Notes: a model not told the origin generated them from the letters alone. A stretch of DNA of 64,000 bases from Bacteroidales bacterium (GCA_021647205.1 JAKIVD010000019.1:1-64000); one strand, 5' to 3'. Positions 1 to 64,000 are shown, numbered from the stretch's first letter. A program made the numbers and translations.

Positions 1-88
1 CGGATCGAAAAAGTGGCATTAAAAATGCCCGACTAAAACCATCCCCGTTGCACTGCGCTAAACGAGGAGGTGGTGGTGGGGCAGAAAA

Positions 89-134
89 AGTCCAAGTCCT
101 GCCAACACACCGGCCTGGCTGGAAGACTTGGACT
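89..134. repeat. Inverted repeat downstream of the lipoprotein gene
   Basis: A perfect 10-base inverted repeat (AGTCCAAGTC at 89-98, GACTTGGACT at 125-134) encloses 26 bases that are themselves partly self-complementary. It lies just past the stop of the minus-strand gene at 146-859. It could be a terminator-like hairpin or a copy of a dispersed palindromic repeat. No T-run follows, so a classical terminator is not clear. The first 145 bases hold no other recognisable feature. Confidence 0.4.
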
Positions 135-145
135 AGAGCAGTGGA

Positions 146-859
146 TCAGTTTTTCTTTTTCGAGTCCTTCAAATTCTGCTTATATACTATCCAATCATTT
201 TTATCACACCAAAACCATTTCTTTCTTTTCGTCCATGCATTCGGAGGAGGAATTCTCTTCAAAGAAATAAAAGATGCTTTAAGCCCGTCCGAGGCACCTC
301 GAAAAGCTATGTTACTATATTTAGTTGCTTTCGAAGCTGTCGCAATATCCAGTCTCTTTGAAGCAATCAGTTCTATTGTGTTTCTTTTCTTTATCAAATA
401 CCATTCTTCACGTGCCGTCCATGTGTTCGTAAGACCGGGATTATTTAAGTATTGTACTTTTATAGTATCCCCATAAATATTGTATATTCCCCAATTATAC
501 CATTTGTAAAAAGGGTTTTTCTTTCCCTTTTCCGAATCAAAAAAAACTTCTTCAAGATAATCATTAATGTTTTCGCCATAATTATGAAAACCATTAACGA
601 ATGTGCCATCTTCATAAAACAAAATATTTGTATAAAGTGTGTCAATCTTGTGAATCCATTTCCCTTTTGTTGTAAACCTTTCATCCCTTTCCCAAATACG
701 TAGCATTTGAAAATAGCCATTTATGTTAAGGATAGAATCAATCTCTCTTGTTTTTCCATCGTAACAAAAAGTTAAATTATTTTTGATTCTTGCTGGAACG
801 GCACAAGATACAAATGTAATGGTAATAAGTCCTATAACAATTTTAATAAGAGCATTCAT
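146..859 (-). CDS. Hypothetical lipoprotein, candidate immunity protein of the RHS toxin
   Basis: A 237-residue protein with an N-terminal hydrophobic segment ending in Phe-Val-Ser-Cys at residues 16-19, which looks like a lipoprotein signal peptide (Phe at -3 is less usual but tolerated in Bacteroidota). The rest is hydrophilic with no domain I recognise. The start codon lies two bases after the stop of the RHS gene, so both are surely co-transcribed. In polymorphic toxin systems the gene directly after the toxin tip commonly encodes the cognate immunity protein, and that is my inference here. A lipid anchor would place it at the cell envelope, which would fit neutralising a toxin on entry. 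Function is otherwise unknown. Confidence 0.75.
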   Translation of the reverse strand: MNALIKIVIGLITITFVSCAVPARIKNNLTFCYDGKTREIDSILNINGYFQMLRIWERDERFTTKGKWIHKIDTLYTNILFYEDGTFVNGFHNYGENINDYLEEVFFDSEKGKKNPFYKWYNWGIYNIYGDTIKVQYLNNPGLTNTWTAREEWYLIKKRNTIELIASKRLDIATASKATKYSNIAFRGASDGLKASFISLKRIPPPNAWTKRKKWFWCDKNDWIVYKQNLKDSKKKN

Positions 860-861
860 TT

Positions 862-3800
862 TTAAAACAATGTATAGGGATTATAATAACCAGAATAGCT
901 GGTTATACGATTTATTCCTTCAGGAAAATAATCATATTTATTATAGAAATTTTGATAACCAATTGAAAAATTGCCTATGCCAAAGTTTTTATGAATAAAG
1001 TTCTGGGTTCTGTCCTGTACCCAGGGATTGTTAATCCCAATACGGGTTACGCTATTTCCTCTTCTGTAACCAACATATAATGGAGCACTATAAACTTGTC
1101 CGTCCACCCAAGCACCAAACCCATGCTTATTCTGTTTACCTCTCAAATTACGTCCCCACTGTTCTATTCCAGATTCTCCATTAGGAATATTATTTCCAGG
1201 ATCATTCGTGTAAACATTAGTGCCAATAATAAAACTACCAAAACTCATCTCAACAGCAGAAGTTCTCCAACGGTCTTCTCCCCGAAAAGCAAAGAAATCA
1301 TTCTCTATTCGAAGAGAGAAGTTGCTATTACTGTATCCGATTCCGCCAACATATTGATTATGAGTGCCTCCAAAACGATTAGCATAAGCAGAAAAAGATT
1401 GGTCATTTGCAGCGTCATAATAGGTGACTCCCCCTCCAATGCTTGATTCCAATGCAGAAACACTTGTTTCAGGATTTACTACAAAACCAGTTCCACCGCT
1501 TATACCGAATGAAAAGTCGCCATTGGTATAGGTTACACTACCGGATACACCTAAACTGGTTAATGAAGGTCCGACAGTTACCCTAAAATGATCATCAGAA
1601 TATACCTGAAACTGTGATACACTATTGATTTCATCAAAAGCATTTACTCCCTGGTTAAAACCTGCTTTTATTGCTTCGCCGATATTTTCATCATCATAAT
1701 CGCCAGGATTTACTAAATGATCCACAATAGATCCGAATATGAAAAGGCCTAATGCCCCAAGCATGGCAAACTCCCCATCCGGGTCGGTAAAGATAAGCGG
1801 ATTATTCAACGCATAACTATACCTGTTCAAATTTTGAGAATACCCTGGCATTTGCACGTAATTGTCCGGGCTGAGGAAGCGGCCGAGCCAGGGTTCGTAC
1901 ATGCGCCCGTTCATGTTGATCAGACCCAGTTCATCAAGATGCTCATGCTTTGTAAACCCGCGGTCGAAAAGATAGGCTGTGGGCACATCCTGAAATGTCC
2001 AATCATTATGATTTCTACGGCGGCCCCAGGGGTCGAAACTGTAAACCTGCTGCCGGCCGTTGTGGATGGCGATTTCGCCTTCCTCGCTGGTAACGGCATA
2101 AATTGAACCGAGGTGGTCTTTCAGGATGTAGTACATTTTGCCGTCTTCAGATGCATCATCGGTTACGTAAATGGCACAAAGCCCGCTGCCGCCGCTGATG
2201 TAGTGCAGTTTGCGCTGCTGCTGCCAGGCATCGGTTTCTATCTCGTAATTGCCACCGGCAAATACTTTGGATTTCACCAATTCGTTGTTCATTACCAGCC
2301 TTGTCGTCCTGCGGAAGTTGCCGGGGCCGTATTCGATGTTTAGTTCCCAATGCTCATCGTTGCCCTGGTTGTCTTTTAATACGGAAATATGACTGGTTTT
2401 GTTAAAACCTGTATAGCTGATATCCTGCACAGAGCGCGCCATGTTAAGGTAATCCGCGGCAGGGGCCATAATACGTTTTATGGCATGGGGGCCTGCTGTG
2501 CTGTTGAGCATGCCGTCGCCGTAAACAATGTCGCCGCCCACATCCGATTTGCTGTTGAAGTTGCCATTGCCGGCATAGCTGATCGAATACATTTGCCGGT
2601 TTTCAACCTGCCAGGTTTCCAGCCTGTTTTTTAATAATTCATCATAGGTAAAGTCTTCGTGAAGATTGAGGTTCCCACTCAGGTCTTCGCGCCAGTTGAG
2701 GTTGCCGGTGGTTTCGTTAAAATCGTATTTCAACTGTTGCACGTTTCCGGTTTCAATTTCTTTCAGAAAACCGGTTGGTGTATAATCTTTGGTAGTGAGC
2801 AGTCCATTGCCGGACAGGTATTGTTTTATTTGTCCGCGGGCATTCACATCGGTCAGTTTCCATAGTGTTTTTCCCGTGGCCGGACGTTGTACGCTCGTGA
2901 GGTAGCCTTTGCTGTATTTATTGGTAATGGAAAAACCGTCAGGCCAGATCTCCGTTTTCAGCTTGCCGTAAACATCGTAGTCGTAACCGAAGGTGTATGC
3001 TTCACCCTTGATGGTTTCGGTTTTTGTCTTTACGCGTGCAAAGCCATCATAGTCATAGTTAATCGTGATGTCGTTCCAGGCGCTTGTTACCGAGTTGAGT
3101 TTGCCGAGGGCATTCGCATCTTCGTCATAGACATAATACGTATAATGCGTTTTGTTTTCCAGCAATTTTGTTGTCATCCGTCCCAGCGCGTCATAAGTCA
3201 TTTTATAAGTATTTCCGCTGTTGTCCGTTTGTTCTATCAGTTCGCCAAAAGGATTGTATGCGTAGGTGGTCGTTCCTGCATCGGGGTCTTCGAGTGATTG
3301 CTGAAAACCGGCTTCATCGTAAAGTATGGTGGTCGTATTTTCGCCCATGGCAAGCGTGTATAATTGCCCGGAGCTAAGATAGGAATAATTAATGATGCCA
3401 CCGGGGTCTGTTGCCTTAACCATATTGCCGATGGCATCGGCCTCTTTGGAGGTGGTAATGCCTGTATTGTTATTGGTAGTTTGTGTGGTACGCCCATCGT
3501 AAGTGTAAGTAAAATTGGCAGTGGGGCTTATCATGGTTTTTACAGCGCCGGTGGTGAGGTAGGTATAGTTTGTCCATTGCTTTTGTTCGCCCGCGAAATA
3601 AGGGGCAGAAGATTTTTCCAACTGTCCGTAACTGTTGTATTTCTTATCAGCATATACTTTGCTTCCCATGAAATTCTCAGTAACTGCACGCAGTTTGCGC
3701 CCCAATTGGTCGAAATACACCGATGATTCGGGACTACCGGAACTTTGTGACCATATCCTGAAAAGGCCATGGGCGGGGTTCTCTCCCGAATTATTGGACC

Positions 3801-3990
3801 AGCGCATTACCTGTTGAGCTGTTACCCCATCAGGAAATACAGTTTTTATGAGCCTGCCAAATCCATCGTAGAAATAGTTTGTGGTATGGTGGTTTATATT
3901 TGTTTCGCTCTGGAGTTGGCCTGAATTCGGTAAATAAGAAGCCGTTTCAATGAGTTCTTTCCCGTCAATTGTTTTTTTGCTTCCTGCCAC
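862..3990 (-). CDS. RHS-repeat protein with C-terminal toxin-like tip (5' part supplied through a frameshift)
   Basis: A 1042-codon frame rich in YD/RHS repeats of the form YDGFGRL and YDALGRM across residues about 30-650. The RHS-associated core follows (GRMYEPWLGRFLSPD to DPDGE), ending near residue 740. The remaining 300 residues are a variable tip rich in Gly, Ser and aromatic residues with motifs such as NVYTND and RIGINNPWVQD. I read it as resembling the Bacteroidota polymorphic toxin type 23 family, with moderate confidence. The frame has no signal peptide or N-terminal RHS domain and its first possible codon is GTG at 3990. It lies in the -1 frame relative to the upstream YadA-like gene and overlaps it, joined by a seven-A tract at 3972-3978. 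Either the two frames make one 1316-residue secreted protein by frameshifting, or this is a broken gene. Confidence 0.8.
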   Translation of the reverse strand: MAGSKKTIDGKELIETASYLPNSGQLQSETNINHHTTNYFYDGFGRLIKTVFPDGVTAQQVMRWSNNSGENPAHGLFRIWSQSSGSPESSVYFDQLGRKLRAVTENFMGSKVYADKKYNSYGQLEKSSAPYFAGEQKQWTNYTYLTTGAVKTMISPTANFTYTYDGRTTQTTNNNTGITTSKEADAIGNMVKATDPGGIINYSYLSSGQLYTLAMGENTTTILYDEAGFQQSLEDPDAGTTTYAYNPFGELIEQTDNSGNTYKMTYDALGRMTTKLLENKTHYTYYVYDEDANALGKLNSVTSAWNDITINYDYDGFARVKTKTETIKGEAYTFGYDYDVYGKLKTEIWPDGFSITNKYSKGYLTSVQRPATGKTLWKLTDVNARGQIKQYLSGNGLLTTKDYTPTGFLKEIETGNVQQLKYDFNETTGNLNWREDLSGNLNLHEDFTYDELLKNRLETWQVENRQMYSISYAGNGNFNSKSDVGGDIVYGDGMLNSTAGPHAIKRIMAPAADYLNMARSVQDISYTGFNKTSHISVLKDNQGNDEHWELNIEYGPGNFRRTTRLVMNNELVKSKVFAGGNYEIETDAWQQQRKLHYISGGSGLCAIYVTDDASEDGKMYYILKDHLGSIYAVTSEEGEIAIHNGRQQVYSFDPWGRRRNHNDWTFQDVPTAYLFDRGFTKHEHLDELGLINMNGRMYEPWLGRFLSPDNYVQMPGYSQNLNRYSYALNNPLIFTDPDGEFAMLGALGLFIFGSIVDHLVNPGDYDDENIGEAIKAGFNQGVNAFDEINSVSQFQVYSDDHFRVTVGPSLTSLGVSGSVTYTNGDFSFGISGGTGFVVNPETSVSALESSIGGGVTYYDAANDQSFSAYANRFGGTHNQYVGGIGYSNSNFSLRIENDFFAFRGEDRWRTSAVEMSFGSFIIGTNVYTNDPGNNIPNGESGIEQWGRNLRGKQNKHGFGAWVDGQVYSAPLYVGYRRGNSVTRIGINNPWVQDRTQNFIHKNFGIGNFSIGYQNFYNKYDYFPEGINRITSYSGYYNPYTLF

Positions 3991-4811
3991 AAACCGTTGC
4001 CGAGTGCATCGGTTTGTAATACATAGCCGCTTTGCGGCGGATTGCCGGCGTCATACAGACGGAAGCTTTCGGTAATTGTTTTTCCCCTGACATCTATTCC
4101 GTTGCTGTTAATCAACATTTTTGCCACATAGCCTACCCTCATGGTAAAACTATCGGAGGAGTTAAATTGAAAGCCTCCGCTATTACCGGTTTTTAGCCAG
4201 TAGCTCGAATCGCCGAGCATGAGTTTGGCTATTTTGCCACCTGTCCAGTTGGATGGCTCCAGCAGCAAGGTGGCGTCTTCGTTGTCATCGGCATAGATGT
4301 GGAGTTTGGCCTGGGGATTTAAGCTTGGAATATCACCAATACCAATTTTTCCGGTTCTTCCAATGCCATCTGATGGGCCGACATAAAAAGTTGGTTTGTC
4401 AGAATTGAATCCGATAAGAAGCGAACTTGAGTTAGGGTTTGTTAGATAGCTGTTCTCGCTAATACCTTGTCCTATTACTATTGCATCATTGGCTGTGGTT
4501 TTACAATAACTCCCAATTGTAGTTGAAAGAATCCCTTCCGAAAGATTCCATGTGCCAAGTGAAACTGAAGAATTACCAAAAGCTGTTGTATAAGTTCCAG
4601 CAGAAAAAGATGCTATTCCTTCAGCAACAGACCCCGTGCCTGCAGCAAAAGAAAAATCACCCAAGGCTGACGTACTTTTTCCAAGGGCAGTGGCATAGGT
4701 TCCTTCAGTACTGCTATTGGGATCACATTCAACACAGGGTGTCTGCGCCTGTAACCTTGAAAAAGAAACTGTAGAAATTATCATTAACAAATAAATGAGC
4801 TTTGTTTTCAT
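3894..4811 (-). CDS. Secreted YadA-head-like repeat protein, probable N-terminal part of the RHS protein
   Basis: A 305-residue frame with a signal peptide (cleavage expected after LQAQ near residue 23). About eight imperfect 14-residue repeats of the type GxxxxAxGxxSxAxG follow from residue 33 to about 120, as in the left-handed beta-roll heads of YadA-type adhesins. The next stretch, to about residue 280, resembles tail-fibre-like proteins and ends GYVLQTDALGNGLWQEAKK. After codon 280 the frame runs 25 more codons of atypical sequence to a stop, while the -1 frame continues as RHS sequence. The last 25 residues are therefore probably not natural. A ribosomal slip at A-AAA-AAA would fuse this export signal and stalk-like region to the RHS body. 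Confidence 0.7.
   Translation of the reverse strand: MKTKLIYLLMIISTVSFSRLQAQTPCVECDPNSSTEGTYATALGKSTSALGDFSFAAGTGSVAEGIASFSAGTYTTAFGNSSVSLGTWNLSEGILSTTIGSYCKTTANDAIVIGQGISENSYLTNPNSSSLLIGFNSDKPTFYVGPSDGIGRTGKIGIGDIPSLNPQAKLHIYADDNEDATLLLEPSNWTGGKIAKLMLGDSSYWLKTGNSGGFQFNSSDSFTMRVGYVAKMLINSNGIDVRGKTITESFRLYDAGNPPQSGYVLQTDALGNGLWQEAKKQLTGKNSLKRLLIYRIQANSRAKQI
3972..3978 (-). other. A7 slippery heptamer at the YadA-like/RHS junction
   Basis: On the coding strand the bases GCAAAAAAAC are read GCA AAA AAA CAA in the upstream frame, so the heptamer is exactly A AAA AAA, a canonical X-XXY-YYZ site for -1 slippage. A one-base backward slip gives ACA ATT GAC, which is precisely the RHS frame. An eighth A, by replication or transcription slippage, would also restore one frame. 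I did not fold the downstream RNA for a stimulatory hairpin. Confidence 0.6.
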
Positions 4812-4829
4812 ATCAATAAATTTATTGGT

Positions 4830-6332
4830 TTATAATTTAATCCATTTACCTCTGTCAACTATGGAACTATTCTGGCTTATTGTCCAAAAGTAGGTTCCCC
4901 GTGGCAGGTTTTGTGTGTCTATTGGTGTTTCTAAATTGTTCACACCTTTTTCAATTACTAAATTGCCAAAAACATCATAAAGCCTGAATACGGTATTCTT
5001 CAATGTTGTCCGAAGATTCAATTGATTGTTACCCGGATTGGGGTAAACTAAAGCCGAATGTACAGGTATGAAATTGTATTCAGGATTGCTGACCCAAAGT
5101 CCTGCATCGGTTTTTATTACGAAAGCATCGCCTTCTTCTTCGCCGTTAGTCAGGTAATCGTAGCGGTACCCTCCCACTGCAATACCCCCGTCTCCTGTTG
5201 CTACAATGCTATAAACATCATAGGAAGCATCACCACCAATGTAGCGTTCGCTCATCAAATTCAGTTCACTATCAAGTTTTGCGACATAAACCCAACAATA
5301 GTAGGGCGGGAATTGCCCCAGTGCATTATCGAAAGAGCCTGTAATACAGATTTCACCATTTTGGTTGATGTCAAGGTTCTCTACCCAGCCGGGATTTATA
5401 TTAGTATCAGGGTCAGTAAAATGAGCTGTCTGCACTAAATTATAAGATGTATCATATTTAAAAACGCTTAAGCGCTCCCCGGCAGAATAATAGCTTTTTC
5501 CTGCAACAATCAATTCACCTGTTGATGAAATACTGGCATCAAAAACATTTTGTATCCTACCCCAGTTTTCTTCGTCTTTATAGCAAACACCCCCGATGGT
5601 GTCAAAATTGACTGTGTCGAGAATAAGTGCTCCTTCAGAATAATCACAAAATAAAATGGGTTGATCGCTTTTGTGTAAAAGTAAGGCCGAAGAATCATGA
5701 TTATAAGTAAGTGCCTGAACCCTGCCACTCAGGTATTGACTGAACAGTTTAGTTTTAATCGTGTCTCCGTCATTGTTGAAAAGTATCATATACATCTTCT
5801 CGACTGGAGGAAGCGTGAACTTGGAAATAGTTCCAGCAGAAAGATATCCTTTTTCGCCCATATTAATCAATGCTGTACCACCACCTCTTTCGAGTTCTTT
5901 TGCTTCTTCAGACCTGTTGTACATTTTTTCCCATAATAAATTTCTGTTTTCATCAAGTTTCATTATCCAATCGAAACCTGAAATTATGGAATCATAATTA
6001 AAAAAATGCATCCCCCCACCTTCCAAAATGTAATTGCCATTATCCCTGATGATATTTGAAACATGTAATACTGTGTCTTGCCTCCATAGGTTTAATGACC
6101 AGCGTGCTGTGTCACCTTCTTCAAAATTGCTGAAAGAATAAATCACCTCTTTTGAGATATACTTATTGGTGGTGTTATACGTACGCAATACTGCAATAAA
6201 GTTCTCATTGTCTTCAAAGAAAATATGAGTAATCTGTTCATGTCTCTCAGTAGCAAAATACATTTCATAGCTGTTTTGGCCATATATAGTACAAGAAACA
6301 AGGATAAGCAGGTATAGAAAAGCATGCTTCAT
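4830..6332 (-). CDS. T9SS cargo protein with type A sorting domain
   Basis: A 500-residue secreted protein. I start it at 6332 (MKHAFLYLLIL), which gives a clean signal peptide ending near IYGQ. Upstream in-frame codons back to 6392 overlap the preceding gene and lack signal character. The body has beta-propeller-like repeated segments (GGxHFF, GGTALI, GGYRYDY). The last 75 residues carry the T9SS type A sorting signal: VYPNPGNNQLNLRT, then FRLYDVFGNLVIEKG and LPRGTYFWTIS. It should cross the outer membrane by type IX secretion. It follows the lipoprotein gene by 28 bases and precedes the YadA-like gene by 18, so the block from 7449 down to 146 may be one operon. Substrate or partner unknown. 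Confidence 0.85.
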   Translation of the reverse strand: MKHAFLYLLILVSCTIYGQNSYEMYFATERHEQITHIFFEDNENFIAVLRTYNTTNKYISKEVIYSFSNFEEGDTARWSLNLWRQDTVLHVSNIIRDNGNYILEGGGMHFFNYDSIISGFDWIMKLDENRNLLWEKMYNRSEEAKELERGGGTALINMGEKGYLSAGTISKFTLPPVEKMYMILFNNDGDTIKTKLFSQYLSGRVQALTYNHDSSALLLHKSDQPILFCDYSEGALILDTVNFDTIGGVCYKDEENWGRIQNVFDASISSTGELIVAGKSYYSAGERLSVFKYDTSYNLVQTAHFTDPDTNINPGWVENLDINQNGEICITGSFDNALGQFPPYYCWVYVAKLDSELNLMSERYIGGDASYDVYSIVATGDGGIAVGGYRYDYLTNGEEEGDAFVIKTDAGLWVSNPEYNFIPVHSALVYPNPGNNQLNLRTTLKNTVFRLYDVFGNLVIEKGVNNLETPIDTQNLPRGTYFWTISQNSSIVDRGKWIKL

Positions 6333-6360
6333 GGATAAGTATTTACGGGCTCGCCGATTA

Positions 6361-7449
6361 TTAATATGTTGAAATATCATCAGTAGGTACAATTATTTCA
6401 GTATGGTATCTAAAACCCAGAACTGTCCTTGTCAATTCATGCCTCAAATAATTCTCATTTGTATTATCTATTTCAACTCCCCTATATTCGCACTCCTTAA
6501 ACTTCTTACCCCCGGAAGAATCAATCCAGGTTTGAGTGATGTTGATGTAATTTTGTTTGTAAAAAGCCAGTTCACCATAATGCTCCAAGCATCTTACGTC
6601 TTCAATAAGACCGTCTTCCCAATCATCATTTGCATAGTATATCAGAAAATCCTGAAAATTATCAAAGTCATCATCATCGTTTGGGTTTATATAAATATAG
6701 TTTCCCTCGTCATCCAATTCAAGAGGGTTTAAAATAACATGTTCTTCAAGATCAGTAAAATACCAGCTTGTACCCTCCGGTGGGTCTTCGTCATAATGGG
6801 AACGGGTGTTTTGGGCAATTTTGATAGCTGCATCTAAAGTACCATAGTACTCGTTATCAAGACAAGTACCTTGTGTTTTTCCCCAGTACCAATCCTTTGG
6901 CGGATGAGCAAATAGCTGAGTATTTCCTATCAGTGTACCAACCCAAACGCTATCACCACCATTTACAGGTTCAAGGTCAGCAACCATTAACTCTTTGCTG
7001 CTAAAAGGTGCTGCAAAATAATGTGTCTGCACGGCTAATACAATTTCATCGTAATATTTGGATGATACGTCAGTCATCCATAAACTGTCATCACTTATCA
7101 AAGGCAAGTCAATAACCGTATCGTAAAATACTACATCTGTTAAGTCGAGATAACTATGGCAGAAACTCATGCTCAGATCGGCTTCCCAGTCGAGTATTGT
7201 TTCCAGCACTTCTTTTTTAGCTTCACTCCTTAATCCTGGATTTTGTCTGTAGTATTCCATTTGTGCTTTGAAGTCAAGAATATGTTGCGTAACAATATTT
7301 GACTCCTCGTCCAAACCCGTAACTACAGGCTCTTGTACATCGGGTGTTTTCTGACAACTCACCACCACCACGGCAATGGTGAAAAGGAGGGCTGCCATGC
7401 TAAAGGTGGGTAAACGGTAAAGGGCAGTAAAGAATTTTTGATTTTTCAT
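6361..7449 (-). CDS. Hypothetical lipoprotein
   Basis: A 362-residue protein with a signal peptide and a lipobox ending VVVSCQ at about residues 29-33. The remainder is acidic (for example NPNDDDDFDN), with no domain I recognise, and has the look of a surface-exposed Bacteroidota lipoprotein. It is the first gene of the minus-strand accessory block and is followed closely by the T9SS cargo gene. No function can be given. Confidence 0.75.
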   Translation of the reverse strand: MKNQKFFTALYRLPTFSMAALLFTIAVVVVSCQKTPDVQEPVVTGLDEESNIVTQHILDFKAQMEYYRQNPGLRSEAKKEVLETILDWEADLSMSFCHSYLDLTDVVFYDTVIDLPLISDDSLWMTDVSSKYYDEIVLAVQTHYFAAPFSSKELMVADLEPVNGGDSVWVGTLIGNTQLFAHPPKDWYWGKTQGTCLDNEYYGTLDAAIKIAQNTRSHYDEDPPEGTSWYFTDLEEHVILNPLELDDEGNYIYINPNDDDDFDNFQDFLIYYANDDWEDGLIEDVRCLEHYGELAFYKQNYINITQTWIDSSGGKKFKECEYRGVEIDNTNENYLRHELTRTVLGFRYHTEIIVPTDDISTY

Positions 7450-8440
7450 AATGATTTTGTTTTGGGTTAAATATTACTTTGTATTTATTGATTTATCGAT
7501 AAGCTAATCTTTTAGTTTTACATCCAACAAATACCTTGCAGTGTAAATACACCACTAATTACCATATTGGTTAATACGCTTTTGCGCAGTTCTATCCAAG
7601 AAATGTATAACGGTTGATTAATTGCTTGTTTTTCTGACAGTTTTAGGCTTGCTTTAAATTGCTTGCTTTGTTATGATTTGATACTAATTGATAATTGTTT
7701 GTGAGTGACAAATATAATTTCAACGTCAAAGTAAAGTATATTAAACCGGATATTTTTAGCTGAAAACAACGAAATAAAAAAATAGCTGAAAACAACTAGT
7801 CGGCGAGTCAGGTAATTTATGTTCTGGTTTTTCGCAACCCGCTGACACTATAAGGATTATAAGGGTAAGGAAAGCCAATTCACAGATATCCTTTCATATC
7901 TGTTTTAGTATGATTTGTTAAATATTAGTTAAAAACCGGAGATAATTAACTTTCCGGATTGAAGCAATCTGCCAATACAAAACGCATCTTTTACTCTATC
8001 ATTTCGCTAAAATCCGCTTCAAAAACTCACACATTACAAAGGATGCCTTAGCGGAAAAACCAATTAAAGAAAACAGTGTTATGGCTTTGGCCTTATCAAT
8101 AATGGTATTAAACGTTCCTAAAACGTTTAATAATTATAAACCAAATCAGATTATGAATGCCTAAATAGTTGAAAAACAAATACTAATTGCCGCAACCAAC
8201 GTTTATCAGACACTTGAAAGAATAAGTACTAAATCCAGGTAAAAAATGACACAAACACCATTACCCAAACGTTTGATAAAAACGTTTGGGCTAGATCCCC
8301 CTTACCTTGTAAACGTTTAAATTGTGAGTTGGCGGTTTAGAATTTATTTCAATTGCTAACTGGGTGAGCCTCCTTTTTCATAATTTAGTGGCTGATTAAC
8401 GAACGATTCTATTCAGAAGAAGTTATCTTAGTTCATCCCG
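7450..8440. other. 990-bp AT-rich intergenic region with palindromes
   Basis: No gene was found between the divergent lipoprotein and FRG genes. The region contains a small AT-rich inverted repeat (ACAGATAT 7882-7889, ATATCTGT 7896-7903), and from 8110 to 8318 a cluster of AAACGTTT sites. It must also hold the promoters of both flanking genes. A TATCTTAG at 8424-8431 is a weak -7 box candidate for the FRG gene. The length and base bias suggest an accessory-region boundary. Confidence 0.6.
8110..8318. promoter_or_regulatory. Cluster of AAACGTTT palindromes
   Basis: The 8-base palindrome AAACGTTT occurs at 8121-8128, 8267-8274, 8280-8287 and 8311-8318, with near copies at 8110-8117 and 8199-8206. 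Two of them form the arms of a larger perfect hairpin: CCCAAACGTTT at 8264-8274, loop GATAA, AAACGTTTGGG at 8280-8290. The cluster ends about 120 bases before the FRG gene. The arrangement looks like repeated operators or a replication/recombination site. No known regulator is assigned. Confidence 0.45.
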
Positions 8441-9166
8441 ATGGATTTAATAAATGAAAATATACTTATCAATATTCAGTCTGTTGCTGACTTTATTGAG
8501 AAAGTAAATAGTTTCGATTATCCTGAATATAAAATTTTTAGAGGTGAGTGTCAAAATTTTGATGATAAACTTAAGCCTAAAATTGGTAGACCACCAAACC
8601 ACAAGGGCAAGACATCAATGATTGCTTTTAAACGTGAAATAAAACTTTTAAACTGGTTTAAACTAGAGGCAATCAAATTTCTTGAAAGTAAAGAAAGAAG
8701 TGATATTGAATACTTAATAATAGGCCAACATCATGGACTAGCTACAAGATTGCTTGATTTTACACTTAATCCATTGGTTGGTTTATATTTTGCTGTCGAA
8801 GATGAAGACAAAAACCATGATGGATTTGTTTATGTTGTCGATGATATGCTTTCTAATCTTTCTACAGATAAAATATTGAAAAGTGCTTTGAGAGATATCT
8901 TTAAAAAACTTGAACAAGAATACCTCTTTTTTGTACCTCCACACTCAATATCTAGGATAAGTCATCAATCTGGAGTATTGGGTCTGCCTAAAAACCCATC
9001 AATAGCATTGAACAATATTGAAGCTGTTTTCAAAATACCAGGCAAATTCAAGAAAAAAATTAAAGGAATGTTATACAAATTAGATATCCACAAAAGTTCT
9101 CTGTTTCAGGATTTGGATAGCTTGTGTGAGTCATTAAATTATCGTAAGAACGACTATCATATATGA
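8441..9166 (+). CDS. FRG-domain protein
   Basis: A 241-residue cytoplasmic protein with the FRG-domain signatures YKIFRGEC near residue 33, GQHHGLATRLLDFTLNP near 98-114 followed by LYFAVED, and a later HQSGVLGLP segment. FRG domains are named for the Phe-Arg-Gly motif, are of unsettled biochemical function, and recur in defence-associated neighbourhoods. The gene is conspicuously AT-rich. Its stop overlaps the start of the restriction-modification gene by four bases (ATGA at 9163-9166), so translation is coupled and the two probably work together. I infer an accessory role in the same anti-phage system. Confidence 0.85.
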   Translation: MDLINENILINIQSVADFIEKVNSFDYPEYKIFRGECQNFDDKLKPKIGRPPNHKGKTSMIAFKREIKLLNWFKLEAIKFLESKERSDIEYLIIGQHHGLATRLLDFTLNPLVGLYFAVEDEDKNHDGFVYVVDDMLSNLSTDKILKSALRDIFKKLEQEYLFFVPPHSISRISHQSGVLGLPKNPSIALNNIEAVFKIPGKFKKKIKGMLYKLDIHKSSLFQDLDSLCESLNYRKNDYHI

Positions 9167-12100
9167 GCCTCTTCCAGAAATCCGTCCTGAACAAATACCT
9201 GAAAGAGCAGGATAAAACTGCTGCTCATTCGGCCTACGAAAAATACCGGGCTTATTTCCACAACCCGCAGATTCAGCAAAATATTCGGGAAAGCAAAGAG
9301 GAGCAATTCCAGGAGGGTTTTCTAAGGGAACTGTTTGTGGATATTTTTGGCTTTGTACTGAACCCGCAACCCGATTTCAACCTGACTACCGAGTTTAAAA
9401 ATGAGAAAGGGGCAAAAAAAGCGGATGGGGCCGTCCTGAAGGAAGGGAAAGCCATTGCCGTAATCGAACTGAAATCCACCAAAACCAAAGACCTCGAATC
9501 CATCCGGCAACAGGCCTTCGATTACAAAGCCAATCAGACCGGCTGTGTGTATGTGATTACTTCCAACTTTCAAAAACTCCGGTTTTACATTAATGATGCG
9601 GTTGAATTTGAGGAATTCGATTTGTTTATTCTTTCGGAAGAACGCTTCGAGGTACTTTTTCTGTGCCTGAACAGCGAAAATCTGCTTTCGGACCTGCCAC
9701 TGAAAATCAAGAATGCTTCCCTCCTCGAAGAAGAGCAGATTACTAAGAAGTTTTATACCGATTATTCCCTTTTCAAGAAAGATCTGTTTGAAAGCATGGT
9801 CAGGCTCAATATGGAGATTGAAGGTGTTTCTAAACTGCTGCTGTACAAGAAAACCCAAAAGCTGCTCGACCGTTTCCTTTTCATCTTCTTTGCCGAAGAC
9901 CGGGGCCTGCTCCCTCCCAATTCTATTTCCCGGATGATTGAACGCTGGACAGCCTTAGAGGAGTTGGATGCCTACAAACCACTTTACGAGATCTACAAGC
10001 AGTATTTTGGATACCTGAACAAAGGCCGGCCGGGAAAGGTTCCGGCTGATGATATTCACGAATACAATGGCGGCCTCTTTCTGCCGGATGAATTGCTAGA
10101 TAAAATTGAAATCGAAGATGAGGTGTTGCTGAAACATACTTCCACCCTGACCAATTACGATTTTGATTCGAGTGTTGACGTCAATATCCTGGGACATATT
10201 TTTGAGCACAGCCTGAACGAAATTGAAAGTACCACTGCCGAGTTGGAAGGGATTGACTTTGACAAGCAAAAATCGAAGCGCAAAAAAGACGGGGTTTTCT
10301 ACACACCCAAATACATTACCAAATACATCGTTGATAATACCGTCGGGAAACTTTGCGAAGAAAAGAAAACGGAACTCGGGATCAGGGATGACGAATTTAC
10401 TCCCAGCCGGCAGAAAGCCACCAAAAAGAAGCTGCTGGCCGTTCTGGAAAAATACCGTTCCTGGCTGCTCGAACTCACCATTTGCGATCCGGCTTGCGGT
10501 TCCGGTGCGTTTCTGAACCAGGCCCTGGAATTTCTGATTAGCGAGCACCACTACATTGACGAGCTCAATGCCAGGCTTTTTGGCAGCACCATGGTTTTCC
10601 GGGATGTGGAGAACCAGATATTGGAGAACAACATTTTTGGCGTGGACATCAACGAAGAAAGTGTGGACATTGCACGCTTATCCCTTTGGCTGCGCACTGC
10701 CCAACGGGGACGCAAACTCACCACGCTGAACAAAAACATCAAATGCGGAAACTCCCTGATTGATGACCCGGAGGTGGCCGGTGACAAGACTTTTAAATGG
10801 GAAGAAGAATTTCCTGAAGTATTTGAAAAGGGCGGCTTTGATGTGGTGATTGGGAACCCTCCTTATGTTTCAAATTGGACGTTATCTGAGACAAACAGGG
10901 ATATGGTATTATGGCTGAGTAAAAGATATAAGGAGGATTTAACAGGACATTGGGATTTGTTCATTTGTTTTATTTCAATTAGTCTAAATTATATGAAACC
11001 AGGTGGGTATAACTCATTCATACTCCCAACATCATTTTTAAAAGAAAAATATGGAAAACTTATAAGAGAAAAACTAATTAGTAAGAAAGAGTTGGTTGAA
11101 ATTATTGACTTTGGAGAAAATATAATTTTTGAAAATGTTGCCAGGCAAACATTTATTTATGTTGTAAGAAATAAAATAAATAAAGATAATAAGGTAAATA
11201 TTAAGTTTGGTATTGATAGTAAAGGAACATTCGTTCCACAACAATTTTTCAAAACTTTAAAAAACACAACATTTAAAACTACTGTTAAAGCCAAAGACAT
11301 AAAATTGTATCAGGAGTTAAATAAAGGGAGCTATAAACTAGGAGAATTAATGTGCATAAATGTTGGTGTTGTGGCACACTCAAAAAGTGATAGCCCAATA
11401 AAATTCAAAAAAGATGATGTAATTTACAATAGTTATCAAGATGGATTTAAAAAATACATTATTGGATCCAATCTAAGTAGATACTCCCTTGTTTTTGATA
11501 ATCAATTTATTGATTATAATTCAAATGCAGAATACTTTCATAGACCAAAATTCAAATTACTGTTTGAAAATGAAAAAATAATTGTTCGAAGAACAAGTGG
11601 AAATAATAACTCAATAATTGGTTATTATGATAATGAAGAATATTATAGCAATGATAGTATGACCCATTTAATCAGATGGGATAAGCATGTTCTGGATTAT
11701 CAAAAACCTGATAAAAAATGGCACATTAATATTGATGATGAAATTAATATACAATACATTTTGGCAATAATATGCTCAAAACTCATGACATACTATTTTA
11801 GTAAATTTCTAAGTACTGATACCTTGCAAGGAGCTTATTCAAGCATATATCCAGAAGATTTGCGTGATTTACCAATCAAAAAAAATAATATAGAAAATCA
11901 AAGATTATTTAGTCGAAAAGTTGAGCAATTGCAATCTGTTAGAAGACTTTTCAACAGTATTGGTTCTAAATTTATTTTATTTATACAATCTCGCGCGAAA
12001 TTTGACAGAATTAGCAAAAAACTCCAAAACTGGCACAATCTTGAATTTGGAGATTTCATCAAAGAGCTCAACAAAGCCATTAAAAAATCCGGAGGGGAAA

Positions 12101-12270
12101 AACTGAGCAAAACAGATGAAATGGAATGGATGGAAGTTTTTGAAGCCAAAAAAGCCGAAGCCCAATCCCTCAAAGCCGAAATCGACCAAACCGACAAAGA
12201 AATCGACCAAATGGTTTATGCCTTGTATGGCCTGACGGAAGAGGAGATTGGGATAGTGGAGGGATCGTAA
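9163..12270 (+). CDS. Type IIG restriction-modification enzyme (fused endonuclease and N6-adenine methyltransferase)
   Basis: A 1035-residue single-chain enzyme. The N-terminal nuclease domain has a PD-(D/E)XK pattern: D88 in KADGAV, then E102-x-K104 in AVIELKS. A helical linker follows. The gamma-class adenine methyltransferase domain has the SAM motif DPACGSGAF starting at D442, FGVDINEESVDIARLSLW about 60 residues later, and catalytic NPPY at 565-568. The C-terminal third should be the target-recognition domain, closed by a coiled-coil-like tail. It should methylate adenine in a short asymmetric site and cleave nearby. The DNA from about 10865 to 12010 is much more AT-rich than the flanking coding sequence, as if the recognition domain had been exchanged. 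It follows the FRG gene with a 4-base overlap. Confidence 0.9.
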   Translation: MSLFQKSVLNKYLKEQDKTAAHSAYEKYRAYFHNPQIQQNIRESKEEQFQEGFLRELFVDIFGFVLNPQPDFNLTTEFKNEKGAKKADGAVLKEGKAIAVIELKSTKTKDLESIRQQAFDYKANQTGCVYVITSNFQKLRFYINDAVEFEEFDLFILSEERFEVLFLCLNSENLLSDLPLKIKNASLLEEEQITKKFYTDYSLFKKDLFESMVRLNMEIEGVSKLLLYKKTQKLLDRFLFIFFAEDRGLLPPNSISRMIERWTALEELDAYKPLYEIYKQYFGYLNKGRPGKVPADDIHEYNGGLFLPDELLDKIEIEDEVLLKHTSTLTNYDFDSSVDVNILGHIFEHSLNEIESTTAELEGIDFDKQKSKRKKDGVFYTPKYITKYIVDNTVGKLCEEKKTELGIRDDEFTPSRQKATKKKLLAVLEKYRSWLLELTICDPACGSGAFLNQALEFLISEHHYIDELNARLFGSTMVFRDVENQILENNIFGVDINEESVDIARLSLWLRTAQRGRKLTTLNKNIKCGNSLIDDPEVAGDKTFKWEEEFPEVFEKGGFDVVIGNPPYVSNWTLSETNRDMVLWLSKRYKEDLTGHWDLFICFISISLNYMKPGGYNSFILPTSFLKEKYGKLIREKLISKKELVEIIDFGENIIFENVARQTFIYVVRNKINKDNKVNIKFGIDSKGTFVPQQFFKTLKNTTFKTTVKAKDIKLYQELNKGSYKLGELMCINVGVVAHSKSDSPIKFKKDDVIYNSYQDGFKKYIIGSNLSRYSLVFDNQFIDYNSNAEYFHRPKFKLLFENEKIIVRRTSGNNNSIIGYYDNEEYYSNDSMTHLIRWDKHVLDYQKPDKKWHINIDDEINIQYILAIICSKLMTYYFSKFLSTDTLQGAYSSIYPEDLRDLPIKKNNIENQRLFSRKVEQLQSVRRLFNSIGSKFILFIQSRAKFDRISKKLQNWHNLEFGDFIKELNKAIKKSGGEKLSKTDEMEWMEVFEAKKAEAQSLKAEIDQTDKEIDQMVYALYGLTEEEIGIVEGS
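10865..12010 (+). other. AT-rich block inside the type IIG gene
   Basis: Codon and base use change abruptly just after the NPPY codons and return near the RAKFDRISKK codons. The block is full of AAT, ATA and AAA codons while both flanks use GCC, CTG and CGG freely. It covers the end of the methyltransferase fold and the expected target-recognition domain. The limits are judged by eye. Confidence 0.6.
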
Positions 12271-12844
12271 AATGATTAAGACAAAAACATTTACTATCCA
12301 ACACATAACAACAAGAACACGCAAATGTTACTTTCTGAATGAACTATTTTATAACGGACTGTATTGAGATGGGCAAAACAACATTGAGTTGTGGATGTAC
12401 AGTTGTTCTGATCTAGAATGAAACCAAAGTTTCTAACAAATGATCAACTAGCTAATTCTGATAGAAATATTATTCCGTCTTCAACTCGTTTCTTTATCGT
12501 TGTAAGTTGAACCAAAGAAAATGTCCCTGAAGAACCGTGTGTTCCATCATTAAATTACAGGTCAAGCCATTTACTTGACTTTGTTCTAAGCTGCGGCGTT
12601 GAATTATTTTTTAGGGTGGTATTGGAATGTCCATGATTCGGTAAAAAAAGAGAAATTGTAAAACCCTGAAAATAAATACGTATCTTTGCAAAAATTTAGA
12701 TTTGAAAATTTGCGTTATTGTCAACTAATTCACCGCTCGTATTAGTTTATCACTACTCTCCTTTTTAAATCCTATTTTTAAACTTTTTAGTAAAAACAAA
12801 GTAAAAGCTTTGTAAAAATAATGTATAATTAAAATTTTAAGAAA
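12271..12844. other. 574-bp intergenic region
   Basis: No gene seen between the R-M enzyme and the RRM gene. The first 350 bases hold nothing I can name and may be decayed sequence. The last part contains a promoter candidate (12655-12688) and a long AT-rich leader of about 150 bases before the RRM start codon. Confidence 0.5.
12655..12688 (+). promoter_or_regulatory. Bacteroidota-type promoter for the RNA-binding gene cluster
   Basis: ATTG at 12655-12658 and TATCTTTG at 12681-12688 match the -33/-7 pattern (TTTG, about 20 bases, TAnnTTTG) with a slightly long 22-base spacer. Transcription would start near 12694, leaving a leader of about 150 bases before the RRM protein. Long leaders are usual for cold-induced mRNAs. 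Confidence 0.5.
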
Positions 12845-13096
12845 ATGAACATTTATGTAGGAAACCTTAATTTTAAGGTAGAAGAAAGTGACCTGACAAG
12901 AGTATTTGAAGAATTTGGTACTGTCAGTTCTTGTAACATCATCACAGACAAATACAGTGGCAGAAGCAAAGGTTTTGGTTTTGTAACGATGGACAACGAT
13001 GAAGAAGGGAACAAAGCAATCCAGGAATTGAATGGTACCACATTGGAAGACAGAGAAATGGTGGTAAACGAGGCCAGGCCCAAAAAAGAATACTAA
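12845..13096 (+). CDS. Single-RRM RNA-binding protein
   Basis: An 83-residue protein made of one RNA recognition motif. RNP2 is IYVGNL at residues 3-8 and RNP1 is KGFGFVTM at about 41-48, with the aromatic residues for base stacking present. A short basic tail ends PKKEY. Such glycine-poor bacterial RRM proteins bind single-stranded RNA and are usually linked with cold or stress responses. It is followed 22 bases later by a cold-shock protein gene and shares its promoter, which supports a role in RNA handling at low temperature. Confidence 0.92.
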   Translation: MNIYVGNLNFKVEESDLTRVFEEFGTVSSCNIITDKYSGRSKGFGFVTMDNDEEGNKAIQELNGTTLEDREMVVNEARPKKEY

Positions 13097-13118
13097 ACCA
13101 AAGTGACAATATTTTATT

Positions 13119-13319
13119 ATGACACAAGGAAAAGTAAAATGGTATAATGAAGTCAAAGGTTATGGCTTCATTGAATCGGAAACAGGTGAGGATATTTTTG
13201 TTCACCGGACCGGTTTGGTTAATTCATACGACGGGCTTGAACCTGAGCAAACCGTTGTTTTTGAAATCAAACAAGGCGACAAAGGACTGGTTGCTGTTGA
13301 CGTAAAGCCGGCAGAATAA
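13119..13319 (+). CDS. Cold-shock protein, CspA family
   Basis: A 66-residue, single cold-shock domain with VKWYNEVKGYGFIES (RNP1 KGYGFI) and DIFVH (RNP2), the normal length for the family. It binds single-stranded nucleic acid as an RNA chaperone. It lies between an RRM gene and a second, longer cold-shock-domain gene. A hairpin at 13353-13381 lies between this gene and the next and may end part of the transcripts. Confidence 0.95.
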   Translation: MTQGKVKWYNEVKGYGFIESETGEDIFVHRTGLVNSYDGLEPEQTVVFEIKQGDKGLVAVDVKPAE

Positions 13320-13352
13320 GTTCCGGAACCGCTGTTTCAGGGAATTATTATT

Positions 13353-13381
13353 GAAGGGGCATGAACTGTTCATGACCCTTC
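13353..13381 (+). terminator. Hairpin after the cold-shock gene
   Basis: GAAGGGGCATGAA (13353-13365) pairs with TTCATGACCCTTC (13369-13381) apart from one mismatch, with a 3-base loop. There is no T-run, so it may be an RNA-stabilising or attenuating hairpin rather than a full terminator. Confidence 0.5.
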
Positions 13382-13416
13382 AAACAATCTAATTACTAAT
13401 AAAGTACATTTAACTT

Positions 13417-13869
13417 ATGGGTAGATCGCAGGAAACATTCAACAAAAAGGAAGTCAGAAATAAAAAGGAAAAGAAGCGTAAAGAAAAAGAGAAGAAGAGG
13501 CTTGCCCGAAAAGAAAATGAGAAAAAGGGCAGCATGGACGACATGATTGCCTACGTTGACGAAAATGGAATGTTAACTTCAACTCCGCCGGATCCCACCA
13601 AGAAAAAGGATGTTAAATTAGAGGATATTGAAATAGGTATCCCTAAACGCGAAGCCCTCGAAGACATTGATCCCGTAAGAAAGGGAATTGTTTCTTTTTT
13701 TAACGACTCAAAAGGTTATGGGTTTATCAAAGACTCCGAAACAAAGGAAAGTGTCTTTGTTCATGCCAATAATTTGCTTGAAGAAATAAAGGAAGGCAAT
13801 GTGGTGAGCTACGAAGTGGAAATGGGGCATAAAGGCCCTTCCGCAATAAAAGTCAAGCTTTTTAAGTAG
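13417..13869 (+). CDS. Cold-shock-domain protein with basic N-terminal extension
   Basis: A 150-residue protein. Residues 8-37 are an extremely Lys/Arg/Glu-rich charged helix, then a linker. The cold-shock domain spans about 87-150 with GIVSFFNDSKGYGFIKD (RNP1) and SVFVHANNL (RNP2). This arrangement is common in Bacteroidota and is probably an RNA chaperone in which the charged extension adds RNA or ribosome affinity. It is the third gene of the cluster and is closed by a strong terminator. Confidence 0.9.
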   Translation: MGRSQETFNKKEVRNKKEKKRKEKEKKRLARKENEKKGSMDDMIAYVDENGMLTSTPPDPTKKKDVKLEDIEIGIPKREALEDIDPVRKGIVSFFNDSKGYGFIKDSETKESVFVHANNLLEEIKEGNVVSYEVEMGHKGPSAIKVKLFK

Positions 13870-13894
13870 CTTTTAATCAGCGGCCTTTTGGTTT

Positions 13895-13931
13895 AAACCC
13901 TGCATGGTGAAAATACCGTGCAGGGTTTTTT
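13895..13931 (+). terminator. Rho-independent terminator
   Basis: AAACCCTGCA (13895-13904) pairs with TGCAGGGTTT (13919-13928), followed by T residues. It ends the RNA-binding gene cluster. Confidence 0.85.
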
Positions 13932-14028
13932 AATGTTCGGTTTGGCAGCTTTAAAATGGCCGGGTGGACAGCCGCCGGTCCGGGAATCAGTGCCCGCTTA
14001 TATTAAACAGGATCAGGGAAGCGAAAAA

Positions 14029-14502
14029 TTAATTTTTCAGGCTCCGGTACAGCCCCTCGCCGGCATCTTCCAGCAAATCCAGAACCAGTTCGAATCCGGC
14101 ATCGCCGCCATAATAGGGGTCGGGGATGTGGTCGTAGGAAAAGGCCCGCGAAAAATCTGTCATCATACAGAGCTTCTTCTCATCTTCGGCATGTCGTGCC
14201 ATTTGCCGCAGCTCCCTCAGGTTGTCCTTGTCCATGGCAACTATCATATCGAATTTATCGAAATCAACAGGCGGGTGAAAAGGCCTTGAAATGGAAGTAA
14301 GTTGATAAGCTCTTTTTTCGGCATGTTTCCGCATTCGGGCATCTGCCGGCTCCCCGGCATGATAGGCATAGGTTCCTGCCGAGTCAACCTCAAACAATTC
14401 TTCAACCCCTTTGTCCTTTATAATTTTCTTAAAAACAGCTTCAGCGCTTGGCGACCGGCAAATATTTCCCAGGCACACGAACAATATTTTGGTTTTCTTC
14501 AT
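14029..14502 (-). CDS. Low-molecular-weight protein tyrosine phosphatase
   Basis: I start at 14502 (MKKTKILFV), giving 157 residues, the family length. The longer frame to 14565 runs through a -7 box (TATTTTTG, 14526-14533 minus strand). The catalytic P-loop CLGNICRS places the nucleophile at C10 and Arg at R16. The general acid is D128 in DPYYGG. It dephosphorylates phosphotyrosine in the cytoplasm, in many bacteria acting on exopolysaccharide tyrosine kinases, though no such kinase is in the window. It stands alone. Confidence 0.95.
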   Translation of the reverse strand: MKKTKILFVCLGNICRSPSAEAVFKKIIKDKGVEELFEVDSAGTYAYHAGEPADARMRKHAEKRAYQLTSISRPFHPPVDFDKFDMIVAMDKDNLRELRQMARHAEDEKKLCMMTDFSRAFSYDHIPDPYYGGDAGFELVLDLLEDAGEGLYRSLKN

Positions 14503-14728
14503 TTTGTTGACAGTATGCTTTCCGGCAAAAATATAACAGAAACAAATACCCTCCGCGCAAACCAAGCTTTACATTTGTAAGAACAGCTTGCTTTCAATAG
14601 TTTAAACAACAAGCTTCCCCAAAGCCCTGAAACCCGGAAAAGTTAACAGGCTAATTCACATAGTTTAAGCTCATTGCCAAATTCGTGTGCCAAGAAAAAA
14701 TTACGGGGGCATTTACTTTAAGTTTTTC

Positions 14729-14756
14729 TTGCAATCAGCTTAATTTTATAGCTTTG
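14729..14756 (+). promoter_or_regulatory. Promoter of ptb-buk
   Basis: TTG at 14729-14731 and TAGCTTTG at 14749-14756 fit the Bacteroidota promoter pattern with a short spacer of 17 bases. This gives a leader of about 40 bases before ptb. The 300-base gap between the phosphatase and ptb holds this and the phosphatase promoter and nothing else I can identify. Confidence 0.55.
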
Positions 14757-14803
14757 CAGGTACAACTGCTGTTGAGGTAACCGTAGCTAAAACACTTAAA
14801 ACC

Positions 14804-15700
14804 ATGATAAAAAACCTGGCGTCTTTAGTTGAGCGCGCAAAAAATAAAAGAAAAAGAAAGATTGCCGTGGCCTCTGCCGGCGACATCCACGTTTTGGACG
14901 CCATTTCCATCGCTGTGGAAAAAGATATTGTTGAACCCATTTTTGTTGGTGATGAAGAGAAAATCAGGGAAATCTGCAAAAAGATTGGTTTCGACATCAG
15001 CCCGTTTGAAATAATCAATGTACCCGACAAACAGCAGGCCTCAGTAAAAGCGGTCGAACTCATCAAAAAAGGGAAAGCCGAAATACTGATGAAAGGGCTG
15101 GTCAGCACCGGCATATTGCTGAAAGCTGTTTTGGACAAAGACAACGGTCTGAGGAAGGGTGCCTTACTGAGCCACGTTGCCATTTTTGAAACACCCTATT
15201 ACCATAAACTACTGGGTGTTACCGATGCAGCCATGAATGTAAAGCCTGATTTAGTTGAGAAAATAGGAATCATTAAAAATGCGATTGAAGTTTTTCACCG
15301 CCTTGACAACCCCAATCCCAAAGTGGCCATTGTGGGCTCAGTGGAAACCATCAATCCGAAAATGGAGGCCACCATGCATGCTGCAACCATTTCGATGATG
15401 AATTACCGCAAACAAATAACAGGGTGCATCATCGACGGCCCGCTGGCCATCGACGGCGCCGTTTCGAAAGCTGCTTCCGAGGTCAAGAACATTACCAGCG
15501 ACGTGACCGGTGATGTGGATTTAATTCTTGCACCTAACATTGACGGGGCAAATATTCTATACAAAACCATGAATTTTCTGGGCGGGGCAGTGGCCGCAGC
15601 GGTCATCATGGGTGCCAAAGTACCGATAGTCCTTACTTCCAGGGGCGATACCGAAAAAAGCAAGTTTTTGTCCATCGCCCTTGCCGCAGCCATTGCTTAA
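14804..15700 (+). CDS. ptb: Phosphate butyryltransferase
   Basis: A 298-residue member of the phosphate acetyl/butyryltransferase family, of the length typical for Ptb. Recognisable are VASAGDIHVLDAI near the start, ILMKGLVSTGILLKAVL, the conserved LLSHVAIFE, and GPLAIDGAVSK with DLILAPNIDGANILYK toward the C-terminus. It converts butyryl-CoA and phosphate to butyryl phosphate and CoA in the cytoplasm, possibly using branched-chain acyl-CoAs too. The butyrate kinase gene follows 36 bases later, which makes the assignment firm. Confidence 0.95.
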   Translation: MIKNLASLVERAKNKRKRKIAVASAGDIHVLDAISIAVEKDIVEPIFVGDEEKIREICKKIGFDISPFEIINVPDKQQASVKAVELIKKGKAEILMKGLVSTGILLKAVLDKDNGLRKGALLSHVAIFETPYYHKLLGVTDAAMNVKPDLVEKIGIIKNAIEVFHRLDNPNPKVAIVGSVETINPKMEATMHAATISMMNYRKQITGCIIDGPLAIDGAVSKAASEVKNITSDVTGDVDLILAPNIDGANILYKTMNFLGGAVAAAVIMGAKVPIVLTSRGDTEKSKFLSIALAAAIA

Positions 15701-15736
15701 TTTAACAAACAGCGCGCGAAACGCAACAGATTTCTC

Positions 15737-16813
15737 ATGGGCAAACCTCAGATTTTAGCCATCAACCCCGGTTCAACATCTACCAAAATTGCGGTGTTTA
15801 ACGGAACAAGCCCTGTGTTTATCCAAACCATCCGGCACAGTATCGAAGAATTGGCGGACTTTAAAATCGTTACCGACCAGTTTCAGTTTCGCAAGGAACT
15901 GATACTGAAAAAGCTGGGGGAAGCCCATATCCGGCTTGAGTCGATTAAGTTGGTCATGGGACGGGGCGGTTTGTTGAAACCGGTTAAATCGGGTGTGATT
16001 GCCGTCAACGCTAAAATGATTGCCGACCTGAAACATTGCACCTATGGGGAACATGCCAGCAATTTGGGCGGATTGCTTGCCAGCGATATTGCCCAATTGC
16101 TACCCGATGCGAGCGCCTATATCGCAAACCCTGTCGTAGTTGACGAGTTTACCGACCTGGCCCGGATTTCGGGACACCCCCTTTTTCCGAGGCGCTCCAT
16201 CTTTCACGCTTTAAACCAGAAAGCCGTAGCCCGCCAACATGCCAGGTCAATTTTGCGGAAGTACGAAGAGCTCAACCTGATTGTCGTCCATCTTGGTGGC
16301 GGGATTACCGTAGGTGCCCACCACAAAGGGCGCGTGGTTGACGTGAACCAGGGGCTGGACGGTGACGGCCCTTTTTCGCCCGAACGCAGCGGGACATTGC
16401 CAATGGGTGACATTATCAGGGCTTGTTACAGTGGAAAACACACCGAGAAGGAAGTCCTTAAAATGATTACCGGAAAAGGCGGGCTGGTTGCCTACCTTGA
16501 TACGAACAGCGCATACCAGGTTGAACAAAGGGCTGCCGATGGTGATAAATATGCCAAAATGATTTACGACGCCATGGCCTACCAGGTAGCCAAAGAAGTG
16601 GGTGCAATGGGTGCGGTGCTCGCTTTCCAGATTGATGGAATTCTGATTACCGGCGGTATTGCCCACGACAAATACTTCGTGAACGAAATCACTGCTTACA
16701 TTCACCGGCTCGCACCCGTACACATTTATCCCGGCGAGGATGAAATGCTGGCACTTGCCATGAACGGGTTACGGGTGTTGAAGGGAGAAACTGAAGCAAT
16801 GGTGTACCGTTAA
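15737..16813 (+). CDS. buk: Butyrate kinase
   Basis: A 358-residue acetate/propionate kinase superfamily protein. It opens ILAINPGSTSTKIAVF (phosphate-binding loop), has VMGRGGLLKPV, VVHLGGGITVGAHHKGRVVDV (adenosine/phosphate region) and ILITGGIAHDKYF near the end. The sequence matches butyrate kinase rather than acetate kinase, for example in the short N-terminus and GEHASNLGGLLA. It makes butyrate and ATP from butyryl phosphate, completing the pathway begun by ptb in the same operon. The organism therefore probably ferments to butyrate or branched-chain acids as well as acetate. Confidence 0.96.
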   Translation: MGKPQILAINPGSTSTKIAVFNGTSPVFIQTIRHSIEELADFKIVTDQFQFRKELILKKLGEAHIRLESIKLVMGRGGLLKPVKSGVIAVNAKMIADLKHCTYGEHASNLGGLLASDIAQLLPDASAYIANPVVVDEFTDLARISGHPLFPRRSIFHALNQKAVARQHARSILRKYEELNLIVVHLGGGITVGAHHKGRVVDVNQGLDGDGPFSPERSGTLPMGDIIRACYSGKHTEKEVLKMITGKGGLVAYLDTNSAYQVEQRAADGDKYAKMIYDAMAYQVAKEVGAMGAVLAFQIDGILITGGIAHDKYFVNEITAYIHRLAPVHIYPGEDEMLALAMNGLRVLKGETEAMVYR

Positions 16814-16972
16814 TTTTTATTCATTCTAAAAATTGGCCTTGCCGGCCGGCTTTGTTAAATAGTCTTAACTTTACGCGCTTAAAATTGTATGCAGATGAAG
16901 TTCCTTTAAACAGGCAGGTGAGCCTGTTTGTCTGTTCTCACGGGGAAAATGAATAATCAAAAAAAGCAACAA

Positions 16973-17497
16973 ATGAAAAAGATTGTCGTGTTATTTTGGG
17001 GAAAAGCCGGTAACGTGGAACGTGCTGCCCGTAAGGTTTATGCTATGTTTAATGCTGATGAAACCGACATTTTTGATGTGGACAGTTTTGATGTCAGCAC
17101 CATCGAAAACTACAAGCTGATAATCTGGGGGGGCTCAACCATAGGCGCCGAAAGCTGGCTCGACACCAAAGCCAACAACGAATGGAACCGCTTTTTCAGA
17201 AATATTGAGCATTTTGACCTGAGCGGAAAATACATCGCATTTTTTGGACTGGGCGATCAGGTACTTTATCCTGAACATTTTGTTGACGGGCTGGGTGTGT
17301 TTAAAGAAGAGGCCGAAAAAGTAAATGGAAAAATTATCGGGCAATGGCCTGCTGACGGTTATAAATTCTCCGACTCTGACGGCCTGGCCGATGGCCGGTT
17401 TTTCGGCCTTGCACTTGACCTGGACAACCAGGATGAGCTGACCGGTGAGCGCATAAAAAAATGGACAGACCAGCTTAAAGCGGCAAGCGGATTGTAA
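16973..17497 (+). CDS. Flavodoxin-like electron carrier with unusual phosphate loop
   Basis: From the ATG at 16973 (MKKIVVLFWG) the protein has 174 residues, as for long-chain flavodoxins. An upstream in-frame codon at 16928 would add 15 polar residues. The flavodoxin fold is clear from LIIWGGSTIGAESWLD and YIAFFGLGDQVLYPEHFVDGL. The FMN phosphate loop, normally T-x-T-G-N-T, here reads WGKAGNVERAA and lacks the usual threonines. It presumably carries low-potential electrons in place of ferredoxin. A strong terminator follows. Confidence 0.88.
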   Translation: MKKIVVLFWGKAGNVERAARKVYAMFNADETDIFDVDSFDVSTIENYKLIIWGGSTIGAESWLDTKANNEWNRFFRNIEHFDLSGKYIAFFGLGDQVLYPEHFVDGLGVFKEEAEKVNGKIIGQWPADGYKFSDSDGLADGRFFGLALDLDNQDELTGERIKKWTDQLKAASGL

Positions 17498-17520
17498 AAA
17501 TTTGCGCAAACACACATTGG

Positions 17521-17551
17521 CCTGCCCCGAATCCGGGGCAGGTTTTTTTTT
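17521..17551 (+). terminator. Rho-independent terminator
   Basis: CCTGCCCCG (17521-17529) pairs perfectly with CGGGGCAGG (17534-17542) across a 4-base loop and is followed by nine T residues. It ends the flavodoxin transcript. Confidence 0.95.
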
Positions 17552-17717
17552 GAAGGATTATTGGTTATTGGAAAGGTGCCGAAGACGAGCCGTTGAAGAC
17601 TTTTATCTTTTAACTAACTTTCCCTTGTTGGTTAATATACCCGGCGCCCCCAAAAACTGCCTCTAAAATGTATATTTTTGCCGGGTTTGACGTTCTCACA
17701 AAGAAGAAACCCCTTTT

Positions 17718-19520
17718 ATGAAAAATACTGTCCTTATCGTTGTCAATCTGTTTTTGACCTGGTCAATAATTAACCCATTGGCTGCACAAGTACAAAGCGA
17801 CTCCACAACAGCTGCCGGCCGGGCTGATACAATTTCTGAAACGGCATTCTTACCCGCTGATACTTTAATTATCAGCCGTATTGATACGTCACGTCAGGCT
17901 GTTGAAAATAACAGAAACAAACAGGTTCAGGACCTGAAAGTCAAACTGGGCGAGCAGGATTTACTGATTAAAGATTCACCCGTTGTGCGGATGCTTGACA
18001 GTCTGGCTTTTGTGAAGTTTTACAAAAAACCATACTTCCGGCCCGACAGCACAAAAATTACCGGCCGCCGGTTTGCGCCCGGGGAGATTCCATCCTATCC
18101 CGATTCAATTTACGAACAACGCATCCATGCCCTGAACATCGAAACACCCATCGAACTCACTTACAACAAAGTTGTGAAAAGCTACATCGATTTATATGGT
18201 GTCAAAAAACGAAACCTGACTGCAAAAATGCTGGGCCTTTCCGAGCTTTATTTTCCCATGTTTGAGGAAGCTTTGGACAAATTCGACATCCCGCTGGAGA
18301 TAAAATACCTTGCCATTGTTGAATCGGCACTCAACCCGGCTGCCGGTTCAAGGATGGGCGCCAAAGGCCTGTGGCAATTCATGTACGGAACCGGAAAGGT
18401 TTACGGGCTGAAAGTGAGCTCCCTGGTAGATGACCGCTACGACCCTTACAAGGCCACTGTTGCTGCCTGCGAACACCTGACGGACCTTTACGCCATCTAC
18501 GGTGACTGGTCGCTCAGCCTGGCTGCCTACAATTCAGGTGCCGGTAATGTGAACCGTGCCATCCGCCGCGCCGGGGGAACCAAGAACTACTGGGCGGTCT
18601 GGCCTTTTCTTCCCCGCGAAACAAGAGGGTATGTTCCGGCTTTCATTGCGGTCAACTACATCATGAATTATGCCGAAGAACACAACATTTTTCCCATGCG
18701 CCCCACCATGTTTTTCTACGACATCGACACAGTTACAATTAATGACATCCTGGCTTTTGACCAGTTGAACGAGATGCTGGGCATTCCTGTCGATGAAATA
18801 AAATTCCTGAACCCGCAGTTCAAGAAAAGCATCATCCCGGCAACGGAAGGAAAAACCTACACCATCCGTATCCCGCGAAAATTTGTGGCTGACTTCCTTA
18901 ACAACGAACAAGCGCTTTACGCTTACAAAACAAAAAAAGGTATTGAAAGGGAAAAGCTGCTTGCCGAAGTGAAAAAGGCCAAAGACCGGAACATCCACTA
19001 CGTAAAAAGTGGCGAGAACCTGGGCCTGATTGCCAAACGCTACCATGTTTACGTCAGCCAGATCAAGCAATGGAACAACCTGCGGAGCAGTACGATTTAT
19101 CCCGGGCAGAAACTCGTCCTTTTCGGGGCCAACAACAGTAAGTATTACCAAAGTTCAAAAACACCGGTAAAACGGTCTTCCTCCAAGTCCTACCACAAGG
19201 TAAGGTCGGGCGAAAACCTGGGCTTGATTGCAAAGAAATACAAATGCACCACCACCGACCTCAAAGAGTGGAACAACCTGAGAAGTTCAAAAATTTATCC
19301 AAACCAGAAACTCGTTGTTTATAAACCTGCCGAAAAACCTTCCGGCTCGGTCAAAGATGGAAAATACCTCTACCATGTTGTCAGAAAAGGGGATACGCTT
19401 TGGGACATCGCCAAAGAATATGACGGTGTAACAGTTGACCAGATTAAACGGCTGAACAATATTCACAATTCCAGGCGCTTGCAGCCCGGGCAAAAAATTA
19501 AGATTGCGGTTGTGAGTTGA
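17718..19520 (+). CDS. Membrane-bound lytic murein transglycosylase with three LysM domains (MltD-like)
   Basis: A 600-residue envelope protein with an N-terminal signal peptide (cleavage near LAAQ, residue 24). Residues about 180-330 form a lytic transglycosylase (SLT) domain with catalytic glutamate E202 in [19 protein letters not shown] and [12 protein letters not shown]. Three LysM peptidoglycan-binding domains follow at about 431-475, 496-540 and 551-599. The first two are almost the same ([10 protein letters not shown] repeated). It cleaves the MurNAc-GlcNAc bond of peptidoglycan to give anhydro products. A TATTTTTG box at 17673-17680 is its likely -7 element, leaving a leader of about 30 bases. 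Confidence 0.95.
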
Positions 19521-19776
19521 TGGTTTATTCCGTTCTGCTGAGCTTGACAAACCAGAAAAGTTCAGGCGAAGATCCATACTGACGGGTTTAACTCAGTTTG
19601 TTTATGCTTACCATAATAAATCAGTGTAAATCGGCCTCAAAAGAATTTGGCATAAAAATTTCTGCCAAAAAATGACAGAAGTTAAGTGATAGGTTACTAA
19701 AGCGTTCAGTACTGTTCATTTGTGCAATTTTTTTGAAACATTTTCGTTTTCCATACTGTATTAAAACATTGAAGTG

Positions 19777-20781
19777 ATGATCGGAAAAAGAATCGCAGGC
19801 GTTCTGTGCGCCCTGTTTTTGGTTTTGCTGATGAGTTCGTGCGAACAAGATAAAAATGGCAGCAAACCAAGGTCCATCGGCAATACATCTGAGATTCTTG
19901 TCGTGCTCGACAACGAACAACAATGGGACAACACTGTTGGGAAAACCATCCGCGATTATTTTGGCAGGGAACAGTACGGCCTCAACCAGCCGGAGCCCAT
20001 TTTTAAACTGGCACACCTGACCAAAAAAAGTTTCTCTGACTTGTTTAAAAAACACAGGAACCTCCTAATTGTCCACATTGATCCGGCAATTGAAAAAACA
20101 AAAATTGAATCCTTCGAAAACCTGTGGGCCAGCCCCCAGCAAATTATTAATATTCAGTCTCCCGACAACCAGGCATTTGTTGATGCACTTAGGGAAAACG
20201 CAAACACCATCATCGAAAAATACAACCGCGCCGAACGCCAAAGGATTTTGTCAGTCTTCCGGCCAACTTCGCGCAACAAAGTAACCGGTTGGCTGGCCCA
20301 GGCTTTTCACCTGAAAATGACCATCCCCAGCGGGTTTTTTATGGCAAAGTCAGAGCCGGGCTTTATGTGGATTAGGAAAGAAGCCAACAAGTACAGCCAG
20401 GGAATTATTATCATCAGCGAAGCTTACAAAGACACGGCACAGTTTTCCGCCGCAAGTATCCTGGCACGTTCAAACAGGTCCCTCAAACAATACGTTCCCG
20501 GCGAACAAGACAGCTCGTACATGCAGGTTTACGATGAGTTTGTCGTTCCGCACGCAAAAAACATCAGTGGTTTTGTGAGCGATTACGCCATCGAAATCAG
20601 AGGCCTGTGGAAGGTTGAAGGCGATTTTATGGCAGGACCGTTCGTCAGCTACACATTTTTGGACCCGCGTTCAAACCAGATTATCACTTTGTTCGGTTAC
20701 GTTTACCATCCCAACAAAAAGAAACGCGACCTGCTCAGACAGGTTGAATCCATCTTGTACTCCACCCGTTTTATTGATTAG
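19777..20781 (+). CDS. DUF4837 family lipoprotein
   Basis: A 334-residue lipoprotein starting at the ATG at 19777, preceded by an in-frame GTG. The signal peptide ends LLMSSC near residue 22. The body matches what I know of the DUF4837 family of Bacteroidota: EILVVLDN early, GWLAQAFHLKMTIPSGF in the middle, and GLWKVEGDFMAGPFVSY toward the end. The function of the family is unknown. It probably faces the periplasm or sits in the outer membrane. Single gene, same direction as the transglycosylase before it and the stress protein after it. Confidence 0.85.
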   Translation: MIGKRIAGVLCALFLVLLMSSCEQDKNGSKPRSIGNTSEILVVLDNEQQWDNTVGKTIRDYFGREQYGLNQPEPIFKLAHLTKKSFSDLFKKHRNLLIVHIDPAIEKTKIESFENLWASPQQIINIQSPDNQAFVDALRENANTIIEKYNRAERQRILSVFRPTSRNKVTGWLAQAFHLKMTIPSGFFMAKSEPGFMWIRKEANKYSQGIIIISEAYKDTAQFSAASILARSNRSLKQYVPGEQDSSYMQVYDEFVVPHAKNISGFVSDYAIEIRGLWKVEGDFMAGPFVSYTFLDPRSNQIITLFGYVYHPNKKKRDLLRQVESILYSTRFID

Positions 20782-20860
20782 TTTGCTTTGGTTGCAGCTA
20801 AATTTGCTTTACGGAAACGAAAAGTGTATCTTTATCAATTCAAAATAAACTATTGAAGGC

Positions 20861-21679
20861 ATGAAAACGATTTTGATGCTGACCAATTTTTCGGAGTCGG
20901 CACGCAAGGCCGTCATCAGTTACCTGAAAGTGCACAGCAGACTGAAAAGCGATTCCAAATTTGGTTTACTGAATGTTTATTCCGTTCCCAAAACCGGTCA
21001 GTCGCAATTGCTGAAAATTGATGACGTTCTTGAGCGCTATGCCTGGCAAGACCTGAAACGGGAGAAGAAGATAATAGATGAAATACAGGAATTGGGCAAA
21101 CTGGATATTGATCTTATCGAAGGGCAGGGCGATTTGATCAAGGTGATCTGCCAACTGCATGAAAAACGGCCTATCGACCTCATTGTTCTCGGCTCAAGAG
21201 GATCGAACATCCTTAAACAACTGATTCTGGGAAGCAACACCAGCCGGCTTGTAAGGCTGGCGAAAACCCCGGTTTTGGTTATTCCCGAAAGTATTGATTT
21301 TAAGAAACCGGAAAGAATTGTTTTTGCCACCGACCTGAAGGAATGCCGTTTCGAAAAACATTTTGAGCGGCTGGTAAAGATTATCCGGTTTTTTGGTGCC
21401 GAATTGCTGATCCTGAACGTTTACCGCGAAGCAAAGCCCGATGCCCGGCTTTTTGAGGAAATGATGAACCTGTATTTAAAAAACATCCCCCATTCTTTTC
21501 ATTATTTACAAAACAACGACCCCGCCGCAGGCATCAGCGGGTTTTTAACCCATTGCCGCGCCGATATGCTGGCATTGGTTGAAAGGCCGGGAAACTTTCT
21601 GGTTAAACTGTTCCGTAACAGCGTAAGCAACCAACTGGCTTTAAGTACCGAAACCCCGCTGCTTGTTTTTCATAGTTAG
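20861..21679 (+). CDS. Universal stress protein, tandem UspA domains
   Basis: A 272-residue cytoplasmic protein with two UspA-like halves. The first half (1-145) keeps the ATP-binding motif G-2x-G-9x-G-S in VLGSRGSNILKQLILGSN followed by TPVLVIPES. The second half (about 150-272) opens RIVFATDL but has lost the glycine motif, which suggests only the first half binds nucleotide. Tandem-domain Usps respond to stress or energy limitation. Convergent with the lipoprotein gene that follows. Confidence 0.9.
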   Translation: MKTILMLTNFSESARKAVISYLKVHSRLKSDSKFGLLNVYSVPKTGQSQLLKIDDVLERYAWQDLKREKKIIDEIQELGKLDIDLIEGQGDLIKVICQLHEKRPIDLIVLGSRGSNILKQLILGSNTSRLVRLAKTPVLVIPESIDFKKPERIVFATDLKECRFEKHFERLVKIIRFFGAELLILNVYREAKPDARLFEEMMNLYLKNIPHSFHYLQNNDPAAGISGFLTHCRADMLALVERPGNFLVKLFRNSVSNQLALSTETPLLVFHS

Positions 21680-21709
21680 CCGGGGGTCAAAGCCGCTGTT
21701 CGGAATCCG

Positions 21710-22114
21710 CTACTCCTTTTCAAAATGAACAACCATCTTGCCCATGCTCATTTCCGATTCGGCGACAATCTGCTTGTCCTTGTACACGCCCAAATCAAAA
21801 GGTTTGGCCAGTTTATCGGAATCATCAAAAACATACGTAATTTTCTGGTCATCAGGATTCAGCTGCCATTTGGCTTCGAAAGTGTTTCCGAGGGAGATGA
21901 TCACCATTACCGAATCGTTCAGTATCTTGAAAAAAGTTTGGTTTTGTGTTTCCACCACTTGTTTGATGGTCTGGGGTGTAACACGGGCCTCATCAAAATC
22001 CGTCTCAACTTCAACTACCTTCCAGGTACCAATCAGTTTACTTTCGGGGGTAGTTTGGCAGGAAGCCAAAAACAGCATAGCGAAAATGCCAAATCCAAAT
22101 ACTACGTTCTTCAT
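21710..22114 (-). CDS. Small lipocalin-like lipoprotein
   Basis: A 134-residue protein with a signal peptide and lipobox LFLASCQ at about residues 14-20. The rest begins LIGTWKVVEVE, a common opening of small lipocalin-like lipoproteins in Bacteroidota, and is beta-rich. It probably binds a small hydrophobic ligand or acts structurally at the envelope; this is inference. It is a single gene, convergent with the stress-protein gene and divergent from the glycosyltransferase. Confidence 0.75.
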   Translation of the reverse strand: MKNVVFGFGIFAMLFLASCQTTPESKLIGTWKVVEVETDFDEARVTPQTIKQVVETQNQTFFKILNDSVMVIISLGNTFEAKWQLNPDDQKITYVFDDSDKLAKPFDLGVYKDKQIVAESEMSMGKMVVHFEKE

Positions 22115-22291
22115 TTTTCTTCACTTTTTAAGAAGGCAAAGATACTTCATTATTGATAATTTCACCAAAGTGATTTCACCGAAAGAAAGGATGGGGGAAT
22201 TGAATCCCACGCTCTGTCAGCACTGTTGCCGACACTTTGATAAAAAAACTATATTTGACTAATTATTGCCGGGTTTGTTTAACTGTAAGCC

Positions 22292-23062
22292 ATGCCGAAG
22301 ATATCCGTTGCCATCATTACCTTAAACGAAGCACGCAATATTGGCCGGTGCCTCGAATCGGTTCGCGATATTGCTGATGAGGTTGTTGTTGTGGACTCGT
22401 TTTCAACTGATGACACCGAAAAAATTTGCCGGAAGCACCGTGTGCGTTTTATTCAACATCTCTTTGAAGGCTACATCGAACAAAAAAACTTCGCGCTCTC
22501 GCAAACCACGCACAACTATGTTTTGTCGCTTGATGCCGACGAAGCCCTGTCCGACGAATTAAAAGCTGCCGTTATTCAAGCCAAATCAAATTTGCATGCC
22601 GACGGTTACACCATGAACCGGCTGACCAATTATATCGGAAAATGGATTCGCCATTGCGGCTGGTATCCCGATACCAAACTCAGGCTGTTTAACCGGGCCA
22701 AAGGAAAATGGGGAGGTGTCAACCCCCATGATGAATTCCTGTTTTCGGGAAATGCTACAACTGTGCACCTCAAGGGCGATTTATTGCATTACTCCTTCTT
22801 CTCCATCGAAGACCACCACAAACAAATTGAGCATTTCACCGACATTGCCGCACGGGCTTATTTTGAAAAAGGCAAAAAAGCCTCGTTGGTTAAACTGGTT
22901 TTCAGCCCGTTTGTCCGGTTCATCCGCGATTATTTTTTGCTGCTGGGATTTTTGGATGGGAAATATGGCCTTATTATATGCTATCTTTCCGCACGTTCTG
23001 TATCGATGAAGTATCGTAAATTAAAAAACATGAATCAACATGCATCTCTGAAAAAGTTGTGA
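22292..23062 (+). CDS. Family 2 glycosyltransferase, lipopolysaccharide core type
   Basis: A 256-residue GT-A glycosyltransferase: VAIITLNEARNIGRCLES at the N-terminus, VVVVDSFSTDDT for the nucleotide-sugar site, and the metal-binding LDADEALS at about residues 88-95. It resembles the KdtX/WaaE group that adds a sugar to the LPS inner core. A hydrophobic C-terminal part with FLLLGFLDGKYG suggests peripheral membrane attachment. It heads a run of three surface-sugar genes and has a base composition closer to the housekeeping genes than its two successors. Confidence 0.9.
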   Translation: MPKISVAIITLNEARNIGRCLESVRDIADEVVVVDSFSTDDTEKICRKHRVRFIQHLFEGYIEQKNFALSQTTHNYVLSLDADEALSDELKAAVIQAKSNLHADGYTMNRLTNYIGKWIRHCGWYPDTKLRLFNRAKGKWGGVNPHDEFLFSGNATTVHLKGDLLHYSFFSIEDHHKQIEHFTDIAARAYFEKGKKASLVKLVFSPFVRFIRDYFLLLGFLDGKYGLIICYLSARSVSMKYRKLKNMNQHASLKKL

Positions 23063-23095
23063 TATTGCAAGTATATCAACCATAAATTGTGCCGA

Positions 23096-24175
23096 ATGAA
23101 AAATATTTGTTTCGTAAATACAACAAGATTTTGGGGGGGGGGCGAGAAACTCCACCTTGAGTATGCGCTCAAATTTGCAGAAAGAGGGTTCAGGGTATAT
23201 CTTGCTGCCAAAAAGAACGGTCCGTTGTATGAAAAAGCAAAAGGAAATAAACTATTTCATTTTGATGTTTCCCTAAAAAACCTATCGTTTCTGAACCCGT
23301 TAAACTACAGGAAACTAACGCGTTTTTTCAAAAACGAGAAAATAGACACAATTGTTATCTCCAGCTCGCCCGATTTAAAAACAGCTGCTTTGTCAGCCAA
23401 ATTGGCCGGCGTAAAAAACATCGTTTACCTTCGCGGACTTGCCGTTCCAATTAAATACACCCCCCTTAACAAGTACATTCTTAAAAATGCAGTTACTCAT
23501 ATCATTCCCAATTCTGAGGAAACGAAAAGAATGATGCTCAAAAACATGATTGACCCAAAAATTGATGAAAAAATCAGTGTAATATATCATGGAATTGATT
23601 TGAAAGAATATGATGATAAACCAATTCAAAACCTTTTTGAAAAAGAAAATGAAGTATTACTGGGAAATGCAGGGAGGTTAACTCCGCAGAAAGGTCAGAA
23701 ACACTTGATAAACCTTGCTGAATTGTTGAGAAATAAAGGGCTGAAATTTAAACTGATAATTGCCGGAGACGGAGAGCTGAAAAAAGAACTTCAGCAATTG
23801 ATTGAGGATAAAGGTTTGAGCGGATATGTTAATTTGCCAGGGTTTATACCCGATATGGAAAGCTTTATGCACTCAATTGATATATTTGTTCTTAGCTCAG
23901 AGTGGGAAGGCTTTGGTTATGTAATTGTTGAGGCGATGGCTGCAGGCAAACCGGTTATTGCATTTGACATGACGAGTAATCCGGAAATCATTTCAAACAA
24001 CCATACTGGATTCTTGATTGAGTATCCTGATATTGAAGCAATGGCCCAAAAGGTAGAAAACCTGATTAAAAATGAAAAACTGAGAACCTCGATGGGAATT
24101 GATGCGCGAAAATCAGTTGAAAATAAATTTCAGCTTGACGATAAAATTACGGAAATAGTGAACCTGATTCAGTGA
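23096..24175 (+). CDS. Family 4 glycosyltransferase containing a G10 tract
   Basis: A 359-residue GT-B glycosyltransferase (start at ATG 23096; another in-frame start lies at 23087). The N-terminal acceptor domain begins ICFVNTTRFWGGGEKL. The C-terminal donor domain has GNAGRLTPQKGQ, IAGDGELKKEL and the E-x7-E motif in EWEGFGYVIVEAMA. It should transfer a sugar from a nucleotide donor onto lipopolysaccharide or a related glycan. Codons 13-16 contain ten consecutive Gs, a slip-prone tract: gain or loss of one base would truncate the protein. Markedly AT-rich compared with the preceding gene. Confidence 0.92.
   Translation: MKNICFVNTTRFWGGGEKLHLEYALKFAERGFRVYLAAKKNGPLYEKAKGNKLFHFDVSLKNLSFLNPLNYRKLTRFFKNEKIDTIVISSSPDLKTAALSAKLAGVKNIVYLRGLAVPIKYTPLNKYILKNAVTHIIPNSEETKRMMLKNMIDPKIDEKISVIYHGIDLKEYDDKPIQNLFEKENEVLLGNAGRLTPQKGQKHLINLAELLRNKGLKFKLIIAGDGELKKELQQLIEDKGLSGYVNLPGFIPDMESFMHSIDIFVLSSEWEGFGYVIVEAMAAGKPVIAFDMTSNPEIISNNHTGFLIEYPDIEAMAQKVENLIKNEKLRTSMGIDARKSVENKFQLDDKITEIVNLIQ
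23133..23142 (+). repeat. Ten-G homopolymer in a coding sequence
   Basis: Ten consecutive G residues encode part of Trp-Gly-Gly-Gly in the family 4 glycosyltransferase, near its 5' end. Tracts of this length change readily by slipped-strand mispairing, and near the 5' end of a surface-sugar gene this is the typical layout of a phase-variable locus. Confidence 0.85.
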
Positions 24176-24263
24176 ATAAGAGGTGCAGCAATTATTCCCT
24201 GAACTGATCATCAAAGACTGAACACTCCTGCATTTTTTTAAGATACACCGGAATACAAAAATT

Positions 24264-25007
24264 ATGTCAAGAAATTATAAGGGAATTCCCATTAACACAA
24301 CCCTGAACACGCACGAACGGGTATTTAACACGATAACTAAAGATGTTAATGCTAAAATTGCAGACATTCCTTCGGGGCAGGGTGCATTTATTAAGCGATT
24401 GAAAGACAATGGCTATAAGAATATTACAGCCATCGATATTGAAAATATAATGGAAATAGATCATGAGGATTTTGTTATAGGTGATATGACGAAAAAACTT
24501 CCATTTCCTGATGACCATTTGAATTGTATTATTTGTATTGATGGAATTGAACATATAAGCAAACAGTTTGATTTTGTGGAAGAAGTAAACCGTATATTAG
24601 TGAATGATGGTGAGTTTATTATTTCAACACCAAACATCAGTTCCATCAGGTCACGGTTCAAATGGCTTATGACAGGTCATCACCATAAGTGTAATTCACC
24701 TTTGGATGAAAACAACCCCACACCTCTTCATCATATTGGTATGATTTCATTTCCTGAAATAAGGTATTTGCTCCACACAAAAGGTTTTCGTGTAATTAAA
24801 GTTTCCACTAACCGGATTAAACCAATCAGTTGGCTATACGCTGTTTTTGTTCCATTTATTTATCTGTCCACCCTTTTTGTATATTGGAGAACAGCGAAAA
24901 AAGATGGGACACAACAAATAAATAGGGAAGTATTCAAATCAATGTTTACTAAAAGTATTCTGTTTGGAGAAACAATAATAGTAAAGGCCATCAAGCTAAG
25001 TGGATAG
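24264..25007 (+). CDS. SAM-dependent methyltransferase, class I
   Basis: A 247-residue protein. The Rossmann part has a degenerate glycine motif KIADIPSGQGAFIKRL at about 32-47, the acidic DIEN at the end of strand two, a GDMTKKLPFPDDHLNCI segment and the Methyltransf_11/23-like GEFIISTPN. Residues about 190-210 form a hydrophobic stretch that may hold it at the membrane. Position after two glycosyltransferases and the same AT-rich composition as the one before suggest it methylates a surface glycan or lipid intermediate. Confidence 0.85.
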   Translation: MSRNYKGIPINTTLNTHERVFNTITKDVNAKIADIPSGQGAFIKRLKDNGYKNITAIDIENIMEIDHEDFVIGDMTKKLPFPDDHLNCIICIDGIEHISKQFDFVEEVNRILVNDGEFIISTPNISSIRSRFKWLMTGHHHKCNSPLDENNPTPLHHIGMISFPEIRYLLHTKGFRVIKVSTNRIKPISWLYAVFVPFIYLSTLFVYWRTAKKDGTQQINREVFKSMFTKSILFGETIIVKAIKLSG

Positions 25008-25248
25008 TGTGTCAAAAACATGAAGCAGGCAGTATCCAACTGATTATGATTTCTCTTTGTTTTCTTGAGAACCTTTAAAAATAATCTAAAACCTCATTTA
25101 AGTTTGGAGCATAGAAAACCAGCTGAAGTACATGCGAATCCTGGCTTAGAATACTGATCATACGGAAAAAAATAAAGGAAAGCCAACCCCACCGGGCCAA
25201 TGCCAGCCTGTCACTGTTCCCCTATTCCGCCACTTCGCCCGGCTTTCC

Positions 25249-25256
25249 TATTTTTG
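25249..25256 (+). promoter_or_regulatory. -7 box seven bases before the dus start codon
   Basis: TATTTTTG at 25249-25256 fits TAnnTTTG, and the ATG is at 25264. With transcription normally starting 5-7 bases after the box, the mRNA would have almost no leader. Confidence 0.55.
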
Positions 25257-25263
25257 CAGGCAG

Positions 25264-26256
25264 ATGAGCACACCCTTAAAAATTTATCTGGCTCCTTTTC
25301 AGGGCATCACCGGTCATGTTTACCGAAGGTCTTTTGCGAAACATTTTAGAGGTGTTGATAAATTTTTCACTGCTTTTTTTACGGGCATTCATAAAGCCAA
25401 AAGCTTGTCGTCAAAAGCCGGGGAATTTGAAACCACACACTACAATGGAATAAAGCTGGTTCCCCAAATCCTGAGCAAGGATGCTGCCGAGATGTTGCGT
25501 TTTGCCAATTTCTGCCACGCAAAAGGCTTTGACGAAATCAACTGGAACCTCGGTTGCCCTTATCCGCGCGTAGCCAATAAAAAGCGGGGGTCGGGCTTGG
25601 TCCCGCATCCCGAAATGGTGGATGAAATACTGGGCAGTCTCATGCCGGAAATCCCCATCCGTTTGTCTGTGAAAACCAGGCTGGGCTATTTTTCCCCGGA
25701 CGAAATCCTGAAACTCATCCAGGTGCTGAACCGTTTCCCCGTTTCCGAACTCATCATCCACGCACGCATCGGGAAACAATTGTACAAAGGAGGGGTGAAC
25801 CTGTCTGCTTTTGAGCATGCCGCCGGCGCCAGCCAAATTCCCTTAGCTTACAACGGCGATATTTTCAGCCTTGACGGATTTCGTGAATTCGACAAGCGTT
25901 TTCCGGAGACCAACACCTGGATGATCGGCCGTGGCCTGCTGGTTGACCCTTTTCTGCCGGCAATCATCAAAGGGCTGCTGTTACCGGAACTTTCCCAAAG
26001 GAAAGCAATTGTCAGGAAATTCATTGACGACTTGTATTTCGGATACCGCAAAAAAATGAACGACCGGCCACAGGCCATCAATGTGCTGAAAGAGCTTTGG
26101 GGGTTCCTCTGCTTTTCGTTCGATGAGCCCCACAGGGTTTTTAACCTTTTGAAGAAAACCAAGTCATTTGACGAATACGAAAACGCTGTCAACTCGATTT
26201 TTGAAAAACACGAATGGCTGGGTTCTGTTGCAGGGCTCTTTCGCCCTTCAGGCTAA
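25264..26256 (+). CDS. tRNA-dihydrouridine synthase
   Basis: A 330-residue FMN-dependent TIM-barrel enzyme that reduces uridines in the D-loop region of tRNA. Seen are IYLAPFQGITGHVYRR at the FMN site, INWNLGCPY with the catalytic cysteine C98 followed by KKRGSGL, LSVKTRLGY, LIIHARIGKQLYKG and YNGDI, then IGRGLL. The length is close to DusB/DusC. The exact target uridine cannot be read from the sequence. Convergent with the radical SAM gene. Confidence 0.95.
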   Translation: MSTPLKIYLAPFQGITGHVYRRSFAKHFRGVDKFFTAFFTGIHKAKSLSSKAGEFETTHYNGIKLVPQILSKDAAEMLRFANFCHAKGFDEINWNLGCPYPRVANKKRGSGLVPHPEMVDEILGSLMPEIPIRLSVKTRLGYFSPDEILKLIQVLNRFPVSELIIHARIGKQLYKGGVNLSAFEHAAGASQIPLAYNGDIFSLDGFREFDKRFPETNTWMIGRGLLVDPFLPAIIKGLLLPELSQRKAIVRKFIDDLYFGYRKKMNDRPQAINVLKELWGFLCFSFDEPHRVFNLLKKTKSFDEYENAVNSIFEKHEWLGSVAGLFRPSG

Positions 26257-26289
26257 GTTTGGTACAAACTGATATCAGAAAACGGAACC

Positions 26290-27066
26290 TTAAAAATACA
26301 CCTCCGTTCTTATCCCCGCAGCTTCCACCTTTTCCGCAATGGTTTTCAATTCACTCTCGGGGATTTTTTCCAGGCTTTTTGCCGGTGTTCCCCTTTCAAT
26401 CGGGTAAAGCATCACGTACTCGGGATTGATTTTCTTTATCAATTCTAACCAGGCATCAAGCTCTTCGGGCCTGGTGTTGTCGATGATGTTATCCTTGAAC
26501 TCGCCTCTTACAAACAGCGTTTGAATGATGAGCTTCCCATCAAAAGCGAGCAGGTTTTCCACAATTCTTGCAAGCGAAAGATTTCCTGATGGCTGGTTCA
26601 GTAACTTGAAAGTTTCTTCAATACCCGTATCTAATTTCTGAATGTTCTTGTCGGTTTTTTTTAGTGCTTCCCTGATTTTGGCTTTATGCAACAGGCTGGC
26701 ATTCGACAAAATGCTGATGGCCGCAGTGGGTGCCAGCCGGTTACGAAGCTCGATGGTGTCGTCAATGATTTCCGCAAATTCGGGGTGGATGGTGGGTTCG
26801 CCGTTGCCGGCAAAGGTGATGGCATCGGGCTCGTTTACTGTTCCCTGTATTTCTATCAGTTTCTTTTCCAGTTGATTTTTTAAATTCTCCCGTCGCGGAA
26901 GCATAATTTTTGAAGCAGGGCGTTCCGTCCAGCCGCATTCGCAGTAAATACAGTTGAAGTTGCAGTGCTTGTTGTCTACAGGCAGCAGGTTGATGCCCAG
27001 CGAAACCCCAAGCCGGCGACTGTACACCGGGCCGAAAACCAGTTTGTCAAATAAAAATCCGGCCAT
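26290..27066 (-). CDS. Radical SAM protein
   Basis: From ATG 27066 (MAGFLFDKLVFGP) the protein has 258 residues. A TTG further up at 27081 lies inside the promoter -7 box and is unlikely to be used. The iron-sulfur site is C35-x3-C39-x2-C42 in NKHCNFNCIYCECGW. FAGNGEPTIHPEF supplies the glycine-rich SAM-binding segment. It resembles the wyosine-like/MoaA-like radical SAM proteins of unknown function that are frequent in anaerobes. No maturation partner or peptide gene is next to it. Confidence 0.9.
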   Translation of the reverse strand: MAGFLFDKLVFGPVYSRRLGVSLGINLLPVDNKHCNFNCIYCECGWTERPASKIMLPRRENLKNQLEKKLIEIQGTVNEPDAITFAGNGEPTIHPEFAEIIDDTIELRNRLAPTAAISILSNASLLHKAKIREALKKTDKNIQKLDTGIEETFKLLNQPSGNLSLARIVENLLAFDGKLIIQTLFVRGEFKDNIIDNTRPEELDAWLELIKKINPEYVMLYPIERGTPAKSLEKIPESELKTIAEKVEAAGIRTEVYF

Positions 27067-27078
27067 CGTTTTTTTGTG

Positions 27079-27086
27079 CAAAAGTA
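27079..27086 (-). promoter_or_regulatory. -7 box of the radical SAM gene
   Basis: TACTTTTG on the minus strand, 12 bases before the ATG at 27066. It decides the start: the alternative TTG at 27081 would be inside the box. Confidence 0.55.
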
Positions 27087-27253
27087 AATTTTATCCGGCA
27101 CTACTACCAGGAATGCAAAGCCGAATGCACGCATCTTTCTTTAATTTATGTATTCGTGCATGCGTGGCAAAAAAGTGATTTACAGTACGAAGATCCGCTT
27201 GTTCAACAGAACCAAAACTTTACTACTTTTATTTGCCGTAAAAAGTCATAAAA

Positions 27254-28228
27254 TTGCCTTCATTAAAAGAAATAAAACAACCGGTAGCTGCCGAAATTAA
27301 AGCTTTTCAGAAAGTTTTTCGTGAAGCGGTCCGCTCGAAAGTGCCTTTGCTGGATGTGATTATGCGCTACATTTTGAAGGCCAAAGGCAAGCAGATGCGC
27401 CCGTTGTTTGTCATTTATTCTGCGGCTTTGTTCGACAACATCAACCCTTCCACCTACCGGGCTGCCACACTGGTGGAACTGATGCACACGGCCACCCTGG
27501 TACACGACGACGTGGTGGACGACTCGGATCAGCGTCGCGGTCGCTTCTCCGTCAATTATTTGTGGAAGAACAAGATTGCCGTGCTGGCCGGCGATTACCT
27601 GCTTTCGCGGGGGATGCTACTGGCACTGGAAAACAAGGATTTCGAAGTGCTCGAAATTGTTTCAAGAGCAGTCAAGGACATGAGCGAAGGCGAATTGCTC
27701 CAACTGGAAAAAGCCCGCAAACTGAACATCGACGAGGAAGTGTACTACGAAATTATCCGCAAGAAAACAGCCTCCTTACTGGCTTCCTGCTTTGCCACCG
27801 GGGCAACCTCTGCCGGCGTGGGTAAAACAGAAGCAGAAAAAATGCGGCTGATTGGCGAATACGCCGGGATGGCTTTTCAAATCAAGGATGACCTTTTCGA
27901 TTTTCAAAAAACCAACGAAACCGGCAAACCCAGTGGCATCGACATCAAGGAGAAGAAAATGACACTGCCGTTGATTTACCTGCTCAACCAATCCACCAGT
28001 TCAAAACGGAGAAAGCTCATCAACATCATCAAAAACCACAATACCGATACTGAAAAAGTCGCCTGGCTGATGGAACAGGTCAACCAATCGGGGGGGATGG
28101 CGTATACCAAATCAAAAATGCTTGAGTTTAAAAACAAGGCCCTCGATTTACTCAACGAGTTTCCTGAAAAACAAGCCAGGACAGCTTTGGAACAACTAAT
28201 AGAATATACGATTGAGCGGCGAAAGTAA
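27254..28228 (+). CDS. ispB: Polyprenyl diphosphate synthase (IspB type)
   Basis: A 324-residue trans-prenyltransferase. The first aspartate-rich motif is HDDVVDDSD at about residues 84-92 and the second KDDLFDF near 212. KGKQMRPLFV is the expected opening. It elongates farnesyl or geranyl diphosphate to the long side chain of menaquinone. No ATG fits. A TTG at 27254 gives the N-terminus PSLKEIKQPVAAEIKAF, which agrees with relatives, so a TTG start is likely. It is followed by a REP-like palindrome. Confidence 0.92.
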   Translation: MPSLKEIKQPVAAEIKAFQKVFREAVRSKVPLLDVIMRYILKAKGKQMRPLFVIYSAALFDNINPSTYRAATLVELMHTATLVHDDVVDDSDQRRGRFSVNYLWKNKIAVLAGDYLLSRGMLLALENKDFEVLEIVSRAVKDMSEGELLQLEKARKLNIDEEVYYEIIRKKTASLLASCFATGATSAGVGKTEAEKMRLIGEYAGMAFQIKDDLFDFQKTNETGKPSGIDIKEKKMTLPLIYLLNQSTSSKRRKLINIIKNHNTDTEKVAWLMEQVNQSGGMAYTKSKMLEFKNKALDLLNEFPEKQARTALEQLIEYTIERRK

Positions 28229-28230
28229 AA

Positions 28231-28270
28231 CCATCAGTAGCCTGTGGCTTAAACCACGGGCTACTGATGG
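28231..28270. repeat. REP-like 40-bp palindrome
   Basis: CCATCAGTAGCC (28231-28242) pairs perfectly with GGCTACTGATGG (28259-28270). The inner bases extend the stem (GTGG with CCAC plus a wobble) around the loop CTTAAA, giving 17 pairs. It lies three bases after the ispB stop. The form is that of REP or related dispersed palindromes, and it may also stop transcription. No REP-associated transposase is in the window. Confidence 0.7.
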
Positions 28271-28384
28271 CACTAATGACAAATATCTGATAACTAGCTG
28301 TTCTGAAGGATGTTAAAATTATTATCACATTTCCTAATCAACGTCATCGCGAACACAGCGGGAAGGCCTGTGCGGTCGGGTGAA

Positions 28385-28407
28385 GCCTGCCTGTTCGGCA
28401 GACAGGC
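28385..28407. repeat. Short palindromic repeat, copy 1
   Basis: The sequence GCCTGCCTGT-TCGGCAGACAGGC shares the core TGCCTGT/CGGCAGA with 29264-29280. Such GC-rich inverted elements recur between genes in Bacteroidota genomes. It lies in the 230-base gap between ispB and the T9SS cargo gene, which has no gene. Confidence 0.5.
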
Positions 28408-28458
28408 GACCTCAAGTTAGTTGTGCTGTTGAGATTGCTTAGCGCTAACACCTCAGCG

Positions 28459-29205
28459 CTACTCCGCTTTCACCACCGCATGCCGGCTCAGGCTTTCGCC
28501 CTGCTGTACGATCAGAAAGTATACACCCGGCTGTAAATCTGCAACCTGCACGGTAATGTAAGTAGTACTTCCCTGTTGTTCAACGGTTCCGCTTCGCAAC
28601 TGCCGGCCGTAAATATCAATCAGCCGGTAAGCAATGTTTTCACGCTTTTGGGTTTTAACCTCAGCTTTGAAAGCAGTCTTAAACGGATTGGGGAAAACGG
28701 TCACACGGAGCGTTTCGGTCAGTTCATTTTCGTCAATGTCGTTGACACCTTCTACCTGGATACGAATCTCGCTGAATCCCACGCAATCGCCCCCCCAGTT
28801 GCTTTTGGCGGTCAGCAAGAGGTAACGGGCTTCGGTGCCTTCAAAATCGGGGCCATCAAAGCCTTGGTAAGTTGTTTTTCCACTGGCCATTTCCATGTTG
28901 TAGGTGCCCAGTTCCGTCCAGTTTTCACCATCTGTTGAATAATCAACAATCATTTGTTTTACCCCACGGTCGAGGTTTTTGGGGTCGTTGCTGTTCCACA
29001 GGTGTACCTGCCCAAGTTGGTACTGGTACACAAAATCGTACATGATCCAGTGCGACATCCCCCTTTCGGGATTGGGGCTTTCGGCTTCATCACACGAAAT
29101 CCAGCCGTCAAACCAGGTGCTGTTGTGGCGGTCGGGGAAGCATTGGGCCGAAGTTTCGGCAAGAAAGATTGTGCCGGCAAAAAGGAGTAAAAATATTTTT
29201 TTCAT
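28459..29205 (-). CDS. T9SS cargo protein with discoidin-like domain
   Basis: A 248-residue secreted protein with a signal peptide ending near TSAQ (residue 21). Residues about 22-150 look like an F5/8 type C (discoidin-like) carbohydrate- or surface-binding fold: WIMYDFVYQYQLGQVHLWN, VDYSTDGENWTELG, ARYLLLTAKSNWGG. The last 80 residues are a T9SS type A sorting domain (VTVFPNPFKTAF, YRLIDIYGRQLRSG, LQPGVYFLIV). It is third in the minus-strand series after the DUF1800 and DUF1501 genes and may belong to their operon. Confidence 0.88.
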   Translation of the reverse strand: MKKIFLLLFAGTIFLAETSAQCFPDRHNSTWFDGWISCDEAESPNPERGMSHWIMYDFVYQYQLGQVHLWNSNDPKNLDRGVKQMIVDYSTDGENWTELGTYNMEMASGKTTYQGFDGPDFEGTEARYLLLTAKSNWGGDCVGFSEIRIQVEGVNDIDENELTETLRVTVFPNPFKTAFKAEVKTQKRENIAYRLIDIYGRQLRSGTVEQQGSTTYITVQVADLQPGVYFLIVQQGESLSRHAVVKAE

Positions 29206-29260
29206 CTGTTTAATTTTTCTCGCAAAGACACTAAGACGCGGAGAATACGGTTATCATTTC

Positions 29261-29283
29261 CTTGTCTGCCTGTCGGCAGATGT
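29261..29283. repeat. Short palindromic repeat, copy 2
   Basis: CTTGTCTGCC-TGTCGGCAGATG contains the same TGCCTGT-CGGCAGA core as 28385-28407. It lies between the T9SS cargo gene and the DUF1501 gene. Confidence 0.5.
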
Positions 29284-29380
29284 GTCAATAGTCTTTGTCG
29301 TGTTGGTTTCATGTGTATATTTTTAAATAATCATTTTCGTATGTGAACCGATGGGTTAACCTATCGGTTAATGGATGTTT

Positions 29381-30787
29381 TTAGAAGTTAAGAAAACCAA
29401 TGGGAGGTGTGCCCGAATTGATGTCGTAAAAATTAGAAAGGTTGGGGAAAATGCTACTTACATTTTCATTGTCAACCCCAAACCAGAGGGCAATTTCAGC
29501 CATGTATTCATCGGTCGAAAGGGTCGGGACCAAAATGCCGGTGCCGATGTCGAGCGGATTGCCGAGCTGGAGCGAAGGGTAAGCGCCAAACATTTCCTGG
29601 CCGTTCACTGCGCCGCCCATCACCAGGGCATTCCCGCCCCAGGCGTGGTCGGTGCCGTTGCCGTTGGAAGTGAGGGTACGGCTAAAATCCGACATGCTGA
29701 AAGTGGTAACCTCATTGTTGGTGCCGATTTCTTCCATGGCACTGCTGAACTCACTCAAAGCCTTGCTCACTTCCGGAAGCATGACGGCCTGGTTTTCAAT
29801 CAGTCCGTCGTGGTGGTCCCAACTGCCGTAATTGATAAAAAAGATTTGCCGTTCAAAGCCAAGCGTTTCCCTGGCTGCAATGGTTTTGGCGATCATCAAA
29901 AAACTCTGCGAAAGATCGGTGTCGGAAAAGGCGGTGTTGAAGTCGGGCACGGCTTCAATGGCCTGGTTAAATTCCAGGTTGGCATCGTTTGATTTTTTGA
30001 TGGTATTGATGTAGGTTTTTCGGTACATATCCGCGTAAGGCCTGTCGAGCATGGCGTTGATGGCGCCGGTACGAACCTGGTCGTAAGTCCAGTCGCCACC
30101 GTAACCCCAGATGCCCGAACCCCCGTAACGGTCAATGACAAACTCGATGATGTTTTCACCGTTTTCAAAAACATTGCTACCTGAAAGCGAAATATTCATC
30201 GAGATATTTTGGTTGGTGTTCACCGTGTGCATCAAATCGGCGATCCGTCCCCCCCAGCCGATGGCCGAGCGCTCGTCGGTGCGGCCACTTTGCCATTGCT
30301 GAATCTGGTCGGCATGCGAAAACAAGCCCAGTGGCAGTTCGGCGGTACCGTTTAACACCTCTTCTTTTGTTGTCGGGCGAACCATCGTCCCAAGGTTGCT
30401 GATGAATGACAGTTTTCCGTCGTTGAACAGTTGTGCCATCTCGGGCATGCCGGGATGGAGGCCGTAAGTTTTCCCGTCGGAAGTCAGTGGCGAAACCGGG
30501 ACAATCTCATTTTGCGGAATGGCCAGGTTAGAACGTGTGATGGCGTATTCATTGTACTCGGCATTGCCACGCGGGATAAGCATGTTAAATGAGTCGTTGC
30601 CACCGGAAAGCAACAGGCAAACCATGGCTTTGTAAGGTGCTCTTCCTGATTTTCCGGGATTCATCGCGGCAGCGGAAAGCGCCCTGAGGGGCGAAACTGT
30701 TGAAAGCAGGGCCGAGGCGCCCAGAAGGCCCAGGCCCGATTGACCGATGAACTTTCTGCGGGAAATTATATTTCTGTTTCTTTTCAT
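29381..30787 (-). CDS. DUF1501 family protein with Tat-type signal
   Basis: A 468-residue protein with a twin-arginine N-terminus (SRRKFIGQSG, arginines 10 and 11, then a hydrophobic stretch to about residue 40). The DUF1501 signatures are VCLLLSGGNDSFNMLIP near residue 55, LPLGLFSHADQIQQWQSG, and HDGLIENQAVMLPEVSKAL. The family belongs to the alkaline-phosphatase-like superfamily, is exported, and is of unknown activity. It is almost always encoded next to a DUF1800 gene, as here, 14 bases downstream. Confidence 0.93.
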   Translation of the reverse strand: MKRNRNIISRRKFIGQSGLGLLGASALLSTVSPLRALSAAAMNPGKSGRAPYKAMVCLLLSGGNDSFNMLIPRGNAEYNEYAITRSNLAIPQNEIVPVSPLTSDGKTYGLHPGMPEMAQLFNDGKLSFISNLGTMVRPTTKEEVLNGTAELPLGLFSHADQIQQWQSGRTDERSAIGWGGRIADLMHTVNTNQNISMNISLSGSNVFENGENIIEFVIDRYGGSGIWGYGGDWTYDQVRTGAINAMLDRPYADMYRKTYINTIKKSNDANLEFNQAIEAVPDFNTAFSDTDLSQSFLMIAKTIAARETLGFERQIFFINYGSWDHHDGLIENQAVMLPEVSKALSEFSSAMEEIGTNNEVTTFSMSDFSRTLTSNGNGTDHAWGGNALVMGGAVNGQEMFGAYPSLQLGNPLDIGTGILVPTLSTDEYMAEIALWFGVDNENVSSIFPNLSNFYDINSGTPPIGFLNF

Positions 30788-30801
30788 TTTTCTTAGATTT
30801 A

Positions 30802-32625
30802 TTATTTGAGAATGGCGTAGTCGGGGCTGATCATGATGAGGTAAAGTGCCATTTTTACGCGGTATTCCAGGTAGTACGACCAGAGGTTGTCGTGGCGCAT
30901 ATAATCAAGGGCTGTAAGAATGATGTAGCGGGTTTCGTCGCTTAAACCACCGTGGGTAAGCAAAACATCCAGTTTGTTCACCAGCACTTCGGGGTCTTTG
31001 GCCAGTGGTGTCAGTTGCGAAATGTCGATGGTAACCGCCGTTCCCACTACTTCCCAGCTGTCCATCAGCACGCCCCACATTACCCAGTCATCCACACTGT
31101 TGATGTACCCCAGGCTGGTGAGCGAATTGTGAATCTGGAACTCGGGCCCGTAGAGGTCCGCGTCGGCAATGGGGCCAACGGGTTGAAAATCGGGCAGGAA
31201 AAAATTAAACACCGAGGGGGAGGCCAGCGGCAATTGCCCGGTATTCCGCCAGAATTCGTAGCCAATATTCCAGTACACACCCTCGTAAGTATTGTTCTTG
31301 TCAACGGCGCGGCAAAAGTTAAAATACCGCATCATCGGTTCGCGCAGTTTACCCTGTTGGGGATGGTTCACCCAATTGCAATCACGCGCTTCGGTATCCA
31401 GCAAAATCGCCTTCACCACCGCTTTCAGGTCGCCGCGCTCGCCCTCTCCGTTGTTGTCGAAAACGGCTGAAACCCGTGCAATGTAAGCCGGAGTGGGATT
31501 TGATTTTACCATATTCTGAATCAGGTGACGGACGATGAAAGGCCCCACATTGGGGTGCATAAACAAGTGGTGAACAGCGGCTTCCACGTCCTCCATCCCG
31601 CTTTGGCCGGCAGGAATAACAAATCCGTTGAGTAATTTTTTTTCACCCTGCTGGTGCCAGTCTTCGTACATGGCCATCGGAACGGTCATGTCTGTAATCC
31701 ATTTGGGAACGCCAAATTCCGGTTCGTCCAGCCATTCGTTTTCGATGAGGGCACCCGGGCCGAGGCCGGTAAAAACCTTTGCAAATTCTTTGATGTCGAA
31801 AATGTCGTAGGTCGGGATGGGACTTCCGTTGTTGTCCAGTTTTTTGGAGCCGTCAGGATTAAGTTCAAATAAACCGATGGTGAACAATTGCATAATCTCG
31901 CGGGCAAAGTTTTCATCGGGATGAATATTATCTGCGGGTATGGCTTTGGGGTTGTTAAAGTGGCTGAGATAAACGCCCATGGCTGGATGCACAGCCACCT
32001 GCAACAGCAGCTCTTCGTAATTGCCCAGCGCATTATCGATTAACAAATCGTAATAGGCTGCCTGTGCTTCCCCAAAATCATCGAGCACATCGCGGTAAGA
32101 AATCACCATAATTTCGCTCAAAGCCAATGCCACCCGCTGGCGGAGCACATCTTCAGCCGTCATATTCACCTGCCACCAGCCATATAAAAAATGCTGGTTG
32201 TAGGGCCAGTAGGCATAATCTTCGGGGTCACCGCCATCGTCGATAAACCACTGCCTGGCACGTGCGTAAATATCCCTCACCGTATCGAGTACAAGGGTGG
32301 CCTGAAGTTCAGATTGCTGGTCAATCCATTCCTCAAAATCCGTGGCTGCCAACTGCTCAATCAGTTCGGGGGTGGCGCCCAAAGTGGCCTGGGTTAAAAA
32401 GCGGGAAGCTTCCATCAGCCGGCCTTCAAGCCCGTTGCCGTTGATGGTGTTTTCGCCCAGGGCGGTTTGTTCCCATCCCCAGGGCTGGTAATTGCTGCTG
32501 CTGGTGACGGTAATTCCCTGGCTGTGGCCGGCGCCGAGGTAATCGTCGTACTGACCATAGCTTTTAGCAGTGAAAACAAATAGAAGAGAAAGAAGAAACA
32601 CTCGAATAAAAGAAAGAATTTTCAT
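30802..32625 (-). CDS. DUF1800 family protein
   Basis: A 607-residue exported protein (signal peptide to about residue 24). DUF1800 features are RFLTQATLGATPELIEQLA, QWFIDD, DNALGNYEELLLQVAVHPAMGVYLSH, ENFAREIMQLFTIGLFELNPDG and the C-terminal half with HLFMHPNVGPFIVRHLIQ. The function of the family is unknown. Genetic pairing with DUF1501 proteins is very stable and suggests a joint envelope function. The protein ends without a sorting domain, so unlike the 248-residue neighbour it is probably not a T9SS substrate by the type A signal. Confidence 0.93.
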   Translation of the reverse strand: MKILSFIRVFLLSLLFVFTAKSYGQYDDYLGAGHSQGITVTSSSNYQPWGWEQTALGENTINGNGLEGRLMEASRFLTQATLGATPELIEQLAATDFEEWIDQQSELQATLVLDTVRDIYARARQWFIDDGGDPEDYAYWPYNQHFLYGWWQVNMTAEDVLRQRVALALSEIMVISYRDVLDDFGEAQAAYYDLLIDNALGNYEELLLQVAVHPAMGVYLSHFNNPKAIPADNIHPDENFAREIMQLFTIGLFELNPDGSKKLDNNGSPIPTYDIFDIKEFAKVFTGLGPGALIENEWLDEPEFGVPKWITDMTVPMAMYEDWHQQGEKKLLNGFVIPAGQSGMEDVEAAVHHLFMHPNVGPFIVRHLIQNMVKSNPTPAYIARVSAVFDNNGEGERGDLKAVVKAILLDTEARDCNWVNHPQQGKLREPMMRYFNFCRAVDKNNTYEGVYWNIGYEFWRNTGQLPLASPSVFNFFLPDFQPVGPIADADLYGPEFQIHNSLTSLGYINSVDDWVMWGVLMDSWEVVGTAVTIDISQLTPLAKDPEVLVNKLDVLLTHGGLSDETRYIILTALDYMRHDNLWSYYLEYRVKMALYLIMISPDYAILK

Positions 32626-32802
32626 GGTTGCTTAGTTTGTTAGAAATAGTTTGAAGCGGCTGTTTTTGTGATTTAGCCAGTTCTTGACAACACAAAGATA
32701 AAAACATACCGTTTTAAACGATATTTACCCTACCCTTTGGGTGTAGATTTAACACAATCAGTATGCTTGTACTGTTTTGGGGAGACAGTTCAACAGGGCA
32801 AC

Positions 32803-33849
32803 TTATCCCTGCTTTAAAGTAAACGAAAAGGTGGTTCCCTCGCCTGGTTGGCTTCGCACGGAGATGGTTTGCCGGTGGGCTTCGAGTATGTGTTTAACGA
32901 TGGCCAGTCCCAGGCCTGAACCGCCCTTTTTGCGTGAGCGCCCTTCGTCGGTACGGTAAAAGCGTTCAAAAATCCGGTAAAGGTTTTCTTCGTGGATGCC
33001 CATGCCGTTATCAGAAATTTCTATCAGGTAATTGTCGTGAAAATCGTAAAACGAAATATTGACCTCGCCTTGTTTGCTGTCGCCATACTTGATGGCATTG
33101 TCGATGAGGTTGATGAATACCTGCCGTATTCTTCGCTTGTCGCCAAACACGTTCACCGGTCTTTGGGAAGCTGATCTGAACACAATTTTTGCTTTGTACT
33201 TGGCAGCTTTCATTTCCATAAACTCAATTACCTCGCGTGCAAGCTGGTTTAAATCGAAAGCTTCCTGATGCAGGGTGAGTTCGCCCGACTCCAGCCTGGC
33301 AATATCTTCAAGGTCTTCCACAATGGCTATCATGCGGTTGATGCTTTTTACGCTTCTTTCCAGAAATTTGGTGTTGATTTTATCGTCCTTCAGCCCGCCA
33401 TCAAGCAAAGTTAAAATGTAGCCCTGGATGTTAAAAATGGGGGTTTTCAATTCGTGGGAAACATTACCGAGGAATTCCCTGCGGTAGGTGGCCATTTTTT
33501 TCAGTTCTTCAATTTCTTTTTCTTTTTTCCCGCTCCATTCCAACACAAGCTGGTTTACAATTTCGAGTTCGTCATCCCTGGATTTTCTTTTTCCTTTTTC
33601 CGGTTTTTGTCGCGAACCCATCCAGCCGATGGTTTTGTAAATGATTTTTATCTTTTCGTAGATGAATTTCTCCAGCGAATAGCTGATGGCGAGGTAGGAG
33701 GAAATAAAAATAAAGGGTGCAAAAACAAAGAAAGGCAGAAGTTGAAGTTCGTAAAAAAAGAAAAGTACAAGAGCCAAAATAAATACAGCCGCCACGGTAA
33801 TAAACAGGGCATTGAACAAAGCTATTTTTCTGGGGCTTGCATGATTCAT
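32803..33849 (-). CDS. Sensor histidine kinase (PhoR-like)
   Basis: A 348-residue inner-membrane kinase with two membrane helices at about residues 12-32 and 35-58 and almost no periplasmic loop. The HisKA domain has the phospho-acceptor H132 in NVSHELKTP. The ATPase domain has the N-box INLIDNAIKYG, the G1 box DNGMGI and GGSGLGLAIVKHIL. The lack of a sensory domain suggests it senses through the membrane or a partner. Its start overlaps the stop of the response regulator gene by four bases. Confidence 0.95.
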   Translation of the reverse strand: MNHASPRKIALFNALFITVAAVFILALVLFFFYELQLLPFFVFAPFIFISSYLAISYSLEKFIYEKIKIIYKTIGWMGSRQKPEKGKRKSRDDELEIVNQLVLEWSGKKEKEIEELKKMATYRREFLGNVSHELKTPIFNIQGYILTLLDGGLKDDKINTKFLERSVKSINRMIAIVEDLEDIARLESGELTLHQEAFDLNQLAREVIEFMEMKAAKYKAKIVFRSASQRPVNVFGDKRRIRQVFINLIDNAIKYGDSKQGEVNISFYDFHDNYLIEISDNGMGIHEENLYRIFERFYRTDEGRSRKKGGSGLGLAIVKHILEAHRQTISVRSQPGEGTTFSFTLKQG

Positions 33850-34529
33850 CGCACTTCCAGTTTATAACCCATTCCTTTGACGGTGGTGATGTAGGCGTTG
33901 CCTATTTTCTCACGAATTTTGCGAACATGCACATCAATGGTACGGTCGCCCACTATCACATCGTCGCCCCATACTTGATGAAAAATTTCATCCCGGGTAA
34001 AAACTTTGTCCGGCGAAGCCGCCAGCAATTGAAGCAATTTGAATTCTTTTTTCGGTAAGCTTACTTTTTTCCCGTTTTTCAACACCACAAAACTTACCGG
34101 GTTAATTTCCAACTCGTTGATTTTGATTATTTTTGAGTCATCTTTTTTGGTTGATCTGCGTAAGAGGGCTGTAATTCTGCTGATAAGTATTTTGGGTTTT
34201 ACAGGTTTGGTGACATAGTCATCAGCCCCGGCTTCGAAGCCGGCAATTTGCGAATAATCTTCAGAACGGGCCGTTAAAAAGATGATTAATGTATTGTCGA
34301 GTTCCGGTATTTTTCTGATTTCTTCTACGGCCGTAATACCATCCATTTGAGGCATCATCACATCCATAATAATCAGGTGGGGCTGTTCGGCTTTGGCCTG
34401 GTCAACGGCCTGAATGCCATTGCTTGCCGTAGAAACCTTAAAGCCTTCCTTCAAGAGGTTGTAAGTCAGAAATTCGAGAATGTCTTCCTCATCGTCCACA
34501 AGGAGTATGCGGTAATTGTTGTTGTTCAT
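33846..34529 (-). CDS. OmpR/PhoB-family response regulator
   Basis: A 227-residue regulator. The receiver domain has the acidic pocket DDEED at 12-16, the phosphorylation site D56 in IIMDVMMP, and the conserved lysine in YVTKPVKP. The winged-helix DNA-binding domain spans about 130-227 (EFKLLQLLAASPDKVFTR, DRTIDVHVRKIREKIG). It forms a two-component pair with the downstream kinase and presumably controls envelope or phosphate genes, which cannot be told from the sequence. Confidence 0.95.
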   Translation of the reverse strand: MNNNNYRILLVDDEEDILEFLTYNLLKEGFKVSTASNGIQAVDQAKAEQPHLIIMDVMMPQMDGITAVEEIRKIPELDNTLIIFLTARSEDYSQIAGFEAGADDYVTKPVKPKILISRITALLRRSTKKDDSKIIKINELEINPVSFVVLKNGKKVSLPKKEFKLLQLLAASPDKVFTRDEIFHQVWGDDVIVGDRTIDVHVRKIREKIGNAYITTVKGMGYKLEVR

Positions 34530-34739
34530 GCGAAAGGTTGAAAATTCATTTGACCAAAGTAGTCATATTTGTAATGAACTGCTGCTGTTGGTGTTATTTT
34601 TAGGTTAATTTTTTGGATTATGCTGCTAAATTTTTCCAAAATTTCAAACTTTGGAAAAGTTTAAAGGCTTGTAAATCTGGAAGAGTTGTGGTTGACAACA
34701 CACAAATTACTACTTTTGGGCTGTTAACAATCTTGGAAG

Positions 34740-35372
34740 ATGAGTAAGCTCAAAGTCAGTTTAATAATTAGTTTTATTTTGCTTTGGTGTATTTCCCAGT
34801 CAGTGAAAGCCCAACAGTTTCACGGTGGTATCACAGCCGGTCTGGTTGGTTCACAGGTGGCAGGCGATACGTATTCGGGCTACAAAAAAGGAGGGGTTTA
34901 TGCAGGGGGTTTTGTGAGCCTTGATGTTAGCGACCGTTCGGCTTTCCAAATGGAACTGACCTATTTTCAGAAAGGTTCGCGGGAAAATCCCACCGAGAAA
35001 AACAATTACGACTTTTATCTTTTCCGTGCCGATTATATCGAGCTCCCGCTATTGTACCAGTACAAAACCGGCAAAGACAAAAAGTTTATTATCGAAGCCG
35101 GCCCTTCGATGGGTGTACTGGTGGGTTATTACGAAGAAGATGAAAGGGAGGTGATTAGCGATTATACCGATAATGTTCCGGCCAGATTAACGCTTCAGTT
35201 TAACCTCGGTATCCGCTGGATGATTGCCGGGCGTTTTGGTGTCGATTTCCGTACCCACCATTCGTTGCTGAATATCCGCACCAAAAATGTAACCGGCGAC
35301 GTGTGGCGGATATGGACCTACGGGCAATTTCACGATGCACTGGTACTTTCACTTTTTTACCAGATCAAGTAG
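34740..35372 (+). CDS. Outer-membrane beta-barrel protein (PorT family)
   Basis: A 210-residue protein with a signal peptide ending KAQQF near residue 25. The rest shows alternating aromatic/polar beta strands typical of small barrels: GGITAGLVGSQVAGDTYSGY, YIELPLLYQYKTG and FIIEAGPSMGVLVGYY. It is transcribed away from the two-component operon, starting 210 bases from the response regulator, and could be one of its targets, although no operator is evident. Confidence 0.85.
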   Translation: MSKLKVSLIISFILLWCISQSVKAQQFHGGITAGLVGSQVAGDTYSGYKKGGVYAGGFVSLDVSDRSAFQMELTYFQKGSRENPTEKNNYDFYLFRADYIELPLLYQYKTGKDKKFIIEAGPSMGVLVGYYEEDEREVISDYTDNVPARLTLQFNLGIRWMIAGRFGVDFRTHHSLLNIRTKNVTGDVWRIWTYGQFHDALVLSLFYQIK

Positions 35373-35459
35373 TTTATGTTGTTGTGTCTTTCCAAATCAG
35401 AAACCGGAAGCTCTGTACCGGGATTTAAATCGATTAGCGGAAATCGAACCTCACTTTTA

Positions 35460-35508
35460 ACTCACGGCACTCCAAGTACTCACGGCACTCAAGGCACTCC
35501 AAGTACTT
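35460..35508. repeat. Tandem direct repeat between convergent genes
   Basis: The words CTCACGGCACTC and GGCACTCCAAGTACT each occur twice in 49 bases, giving a short degenerate tandem repeat in the spacer between the barrel gene and the redoxin gene. Confidence 0.6.
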
Positions 35509-35511
35509 CTT

Positions 35512-36066
35512 CTATTTCCACTTGATGTTACAACCCACACTTGGTATTTGATTTACCGGCACTTCTTTTCCTGATACCACCAGCTCAAGGGCTGCTCTCA
35601 GGTCTTTTCCGGTCACCGGTACATCGTTTCCCGGTCGGGATGCATCCAACTGTCCCCGGTACACACATTTTCCCTTTGCATCAAACAGGTTGAAATCGGG
35701 TGTACAGGCAGCGTCGTAGTTTTTGGCCACTTCCTGACTTTCGTCAAATAGATAGGGAAAAGGGAGATTGAGATTATTGGCCAGTTCCTTCATTTTATCA
35801 GGATGGTCTTCGGGGTAATTTTCCACATCGTTGGAATTGATGGCCACCATTCCGATGCCTTTTGAAAGGTAGTCATTTCCAATGTTTACCAACTCGTGAA
35901 CGACGTGCTTTACGTATGGACAGTGGTTGCAGATAAACATGACGAGTGTTCCTTTTTCGCCCCGGATATCTTTCAGCCGGAGCATGTTACCACTGATGGC
36001 ATCAGGCAAAATAAAATCGGGTGCCTCGAAACCGAGGGGGATGGGTTTTGTGAGGGTTAGGGACAT
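35512..36066 (-). CDS. Thioredoxin-like redoxin (AhpC/TSA type)
   Basis: A 184-residue cytoplasmic protein of the thioredoxin fold, without a signal peptide. GFEAPDFILPDAISGNML is the redoxin opening and the active site is C46-x-x-C49 in FICNHCPYVKHV. Further conserved parts are MVAINSNDVENYPED and VYRGQLDASRPGN. This subgroup is common in environmental bacteria and is thought to act as a peroxiredoxin- or thioredoxin-like reductase. Substrate unknown. Convergent with the barrel gene. Confidence 0.9.
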   Translation of the reverse strand: MSLTLTKPIPLGFEAPDFILPDAISGNMLRLKDIRGEKGTLVMFICNHCPYVKHVVHELVNIGNDYLSKGIGMVAINSNDVENYPEDHPDKMKELANNLNLPFPYLFDESQEVAKNYDAACTPDFNLFDAKGKCVYRGQLDASRPGNDVPVTGKDLRAALELVVSGKEVPVNQIPSVGCNIKWK

Positions 36067-36216
36067 GGCCTTTTTTTAGAGGTAAAGCTAATGATTTTTA
36101 CAGAACCAGCTGAGGAAGGGACTTCAGAGACAATTACAGGGAAGAATTTCAGTTAAAAGATTGACTTTCGGTTTAGAAAGTATTATCTTGCAGACGCTAA
36201 ACCATCATTAAAAACC

Positions 36217-36849
36217 ATGAAAAAGTTTCTTGTTTTGGCTTTGGTTTCTCTCCTGTTCAGCGGACTGCCCGGCTGCAAAAAAACGGAAACCAACAACTAC
36301 ACGCCAGGTGCGAATAAAGATAAGTACAAAGGCACGGCAATTGTCGTGATCAGGTACTACGAGTACAATCCTTACACAGGCCAGGATGAATTTATTGAGG
36401 AAAAAGAATACCATTACAAAACCTCTGTTTTCATTAATCCACCGATGGTTCTGGATGGAGTTTCCGAAACCAATGCCTTTGGTTTGCAGATCTATCCCGA
36501 CCGCAGCGGCAACGAAAGCGAAGAAGGCCATGTAGACTTTAGTTCCTGCATTATTGTGAACGATATTCTGGTAGGTAAGGTCTTGCTACAGTACTGGAAC
36601 TATTCACTGAACGGTGACAAGATTTCAGGAACACTGACTGACAATCACATTGCCGAATCTGCCGCCTCCAATATTCTGTGGGCCTGGGATGAGGTCGCGG
36701 GCATTAAAATGATCATGCCGTTTTACATGGCCAACGGGACTAGTCTTACGGGGACGATAAGCGCACATGCCGTGGAACTTACCATCTCAGGTCAGTCAAC
36801 CGACACCTACCGGAAATTCACCTGCACTATTAATGCCGTTTCGCAGTAA
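36217..36849 (+). CDS. Hypothetical lipoprotein
   Basis: A 210-residue protein with a typical lipoprotein signal (SGLPGCKK, cysteine near residue 20). The mature part is beta-rich with no domain I recognise (VVIRYYEYNPYTGQDEF, LLQYWNYSLNGDKISGTLTDN). The last third is probably an immunoglobulin-like or lipocalin-like sandwich. It stands alone with no functional clue. Confidence 0.75.
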   Translation: MKKFLVLALVSLLFSGLPGCKKTETNNYTPGANKDKYKGTAIVVIRYYEYNPYTGQDEFIEEKEYHYKTSVFINPPMVLDGVSETNAFGLQIYPDRSGNESEEGHVDFSSCIIVNDILVGKVLLQYWNYSLNGDKISGTLTDNHIAESAASNILWAWDEVAGIKMIMPFYMANGTSLTGTISAHAVELTISGQSTDTYRKFTCTINAVSQ

Positions 36850-36908
36850 AAGGTTTGGTTGCAGATGGGTTCTTAAAAATTTTGTCTCCTCACTTTCCGG
36901 TTGTTTGT

Positions 36909-36916
36909 TAGCTTTG
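36909..36916 (+). promoter_or_regulatory. -7 box of the GT9 gene
   Basis: TAGCTTTG fits TAnnTTTG. Transcription would start near 36922, just ahead of the TTG at 36932. This rules out starts further up in the same frame, which would overlap the lipoprotein gene. Confidence 0.5.
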
Positions 36917-36931
36917 CATCAAACATTTTTA

Positions 36932-37924
36932 TTGAAAAAAATCCTCCTCATACGTTTCAGTTCCATCGGCGATATTGTGTTAACCACACCGGTGGTCAGG
37001 GCATTGAAAAAGCAATTGGATTGCCAGTTGCATGTCCTTACAAAAAAGCAGTATGCCGGTATTTACCAACACAATCCCCATGTGGACAAGGTGCATTATT
37101 TTGAGAAAGAGCTGTCGGAAGTATATCCTGATTTGAAAAAACAGCAATTTGATTTTGTCGTCGATTTGCAAAAAAACCTGCGCTCTTTGAAAGTCAGACG
37201 CGCATTGAAACAGCCGTCGGCTTCTTTTCCCAAATTGAACAAACAAAAGTGGCTGCTGGTGAATTTTAAAATCAACAAGTTGCCCGGCGTACATATTGTT
37301 GACCGGTATTTTGAAGCTGTCAAATCCTTTGGCGTAACAAACGATAACAAAGGACTGGATTATTTTATACCGGACGAAGCACACGTAAACCCTTATGAGA
37401 TTGACCCCCGTTTCGACAAAGAATTCATTGCCTTTGCCATCGGTGGCCAGCATTTCACCAAAATGATGCCTGCCGGGAAAGTAGCTTCCCTGGTGTCAAG
37501 AATTAATTTCCCGGTGGTTTTGCTGGGGGGAAAAGAAGATGCTGAAAAGGGGGTGGAAATCAAAAAATTGAGTCATAACGCCATTATTTTAAATGCTGCC
37601 GGAAAACTTTCACTGGACCAATCAGCCTCCATGATCAGGCAAGCCGCCGTTGTGCTGACCAATGATACGGGATTGATGCACATTGCTGCTGCTTTCCATA
37701 AAAAGATTGTCAGTTTTTGGGGAAATACCGTCCCTGCTTTTGGGATGTCCCCATATTTTCCGGGTTTTGGGGAACGCTCACATATTTCTGAAGTGCCAGG
37801 TTTGAGATGCCGGCCTTGTAGTAAACTGGGGTATAAAAAATGCCCGAAAAAACATTTCAAATGTATGACAGAACAGGATGAAGATTTGATTGTGCAGAAA
37901 ACGCTTGCGCTTATTGGGGAATAA
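36932..37924 (+). CDS. Family 9 glycosyltransferase (heptosyltransferase-like)
   Basis: Starting at TTG 36932 the protein has 330 residues and opens KKILLIRFSSIGDIVLTTPVVRAL, the standard N-terminus of the family. The donor-binding half has FAIGGQHFTKMMP, LLGGKEDAEKG, and the diagnostic VVLTNDTGLMHIAAAFHKKIVSFWG. It transfers a heptose or similar sugar in LPS core assembly at the cytoplasmic face of the inner membrane. The frame is open back to 36767 but that part overlaps the lipoprotein gene and has no family similarity. Confidence 0.92.
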   Translation: MKKILLIRFSSIGDIVLTTPVVRALKKQLDCQLHVLTKKQYAGIYQHNPHVDKVHYFEKELSEVYPDLKKQQFDFVVDLQKNLRSLKVRRALKQPSASFPKLNKQKWLLVNFKINKLPGVHIVDRYFEAVKSFGVTNDNKGLDYFIPDEAHVNPYEIDPRFDKEFIAFAIGGQHFTKMMPAGKVASLVSRINFPVVLLGGKEDAEKGVEIKKLSHNAIILNAAGKLSLDQSASMIRQAAVVLTNDTGLMHIAAAFHKKIVSFWGNTVPAFGMSPYFPGFGERSHISEVPGLRCRPCSKLGYKKCPKKHFKCMTEQDEDLIVQKTLALIGE

Positions 37925-38054
37925 ACAATCCCAGGCCTTTGCTAAAACCAGAAAAGCTGTCACCCTGAGCTCGCCCCGGCGCAGGTACCCCCTTACTCAG
38001 AAGCACAAAACCCAATGTTTCGCACAGGTCTTAGTTCAGATGATGTGGAATTGC

Positions 38055-38062
38055 TACTTTTG
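38055..38062 (+). promoter_or_regulatory. -7 box five bases before the DAHP synthase start codon
   Basis: TACTTTTG at 38055-38062, with TTAG 20 bases upstream as a weak -33 element. The ATG is at 38068, so the mRNA is predicted to be leaderless or nearly so. Confidence 0.55.
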
Positions 38063-38067
38063 CCGCG

Positions 38068-39177
38068 ATGAGCAGCGACATTGACATTTTCCCTTTACAG
38101 GACTGGTTGCCGACCGGTGGCAAACCACTAGTTATTGCTGGCCCGTGCAGTGCCGAAAGCGAAATGCAACTTTTGCGCACGGCCCGTGAGATAGCAACAA
38201 TTCCTGCCGTAAAAGTTTTTCGGGCAGGTATCTGGAAACCACGCACAAGGCCCGGCGAATTTGAAGGTGTGGGGGAAGAAGGCCTTCGATGGCTCGAAGA
38301 GGTAAAAAAACAAACCGGCCTCCTGACCGCAGTTGAAGTTGCCAAACCCGCACACGTTGAACTGGCATTGAAGCACAATGTTGACATACTCTGGCTGGGT
38401 GCACGAACGGTGGTCAACCCGTTCAATGTACAGGAAATTGCCGACGCTATCAAAGGCCACGATGTTCCGGTGATGGTGAAAAATCCGCTGAACCCCGATG
38501 TGAAACTCTGGCTGGGCGCCATCGAGCGTATTCATGCCGTCGGCATCCGGAAAATCATCGCCATCCACCGTGGATTCCACTATTTTGAAAAATCACCTTT
38601 TCGCAATGCGCCCATGTGGGAAATCCCCATCGAACTCAAGTCCATCCTGCTTTCCGTCCCCATTATTATTGACCCGAGCCATATTTGTGGACAAAGGGAC
38701 CTGTTACAACCGGTGGCACAAAAAGCACTTGACCTGGAGATGGACGGGCTTATCATAGAAAGCCATTTTGACCCCGGGCATGCACTTACCGATGCCGCGC
38801 AACAGATTACCCCAAAAGAACTGGAAGAACTGCTCGGTAAATTGGTGAGCCGCAGAAAAAGTGGGAATATCGACTTCCAAAACAAACTGGAAAGCTTGCG
38901 CACCGAGATTGACAAACTGGATGGGGAACTGCTTCAGATTCTCGGTAAACGGATGGAAATTATTGATGAAATTGGTTTGTACAAAAAAGAAAACGACATC
39001 ACCATTTTGCAGATGAAGCGCTGGGCGGGCATTATCCGCGACCGTCTTTCAATAGGTACCCACCTGGGGCTTGGCGAAGGATTCCTGAAAAAACTTTTAA
39101 ACGTTATCCACAAGGAATCGCTGCAAAGACAGACGGATATTTTCATGCAGGCGGACAGGAAAAAAACGAAAGTATGA
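38068..39177 (+). CDS. Bifunctional 3-deoxy-7-phosphoheptulonate synthase/chorismate mutase
   Basis: A 369-residue fusion. Residues 1-265 are a class I beta DAHP synthase (IAGPCSAESEMQL, KVFRAGIWKPRTRPG, AIHRGFHYFEKS, PIIIDPSHICGQRDL), which condenses phosphoenolpyruvate and erythrose 4-phosphate. Residues about 275-369 are an AroQ-type chorismate mutase (LRTEIDKLDGELLQILGKRMEII, then RDRLSIGTHLGLGEGFLKKLL), which makes prephenate. The order synthase-mutase is the one usual in Bacteroidota. The mutase domain probably also confers feedback control on the synthase. The gene stands alone, convergent with corA. Confidence 0.96.
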   Translation: MSSDIDIFPLQDWLPTGGKPLVIAGPCSAESEMQLLRTAREIATIPAVKVFRAGIWKPRTRPGEFEGVGEEGLRWLEEVKKQTGLLTAVEVAKPAHVELALKHNVDILWLGARTVVNPFNVQEIADAIKGHDVPVMVKNPLNPDVKLWLGAIERIHAVGIRKIIAIHRGFHYFEKSPFRNAPMWEIPIELKSILLSVPIIIDPSHICGQRDLLQPVAQKALDLEMDGLIIESHFDPGHALTDAAQQITPKELEELLGKLVSRRKSGNIDFQNKLESLRTEIDKLDGELLQILGKRMEIIDEIGLYKKENDITILQMKRWAGIIRDRLSIGTHLGLGEGFLKKLLNVIHKESLQRQTDIFMQADRKKTKV

Positions 39178-39228
39178 AAAGGTACGGAAGACCTTTCTTT
39201 AAGAAACCCCCAACCAACTGTCCACAAC

Positions 39229-40137
39229 CTACATCCACTTTTTACGCCGGAAATAAGCAAACATGCTGGCACCCACGACTACCATCACCGATATGATGAC
39301 CCAAAAAGCAGTGGGGTTCTTTTCCAGCGGCAAGCTGACATTCATTCCGTAAAGGCCGGTTAAAAAAGTAAGAGGAAGAATAATTGAAGAGATCAGCGTG
39401 AGGATTTTCATGATCTCGTTGGTTTTGTTGGCCTGAAGCGAATCGAAGGTCGTTGACAACCCGTTAATCAGTTCGCCGTAGTCTTCGGTCATGTCCCACA
39501 TTTTGTTGTAGTAGTCGAGGATGTTTCCCCAGTAATCTTCCATGTTGTCGGCAAAACCCTGTACCGAACCCGATTCAAATTTGTTAAATACCCGCAGTTG
39601 GGGTTTGAGCATGGTATTTAAAAGAATAATATTTTTGCGTGTAACCGAAAGGCGTTCAATAATTCTTGTGGGTTTTCCGCTGAACAGTTCACGGTTGATC
39701 AATTCGAGCTCCAAACCCACTTTACGCAGCAGGAAAAGGGTTTCGTACATTATTTTTTCGAGTAAGAGGTAGAGCAGCGCATCCGAAGTGCCGATTTCAA
39801 AATCCTCGCCACGTTTTTCCTGTGCCAGGGCTTCAGCAAACAAATTGTCCACAATCCAGTGCGATTTCCCAACCGTAATAATGAAATCTTCGCCCCAGAA
39901 TATTTTTACTTCACGTGTTTTAATGAATCGGTTGTCGCGGTCGAAAACCGGAAAATGAAGGATGAGGAAATAGTAGTCGTCATATTCGTCAATTTTGGAA
40001 CGCTGGTTGGCCTGGCGGCAGTCTTCAATGTCGAGCTGGTGAAAGTGGTAGGTGTTTTCCAGGTGCTCGAAATCCTGCTCGGTAGGGGACTTAATGTTCA
40101 GCCACCGCAGCCGTCCTATTTTAATGGTTTCGATCAT
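39229..40137 (-). CDS. corA: CorA-family magnesium/cobalt transporter
   Basis: A 302-residue inner-membrane channel protein: a large cytoplasmic N-terminal domain, a long helix, and two C-terminal membrane helices at about 240-262 and 275-295. The selectivity motif GMN (264-266, YGMN) lies between them, and a basic tail RRKKWM ends the protein. It works as a pentamer importing magnesium. There is no divergent partner gene; the next gene starts 457 bases away. Confidence 0.96.
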   Translation of the reverse strand: MIETIKIGRLRWLNIKSPTEQDFEHLENTYHFHQLDIEDCRQANQRSKIDEYDDYYFLILHFPVFDRDNRFIKTREVKIFWGEDFIITVGKSHWIVDNLFAEALAQEKRGEDFEIGTSDALLYLLLEKIMYETLFLLRKVGLELELINRELFSGKPTRIIERLSVTRKNIILLNTMLKPQLRVFNKFESGSVQGFADNMEDYWGNILDYYNKMWDMTEDYGELINGLSTTFDSLQANKTNEIMKILTLISSIILPLTFLTGLYGMNVSLPLEKNPTAFWVIISVMVVVGASMFAYFRRKKWM

Positions 40138-40594
40138 CGTCTTTTTCCCCTTCCTGTTTTTATTGAGATTCTTATACCGGCTAACTGCTCAGGTCAACAA
40201 GCCATCGCGGCTATTTAGGCCTTATTTCAGCGCCTGAATGCAATCCCCAAAAGTAAAAAATATTTTCAGTGGCTTACGTTTGAAGCAATAAAAAAGCCAG
40301 GTCGGGTTTTACTTCGCCAGGCTGACAGGTTTTTCTGTTTTGGAAAAAGATGAAGGCAGCCTGAGGCTTAAATAATATATTTGACCATAAGGCAAAAAAA
40401 ACGGTCACAATCTGATTTTATAATCTATACAGGTTCGCTGGTTGTAAGATGGAAACCCGTCCTGAAAAACCAAAAGAGCTGTTTCTTGCCCACGCACCGG
40501 ATTAATCGTAATTTTGAAAAATCATGAAAAGGCGGACTTTGTAAATGGGAACCTTTCAATAATCGGTGATTCAAAAACATTTAGCACATATTTA
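40138..40594. other. 457-bp intergenic region
   Basis: Divergent gap between corA and the O-antigen ligase gene. It holds the promoter of the latter (40485-40516) and a leader of about 70 bases. I see no other gene or repeat in it. Confidence 0.55.
40485..40516 (+). promoter_or_regulatory. Promoter of the O-antigen ligase-like gene
   Basis: CTTG (40485-40488), 20 bases, TAATTTTG (40509-40516). The frame's first TTG codon (40514) lies inside the -7 box, so the ATG at 40595 is the likely start. Confidence 0.6.
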
Positions 40595-42715
40595 ATGAGT
40601 ACGCAGAAAAAATTACCCGATAGTTACCAAACCCCCGGAGAAAAAATACGGCTGCGCGGCAGCCTGGCCTTTTTTGTTTATTGTCTGCTGCTCATCCCTT
40701 TTGTGAACCTGAACACTTTAATTGACCCTGCTTTATCCTCAAAATTTACGGCTTTGGCTGTCGGGTTGCTTGTTTTTATTGTATGGTATTCTTTCAGCCT
40801 CCTGCGGGACAAATCCCACATCGACTTCCGCTTCATAAAAACCCCTGTTTTCCTTTTCCTTTTCTTGTTTGTCATCTTCTCTTGTTTATCCATTTTCAAG
40901 GCGGTCAACCTGTCAGAGGCTGTTGTCTGTTTTTTGAAAAATGGTGTCTTCTTTGTCTTTTTTGCATTCACAACACTTGTGTTGGTCAACAACAAAGTCC
41001 CACTTTCGGCAATCACGAAGATAGTCGTTGTATTTTCTTCATTGATCATTGCGATTGGCCTGTTTCAGACCCTAAATGTAATGGTACACGAAGCGCTGAC
41101 TGATGCCAGTACCAAAGTTGTCAAGGCTGTTTTTATGAACAAGAACCTGTATTCCCAGATGCTTTATCTGACACTTCCGTTTAATTTATACGGTATTTTT
41201 GCTTTCCGTACAAAGTGGAAAACCTGGAGTACTGTGAACAGCCTGCTCATCCTCGTAGTGATCACACTGCTCATTACCAGGTCGGTTTGGCTGGCGCTCA
41301 TTGTTTCGTCTTTTGCAACGATGGCTTTTGTCGGCATCTACAATATTAAAAGGGACAACAAGCTGGTGGTATTTGGGGGTAAGCGGGTGAAAGCACTCCT
41401 TTTGGCAGGAAGCACAATCACCATTACCCTGTTGATAATTGCAGCATCAGGGGGCTTTACAGATCCAAAAGGGATGATGAACAAAAAAATGACTTCCAGC
41501 GAGGCCCGCCTTGTCATGTGGCAAAAATCCCTGGCAATGTTTGCCGACCATCCGTTTTTTGGTGTTGGCGGCGGAAATTGGAAAGTGCAAATTCCCAATT
41601 ACGGCGTTTACAACGACATAAAAATACGGAATAAAAAACGCTTTCAACGGCCCCACAACGATTACCTGTGGATACTTACCGAAAACGGGACCTTGGGCTT
41701 TCTGGCTTTTCTATCGGTATTTATCATCAGTTTGTTTTACCTGTTCAGGATAATTGATGAATCCCAGAACAAGGAAGACAGGATGTTTTATCTGCTCATG
41801 TTTTCCGGACTTGTCGGATATATGGTTTTTTCCTTTTTCAGCTATCCGGGAGAACGGGCGGAAACAAGCATTTATCTGTTTTTCCTGCTGTCACTTGTTA
41901 CGGCAAAATACCATCAGCTACGGGTCGGGGCCGAAAAAAGCACTTCTGCCAAAGTATGGTTATTTATGGCTTCCCCACTGGTTCTGGTTTTACTGGCTGC
42001 TTCTTATGTGGGAATTATCAGGATAAAAGCCGAAGGCCATACACGACTGGCAATAAATGCTTTGCATACCAACCGCTTTGAAACCACCATCAGGGAAATT
42101 GATAAAGGCTACACCTGGTTTTACGGGATGGACCCCACGGCCACACCTTTGTTATGGTACAAAGGCCTGGCCAACTTCAGGAAAGGCAATACCGATAAAG
42201 CCCTGAAAAACTTTCTGGGGGCCTCCGTCATAAACCCTTTTCACAGCCACACCTACAACAGCATAGGCATACTTTACGCAACCAAAGGCCGTTTTGTTAA
42301 AGCGAAAGAAAACTTTTTGAAATCGCTGGAACTGCGGCCTTATTCGAGTGAAACACTGATCAACCTGGCCAAAATTTATATTCAGGACGAGCAATTTGAG
42401 AAAGCTTTTGAAGAACTCAAAAAGATCGATCCCAAATCAAAAAATAAATCTTTCAAAATAAACATGGTCAGGGTACTTGAATACAAGGTTGACCGGTTGG
42501 CCGACAGCATTCAGGAAGCAACATTACATGATTACCTTTTAAGTTTAAAAGCGTCGAAGCCGAATACTTTGGCAGTTTATCAATCATCAGTAAAAGAAGA
42601 ACGCTCGTTTGAGTCACAGTTTTTAAGGGCTGCTGCGCGCAGCCTCATCGGGTCCGACAGTACCTTAAGCCAAAGCCAACGGAAGTTGTTGAACACTTAC
42701 TTAAACGTGGATTAA
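40595..42715 (+). CDS. O-antigen ligase/polymerase family membrane protein with TPR tail
   Basis: From ATG 40595 the protein has 706 residues. About ten membrane helices fill residues 20-460. The Wzy_C/O-antigen ligase signature is the periplasmic segment HPFFGVGGGNWKVQIPNYG with RPHNDYLWILTENGTLGF. Residues about 500-640 hold tetratricopeptide repeats (LANFRKGNTDKALKNFLGAS, LYATKGRFVKAKENFLKSLE, LAKIYIQDEQFEKAFEELKK). It probably joins or polymerises a glycan on an undecaprenyl or lipid A acceptor at the periplasmic face. Other surface-glycan genes of the window are 4 kb or more away. Confidence 0.9.
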   Translation: MSTQKKLPDSYQTPGEKIRLRGSLAFFVYCLLLIPFVNLNTLIDPALSSKFTALAVGLLVFIVWYSFSLLRDKSHIDFRFIKTPVFLFLFLFVIFSCLSIFKAVNLSEAVVCFLKNGVFFVFFAFTTLVLVNNKVPLSAITKIVVVFSSLIIAIGLFQTLNVMVHEALTDASTKVVKAVFMNKNLYSQMLYLTLPFNLYGIFAFRTKWKTWSTVNSLLILVVITLLITRSVWLALIVSSFATMAFVGIYNIKRDNKLVVFGGKRVKALLLAGSTITITLLIIAASGGFTDPKGMMNKKMTSSEARLVMWQKSLAMFADHPFFGVGGGNWKVQIPNYGVYNDIKIRNKKRFQRPHNDYLWILTENGTLGFLAFLSVFIISLFYLFRIIDESQNKEDRMFYLLMFSGLVGYMVFSFFSYPGERAETSIYLFFLLSLVTAKYHQLRVGAEKSTSAKVWLFMASPLVLVLLAASYVGIIRIKAEGHTRLAINALHTNRFETTIREIDKGYTWFYGMDPTATPLLWYKGLANFRKGNTDKALKNFLGASVINPFHSHTYNSIGILYATKGRFVKAKENFLKSLELRPYSSETLINLAKIYIQDEQFEKAFEELKKIDPKSKNKSFKINMVRVLEYKVDRLADSIQEATLHDYLLSLKASKPNTLAVYQSSVKEERSFESQFLRAAARSLIGSDSTLSQSQRKLLNTYLNVD

Positions 42716-43045
42716 ATGCCCTTCCCCCTTTGTTTCTGTTGAAGTAACGGAAAGCGAAAACACGGCCTGGAAAAAAGCATTTGCTTTTTGAAGTTTTTTT
42801 TTGTATGTTTGCCAAATCGGTAACAACAAGCACAACAAACAAACCGGTAACAAGCAAGTAATTGTAATTTAGGGTAACACAAAATTGTCGGCCCGGTAGT
42901 TCATCAACCGGGTTTGTGTACAGACATTTTCGTGTGAACGGAATTGACAATTCTGTGTACAAAAAGCAAACCTTTTTACAATTACGAAGTATAAGGACAG
43001 GAAAGCCGGTTTTTTTGGCTTGATGACCCGGGAAAAACAAACAAA
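42716..43045. other. 330-bp intergenic region with a strong promoter
   Basis: Contains the promoter at 42780-42811 and a leader of about 230 bases before the DUF5723 gene. I recognise no structured RNA in the leader, but its length is unusual for this window. Confidence 0.55.
42780..42811 (+). promoter_or_regulatory. Consensus Bacteroidota promoter
   Basis: TTTG (42780-42783), 20 bases, TATGTTTG (42804-42811): a perfect match to TTTG-N20-TAnnTTTG, the best in the window. Confidence 0.75.
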
Positions 43046-44536
43046 ATGAAAAGGTTGAGGTTGAAAATATCTCAGGTAGTTTTAGCACTTCTATTTTGTG
43101 TTTCTTCTACACTTAACGGCCAGGAGATGCTGGGCCTTGTATTCAGCGATTACAGTGGTATTTCCTCGGCAGCCATTAATCCGGCACGCCTGACCGGAAC
43201 AAAGGTTTACCTCGATATTGATATCATCAGCGGGAATGTTTCCCTTGCCAACAACATGTTTTATTTTGGGCGTGAGAACAAGACGATTCAAAAGACGCTC
43301 CGGGTTGATGACAGTATTTTTTATAACGGCAATTACCGATGGGGCAGGACGTTTAATTATTACGACAACACCCGCGACAAATATTTCTCATCCGGCCTGC
43401 GCCTGACAGGGCCGTCAATAATGCTTCAAAACGGACGGCATGCTTTTGGTATATCCACAGCTTTCAATTCATTTCATGCGGGGAACAACATTCCTTATAC
43501 CGTACCCATCACTTTCTACGAAGGATTGTCCGTTCCAGAGTACTACGATGTAGAGTTTAACAATGGTGATTACAGCATTGTCAGCATGTCCTGGTCTGAG
43601 ATCGGATTAAATTATGCTTACGATTTTTACAACTACTTTGGTAACAGGATTACTTTCGGGCTTTCTGTACAAGCCCTGTTTGGTTACGAAGGGGGTTATG
43701 CCAATATCCGAAATTCGAATTATGTTATTCACGATGCGAGTACTGTTGATTTTAAGAACTTCGATGCGGAGCTTGCTTATGCCCTTCCGGTGAGTTACGG
43801 CAACGAACTGGCCACAGATTTCAGGCCCGTGGTAAAAGGTTATGGTGTGGGCTTTGACCTCGGTATGGTTTTTACAAAATTGAAGTCAACTTACACTTAC
43901 GAAGGGGGACACAAACTCTGTGAAAAACCCTATGATGATTACCTTTACAAAATAGGCATTTCCGTACTCGATATCGGTGGTATTACTTTCACAAAGGATG
44001 CTGAACTACATCAGTTCAACAATGTAAGCAAGTACTGGGAGGAATTTGACACCATCAATTTCAGGGGGATTAAAGATGCCGTACAAATCTACAGCAGGGG
44101 GTTTTACGGCGACTCCGATGCCAGCTACTCTGGTGACAGGATCAGGGTAAACCTGCCGGCAACCATCAGTCTGCAATTTGATTACCATTTGCGGGAGAAA
44201 CTTTACCTTTCCGCTTTGTGGATGCACCCTTTAAGGTTCAACCCGCGAACACTGTGGCGGCCCGCCCAGCTGGCTTTTGTCCCGCGTTACGAAACCCGTT
44301 ATTTTAGTGTAAGCTTACCTTTATCCATCTACAATTATGCCGAACCCCGGCTGGGCCTCGCGGTAAGAATCTATTCTTTGACCGTCGGGACCGAACGACT
44401 GGGCTCGCTCATGGGAATCTCTGATTTTAACGGGATGGATTTTTATTTCTCAATCCGTTTTAATATCACCAAGGGCGCTTGCCTGAGTTATAACCGTGGC
44501 GCCTGCTCCAACTCAAGGTTCGGGAGCGATTGGTAG
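43046..44536 (+). CDS. DUF5723 family outer-membrane protein
   Basis: A 496-residue exported protein with a signal peptide ending LNGQE near residue 27. It continues with the FSDYSGISSAAINPARLTG segment typical of Bacteroidota outer-membrane barrels of the DUF5723 type, then many amphipathic beta strands (GRHAFGISTAFNSFHAG, YRIVSM-like strands, RITFGLSVQALFGYEGG). The C-terminus, FNITKGACLSYNRGACSNSRFG, resembles OmpA-less relatives. Function unknown; probably a beta-barrel linked to envelope or T9SS biology. It is followed by the thrombospondin-C/PKD gene. Confidence 0.8.
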   Translation: MKRLRLKISQVVLALLFCVSSTLNGQEMLGLVFSDYSGISSAAINPARLTGTKVYLDIDIISGNVSLANNMFYFGRENKTIQKTLRVDDSIFYNGNYRWGRTFNYYDNTRDKYFSSGLRLTGPSIMLQNGRHAFGISTAFNSFHAGNNIPYTVPITFYEGLSVPEYYDVEFNNGDYSIVSMSWSEIGLNYAYDFYNYFGNRITFGLSVQALFGYEGGYANIRNSNYVIHDASTVDFKNFDAELAYALPVSYGNELATDFRPVVKGYGVGFDLGMVFTKLKSTYTYEGGHKLCEKPYDDYLYKIGISVLDIGGITFTKDAELHQFNNVSKYWEEFDTINFRGIKDAVQIYSRGFYGDSDASYSGDRIRVNLPATISLQFDYHLREKLYLSALWMHPLRFNPRTLWRPAQLAFVPRYETRYFSVSLPLSIYNYAEPRLGLAVRIYSLTVGTERLGSLMGISDFNGMDFYFSIRFNITKGACLSYNRGACSNSRFGSDW

Positions 44537-44655
44537 GTAGAATTACCAGTGCATAAAGTACCTGACATTTGCGAGCAGCTTGGTAGTTTTCCTGCATCAG
44601 CAGACAATGAAGTCTTACCAAGCAACTTTTTACCTCTCTTTGGCGTCTTTAAAAA

Positions 44656-45858
44656 ATGAAACGACGTGTCATCAGCCAAATCTTCAGGAAAGCATTGCTA
44701 TGCTCAGTTGCGATTGCCTGTATTTACTCAGCAGCTTTCAGCCAGCAATGTGAAACGGCCTTCGATTTTACCGAATGGTCATTGGAGGGCACAGCCGATG
44801 GCGACTGGCAGGTGGCAGGCCCCAATGATGTCGTCAACACCAGCTATATTTTACCGGCCACTTTTTTTGTCAATAAACAGAAATTGATTAATGTTTTCAT
44901 CAAGGGGACAATGTCGGTTGAGACCGGTTCCGATGATGATTTTGTCGGTATTGTTTTCGGCTATCAAAACCCGAAAACGCTGGCCGATGACAATCAGTAT
45001 CAGTTTTATCTTTTCGGCTGGAAAGGGGGAACAGGAAGCCTTAACGGTTACCAGGCGAAAGAAGGTTTCAGGTTGTCTTTGTACAACGGCTTCATCAATA
45101 TGGCCGACCAGGAGAAATATTTCTGGGGGCAAGTTGAAAAATCACCGCAACGCCGCCTGTTCGATAAAAAATATGGTGATACACTTGGCTGGGTGAACAG
45201 CCGCGAGTATTTATTTGAATTGTTTTACTCTTCCAACCGAATCCGCATTTCGATTGACGGAAAAATGATTTTTGAACGTGAAGGATGTTTTCCCGCCGGG
45301 AAGTTCGGGTTTTACTGTATGTCGCAGACCCTGACCCGTTTTATGGATTTTACCTACCGGTCATTCATTGATTTTGTACCGCAACCGACATCTGTTTGTC
45401 CCGGTGAAAAAATTTATTTTAATGCTTTCGACCTGAACTGTTCGGTCTTGCCCGATTTCATCGAATCGATGAACTGGGATTTTGGGGATGGTCAGTCAGC
45501 TTCGGTCATCAACCCGGAGCATACCTATTCCGAAGCCGGTGAATACCGGGTTGAATTGATAGTTGACAAAACCGGCGGTTGTTCCGATACCATCATAAAA
45601 ACCGTGACGGTAAAACCGAAACCTACGGTAGATATTGGCGATGACACCCTTGTGCCCGCCTGTTCTTCCATCACCTTCGATGCCGGAAACCCCGGTTCAT
45701 CATATGCCTGGTCAGGCGGTCAGGTTTCGCAAGCTACCGAGTTGGCAGTAGGGAATACCGACACCCTTGTTTGGGTGGTGGTGGATAAAAATGGCTGCCT
45801 GGCCGGCGATACGCTTGCCGTTCAGGTAGAAGGAAACGATCTTCACCCGAACGGGTGA
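44656..45858 (+). CDS. Secreted thrombospondin-C-like and PKD domain protein, apparently cut short
   Basis: A 400-residue secreted protein with a signal peptide ending AAFSQQ near residue 31. Residues about 33-235 resemble the thrombospondin C-terminal (L-lectin-like jelly roll) domain: DDDFVGIVFGYQNP, QFYLFGWKGGTG, and GKFGFYCMSQTLTRFMDF match the animal family's DDYAGFIFGYQ and GRLGVFCFSQ segments. A PKD domain follows at about 245-320 (MNWDFGDGQSASVINPEHTY), then part of an Ig-like domain. The frame stops inside a perfect palindrome (45841-45860) and has no T9SS sorting domain, which relatives with this architecture normally carry. I judge the 3' part lost. Confidence 0.75.
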   Translation: MKRRVISQIFRKALLCSVAIACIYSAAFSQQCETAFDFTEWSLEGTADGDWQVAGPNDVVNTSYILPATFFVNKQKLINVFIKGTMSVETGSDDDFVGIVFGYQNPKTLADDNQYQFYLFGWKGGTGSLNGYQAKEGFRLSLYNGFINMADQEKYFWGQVEKSPQRRLFDKKYGDTLGWVNSREYLFELFYSSNRIRISIDGKMIFEREGCFPAGKFGFYCMSQTLTRFMDFTYRSFIDFVPQPTSVCPGEKIYFNAFDLNCSVLPDFIESMNWDFGDGQSASVINPEHTYSEAGEYRVELIVDKTGGCSDTIIKTVTVKPKPTVDIGDDTLVPACSSITFDAGNPGSSYAWSGGQVSQATELAVGNTDTLVWVVVDKNGCLAGDTLAVQVEGNDLHPNG

Positions 45859-45860
45859 AG
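45841..45860. repeat. Palindrome containing the stop codon of the PKD gene
   Basis: CTTCACCCG-AA-CGGGTGAAG is a perfect inverted repeat. The stop TGA of the PKD gene (45856-45858) is in its right arm. It may be a terminator or the end of an inserted palindromic element. The 246 bases that follow, up to the aldolase gene, contain no convincing gene. Confidence 0.65.
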
Positions 45861-46106
45861 GAAAATCTGCGTTATCTGCGGCTAATAAAAGACACCTGCG
45901 AACAGCTTTTTGCATTGCACCTGTCTGACGAAGGAATGAATTGCGTCAAAATAACCTTGTCGAAACGAGGAGGGTGCAGTCTGTCCCAACCCCTTGCGAC
46001 GGCCTGGGTGTTGGCGGTGAGGGAACTCCCGGGATACGGCACCCACGCGTTAGAGATGTCTTGTCGTTGCGCTTTCCTCAACATGACAAACGATTTAATA
46101 ATTAAC

Positions 46107-46733
46107 TCACCCAAACAAAGCATCAATCTCCCCAAGTTCCTCTTTGGTCAACTCTTTGCTGTCGCCCAATAATCCGGTGATGAAAGTCAGTTTTGCCGAA
46201 GCTTCAAAAACTTCCAGGCGGTCGAAAGCTTCCAACAGTGATTTGCCCACGGCCAGCACCCCATGATTTTGCATCAGGATTATGTTGGAATGAATGGCAG
46301 CTTTGGCAATTTCGTTTGCGAGCCCGGCAGTCCCCATCAATTTGTAAGCAGCAGTAGCCGGCTCCCCACAAATGGCACGGGCTTCTCCCATCAGATTGCA
46401 GTTGACCTTTTTTGCGCTGATACCAAAAGCGGTAGCGAAAACCGGATGGGCGTGAACAATGGCCTGCACATCTTTTCGTGCTTTAAAAACGGCAAGGTGC
46501 ATGCCCGTTTCCATGCTGGCTTCGAAATCAGGGTTGCGGCTTTTTCCATTAAAGTCAACTAGGCCGATGTCATCAACAGCCATCCTGCCTTTGTCGGTTT
46601 GGGAAGCCGTAAGCAGTATTTGGTTTTCACCAATTTTCAGGCTGATATTTCCACCGGAAGTGGTCGTCAACCCCTTGCTGTACAGCCGGCGCATAAAATA
46701 AGCGACTTCTTCTTTTTGTTCCTGATGGTTCAT
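46107..46733 (-). CDS. Class II aldolase/adducin-family protein, probably 5-deoxyribulose/methylthioribulose 1-phosphate aldolase or dehydratase
   Basis: A 208-residue zinc enzyme of the fuculose-1-phosphate aldolase fold: TTSGGNISLKIG, the catalytic glutamate E75 in SMETGMHLAVF, zinc ligands H94 and H96 in VHAHPVF, and the third histidine in ILMQNHGVLAVG. It lies three bases after mtnA, the isomerase that makes methylthioribulose 1-phosphate or 5-deoxyribulose 1-phosphate. So it either dehydrates this product (MtnB, methionine salvage) or splits it to DHAP and an aldehyde (DHAP shunt). No other methionine-salvage gene is present, which favours the shunt. Confidence 0.88.
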   Translation of the reverse strand: MNHQEQKEEVAYFMRRLYSKGLTTTSGGNISLKIGENQILLTASQTDKGRMAVDDIGLVDFNGKSRNPDFEASMETGMHLAVFKARKDVQAIVHAHPVFATAFGISAKKVNCNLMGEARAICGEPATAAYKLMGTAGLANEIAKAAIHSNIILMQNHGVLAVGKSLLEAFDRLEVFEASAKLTFITGLLGDSKELTKEELGEIDALFG

Positions 46734-46736
46734 GTG

Positions 46737-47783
46737 CTATTCCTCAAAAAGTTTTTTCACCGCCTGGTGATGTGCTTTGATGATTCCTTTCTCGGTAATG
46801 ATTCCGCTGATGTATTTGGCCGGTGTAACATCAAAAGCGGGGTTGTAGGCTTTGGAACCCGGTGAAGCCACCAGCACTTTGATTTTATTGCCATTGGCAT
46901 CGACACCTGTTTGGTAAAGTACTTCATCCTGGTCGCGCTCTTCAATCGGGATTCCTTTCCCCGTTTTGCATTCCAGATCGAAAGTAGAAGTAGGTGCCGC
47001 TACATAAAAAGGCACATCATAAGCATGGGCTACGATGGCCTTTTCAAGGGTCCCGATTTTGTTGGCCACATCGCCATTGGCAGCAATCCGGTCGGCACCA
47101 ACAATAATCAGGTCGATTTTTCCCTGGGCCATCAGTGTGGCAGCGGCATTGTCGGGGATAATCACATGGGGTACCCCGTCGTTATACAATTCCCAGGCCG
47201 TGAGCCGGGCGCCCTGGCTGCGCGGACGGGTTTCGTCGACATAAACAAATACGTCTTTTCCCTGTCGTTTGGCAAGGTAAACCGGGGCGAGGGCAGTGCC
47301 ATAATCAACAAAGGCAAGCCAGCCTGCATTGCAATGGGTAAGGATATTGGCTGATTTTTTGATGAGTTCGCTGCCGTACTCCCCTATTTTCTTTGAATCT
47401 TCAGTGTCTTTTGTGGCTACCCGCTGGGCTTCAATTTTTGCATTTTCAGGAGAGTTCAGCCCGGCACGGTAAACCCTGTCCACCGCATAAAACAAATTCT
47501 TGGCCGTTGGCCGGGTGTGTTCAATGTCCTGCCGTGCCTCACGAATGGAAATAGCCTTGGTTTTTTCGTTCGATAACAGAAAAGCCTGTGCCATGGCATA
47601 ACCGGCTGCCGCACCAATGGCACCGGCGCCCCTGATGGTCATGTCGGTAATGGCCATGCAGGTATCCCAATAGGTTTTACATTCGTGAATCACAAATTCG
47701 AAGGGCAGAAGGTTCTGTTGAATCATAAAAACAGAAGTGCCTTCCATCCAAACCGTTTGATATGATTTATCGTTGACGAGCAT
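46737..47783 (-). CDS. mtnA: S-methyl-5-thioribose-1-phosphate isomerase
   Basis: From the ATG at 47783 the protein has 348 residues, the normal MtnA length. Signatures are the opening VWMEGTSVFMIQQNLLP, MTIRGAGAIGAAAGYAMA, the catalytic cysteine in ILTHCNAGWLAF, RPRSQGARLTAWEL and the catalytic aspartate in VGADRIAANGDVANKIGT. It isomerises methylthioribose (or 5-deoxyribose) 1-phosphate to the ribulose form. The frame is open up to 47852, which would overlap the amidohydrolase stop, but that extra stretch is a dispersed repeat plus low-complexity sequence and not family-like. Confidence 0.92.
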   Translation of the reverse strand: MLVNDKSYQTVWMEGTSVFMIQQNLLPFEFVIHECKTYWDTCMAITDMTIRGAGAIGAAAGYAMAQAFLLSNEKTKAISIREARQDIEHTRPTAKNLFYAVDRVYRAGLNSPENAKIEAQRVATKDTEDSKKIGEYGSELIKKSANILTHCNAGWLAFVDYGTALAPVYLAKRQGKDVFVYVDETRPRSQGARLTAWELYNDGVPHVIIPDNAAATLMAQGKIDLIIVGADRIAANGDVANKIGTLEKAIVAHAYDVPFYVAAPTSTFDLECKTGKGIPIEERDQDEVLYQTGVDANGNKIKVLVASPGSKAYNPAFDVTPAKYISGIITEKGIIKAHHQAVKKLFEE

Positions 47784-47814
47784 TTTTAATTGGTCATTGG
47801 TTAATTGATTGTCA

Positions 47815-47850
47815 GACGCTTCCAGGTCCTGCGGACGCTGGAAGGTCTTC
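47815..47850. repeat. Dispersed 36-bp inverted repeat, copy A
   Basis: Core CTTCCAGG..CTGCG.ACGCTGGAAG with outer GAC/GTC arms. It lies between the amidohydrolase stop and the probable mtnA start. It shares the layout and most bases with 50948-50984 and 62758-62793. Confidence 0.75.
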
Positions 47851-49033
47851 ATATACTCAAATTTTTCAAAGCCATCCACACCATCAGTCCCGTACCCGTT
47901 GCGATGCTTTTTTCATCTACATCAAAAGTGGAAGTGTGCAGGTTTGCTGTGATGCCTTTGGCTCTGTTTCCTGTTCCCAGCCGGTAAAAACAAGCCGGGA
48001 TGATTTGTCCGTAGCGGGCAAAGTCTTCCACCGTCATTCTGATTTCCAGGCCTTTTACATTTTCTTTCCCAAGAAATTCAATGGCGGCTTCCCTGGCATT
48101 TTGAGTAAGTTTTTCATCGTTGACCAAAACCGGGTAGCCCTTCCGGATGGTCACTTCACAACTTACCCCATATTCCAGGGCAATTTTATCAGCCGTTTTC
48201 TTAATCAGCCGGTGGGCCTGCTCCCTCCAGCTTTCGTCAAAAGTGCGGAAGGTACCGCGAAGCTGAACCCCGGAAGGGATAATATTGTAAGTGCCATCGG
48301 CAATAAAACGGCCAAAAGCCAGTACCGAAAGCAGGTCTGCGGGTTTGTTTTTCGTCAGTACATTTTCAAGGCTGAGCAGAACCTGTGCAGCTGCCAACAC
48401 GGTGTTGTCCCGTTTTTCCGGAATGGCCGCATGTCCTCCTTTTCCTTTCACAAACAAGCTAAGCTCATCGGAGGAAGCCATGTATTTTCCGGTTTTAAAC
48501 CCCACTTGTCCGGCTTGCAATTCGGGAAAAACATGCTGGGCAAAAATGGCATCGGGTTTGGGGTTTTCCAGTACACCTTCCTTTATCATTTGCAGTGCTC
48601 CGCCGGGGAGTTCCTCTTCGGCAGGTTGAAAAATAAATTTGACTGTCCCTTCAAAATTGTTCTTTAAGTCGTTCAGAATTTTCACCGTTCCCAGCAAACA
48701 AGTCATGTGCACATCGTGGCCACAGGCATGCATCACACCGCTGTTCAACGATTTGTAGGGGAGATGATTTTGTTCGGTAAGTGCCAGCGCATCCATATCT
48801 GCCCGCAGGGCGATGGTTTTTTTAGCGGGGTTCTTCCCTTCTATCAATCCGACAATACCATATCCACCCACATTATTTTTATGCGAAATTCCCCATTCGG
48901 TCAACAAATTTGAAAGGTAAGCCGCCGTTTCTTTTTCCTGAAAACTCAATTCGGGACGGGCATGAAGGTGGTGACGGACTTTTAGCAAATGAGCCGACAT
49001 GGCAGCAACTGACTGCTTTACTTCTTGTTTCAT
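47849..49033 (-). CDS. M20-family amidohydrolase (N-acyl-amino acid or hippurate hydrolase type)
   Basis: From ATG 49033 the protein has 394 residues, the usual length. Upstream in-frame codons lie in or too near the -7 box at 49064-49071. The metal site is seen in LSFQEKETAAYL, HACGHDVHMTCLLG, QPAEEELPGGALQM and the final GTGNRAKGITANLHTSTFDVDE. The dimerisation domain has GKGGHAAIPEKRDNTVLAAAQVL. It hydrolyses an N-acylated amino acid in the cytoplasm; the substrate cannot be read from sequence. It heads an operon with mtnA and the class II aldolase. Confidence 0.92.
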   Translation of the reverse strand: MKQEVKQSVAAMSAHLLKVRHHLHARPELSFQEKETAAYLSNLLTEWGISHKNNVGGYGIVGLIEGKNPAKKTIALRADMDALALTEQNHLPYKSLNSGVMHACGHDVHMTCLLGTVKILNDLKNNFEGTVKFIFQPAEEELPGGALQMIKEGVLENPKPDAIFAQHVFPELQAGQVGFKTGKYMASSDELSLFVKGKGGHAAIPEKRDNTVLAAAQVLLSLENVLTKNKPADLLSVLAFGRFIADGTYNIIPSGVQLRGTFRTFDESWREQAHRLIKKTADKIALEYGVSCEVTIRKGYPVLVNDEKLTQNAREAAIEFLGKENVKGLEIRMTVEDFARYGQIIPACFYRLGTGNRAKGITANLHTSTFDVDEKSIATGTGLMVWMALKNLSI

Positions 49034-49063
49034 TTCCACAGCAATAGAGAATATTTTCATTAA

Positions 49064-49071
49064 CAAATGTA
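49064..49071 (-). promoter_or_regulatory. -7 box of the amidohydrolase-mtnA-aldolase operon
   Basis: TACATTTG on the minus strand. The ATG at 49060 is only three bases away and would be at or before the transcript start, so the ATG at 49033 is preferred. Confidence 0.5.
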
Positions 49072-49162
49072 AACTTTTAGGGGAAAGGTGAATTCAAAAA
49101 TAGAAAAATCAGAAAGCTTGTTAAAAAATTACAAGATTTACTGCTCGCTAACGCAGGCTTTC

Positions 49163-49170
49163 TAACTTTG
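49163..49170 (+). promoter_or_regulatory. -7 box of the sulfotransferase gene
   Basis: TAACTTTG, ten bases before the ATG at 49181; a leader of only a few bases is predicted. Confidence 0.5.
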
Positions 49171-49180
49171 TAAAAGATTT

Positions 49181-50293
49181 ATGTGTATTCATTTAAAAAA
49201 AAAGAAATTTGAATTATTACCGGTAACCACCCTTTTAGGTGGGTCGTGTTCAAATATTAAGGCAATAGCAAAGCAGCGGACAATTGACGATGCATTCAGG
49301 CAGAAGTATTTTTTTACCCGTTCAGCAGCCCGGATACTCGGGATGTTCAGTTCGTTGGAAGAAAGGGCTTACCGGCAAAAAATGAAGGGGCTTAATTTTG
49401 TTAAACCACCGGTTTTTATCATTGGGTTTTGGCGATCGGGAACTACGCTCATGCATCAACTGATGACGCTGAACAAGGAATTCGGCTTTCTGAATACCTA
49501 TCATTCTGTCTTTCCCAATCACATACTTGCCAATCAGTGGTGGCTGAAAAACATCGCGAAATTATTGTTGCCCGATACCCGTCCCGGCGACAATATGAAA
49601 CTGGATTTCAGTTATCCGCAGGAAGAAGAAATAGCATTGGGAAATTTGCAGCCCATCAGTTTTTATAATTTCTTTTATTTCCCGCGGGATATTCAGGAAT
49701 TCATCAGCGAAAGCCTTTTTTTTGAAAATATAAGTGAAGAGCAGTTTCACCGGTGGAAAGAAGCCTACACCTACCTGATGAATACGGCCCTCATTAATAC
49801 CAATGGAAATCAATTTGTTTCTAAAAACCCACCCAATACGTTCCGGATTAAGATACTACTCGATATGTTTCCCGAAGCAAAATTTATCTACATGCACCGC
49901 AATACTTACGAAACCATTTATTCGTTTATCCGGTTTGTACAAGGTGTCCTCAAAGGTGTCAAATTACAGGAATATGATGAAACGGAAAACAAACTTCAGT
50001 TAATCAGGCTGTACAAACTGATGCAGGAGGCCTATGCGAAAGATAAAGTTTATATCCCTGAAGGCCAGCTTGTGGAAGTGGAATACGAATACTTCAAAGA
50101 CCATAAAAAAGAAGAGCTTTCACGAATTTACAACCAACTTGGCCTCGATGGATTTGAAGAAACCGTGCCCCGTATTGATTTTCTCCTGCACGAGATCAAC
50201 GATTTCAAGCGCTCGAACCATCAAATTGACGAATCATTTAAAAGTCTTATCAACAGCGAATTGGGAGATTTAGTCGACCTCAATACAAAATAA
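49181..50293 (+). CDS. Sulfotransferase family protein
   Basis: A 370-residue protein with the 5'-phosphosulfate loop FIIGFWRSGTTLMHQL near residue 78 and the 3'-phosphate segment FIYMHRNTYETIYSF near 235, in addition to SKNPPNTFRIKILLDMFP. It should transfer sulfate from PAPS to a hydroxyl or amine, presumably on a lipid or surface glycan. A hydrophobic N-terminal part is absent, so it acts in the cytoplasm. Its role in this organism is not evident from the neighbours. Confidence 0.88.
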   Translation: MCIHLKKKKFELLPVTTLLGGSCSNIKAIAKQRTIDDAFRQKYFFTRSAARILGMFSSLEERAYRQKMKGLNFVKPPVFIIGFWRSGTTLMHQLMTLNKEFGFLNTYHSVFPNHILANQWWLKNIAKLLLPDTRPGDNMKLDFSYPQEEEIALGNLQPISFYNFFYFPRDIQEFISESLFFENISEEQFHRWKEAYTYLMNTALINTNGNQFVSKNPPNTFRIKILLDMFPEAKFIYMHRNTYETIYSFIRFVQGVLKGVKLQEYDETENKLQLIRLYKLMQEAYAKDKVYIPEGQLVEVEYEYFKDHKKEELSRIYNQLGLDGFEETVPRIDFLLHEINDFKRSNHQIDESFKSLINSELGDLVDLNTK

Positions 50294-50515
50294 GGGGTAC
50301 CTGCCATATCTGTACGCACATGATGGTGAACTGACCCTCAAATTATGAATTGCACATGCAATTCGGGATTGAGGCTGTGTAGCTTGTGTACTTCTGCTAT
50401 TTTGCCCCACGAGGCCAGAGCAACATAGCAGGCTGGTGTTTTGTAAAAAGTAAGCGTTAACATTCAATAGTTCAAAAAACATCGGCACGGAGTAAAATAT
50501 TAAGCTGTCAAAGTG

Positions 50516-50523
50516 TATCTTTG
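50516..50523 (+). promoter_or_regulatory. -7 box of the FtsB/DivIC-like gene
   Basis: TATCTTTG at 50516-50523. The longer frame starting at 50513 would begin inside it, so the ATG at 50543 is the start. Confidence 0.55.
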
Positions 50524-50542
50524 GGCCTTATTGCAAACAGCC

Positions 50543-50830
50543 ATGTTTTTTAGAAAATACATCAACAACCGATATTTTTATACCGGACTTGCTTTTGTTA
50601 TCCTGATGGTATTTTTCGACCAGGAGAACATTGTCGAACAACTGAACCTCAGCCGCCGCCTGAGTGATCTTGAGGAACAAAAGGCTTTTTACCGCGAAGA
50701 AATCAAAAATAACACCGAAGCCATTTATGTACTGGAACACGACACCCTCCGCATGGAAAAATATGCCCGTGAGAAATATTATATGAAAAAGGACGGGGAG
50801 GATGTTTTTGTATTGGTTCCGGAGGAGTAA
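50543..50830 (+). CDS. FtsB/DivIC-like septum formation protein
   Basis: A 95-residue single-pass membrane protein: short cytoplasmic N-terminus, membrane helix at about 12-29 (YTGLAFVILMVFFD), a coiled coil (LSRRLSDLEEQKAFYREEI) and the conserved C-terminal segment LEKYAREKYYMKKDGEDVFV-like, here RMEKYAREKYYMKKDGED. It belongs to the cell-division complex with FtsL and FtsQ at the septum. Size and order of parts are typical. Confidence 0.9.
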   Translation: MFFRKYINNRYFYTGLAFVILMVFFDQENIVEQLNLSRRLSDLEEQKAFYREEIKNNTEAIYVLEHDTLRMEKYAREKYYMKKDGEDVFVLVPEE

Positions 50831-50947
50831 TCCCGCTCAGCGATGTTTCGGACGTCTGTTTTAACCTGCTTAAAGCTTGTACACCTGAACTATTGTGAGA
50901 GTTTTTTCGAACTTCCGGGGGCAAGGCACCGATGCTTCCATTATACC

Positions 50948-50984
50948 GACTCTTCCAGGTTCTGCGAACGCTGGAAGGTCTTCC
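50948..50984. repeat. Dispersed 36-bp inverted repeat, copy B
   Basis: CTTCCAGG..CTGCG.ACGCTGGAAG core with GAC/GTC outer arms, as at 47815 and 62758. It lies between the convergent ftsB-like and priA genes, where it could also act as a two-way terminator. Confidence 0.75.
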
Positions 50985-51021
50985 GTTCCCCCATCCTTCC
51001 ATTCCTCCACTCTCCCACTTC

Positions 51022-53511
51022 TTACTGCGGATCCACGTCAAACTGTACCATTACGGGTTTGAACCTGGTGACTTTTCTGAACTCCCCCAACAGGGCAAGT
51101 ATTTGTTTCTTTGTTGCCGACTGGTTTGCTTCCCGCGGGGTTTTCAACAACAACTGCCGGATGTAAAAAGAGCGGACTCGTGCCACCATAGGGGGTTCCG
51201 GCCCCTGAACCCTGTTTCCGAATTTAGCCCGCATTTCCCTACCGAAAACCAGGGCAGCTGCTGCCAGTAATCGCGGATCCTTGTGTTTCATCCGGATGAT
51301 GATCAGTCTGTGAAAAGGCGGGTATTTAAACCGTTTCCTTTCGGCCAACTCGCGCTCAAACATACCCTGGTAATCGTTTTCAACCACATTCTTAATAACG
51401 GGATGTGAAGGTTGCCATGACTGAATGATCACCTTTCCCCTTTTGTTCTTCCGCCCGGCCCTGCCACTTACCTGGGCCATCATCTGGTAGCTTCTTTCGT
51501 GTGCCCTGAAATCGGGGAAACTGAGCATGTTGTCAGCACTTAAAACCCCAACCACCTGCACATTATCGAAATCGAGGCCTTTGGTAACCATTTGTGTACC
51601 GGTAAGGATATCCGTTTTGCCGGTTTCAAATTCGTAGAAAATGCGCTGAAGAGCGTTCTTGCTACGGGTCGAATCAAGGTCCAACCTGCTTATATTGGTT
51701 TCGGGAAGCAGGAAACCCAGTTCTTCTTCCACCTTTTCTGTACCAAAGCCCTTCATTTTTAAATCGGTACTCCCACAGTCGGAACAGGTGGCGGGGACAG
51801 TTGTGGAGAACCCACAATAATGACATTTAAGCAACTCGCTGTGTTTGTGGTAAGTGAGGGTTACATCACAATTTTTACATTCGGGCACCCAATTGCAAAG
51901 CTCGCATTCTATTCGCAGCGAAAACCCCCGGCGGTTCTGGAAAAGGATAATTTGTTGCTTTTCCTCCAAAGTAGCTTTAATGGCGTCCAGCAACACCGAC
52001 GAAAAATGCGAGCGAATCAATTTTCGGTGCAGTTGGTCTTTCATGTTCACCACCACCACTTCGGGCAGGGTGATGCCACTGTACCTTTCGGTGAGGGTTG
52101 CCAGGCCGTATTTTCCCGTTTGGGCATTGTAAAAACTTTCGATGGCCGGCGTAGCTGAGCCCAGTACGACTTTGGCTTTATGGAGTGAAGCGAGGTAAAT
52201 GGCCGAATCGCGGGCATTGTAACGTGGTGCAGGATCAAACTGTTTGTAGGACTGGTCGTGCTCTTCATCAACAATAATAAGTCCCAGATTGCTGAAGGGA
52301 AGAAACATTGCCGAACGTGGTCCCAGAATAATCCGGTACCGGCTGCGCACAGCGTCTTCGTCGTGCCCGGCAATGTTGTTCCACACTTCGGCTCGCTCGT
52401 TGCGGTTGTAGCGCGAGTGGTACACCCCGACCTCGTTGCCAAAATACCTGCGCAGGCGGTTGATGATTTGGGTGGTGAGGGCAATTTCAGGTAGCAGATA
52501 AAGGACTTGTTTGCCCGTTGCCAGTATTTCTTCGATGAGTTTAATGTAGATTTCCGTTTTCCCCGATGAAGTTATCCCGTGCAGCAAAACCACATTGTGT
52601 TCGCTAAATTCATGGTTGATTTTCTGAAAAGCTTCGTGCTGGTGTTCGCTCAATATAACACCGGCAATGTTTTCGGCATTGCCCTTTTCTTCCAGCCGGC
52701 TGACGGTCTTTTTCGTGATAAGGAACACACCTTTTTCGTTCAATGCCCTGAGCACGGCATGCGTGCTGTCGGCCTTTTTCAGCAACTCGCTTTGCCTGAT
52801 TTCAAAGTCCGTTTCCATCGGAAAACCGGCCAGTCGAAGAAAGTGCATCAGCAATTCGAGTTGTTTGTGGGCCCTTTTGCCCAGGCTGTCCATCAGTTCG
52901 CGCATGGACTCTTCATCCCTGAATGTATCCGAAAGTGAAACAAAGCTTTCTGTTTTGGGTTTAAAGCCTCCTTTCAGTTCTTCCTCCATCACCAGTATAT
53001 TTTTGTCTATCATCCTTTTCAGCAGGGGCAGGACTTTCTGAAAACCCACTATCCTTGAAATCTCGTCAATGGCCAGTCGTTTTTTAACCAACAGGGTTTC
53101 GGTTACACGGTATTCAAATTCGTCGAGGTTTTCCCTGTCGGGAAGGAAGTCGGGCGAAAGCAATATTTTCGATTCGCTGGACAACTTGAAAACTGCAGGC
53201 AGGGCAGCCTGCATCACCTGTCCAAGGGTACTCATGTAATAATCCGAAATCCACTTCCAGAAACGGAACTGCAAATCGTTGACAAGTGGCTTTTCGTCCA
53301 GCAGGTGCAGAATGTATTTGGGAACGTATTCGGGTACTTCACGGTGAATTTTCCGTACAAGCCCGGCATAAATCTTTTTGCGCCCGAACTGCACGGCTAC
53401 CCTTTGGCCTTCAGCCACAAACTCATTCAACTCGTAAGGCACGCGGTAAGTGAAAGTTCCCGGAACCGGGAGGGGCAACAAAATGTCAGCAAAAAGGGTG
53501 ATACGTTCCAT
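51022..53511 (-). CDS. priA: Primosomal protein N', replication restart helicase PriA
   Basis: An 829-residue DNA helicase. The N-terminal 3'-DNA-binding domain opens LFADILLPLPVPGTFTYRVP. Helicase motifs are Walker A HGITSSGKTEIYI, DEEHD, and QVSGRAGRKNKRG. Two zinc-binding cysteine clusters lie between (CELCNWVPECKNC and CHYCGFSTTVPATCSDC). It restarts stalled replication forks. It is divergent from lepA, with starts 106 bases apart. A TACCTTTG box at 53517-53524 lies five bases before the ATG, so a leaderless transcript is likely. Confidence 0.97.
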   Translation of the reverse strand: MERITLFADILLPLPVPGTFTYRVPYELNEFVAEGQRVAVQFGRKKIYAGLVRKIHREVPEYVPKYILHLLDEKPLVNDLQFRFWKWISDYYMSTLGQVMQAALPAVFKLSSESKILLSPDFLPDRENLDEFEYRVTETLLVKKRLAIDEISRIVGFQKVLPLLKRMIDKNILVMEEELKGGFKPKTESFVSLSDTFRDEESMRELMDSLGKRAHKQLELLMHFLRLAGFPMETDFEIRQSELLKKADSTHAVLRALNEKGVFLITKKTVSRLEEKGNAENIAGVILSEHQHEAFQKINHEFSEHNVVLLHGITSSGKTEIYIKLIEEILATGKQVLYLLPEIALTTQIINRLRRYFGNEVGVYHSRYNRNERAEVWNNIAGHDEDAVRSRYRIILGPRSAMFLPFSNLGLIIVDEEHDQSYKQFDPAPRYNARDSAIYLASLHKAKVVLGSATPAIESFYNAQTGKYGLATLTERYSGITLPEVVVVNMKDQLHRKLIRSHFSSVLLDAIKATLEEKQQIILFQNRRGFSLRIECELCNWVPECKNCDVTLTYHKHSELLKCHYCGFSTTVPATCSDCGSTDLKMKGFGTEKVEEELGFLLPETNISRLDLDSTRSKNALQRIFYEFETGKTDILTGTQMVTKGLDFDNVQVVGVLSADNMLSFPDFRAHERSYQMMAQVSGRAGRKNKRGKVIIQSWQPSHPVIKNVVENDYQGMFERELAERKRFKYPPFHRLIIIRMKHKDPRLLAAAALVFGREMRAKFGNRVQGPEPPMVARVRSFYIRQLLLKTPREANQSATKKQILALLGEFRKVTRFKPVMVQFDVDPQ

Positions 53512-53516
53512 TCATG

Positions 53517-53524
53517 CAAAGGTA
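53517..53524 (-). promoter_or_regulatory. -7 box five bases before the priA start codon
   Basis: TACCTTTG on the minus strand with the ATG at 53511. It mirrors the identical box before lepA. Confidence 0.6.
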
Positions 53525-53603
53525 GGGTTTTAGTGCGGAATGCAGCATGTTGTGTGGAGTCATCATCAAAGTCCCCTCCGTTCGCACACAAACAAAATAA
53601 TCC

Positions 53604-53611
53604 TACCTTTG
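53604..53611 (+). promoter_or_regulatory. -7 box six bases before the lepA start codon
   Basis: TACCTTTG, with TTCG 19 bases upstream as a weak -33 element. The ATG is at 53618. Confidence 0.6.
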
Positions 53612-53617
53612 CAACCT

Positions 53618-55408
53618 ATGGAAAACATCAGGAATTTCTGCATTATTGCCCACATCGACCACGGAAAAAGTACATTGGCCGACCGTCTGCTTGAGTTCAC
53701 CGGAACTGTTGCCGGACGAGACCTTGAAGCCCAGGTGCTGGACGATATGGACATCGAGCGCGAACGCGGGATTACCATTAAAAGCCATGCCATCCAGATG
53801 GATTACAAGCAGCAGGGCCGGGATTATGTACTGAACCTCATCGACACCCCCGGCCATGTGGATTTTTCGTACGAAGTTTCGCGTTCCATTGCAGCTTGCG
53901 AAGGCGCACTGCTGATTGTTGACGCCACGCAGGGCATCCAGGCGCAAACCATTTCCAATCTGTACCTCGCCATCGAGAACGACCTGGAAATTATTCCCGT
54001 CCTGAATAAAATGGACCTCGACAACGCCATGCCCGATGAGGTAAAGGATCAGATTGTGGACATGATTGGTTGCGATGAGAGTGAAATTATTGAAGCCAGC
54101 GGCAAAACAGGCTTCGGTGTAGACAATATTCTGGAAGCCATAGTAGAAAGGATTCCTGCCCCCAAAGGAGATACCGGCGCACCTTTGCAAGCGCTGATTT
54201 TTGACTCTGTTTTTAACTCTTTCAGGGGAATTATTGCCTACTTCAGAATTTTTAACGGTGAGATCAGACAAGGGGAAAAGGTGAAATTTGTAAATACCGA
54301 AAAAGAATACGAGGCCAATGAAATTGGGGTGCTGCGCCTGAAACAAGAACCCCGCAAAGTATTGAAGGCCGGCGATGTCGGCTATATTATTTCGGGGGTA
54401 AAAACCTCGAAGGAAGTCAAAGTAGGCGACACAATTACCCATGTTGATGCGCCTTGTGAAGCAGCCATCGAAGGTTTTGAAGATGTAAAGCCCATGGTTT
54501 TTGCGGGTATTTACCCTATTGATGCGGACGACTACGAAGAGCTTCGCACTTCCATGGAAAAACTACAGCTTAACGATGCTTCGCTGACTTTTGAACCCGA
54601 ATCGTCGATGGCTTTGGGTTTTGGTTTTCGCTGTGGCTTTTTGGGATTGCTGCACATGGAAATTATCCAGGAGCGCCTCGACCGCGAATTCGACATGAAT
54701 GTCATCACCACCATGCCCAATGTGTCGTACCGCGTAATTACCAATAAAAAGGAAGTGATTGAAGTCCACAATCCTTCCGGCCTGCCCGAGCATAAATATG
54801 TAGACCATATCGAAGAACCTTTTATCAAGGCACAAATCATTTCGAAAACCGATTATATCGGCCCCATTATTAAACTTTGCCTCGACAAAAGGGGTGAGCT
54901 GAAAAATCAGGTTTACCTCAGCACCAGCCGGGTTGAACTAACGGTGGACATGCCGCTGGGAGAAATCGTCTTCGACTTTTACGACAAACTGAAAAGCATC
55001 TCCAAAGGTTACGCTTCTTTTGATTACCACATTTCGGGCTACCGCCCGGCAAAACTCATCAAGCTCGATATTCTTTTGAATGGGGAGTCGGTTGATGCTT
55101 TGTCAACTTTAACCCATCATGACAATGCTTACAGTTTGGGCAGAAGGATTTGTGTAAAACTCAAAGACCTGATTCCACGCCAGCAATTTGACATTGCCAT
55201 CCAGGCCGCCATCAGTGCGAAAATTATCGCCCGCGAAACGGTGAAAGCCCTGCGCAAAGACGTAACAGCCAAATGTTATGGTGGCGACATTACCCGCAAA
55301 CGCAAACTCCTTGAAAAGCAGAAAAAAGGAAAGAAACGCATGCGTCAGGTAGGCAATGTTGAAGTGCCACAGCAAGCTTTTTTGGTGGTGTTGAAGTTGA
55401 ATGATTGA
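53618..55408 (+). CDS. lepA: Elongation factor 4 (LepA)
   Basis: From ATG 53618 the protein has 596 residues, the family length. The frame is open further up to 53540, but the promoter lies there. GTPase motifs are [16 protein letters not shown] (P-loop), [12 protein letters not shown] (switch I), [12 protein letters not shown] and NKMDLDNA. LepA-specific C-terminal parts are [22 protein letters not shown] and [23 protein letters not shown]. It back-translocates or rescues stalled ribosomes. Single gene, divergent from priA. Confidence 0.98.
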
Positions 55409-55478
55409 GTAGGTTTCTTTTAAGCTTAATATCAAAGTCTGATAATCTTCGTTATTTGTAATTGAAAAATATCATCAT

Positions 55479-55712
55479 TTGATAATGAGAACTATAAAAT
55501 TACAAATACCAGACAATGTTGATTTGAAAACATACGACCTTTCAATGATAGTCGCCTCAAAATTAGATGAAGACGGAATACTATCATCCGGACAGGCAGC
55601 AAAAGTAGCCGGCCTTTCAAAAAGAACATTTATTGAGTTGCCTGGTAAGTATGGAGTTTCTGTTTTTAGCACCTCATTATCTGACTTAAAATCTGACATT
55701 GCCAATGCCTGA
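55479..55712 (+). CDS. UPF0175-type small protein, antitoxin-like
   Basis: A 77-residue protein (ATG at 55479; another ATG at 55485). The C-terminal half SGQAAKVAGLSKRTFIELPGKYGVSVF matches the UPF0175 family in its helix-turn-helix-like part. UPF0175 proteins are usually encoded directly before a PIN-domain (DUF3368) toxin and are regarded as antitoxins. Here the stop overlaps by eight bases a short frame that looks like a toxin scar, so this may be an orphan antitoxin. Confidence 0.8.
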   Translation: MIMRTIKLQIPDNVDLKTYDLSMIVASKLDEDGILSSGQAAKVAGLSKRTFIELPGKYGVSVFSTSLSDLKSDIANA

Positions 55713-55821
55713 CATTGTCATTTCCGATGCTAAAGACCGGCTTGTAAAAAAAACCGGAAGTATTACATCTGAAGAACTGGCAAACCTTAAAAGCGGACTG
55801 AATGATATTTTGAGGTATTAA
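55705..55821 (+). pseudogene. Toxin-gene remnant: 38-codon frame
   Basis: Overlaps the antitoxin-like gene by eight bases, as toxin genes do. The first eight residues MPDIVISD read like the start of DUF3368 PIN-domain toxins. The rest, KDRLVKKTGSITSEELANL and beyond, reads like the C-terminal end of a MazF/PemK-type toxin. Neither catalytic domain is present. I interpret it as a deletion scar joining two toxin ends, or less likely an intact small peptide. Confidence 0.45.
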
Positions 55822-55828
55822 ACCATCA

Positions 55829-55980
55829 GACCTGCTAAGTCGCCTTGCCCGTTTTTTAGGGCCGGGACTTAGCAGGTCGAAAATATACATCATGCAATTC
55901 TCAACCTGCTGAGAGCAAAAGTCCACTCAGCAGGTTTAGAAACACCTTGCCCATCACTCGTCCGGATTTGTAATCCGGAC
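55829..55980. repeat. Three successive perfect inverted repeats
   Basis: Repeat 1: GACCTGCTAAGTC (55829-55841) with GACTTAGCAGGTC (55866-55878). Repeat 2: AACCTGCTGAG (55903-55913) with CTCAGCAGGTT (55926-55936). Repeat 3: GTCCGGATT (55960-55968) with AATCCGGAC (55972-55980). The first two share the word ACCTGCT. They lie in the 350-base gap between the toxin remnant and the sigma gene and look like dispersed palindromic elements rather than a single terminator. Confidence 0.75.
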
Positions 55981-56115
55981 GCATAGCAACAAAGATTTGG
56001 CCTGCCATTCACGGATCAACACTTTCTTTTTCGTGAATCCCTGTTTCGTTTTTACTCATTCTACATATCTTCAACACAAAACAGCTATGATTAATCAGGG
56101 AAAATTTCACAGTAC

Positions 56116-56142
56116 TGTAACAAATCGCTACCTTGCCCCGTC
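56116..56142 (+). promoter_or_regulatory. ECF-type promoter of the sigma gene, copy 1
   Basis: TGTAAC (56116-56121), 17 bases, CGTC (56139-56142) followed by TTA. It is unlike the vegetative TTTG/TAnnTTTG promoters of the window and almost identical in layout to the site at 59611. I infer that the ECF sigma factor downstream drives its own gene from it. Confidence 0.65.
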
Positions 56143-56173
56143 TTAATTGAATAGCAGATTTTACTTTTTATTG

Positions 56174-56659
56174 ATGACCATAAACGAATACAACCGCTGT
56201 GTTGACGAATTCTCGGATGCCGTTTACCGCTTTCTGTTAAAGAACAGCCGAAACGTGGAATTGGCGCGCGACCTGGTGCAGGATTCGTTTCTGAAGTTAT
56301 GGCTCAAGCGAAAAGGAATTGATTACAATAAAAGCAAGTCCTATTTATTTACGACTGCCTACCACACACTAATTGATCACGTAAGAAAACTCGACAACCG
56401 ACAAACTGAAAACGATTATGAATTGGACACTGCCATCACTGAGCACGGATACAGTGACTTAAAAGAAATACTGGATTTTGCAGTAGACAAACTCCCTGCC
56501 ATCCAGCGTTCGGTGGTTTTGCTGAGGGATTACGAAGGCTATTCGTACAAAGAAATCGGGGAAATAACCGAACTGACAGAAGCACAGGTGAAGGTGTATA
56601 TTTACCGGGCAAGATTGTTTTTAAAGAAATTTATCGGGCGTCCGGAAATGGTGATTTAA
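56174..56659 (+). CDS. ECF RNA polymerase sigma factor
   Basis: From ATG 56174 the protein has 161 residues. Region 2 is at about 13-75 (ELARDLVQDSFLKLWLKR, SYLFTTAYHTLIDHVRK) and region 4 at about 100-152 (LPAIQRSVVLLRDYEGYSYKEIGEITELTEAQVKVYIYRARLFLKK), the expected two-domain ECF structure. The anti-sigma-like gene follows after 12 bases. A matching ECF promoter upstream suggests autoregulation, and another copy at 59611 suggests a local target gene. Confidence 0.94.
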   Translation: MTINEYNRCVDEFSDAVYRFLLKNSRNVELARDLVQDSFLKLWLKRKGIDYNKSKSYLFTTAYHTLIDHVRKLDNRQTENDYELDTAITEHGYSDLKEILDFAVDKLPAIQRSVVLLRDYEGYSYKEIGEITELTEAQVKVYIYRARLFLKKFIGRPEMVI

Positions 56660-56671
56660 TAAAAGGAACAA

Positions 56672-57733
56672 ATGAAGATTAACAGAAACAACTACGAAGT
56701 CTTTCTTCTCGACTACCTCGATGGCACGCTGGATGCTGTTTTGGAAGTGGAGCTGATGTTGTTTCTGGAAGAAAACCCCGATATCCGGGAAGAAATGGAA
56801 GGACTTGAAGAAATCTCACTCCAAAGCCAAAATATCCGTTTTACAGGGAAAGGTTCGTTGAAAAAAACCGAAATCAAAACCATTGCCGGGATTGGGGAGG
56901 AAAACTTTGAAGAATACTTTGTTGCCTTCTACGAAAACGACCTTTCGAAAAAACAGCAATCAGGACTGGATCAATTTCTGAAAGCAAACCCACAACTGGA
57001 GGCAGCGTTTAAACTTCATGGAAAGTTAAAGCTGCAAAAAGACGAGTCTGTGGTTTATCACCCTAAAGAAGATTTAAAAAAGAAACCGGTCATTGGTGTC
57101 TGGTGGATTGCCGGTTCCGGGGTTGCTGCTGCCATCGCCCTGCTCTTTGCCCTGTTCAACTTTATGCCACCTGACAAAGTAAATCAAACCGGGCCGATGG
57201 TGCTCGTTCAACTTACCCCTAAACCACCTCACGGCATTTTAACAACCGACATCCCTTTAATTTCCGGGGCCAGAAAAGAATTAGCTGTTCAAGCAAAATT
57301 GGGCACCATGGAAACACCGGCTTTAGAAACAGTGAATATTTCGGAGATAAGCCGCAGGGAACTTTTAATCAACCTGAACGAAGAAATAGCATCCACCACA
57401 CTTGTCCTGCATTATCGCAGCAATGGGTTTTTAGCTTCTGCAACGGACGAAACGAAAGAGGAGGAAAAGAAAAAGGGTGTTCTTGGCCGTATTCTGAGCC
57501 GGAACCTGAAACTTCTTGCTGAACGTTTTCCCGAATGGGGCAAAAAGAATTCATCTGATCCTGCTTTCGTGAAAATTCTGGATGGCAGCATCATTGCTTT
57601 CAACACCCTTACCGGAAGTGAAGTTGAAATGACAAAAGTTTATACCATAGACGGGCGACTGTCAGGTTACCAGATTGAAAGCGAAACGCTAAACATCAAC
57701 CGCAGCATTCCTGAACCGGGGAATGGGGAATGA
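56672..57733 (+). CDS. Membrane-bound anti-sigma factor-like protein
   Basis: A 353-residue protein. The N-terminal 130 residues are cytoplasmic and acidic with anti-sigma character (EVFLLDYLDGTLDAVLEVELMLFLEENPD and a second similar segment, FYENDLSKKQQSGLDQFL). A single membrane helix lies at about 141-164, then a periplasmic domain of about 190 residues. I infer that it holds the ECF sigma factor at the membrane until an envelope signal acts on the periplasmic part. It is co-transcribed with the sigma gene. Confidence 0.8.
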   Translation: MKINRNNYEVFLLDYLDGTLDAVLEVELMLFLEENPDIREEMEGLEEISLQSQNIRFTGKGSLKKTEIKTIAGIGEENFEEYFVAFYENDLSKKQQSGLDQFLKANPQLEAAFKLHGKLKLQKDESVVYHPKEDLKKKPVIGVWWIAGSGVAAAIALLFALFNFMPPDKVNQTGPMVLVQLTPKPPHGILTTDIPLISGARKELAVQAKLGTMETPALETVNISEISRRELLINLNEEIASTTLVLHYRSNGFLASATDETKEEEKKKGVLGRILSRNLKLLAERFPEWGKKNSSDPAFVKILDGSIIAFNTLTGSEVEMTKVYTIDGRLSGYQIESETLNINRSIPEPGNGE

Positions 57734-57866
57734 TTTGTACACCCCTAAATTTCTTTTAATGAATGTAAAGCAGTTCAGTAATTGTTTTTGCTATTTCTGT
57801 TTTTATCTTAAATGTCACTTGTTTTTATAAGTTATTCTGTGTTAATCTGCGTTTAAAACTATTAAT

Positions 57867-58982
57867 ATGAATCAGTCCGGTTTTTTAACTGTTGACGAGG
57901 TTGCCAAAAACCTGAAAGTAACACGTCAAACTGTTGCCAAGTACATTAAGAATGAAGCGTTAAATGCGATAAAAATCAATAAAAGCTATCGAATAGCTTA
58001 CCGGGATTTTGAGCTTTTTATTGCGAGAAATTCTATTGTCGGCGAACCACAAATAAGCTATCTGAAGAAAAGTAAAAACTGTCTGTTGGATTATGCTGAC
58101 AAAACTGACAAGCTTGAGATACTCCATACAAACACCAAAGGGGTGTTCAAGTTAGTAGAAAAAAATCATCATCTACAAGACAATAAATTTATTTTTGGCG
58201 ATAACTTCTATGTATTAAAGCATCTCTTGCATACGCACCGGAATAAAATTGACCTGATTTATATTGACCCTCCATTTGGAACAGGGCAGGATTTTAGCTC
58301 GTTCAATAATGACACGGCTTATTCTGACAAATTAGTAAATAGTGATTTTTTAGAATTCTTAAGAAAAAGGCTGGTTGTGTTACGTGAGTTGTTGTCAGGG
58401 TGCGGGAGTATTTACCTTCACATCGACAAAAAAATCGGGCACTATGTTAAAATCATTATGGATGAAATTTTTGGATACAATAATTTCATCAATGATATTA
58501 CAAGAATTAAGTGCAATCCCAAAAATTTCTCCCGCAATGCTTACGGTAACTTTTCGGATATGGTTCTTTTTTATGCGAAAGAGAGGGGCAACAATATTTG
58601 GAACGAGCTTAAAGAGCCGATGTCTGAAGAAAAAAGAAAAGAGCTTTTCCCAAAAAAACACGCAAGCTTAGGCTATTATACAACAAACCCTATTCATGCA
58701 CCCGGCAAAACCATCAACGGCGACACCGGAAGGGAATGGAAAGGTTTAATGCCTCCGCAAGGCAGACATTGGAGGTACAGCAGCTTTAAAATTTATGACC
58801 GTATTGTTCGTTTTTTTTATTGCCCATGGAAAACCGTCGATAATACCTATTCTGCGCACATCTCCTCTTTGGTTTCTACAGAAATCCAGTACTTCATCAA
58901 CTTGCTTGTCCTGATTTCCCCCCGGAGAACCAATCCATTTCGCTTCGCCTACAACATAAGTGCCATTTACTTTGGCAACTAA
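57867..58982 (+). pseudogene. Truncated type III-like (beta-class) adenine methyltransferase with HTH N-terminus
   Basis: The frame has 371 codons. Residues 1-60 are an excisionase-like helix-turn-helix (FLTVDEVAKNLKVTRQTVAKYI). The methyltransferase part has catalytic DPPF at 134-137 (LIYIDPPFGTGQDF) and continues normally to GREWKGLMPPQGRHWRYS near residue 306. After that the sequence no longer resembles the family and is in fact the antisense of the facing endonuclease gene. In this class the SAM-binding FxGxG motif lies C-terminal, so it is lost and the enzyme should be inactive. AT-rich compared with its neighbours. Confidence 0.85.
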
Positions 58983-59537
58983 ATCGGGCCTTTTATTGAG
59001 GTTTTGGTTTAGCACTGCATTAACAAATGACTTCCCGTCTTCTTCGGTTGCATCCAGAATATGGATTCCATTTTTGACGTTCTCAAAATCATTTATTGGG
59101 AGAAGATTGAAGGCTTTTCTTAACCACACAGAAAACATCGGTCCCATCTGTGTGTTCAATTTAGGGGCTGACTCTAAACTAAAAACCGTTTCTTCAGCCG
59201 TCATTGCATAAAGAGAAGTTGCAATTCTTTGGATTTGAACCGGATTGTTTTCGATACATCCCTGAATATTTTTTATAAGAAACCATAAAGGTTCATCGTA
59301 CGGAAACTTTACCTCAGTTTTCAAAATCTCTAATAATTCTCTTGTTCACCTTCCCTGATGTGCTGAAATAATTCTTCTCCTGAGTTGCTCATTTAACCTT
59401 TCCGGCCTTGCCGATTGCAATGGGTACACACTTAAAATATTATCGAGATAAGGCGTGTTTTCAAAAAGTTCAATACTGCGCAATATCCACCCCTTTAACT
59501 CATCCCTGTCATTTCCGATATCAATACGTCTTTCCAT
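58746..59537 (-). pseudogene. Broken restriction endonuclease with an in-frame stop and lost 3' end
   Basis: Reading from ATG 59537, 63 codons are followed by TGA at 59346-59348, and the same frame then continues without a shift for 199 codons. The continuation holds a PD-(D/E)XK nuclease core (KRPDLVAKVNGTYVVGEAKWIG). The N-terminal part reads MERRIDIGNDRDELKGWIL. The C-terminus runs into the facing methyltransferase frame at about 58780, where both genes lose family character. It was presumably the partner of that methyltransferase. One nonsense change plus one deletion explain what is seen. Confidence 0.75.
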
Positions 59538-59610
59538 GCTAACAATAATTGCATACAAAGATGGGAATAAAGTCTAAAGAAGCAAGTATTTGTATTAAAA
59601 TACCAAGTCC

Positions 59611-59637
59611 TGTAACTAATCGCCTGCCTGTTGCGTC
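59611..59637 (+). promoter_or_regulatory. ECF-type promoter, copy 2
   Basis: TGTAAC (59611-59616), 17 bases, CGTC (59634-59637) followed by ATA. The spacer also shares AATCGC with copy 1 at the same position. It drives the head-GIN/outer-membrane-barrel gene, making that gene a likely target of the ECF sigma factor. Confidence 0.65.
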
Positions 59638-59684
59638 ATACTTTAAAATGCAAGACAACAGATAAGAATAAAAAAATATATGTT

Positions 59685-61280
59685 ATGAAAATTCAAAAAT
59701 TGCACTCCTTTATTTTCCTCGTAACCTTACTGTTTAGCCTGCCACTGTCAGCGCAGGAAAAAGGCAGTGGCCCAATCAGCAAACAAGAACGACAAGTTGG
59801 TGTATTTACTGCAATTAAAACGGGCGGTGCTGCCGAAGTCATCCTCATGCAGGGCGGAGAACAAGGGGTGGTTGTAGAAACCAATGCCAACATCCAGGAC
59901 AGGGTCGAAGTTTTCGTCAGGGAGAAAACCCTCCAGATGAAATTGAACAATGTGAAAAACTACAGCGTACTCAAATTGTACATTACAGTTGCTCAACTGG
60001 AAAAGATACAGGTTTCGGGCGCTTCGGATGTGAAGTCCATCGACACGCTGAGGGGGGAAAGCCTGCGTCTTGTGGCCAGCGGCGCTTCCGACCTGCAATT
60101 GCTCGTCAACTACAACAACATATCCACCAAAGCGTCAGGCGCCTCGGTAGTTCGTTTAAAAGGGAAGTCTGCCGCTCACAGCATCGAAGCCAGCGGCGCC
60201 TCGGTGGTGAAAGCCAAATTGTTGTCAACAACAACAACCGTGGTAAAGGCCAGCGGTGCCAGCAGTTGCTTTGTCAACGCCAAAACCAACCTTACTTACC
60301 AGGTTTCGGGCTCGTCGGATGTGAGCTACGTAAACAAACCGCAAACCGTCATCGTGGAAAATAAAAAAGGCACGGAGAAAGTTGTTATCATCAGGGACTC
60401 CACCCACACTTCCAATTACTATAACGACAACGATACCACTTCGGTTAATGTCGGCTCGCTGCATGTTGAGGTGGTGGAAGGCGACACGACCAAGGTAACG
60501 GTCGGCAGCCACACACTGATTGTTGACGATGACGGAAACGTAAAATGGGAAAGAAGTAGAAAGCCACGGTTCAATGGTCATTGGGGGGGATTCGAGTTAG
60601 GAATCAATGGCTACGTAACCCCTGGTATTCATACCAACTGGGGTGTAGAAAATGATTTCCTCAACCTGCGCTACGAAAAATCCATTGCCGTCAACCTGAA
60701 CATTTACGAGCAAAACATCGCCCTGAACAAAGACAAAAATATCGGGCTTGTCACCGGGATTGGCCTGGCATGGAACAACTATCGTTTTAACCAGCCAACC
60801 TATCTTGAACCCCTCAGTTCAAACATTGAGGGTTATTATATGGAAGGTGTTTCTGTCAGGAAGACCAAACTAACTGCCATGTATATTACTGTCCCCCTGC
60901 TTTTTGAAATGCAAACCAAAAACCCGAAACGCATCAAACGGTTTTTCTTTTCTGTGGGGGGATTGATCAGTGCCCGCATCAGCTCGCATACCAAGATTTA
61001 TTTTAATGAAGCTGCTAAAGCGTACAAATTACGGGTTCCCGACAGCGATCCGGCCGAATACAAACCGGGAACTTATGTAACACCCAATATTTACGACAGG
61101 AACATTGTTAAGAGCTTCCGAAGCTTTTATTTACAACCGGTCAAACTCGATGCTTCTTTACGGATTGGTTACGGCATTCTGAGTATATTCGGCACATACT
61201 CGCTGAACACTTTCTTCCAGTCGAATCGGGGCCCAAAACTTTATGCCTGGACAATAGGTATAACACTGGTGGGCTGGTAA
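59685..61280 (+). CDS. Head-GIN (DUF2807) domain fused to an outer-membrane beta-barrel
   Basis: From ATG 59685 the protein has 531 residues. The TTG at 59631 lies in the promoter. A signal peptide ends LSAQE near residue 25. Residues about 45-235 are a head-GIN-type beta-helix with repeated VSGASDVKS, ASGASDLQL, ASGASVVRL and ASGASVVKA turns. Residues about 300-531 are a PorT-like outer-membrane barrel (FELGINGYVTPG, LVTGIGLAWNNYRF, VPLLFEMQTKNPKR). The adhesin-like helix would stand in the periplasm or outside. It is probably controlled by the ECF sigma factor upstream and ends in a strong terminator. Confidence 0.9.
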   Translation: MKIQKLHSFIFLVTLLFSLPLSAQEKGSGPISKQERQVGVFTAIKTGGAAEVILMQGGEQGVVVETNANIQDRVEVFVREKTLQMKLNNVKNYSVLKLYITVAQLEKIQVSGASDVKSIDTLRGESLRLVASGASDLQLLVNYNNISTKASGASVVRLKGKSAAHSIEASGASVVKAKLLSTTTTVVKASGASSCFVNAKTNLTYQVSGSSDVSYVNKPQTVIVENKKGTEKVVIIRDSTHTSNYYNDNDTTSVNVGSLHVEVVEGDTTKVTVGSHTLIVDDDGNVKWERSRKPRFNGHWGGFELGINGYVTPGIHTNWGVENDFLNLRYEKSIAVNLNIYEQNIALNKDKNIGLVTGIGLAWNNYRFNQPTYLEPLSSNIEGYYMEGVSVRKTKLTAMYITVPLLFEMQTKNPKRIKRFFFSVGGLISARISSHTKIYFNEAAKAYKLRVPDSDPAEYKPGTYVTPNIYDRNIVKSFRSFYLQPVKLDASLRIGYGILSIFGTYSLNTFFQSNRGPKLYAWTIGITLVGW

Positions 61281-61302
61281 GTGTTGGCGTTCAGTTCAAA
61301 CG

Positions 61303-61342
61303 AAAAGCTTGTTCGTTCATTGAACCGACAAGCTTTTTTTTT
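61303..61342 (+). terminator. Rho-independent terminator
   Basis: AAAAGCTTGT (61303-61312) pairs with ACAAGCTTTT (61328-61337), followed by further Ts. It ends the head-GIN gene and also shows that the yebC frame should not start upstream of it. Confidence 0.85.
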
Positions 61343-61376
61343 ATTTTTACCGTCAGAAATATTTAAAGAGAACTAC

Positions 61377-62123
61377 ATGTCGGGACACAGTAAATGGTCA
61401 ACAATAAAGCGGAAAAAAGGGGCAGCCGATGCCAAGCGCTCAAAGATATTTTCAAAATTGATTAAAGAAATCACTGTTGCCGTGAAAGAAGGTGGTGGAG
61501 CCGACCCTGATGGAAACCCCCGCCTGCGCATGGCCATTGCCAATGCCAAAGGGGCAAGTATGCCCAAGGATAATATTGAACGTGCCATTAACAAAGGAAA
61601 AGACAAAGACGCAGCCAGTTTTACAGAGCTGACCTACGAGGGCTACCTGCCCAACGGAATAGCCGTTTATGTTGAATGCACTACCGACAATACCCAACGG
61701 ACGGTTGCCAATGTAAGGTCTGTTTTTACCCGGGCGGGCGGGAGTTTAAGCACCAACGGCTCACTGAGTTTTATGTTCGACCGCAAAGGTGTTTTCGTTG
61801 TACCTAAAGGAGAACTGGATCAGGAGGAATTTGAAATGGAACTGATAGATGCCGGTGCCGAAGAACTGGAACTGGATGATGAGGGTTTTTTTCACATCAC
61901 TACCTCCATGGAAGATTTTGGTACCATGGCCAAAAAACTGGAAGAACTCGGGGTAGAGCCCGAATCGGCCGAATTACAACGCCTCCCCAACGATACCAAA
62001 ACACTTGACCTGGAATCGGCACAGAAAATCATAAAAGTGATTGACCAGTTTGAGGACGACGACGATGTGCAGAAAGTTTTCCACAACCTGGAAATTACGG
62101 ATGAACTGATGGGGGAGATGTAA
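61377..62123 (+). CDS. yebC: YebC/PmpR-family protein
   Basis: From ATG 61377 (MSGHSKWSTIKRKKGAADAKRSK, first 20 residues diagnostic) the protein has 248 residues, the family length. Other signatures are RLRMAIANAKGASMPKDNIERAI, YEGYLPNGIAVYVECTTDN and RSVFTRAGGSLSTNGSLSFMF. The family was named as DNA-binding regulators; more recent work ties members to relief of ribosome stalling at proline-rich sequences. It is followed by a heptamer repeat array. Confidence 0.97.
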   Translation: MSGHSKWSTIKRKKGAADAKRSKIFSKLIKEITVAVKEGGGADPDGNPRLRMAIANAKGASMPKDNIERAINKGKDKDAASFTELTYEGYLPNGIAVYVECTTDNTQRTVANVRSVFTRAGGSLSTNGSLSFMFDRKGVFVVPKGELDQEEFEMELIDAGAEELELDDEGFFHITTSMEDFGTMAKKLEELGVEPESAELQRLPNDTKTLDLESAQKIIKVIDQFEDDDDVQKVFHNLEITDELMGEM

Positions 62124-62128
62124 ATGAG

Positions 62129-62198
62129 TTTAAAGTTGAAAGTTCAAAGTTTAAAGTTTAAAGTTTAAAGTTGAAAGTTCAAAGTTGAAAGTTTAAAG
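62129..62198. repeat. Ten-copy GTTNAAA heptamer array
   Basis: Ten head-to-tail units of 7 bases, all of the form GTTNAAA: T, G, C, T, T, T, G, C, G, T at the variable place. It starts five bases after the yebC stop and ends 55 bases before the DUF2214 gene. The variable base is always T, G or C. Copy number is expected to vary between strains. Confidence 0.9.
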
Positions 62199-62253
62199 TT
62201 GTCAAAGTGAATAGCTGATACATCAAAAAATCTTACATAAAACGTCTAAAACC

Positions 62254-62703
62254 ATGAACATCTTCATTTCTTATTTACACTTTATCGGCATTTTTATTTT
62301 AACCGGCTCGTTGTTTGCCGAATATGTGCTTCTTCGCTCCAGGCCGGCTGGGAGCCATTTGCAGTTTTTAGCCAAAATTGACATCATATACTGGATTTCC
62401 GTTTTGCTGGTGTTCGGTACGGGCATGCTCCGCTGGCTTGTTTACGACCCCAAAGGCGCCGACTTTTTCACCCTGCAGCATTTGTTCCACATTAAAGTGA
62501 CCTTGTTTTTGATTGTCGCTTTGTTGTCAATTGCGCCGACCCTGCGTTTCAGCAAGTGGAAAAAGAAAGCGGCAAAGGATGGCGAATTCGCTCCCGAAGA
62601 AACACAAATCAGAAAACCCCTGCTTTTTATCCGCATTGAGCTCCTGCTGATTGCCATTATTCCGTTACTGGCAGTGATGGTTGCCCTGAATGTACGGATA
62701 TAA
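62254..62703 (+). CDS. DUF2214 family membrane protein
   Basis: A 149-residue inner-membrane protein with four predicted helices (about 4-22, 45-65, 77-97, 124-146). Family-like segments are LHFIGIFILTGSLFAEYVLL, KIDIIYWISVLLVFGTGMLRW and FHIKVTLFLIVALLSIAPTLRF. Histidine and tryptophan positions suggest a possible haem or quinone association, but the function of the family is not established. Convergent with ackA. Confidence 0.85.
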   Translation: MNIFISYLHFIGIFILTGSLFAEYVLLRSRPAGSHLQFLAKIDIIYWISVLLVFGTGMLRWLVYDPKGADFFTLQHLFHIKVTLFLIVALLSIAPTLRFSKWKKKAAKDGEFAPEETQIRKPLLFIRIELLLIAIIPLLAVMVALNVRI

Positions 62704-62757
62704 ACAACTTTCCGGAGCCGGAACGACCTGGAAGCCTTGGTTTTTTCTTGTAAGACA

Positions 62758-62793
62758 GATGCTTCCAGGAGCTGCGCACGCTGGAAGCGTCTT
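62758..62793. repeat. Dispersed 36-bp inverted repeat, copy C
   Basis: GATGCTTCCAG and CTGGAAGCGTC arms pair along their whole length (one G-T pair) around the shared CTGCG-ACG centre. It lies between the convergent DUF2214 and ackA genes. See copies at 47815 and 50948. Confidence 0.75.
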
Positions 62794-62795
62794 TT

Positions 62796-63992
62796 CTATT
62801 CCGAAATAATCTGATAAGTATCCTTCGCAATCATCAATTCCTCTTTCGTGGGAACCACCAAAACGCAAACTTTTGAATCAATTGCAGTGAGCAATATTTC
62901 CTGCCCCCGGCTAGCTGCATTTTCATGTTTGATTTTTATCCCCATAAATTCAAGTCCTTTTAAAATGCGCTTGCGGGTTTCGGGGTCATTTTCGCCAATG
63001 CCGCCGGTGAATACAATCAGGTCAACACCTCCCAAAGCAGCCGCATAGGCACCGATGTATTTTTTGGCACGGTAGGCATACATTTCGAGTGCCAGTTGCG
63101 CCCGGTGATTGCCATCGTCAGCTGCAATTTCAATGTCGCGCATATCAGAGGAAATACCCGATATCCCCAGCATGCCCGATTTTTTGTTGAGCAGGTTACT
63201 TGTTTCCTTGATGCTGGTTTCCTCTTTTTCAGCCATGTACAGCAAAGCCCCGGGGTCAATATCGCCGGTACGTGTACCCATAATAAGGCCTTCGGCAGGA
63301 GTCATCCCCATGGAAGTATCGAATGATTTTCCATTTTTAATGGCAGCTACCGAAGCCCCGTTACCGAGGTGACAGGTAATGATTTTTTGTTGGTTGATAT
63401 CAACACCCAATATATCACATGCACGGGCTGAAACATATTTATGGCTTGTGCCATGAAACCCAAAACGGCGCACTTTGTATTTTTCGTACAACACATAAGG
63501 GACGGCATACAGATAAACATGTTCGGGCATGCTTTGGTGGAAGGCCGTATCGAAAACACCGACCTGGGGCACATCGGGCAGTAAACGCTGCATAGTGTAA
63601 ATACCCTCCAGATTTGGCGGATTGTGCAGGGGTGCCAATTCCACATTTTTCTCCAGGGCTGCAATTACGGCATCGGTAATGGGGACACTGCCACTGAAAT
63701 CTTCGCCGCCATGCACCACGCGATGCCCAACGGCATCAATTTCCGAGAGCGATTGCAGGCTGCCGTTTTCTTTGCTCACCAAAATATCGAGTACTGTTTG
63801 CATACCTGTTTGGTGATCGGAAATTTCATTTTCAAAAACCGTTTTCTGTCCGGCTTCATTTTCGTGATTTATCCGGCTGCCATCCAGAGCAATTTTTTCA
63901 ACCAGCCCTTTGGCAAGTACCTGCTCTTCGGGCATATTTATCAGTTGGTATTTGATGGAAGAACTTCCACAATTAAGGATGATAATTTTCAT
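62796..63992 (-). CDS. ackA: Acetate kinase
   Basis: A complete 398-residue kinase: IIILNCGSSSIKYQLI at the N-terminus, GHRVVHGGEDF, AFHQSMPEHVYLYAVP, RFGFHGTSHKYV, CHLGNGASVAAIKNGKSFDTSMGMTP and VFTGGIGENDPETRK. It makes acetate and ATP from acetyl phosphate in the cytoplasm, the main energy-yielding step of fermentation. Its start lies eight bases from the window edge, so the usual partner pta, if adjacent, is outside. The window thus has both acetate- and butyrate-forming kinases. Confidence 0.98.
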   Translation of the reverse strand: MKIIILNCGSSSIKYQLINMPEEQVLAKGLVEKIALDGSRINHENEAGQKTVFENEISDHQTGMQTVLDILVSKENGSLQSLSEIDAVGHRVVHGGEDFSGSVPITDAVIAALEKNVELAPLHNPPNLEGIYTMQRLLPDVPQVGVFDTAFHQSMPEHVYLYAVPYVLYEKYKVRRFGFHGTSHKYVSARACDILGVDINQQKIITCHLGNGASVAAIKNGKSFDTSMGMTPAEGLIMGTRTGDIDPGALLYMAEKEETSIKETSNLLNKKSGMLGISGISSDMRDIEIAADDGNHRAQLALEMYAYRAKKYIGAYAAALGGVDLIVFTGGIGENDPETRKRILKGLEFMGIKIKHENAASRGQEILLTAIDSKVCVLVVPTKEELMIAKDTYQIISE

Positions 63993-64000
63993 AAAAATTC

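Follow-up and report, generated by a model that had tools for sequence, protein, structure and literature searches.

A probable two-unit ECF sigma factor circuit with an OmpA-like barrel gene as its second unit in a Bacteroidales bacterium and its relatives

Described ECF systems and the layout of the locus

In P. gingivalis, the sigma factor PG0214 is followed by a putative anti-sigma factor, PG0215, and the two are co-induced (PMC10101095). The PG0214-PG0218 operon resembles the locus described here in this gene order and differs from it in continuing with a DUF4252 gene (PMC10101095). The Das/Dma system of Bacteroides (ECF21) likewise consists of an ECF sigma factor, an anti-sigma factor and an outer-membrane barrel and is linked to the state of the envelope (PMC13088901), and in Phocaeicola an antibacterial toxin triggers a response of a related pair, probably by way of envelope stress (PMC9308784). 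Dma fuses the barrel to the anti-sigma factor, whereas in the present locus the barrel is encoded by a separate gene with its own promoter, often together with a head-GIN domain, and the anti-sigma protein of 353 aa carries no barrel, so that the one-chain architecture of Dma is absent. The SM6 class of Flavobacterium psychrophilum comprises ECF promoters with a CGT -10 box that were mapped to transcript starts, and one of these promoters stands before a sigma/anti-sigma operon, as here; the SM6 targets that are listed are type IX secretion and other genes, with no head-GIN protein or comparable barrel among them (PMC9723704). In one survey, recognised class I anti-sigma domains lie beside only 6% of Bacteroidetes ECF sigma factors (PMC7406223). 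Compared with the class I protein RslA, whose structure was solved with sigma L (3hug), the anti-sigma protein studied here differs in having two tandem modules and no Pfam match. The two halves of the target protein resemble the DUF2807 putative adhesins 3pet and 3ljy and the OmpA barrel 1qjp, respectively; known structures hold only one half, whereas most relatives join both and others have the barrel alone. Searches of the literature for the motif, for DUF2807 with a sigma factor and for head-GIN with an anti-sigma factor returned no prior description of this regulon among the papers covered.

The window, that is, the whole stretch of 64,000 nucleotides that was analysed, contains the features collected in Table 1. 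The preliminary description had reported two TGTAAC-N17-CGTC sites of identical spacing, and both were found on the plus strand at the positions it gave. The window sigma factor consists of sigma-70 regions 2 and 4 only (Pfam). Its closest curated family is the GFO_1088/PG0214 family (NF058625), in which membership was ruled out by a score of 106.5 bits against a cutoff of 130; an ECF Hub group for it may already exist. A real counterpart of P. gingivalis PG0214-PG0216 is present elsewhere in the window genome (L092, contig C3, 369-2430, minus strand), with a PG0214-type sigma factor scoring 167.8 bits against NF058625, the same promoter motif, and, after the sigma gene, a short putative anti-sigma factor and two small DUF4252-looking proteins (these names were assigned partly by eye). 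Upstream of the sigma gene in the window, a small UPF0175 gene, likely encoding an antitoxin-type regulator, lies between lepA and sigma (55479-55712).

Table 1. Positions of the promoters, genes and insertion in the window
Feature	Position	Strand	Basis or remark
Promoter of the sigma/anti-sigma unit, TGTAAC-N17-CGTC	56116..56142	+	Ends 31 nt before the sigma ATG
ECF sigma factor, 161 aa	56174..56659	+	Pfam Sigma70_r2 and r4_2
Putative membrane anti-sigma factor, 353 aa	56672..57733	+	Position, architecture, conserved adjacency to sigma
Insertion relative to same-genus G002 (approximate bounds)	57756..59607	.	Homology stops at ~57755 and resumes at ~59608
Truncated Mod-type DNA methyltransferase with N-terminal HTH	57867..58982	+	Pfam HTH_17 and N6_N4_Mtase
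Tsp45I-family endonuclease pseudogene	58746..59540	-	Pfam Tsp45I on both pieces
Promoter of the barrel gene, TGTAAC-N17-CGTC	59611..59637	+	Ends 47 nt before the ATG; kept before barrel orthologues, linked or unlinked
Exported protein, 531 aa: signal peptide, DUF2807 beta-helix, linker, OmpA-like 8-strand barrel	59685..61280	+	Pfam, AlphaFold2

The two units are separated in the window by an insert of 1.85 kb. In the same-genus relative G002, the distance from the anti-sigma stop to the barrel start is only ~100 bp, with the promoter between them. This comparison with a relative in which sigma, anti-sigma and barrel genes are adjacent, which had been proposed as a check, bears out the earlier suggestion that restriction-modification debris was inserted into the unit, and the inserted piece is indeed degraded. 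Its methyltransferase and endonuclease genes converge. The likeness of the Mod fragment to solved Mod proteins (EcoP15I Mod and other chains) ends at about residue 315 (~58812), and the endonuclease gene is broken by an in-frame stop at 59346-59348; a frameshift was ruled out by translation. A 7-bp repeat, ATTTGTA, near the ends of the insertion was judged to be due to chance. Both promoters are intact, so the regulon may have come through the insertion unharmed.

The shared promoter in the window genome and in relatives

No further TGTAAC-N17-CGTC site was found in the window, and the preliminary description had likewise noticed no other clear copy. Allowing spacers of 15 to 19 nt added only one match (21977-22004, N18), which lies inside a coding sequence on the opposite strand, and shuffles of the window gave a mean of 0.24 matches to this relaxed pattern. 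The scans of the whole 3.53-Mb window genome were pattern searches only. The bare pattern with spacers of 16 to 18 nt had 14 sites, whereas the reversed pattern used as a control had 37, and the genome as a whole is therefore not enriched in the bare motif. Of the 12 sites other than the two window promoters, 9 fall within coding sequence. The remaining 3 look like promoters: two stand ahead of further ECF sigma genes and one ahead of the gene of an NtrC-type response regulator. The last of these (L091, C17:25350-25375) has a counterpart in a relative (L168, G020): both are TGTAAC-N16-CGTC sites ~75 nt before the response regulator gene, share the sequence TGTTCGRAATCGTC and may represent a different conserved element. 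Taken by itself, the evidence from the window genome would make a modest case.

The AATCGC within the spacer, to which attention had been drawn, is common to both window promoters, and an extended pattern including it matched exactly only at these two places in the genome; however, it is not kept in most relatives, which rules it out as a promoter element. The element that relatives do retain is TGTAAC with an A/T-rich tract after it. The two spacers of a given genome were also examined for fine co-variation, and their within-genome likeness was not significant (p = 0.067); the CGTT boxes common to both promoters in G004 are anecdotal, as G023 differs.

Conservation was assessed in two sets of sequences. 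Sixty relatives were searched for orthologues of the barrel, anti-sigma and sigma proteins, and scanning their upstream regions revealed TGTAAC-N16/17-CGT ~25-50 nt ahead of almost all sigma orthologues and almost all barrel orthologues; the rare exceptions mostly had one base changed, for example AGTAAC. In addition, 80 named Bacteroidota loci (708 kb) were gathered by searching with a sigma alignment; a few of their genomes also belong to the set of 60 relatives. These loci held 109 motif sites, 40 with a 16-nt and 69 with a 17-nt spacer, while any other spacing from 10 to 24 gave 0-1 sites each and the reversed-pattern control gave 3 sites. All except two of the sites (107/109) were directly upstream of a sigma gene (69) or a barrel gene (38), at a median distance of ~31 nt, and the motif occurred within 120 nt upstream of sigma in 73 of the 79 named orthologous loci. 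Judged by its sequence, the sigma promoter has the features of an ECF promoter, with an AAC-containing -35 and a CGT-type -10, and would be autoregulated.

From the relatives we derived a stricter motif, TGTAACWWW-N13/14-CGTC-NNA. In six relatives (G001, G002, G011, G013, G017 and G022) it had exactly two matches genome-wide, namely the sigma and barrel promoters, and this held in G022 even with the two genes on different contigs. The window genome had the two promoters and one match inside an opposite-strand ORF. A stand-alone DUF2807 gene also has the motif in G004 and G019, and some relatives have a few more sites before unrelated genes, for instance those of ABC transporters. Sigma and barrel lie ~1.57 Mb apart in G004, whose genome is a single contig, with their promoters kept, and in many draft genomes the barrel gene is on another contig than sigma, again with its promoter. 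Of 37 family genomes, 31 have sigma together with the full barrel and 3 have neither of them (Fisher p = 0.005, a test limited by assembly gaps and shared descent). The other 3 genomes are mixed: in two fragmented drafts (G012 and G024) the barrel was found but no sigma was detected, and the third has sigma with a barrel-like gene ~1 kb away. Considering that this pairing is kept across dozens of relatives even when the genes are far apart, it looks like a real dedicated circuit.

The anti-sigma factor and the barrel protein

The 353-aa protein matched no Pfam family, and only 1 of 46 anti-sigma orthologues matched zf-HC2, weakly. Its identification as an anti-sigma factor is therefore based on its place, its topology and its conservation beside sigma rather than on a family match; in relatives the gene always adjoins sigma. 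Two three-helix modules (residues 1-67 and 74-140) are followed by a membrane helix (~143-164), then by a disordered stretch (171-267) and finally by a small domain at the C-terminus. Residues 3-67 align with residues 74-139 at 99.4% probability (E 8e-22), neither module aligns with the C-terminal part, and AlphaFold2 predicted three confident helices in each copy and the membrane helix at 143-164. A three-helix module without a Pfam family is thus duplicated in tandem over the first 140 residues. A profile search of PDB sequences with the protein found no match, and Foldseek on its model found none at E <= 0.001. The second module aligned weakly with the RslA anti-sigma domain (3hug; Z 5.0, 53/56 residues), a likeness that is only suggestive because small helical folds often reach such Z values, and a match of this kind would need a higher score to be trusted. 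On the predicted topology, the envelope-sensing role given to the system in the preliminary description is plausible. In one relative of the same genus (L071, G001, contig C220, 3414-4513), the anti-sigma gene is interrupted by stop codons (3 TGA), so sigma may be unrestrained there, or the stops may be an assembly error.

The 531-aa protein matched Pfam DUF2807 (114.5 bits against a gathering threshold of 24.2) and OMP_b-brl_2. In its AlphaFold2 model, the DUF2807 beta-helix aligned with 3pet at Z 26.6, and the barrel aligned co-linearly with OmpA (1qjp) at Z 12.2 over 132/137 residues. The linker before the barrel is conserved. In many orthologous units, the one of Draconibacterium orientale among them, the same promoter precedes the gene of a ~300-aa barrel without head-GIN; the constant protein of these units is the C-terminal OmpA-like barrel, and the head-GIN domain is optional. 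In OmpA, both ends of the barrel face the periplasm. As the barrel is OmpA-like, both of its termini would then be periplasmic, which would probably place the head-GIN domain in the periplasm. The earlier reading of the protein as an outer-membrane adhesin is not supported, as the head would probably lie on that side of the membrane and many units have a barrel and no head; the word adhesin goes back only to the Pfam name.

Further DUF2807 genes were observed near such promoters. In two relatives (L033 and L035, in G007 and G021), the barrel gene is immediately preceded by another, shorter DUF2807 gene, and the motif stands before that first gene, which makes the target unit of these genomes an operon of two genes. 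In the window genome itself (L093, contig C4, 1557-4677), a TGTAAC/CGTC promoter is followed in a row by a sigma gene, a gene for a 190-aa putative anti-sigma factor, a DUF4097-like gene and a DUF2807 gene (names assigned partly by eye). It follows from this unit that beta-helix surface or periplasmic proteins recur as ECF targets in the genome.

The proposed circuit and its alternatives

The comparative genomics supports the small regulon of the preliminary description as far as an autoregulated sigma/anti-sigma unit and a barrel gene sharing its promoter are concerned, but not the adhesin. We consider it likely that the locus encodes a dedicated two-unit ECF circuit in which sigma, once released from its anti-sigma factor, drives its own operon and the gene of an OmpA-like barrel. 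Following what ECF systems generally do, we infer that the window sigma factor reads both promoters. An anti-sigma factor anchored in the inner membrane would hold sigma in the cytoplasm through one or both helical modules, and an envelope signal at its periplasmic part would release it. Free sigma would bind TGTAAC as the -35 and CGTC as the -10 element and transcribe its own operon, providing positive feedback together with fresh inhibitor. It would also transcribe the OmpA-like outer-membrane barrel with its periplasmic head, which would stay in the regulon after an insertion or relocation because it has its own copy of the promoter.

A resemblance of the two sites by chance, or as the functionless remnant of a duplication, would agree with the lack of enrichment of the bare pattern in the window genome. 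This is highly improbable, since both sites, their spacing and their distance to the start codon are strictly conserved across many genera, and the near-exclusive placement of the motif before sigma and barrel genes in the named loci, against the few control sites, rules out a chance motif. Crosstalk between ECF sigma factors is the main rival, because further ECF operons have the bare consensus in front of them: in the window genome these are the PG0214-type operon on contig C3 and the sigma/anti-sigma/DUF2807 operon on contig C4, and the CGT-box class of Flavobacterium psychrophilum may serve several ECF sigma factors (PMC9723704). TGTAAC/CGTC might then be a generic promoter of several such factors, with overlapping regulons or with the barrel driven mainly by another one. 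We regard this as unlikely, given that the strict motif singles out exactly the sigma and barrel units in six relatives, that the many other ECF sigma genes in these genomes are without it, and that sigma and barrel are for the most part present or absent together in the family.

The other alternative concerns what the barrel does. It could be output and sensor at once, its periplasmic part contacting the anti-sigma factor, so that the two genes act as the single chain of Dma does. The Dma chain combines an anti-sigma domain with a membrane helix, a disordered tether and, at its C-terminus, a barrel (PMC13088901). Like kinds of parts are divided here between two genes that would be regulated together: the anti-sigma protein has a disordered stretch in its periplasmic part, and the conserved linker precedes the barrel. 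None of the 67 anti-sigma ORFs, of which the longest has 462 aa, is a fusion with a barrel or long enough for one, and we hold this reading to be unlikely. The fullest version of the proposal, an undescribed envelope-stress circuit with a tandem-module anti-sigma factor and essentially one target, whose barrel reports back as in a split, two-gene counterpart of Dma, is likewise rated as unlikely.

For the dedicated two-unit circuit, which we prefer, sequence analysis yielded a predicted promoter, a candidate regulon of two units and a putative anti-sigma architecture that are kept across many genera, among them Draconibacterium (D. orientale), Maribellus and Tangfeifania. With a promoter of its own before each unit, such a regulon can outlast the insertion of genes and their relocation. 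The anti-sigma protein suggests a class that is missed by current domain libraries. The locus thus offers a ready test case for how Bacteroidota link the state of the outer membrane to transcription.
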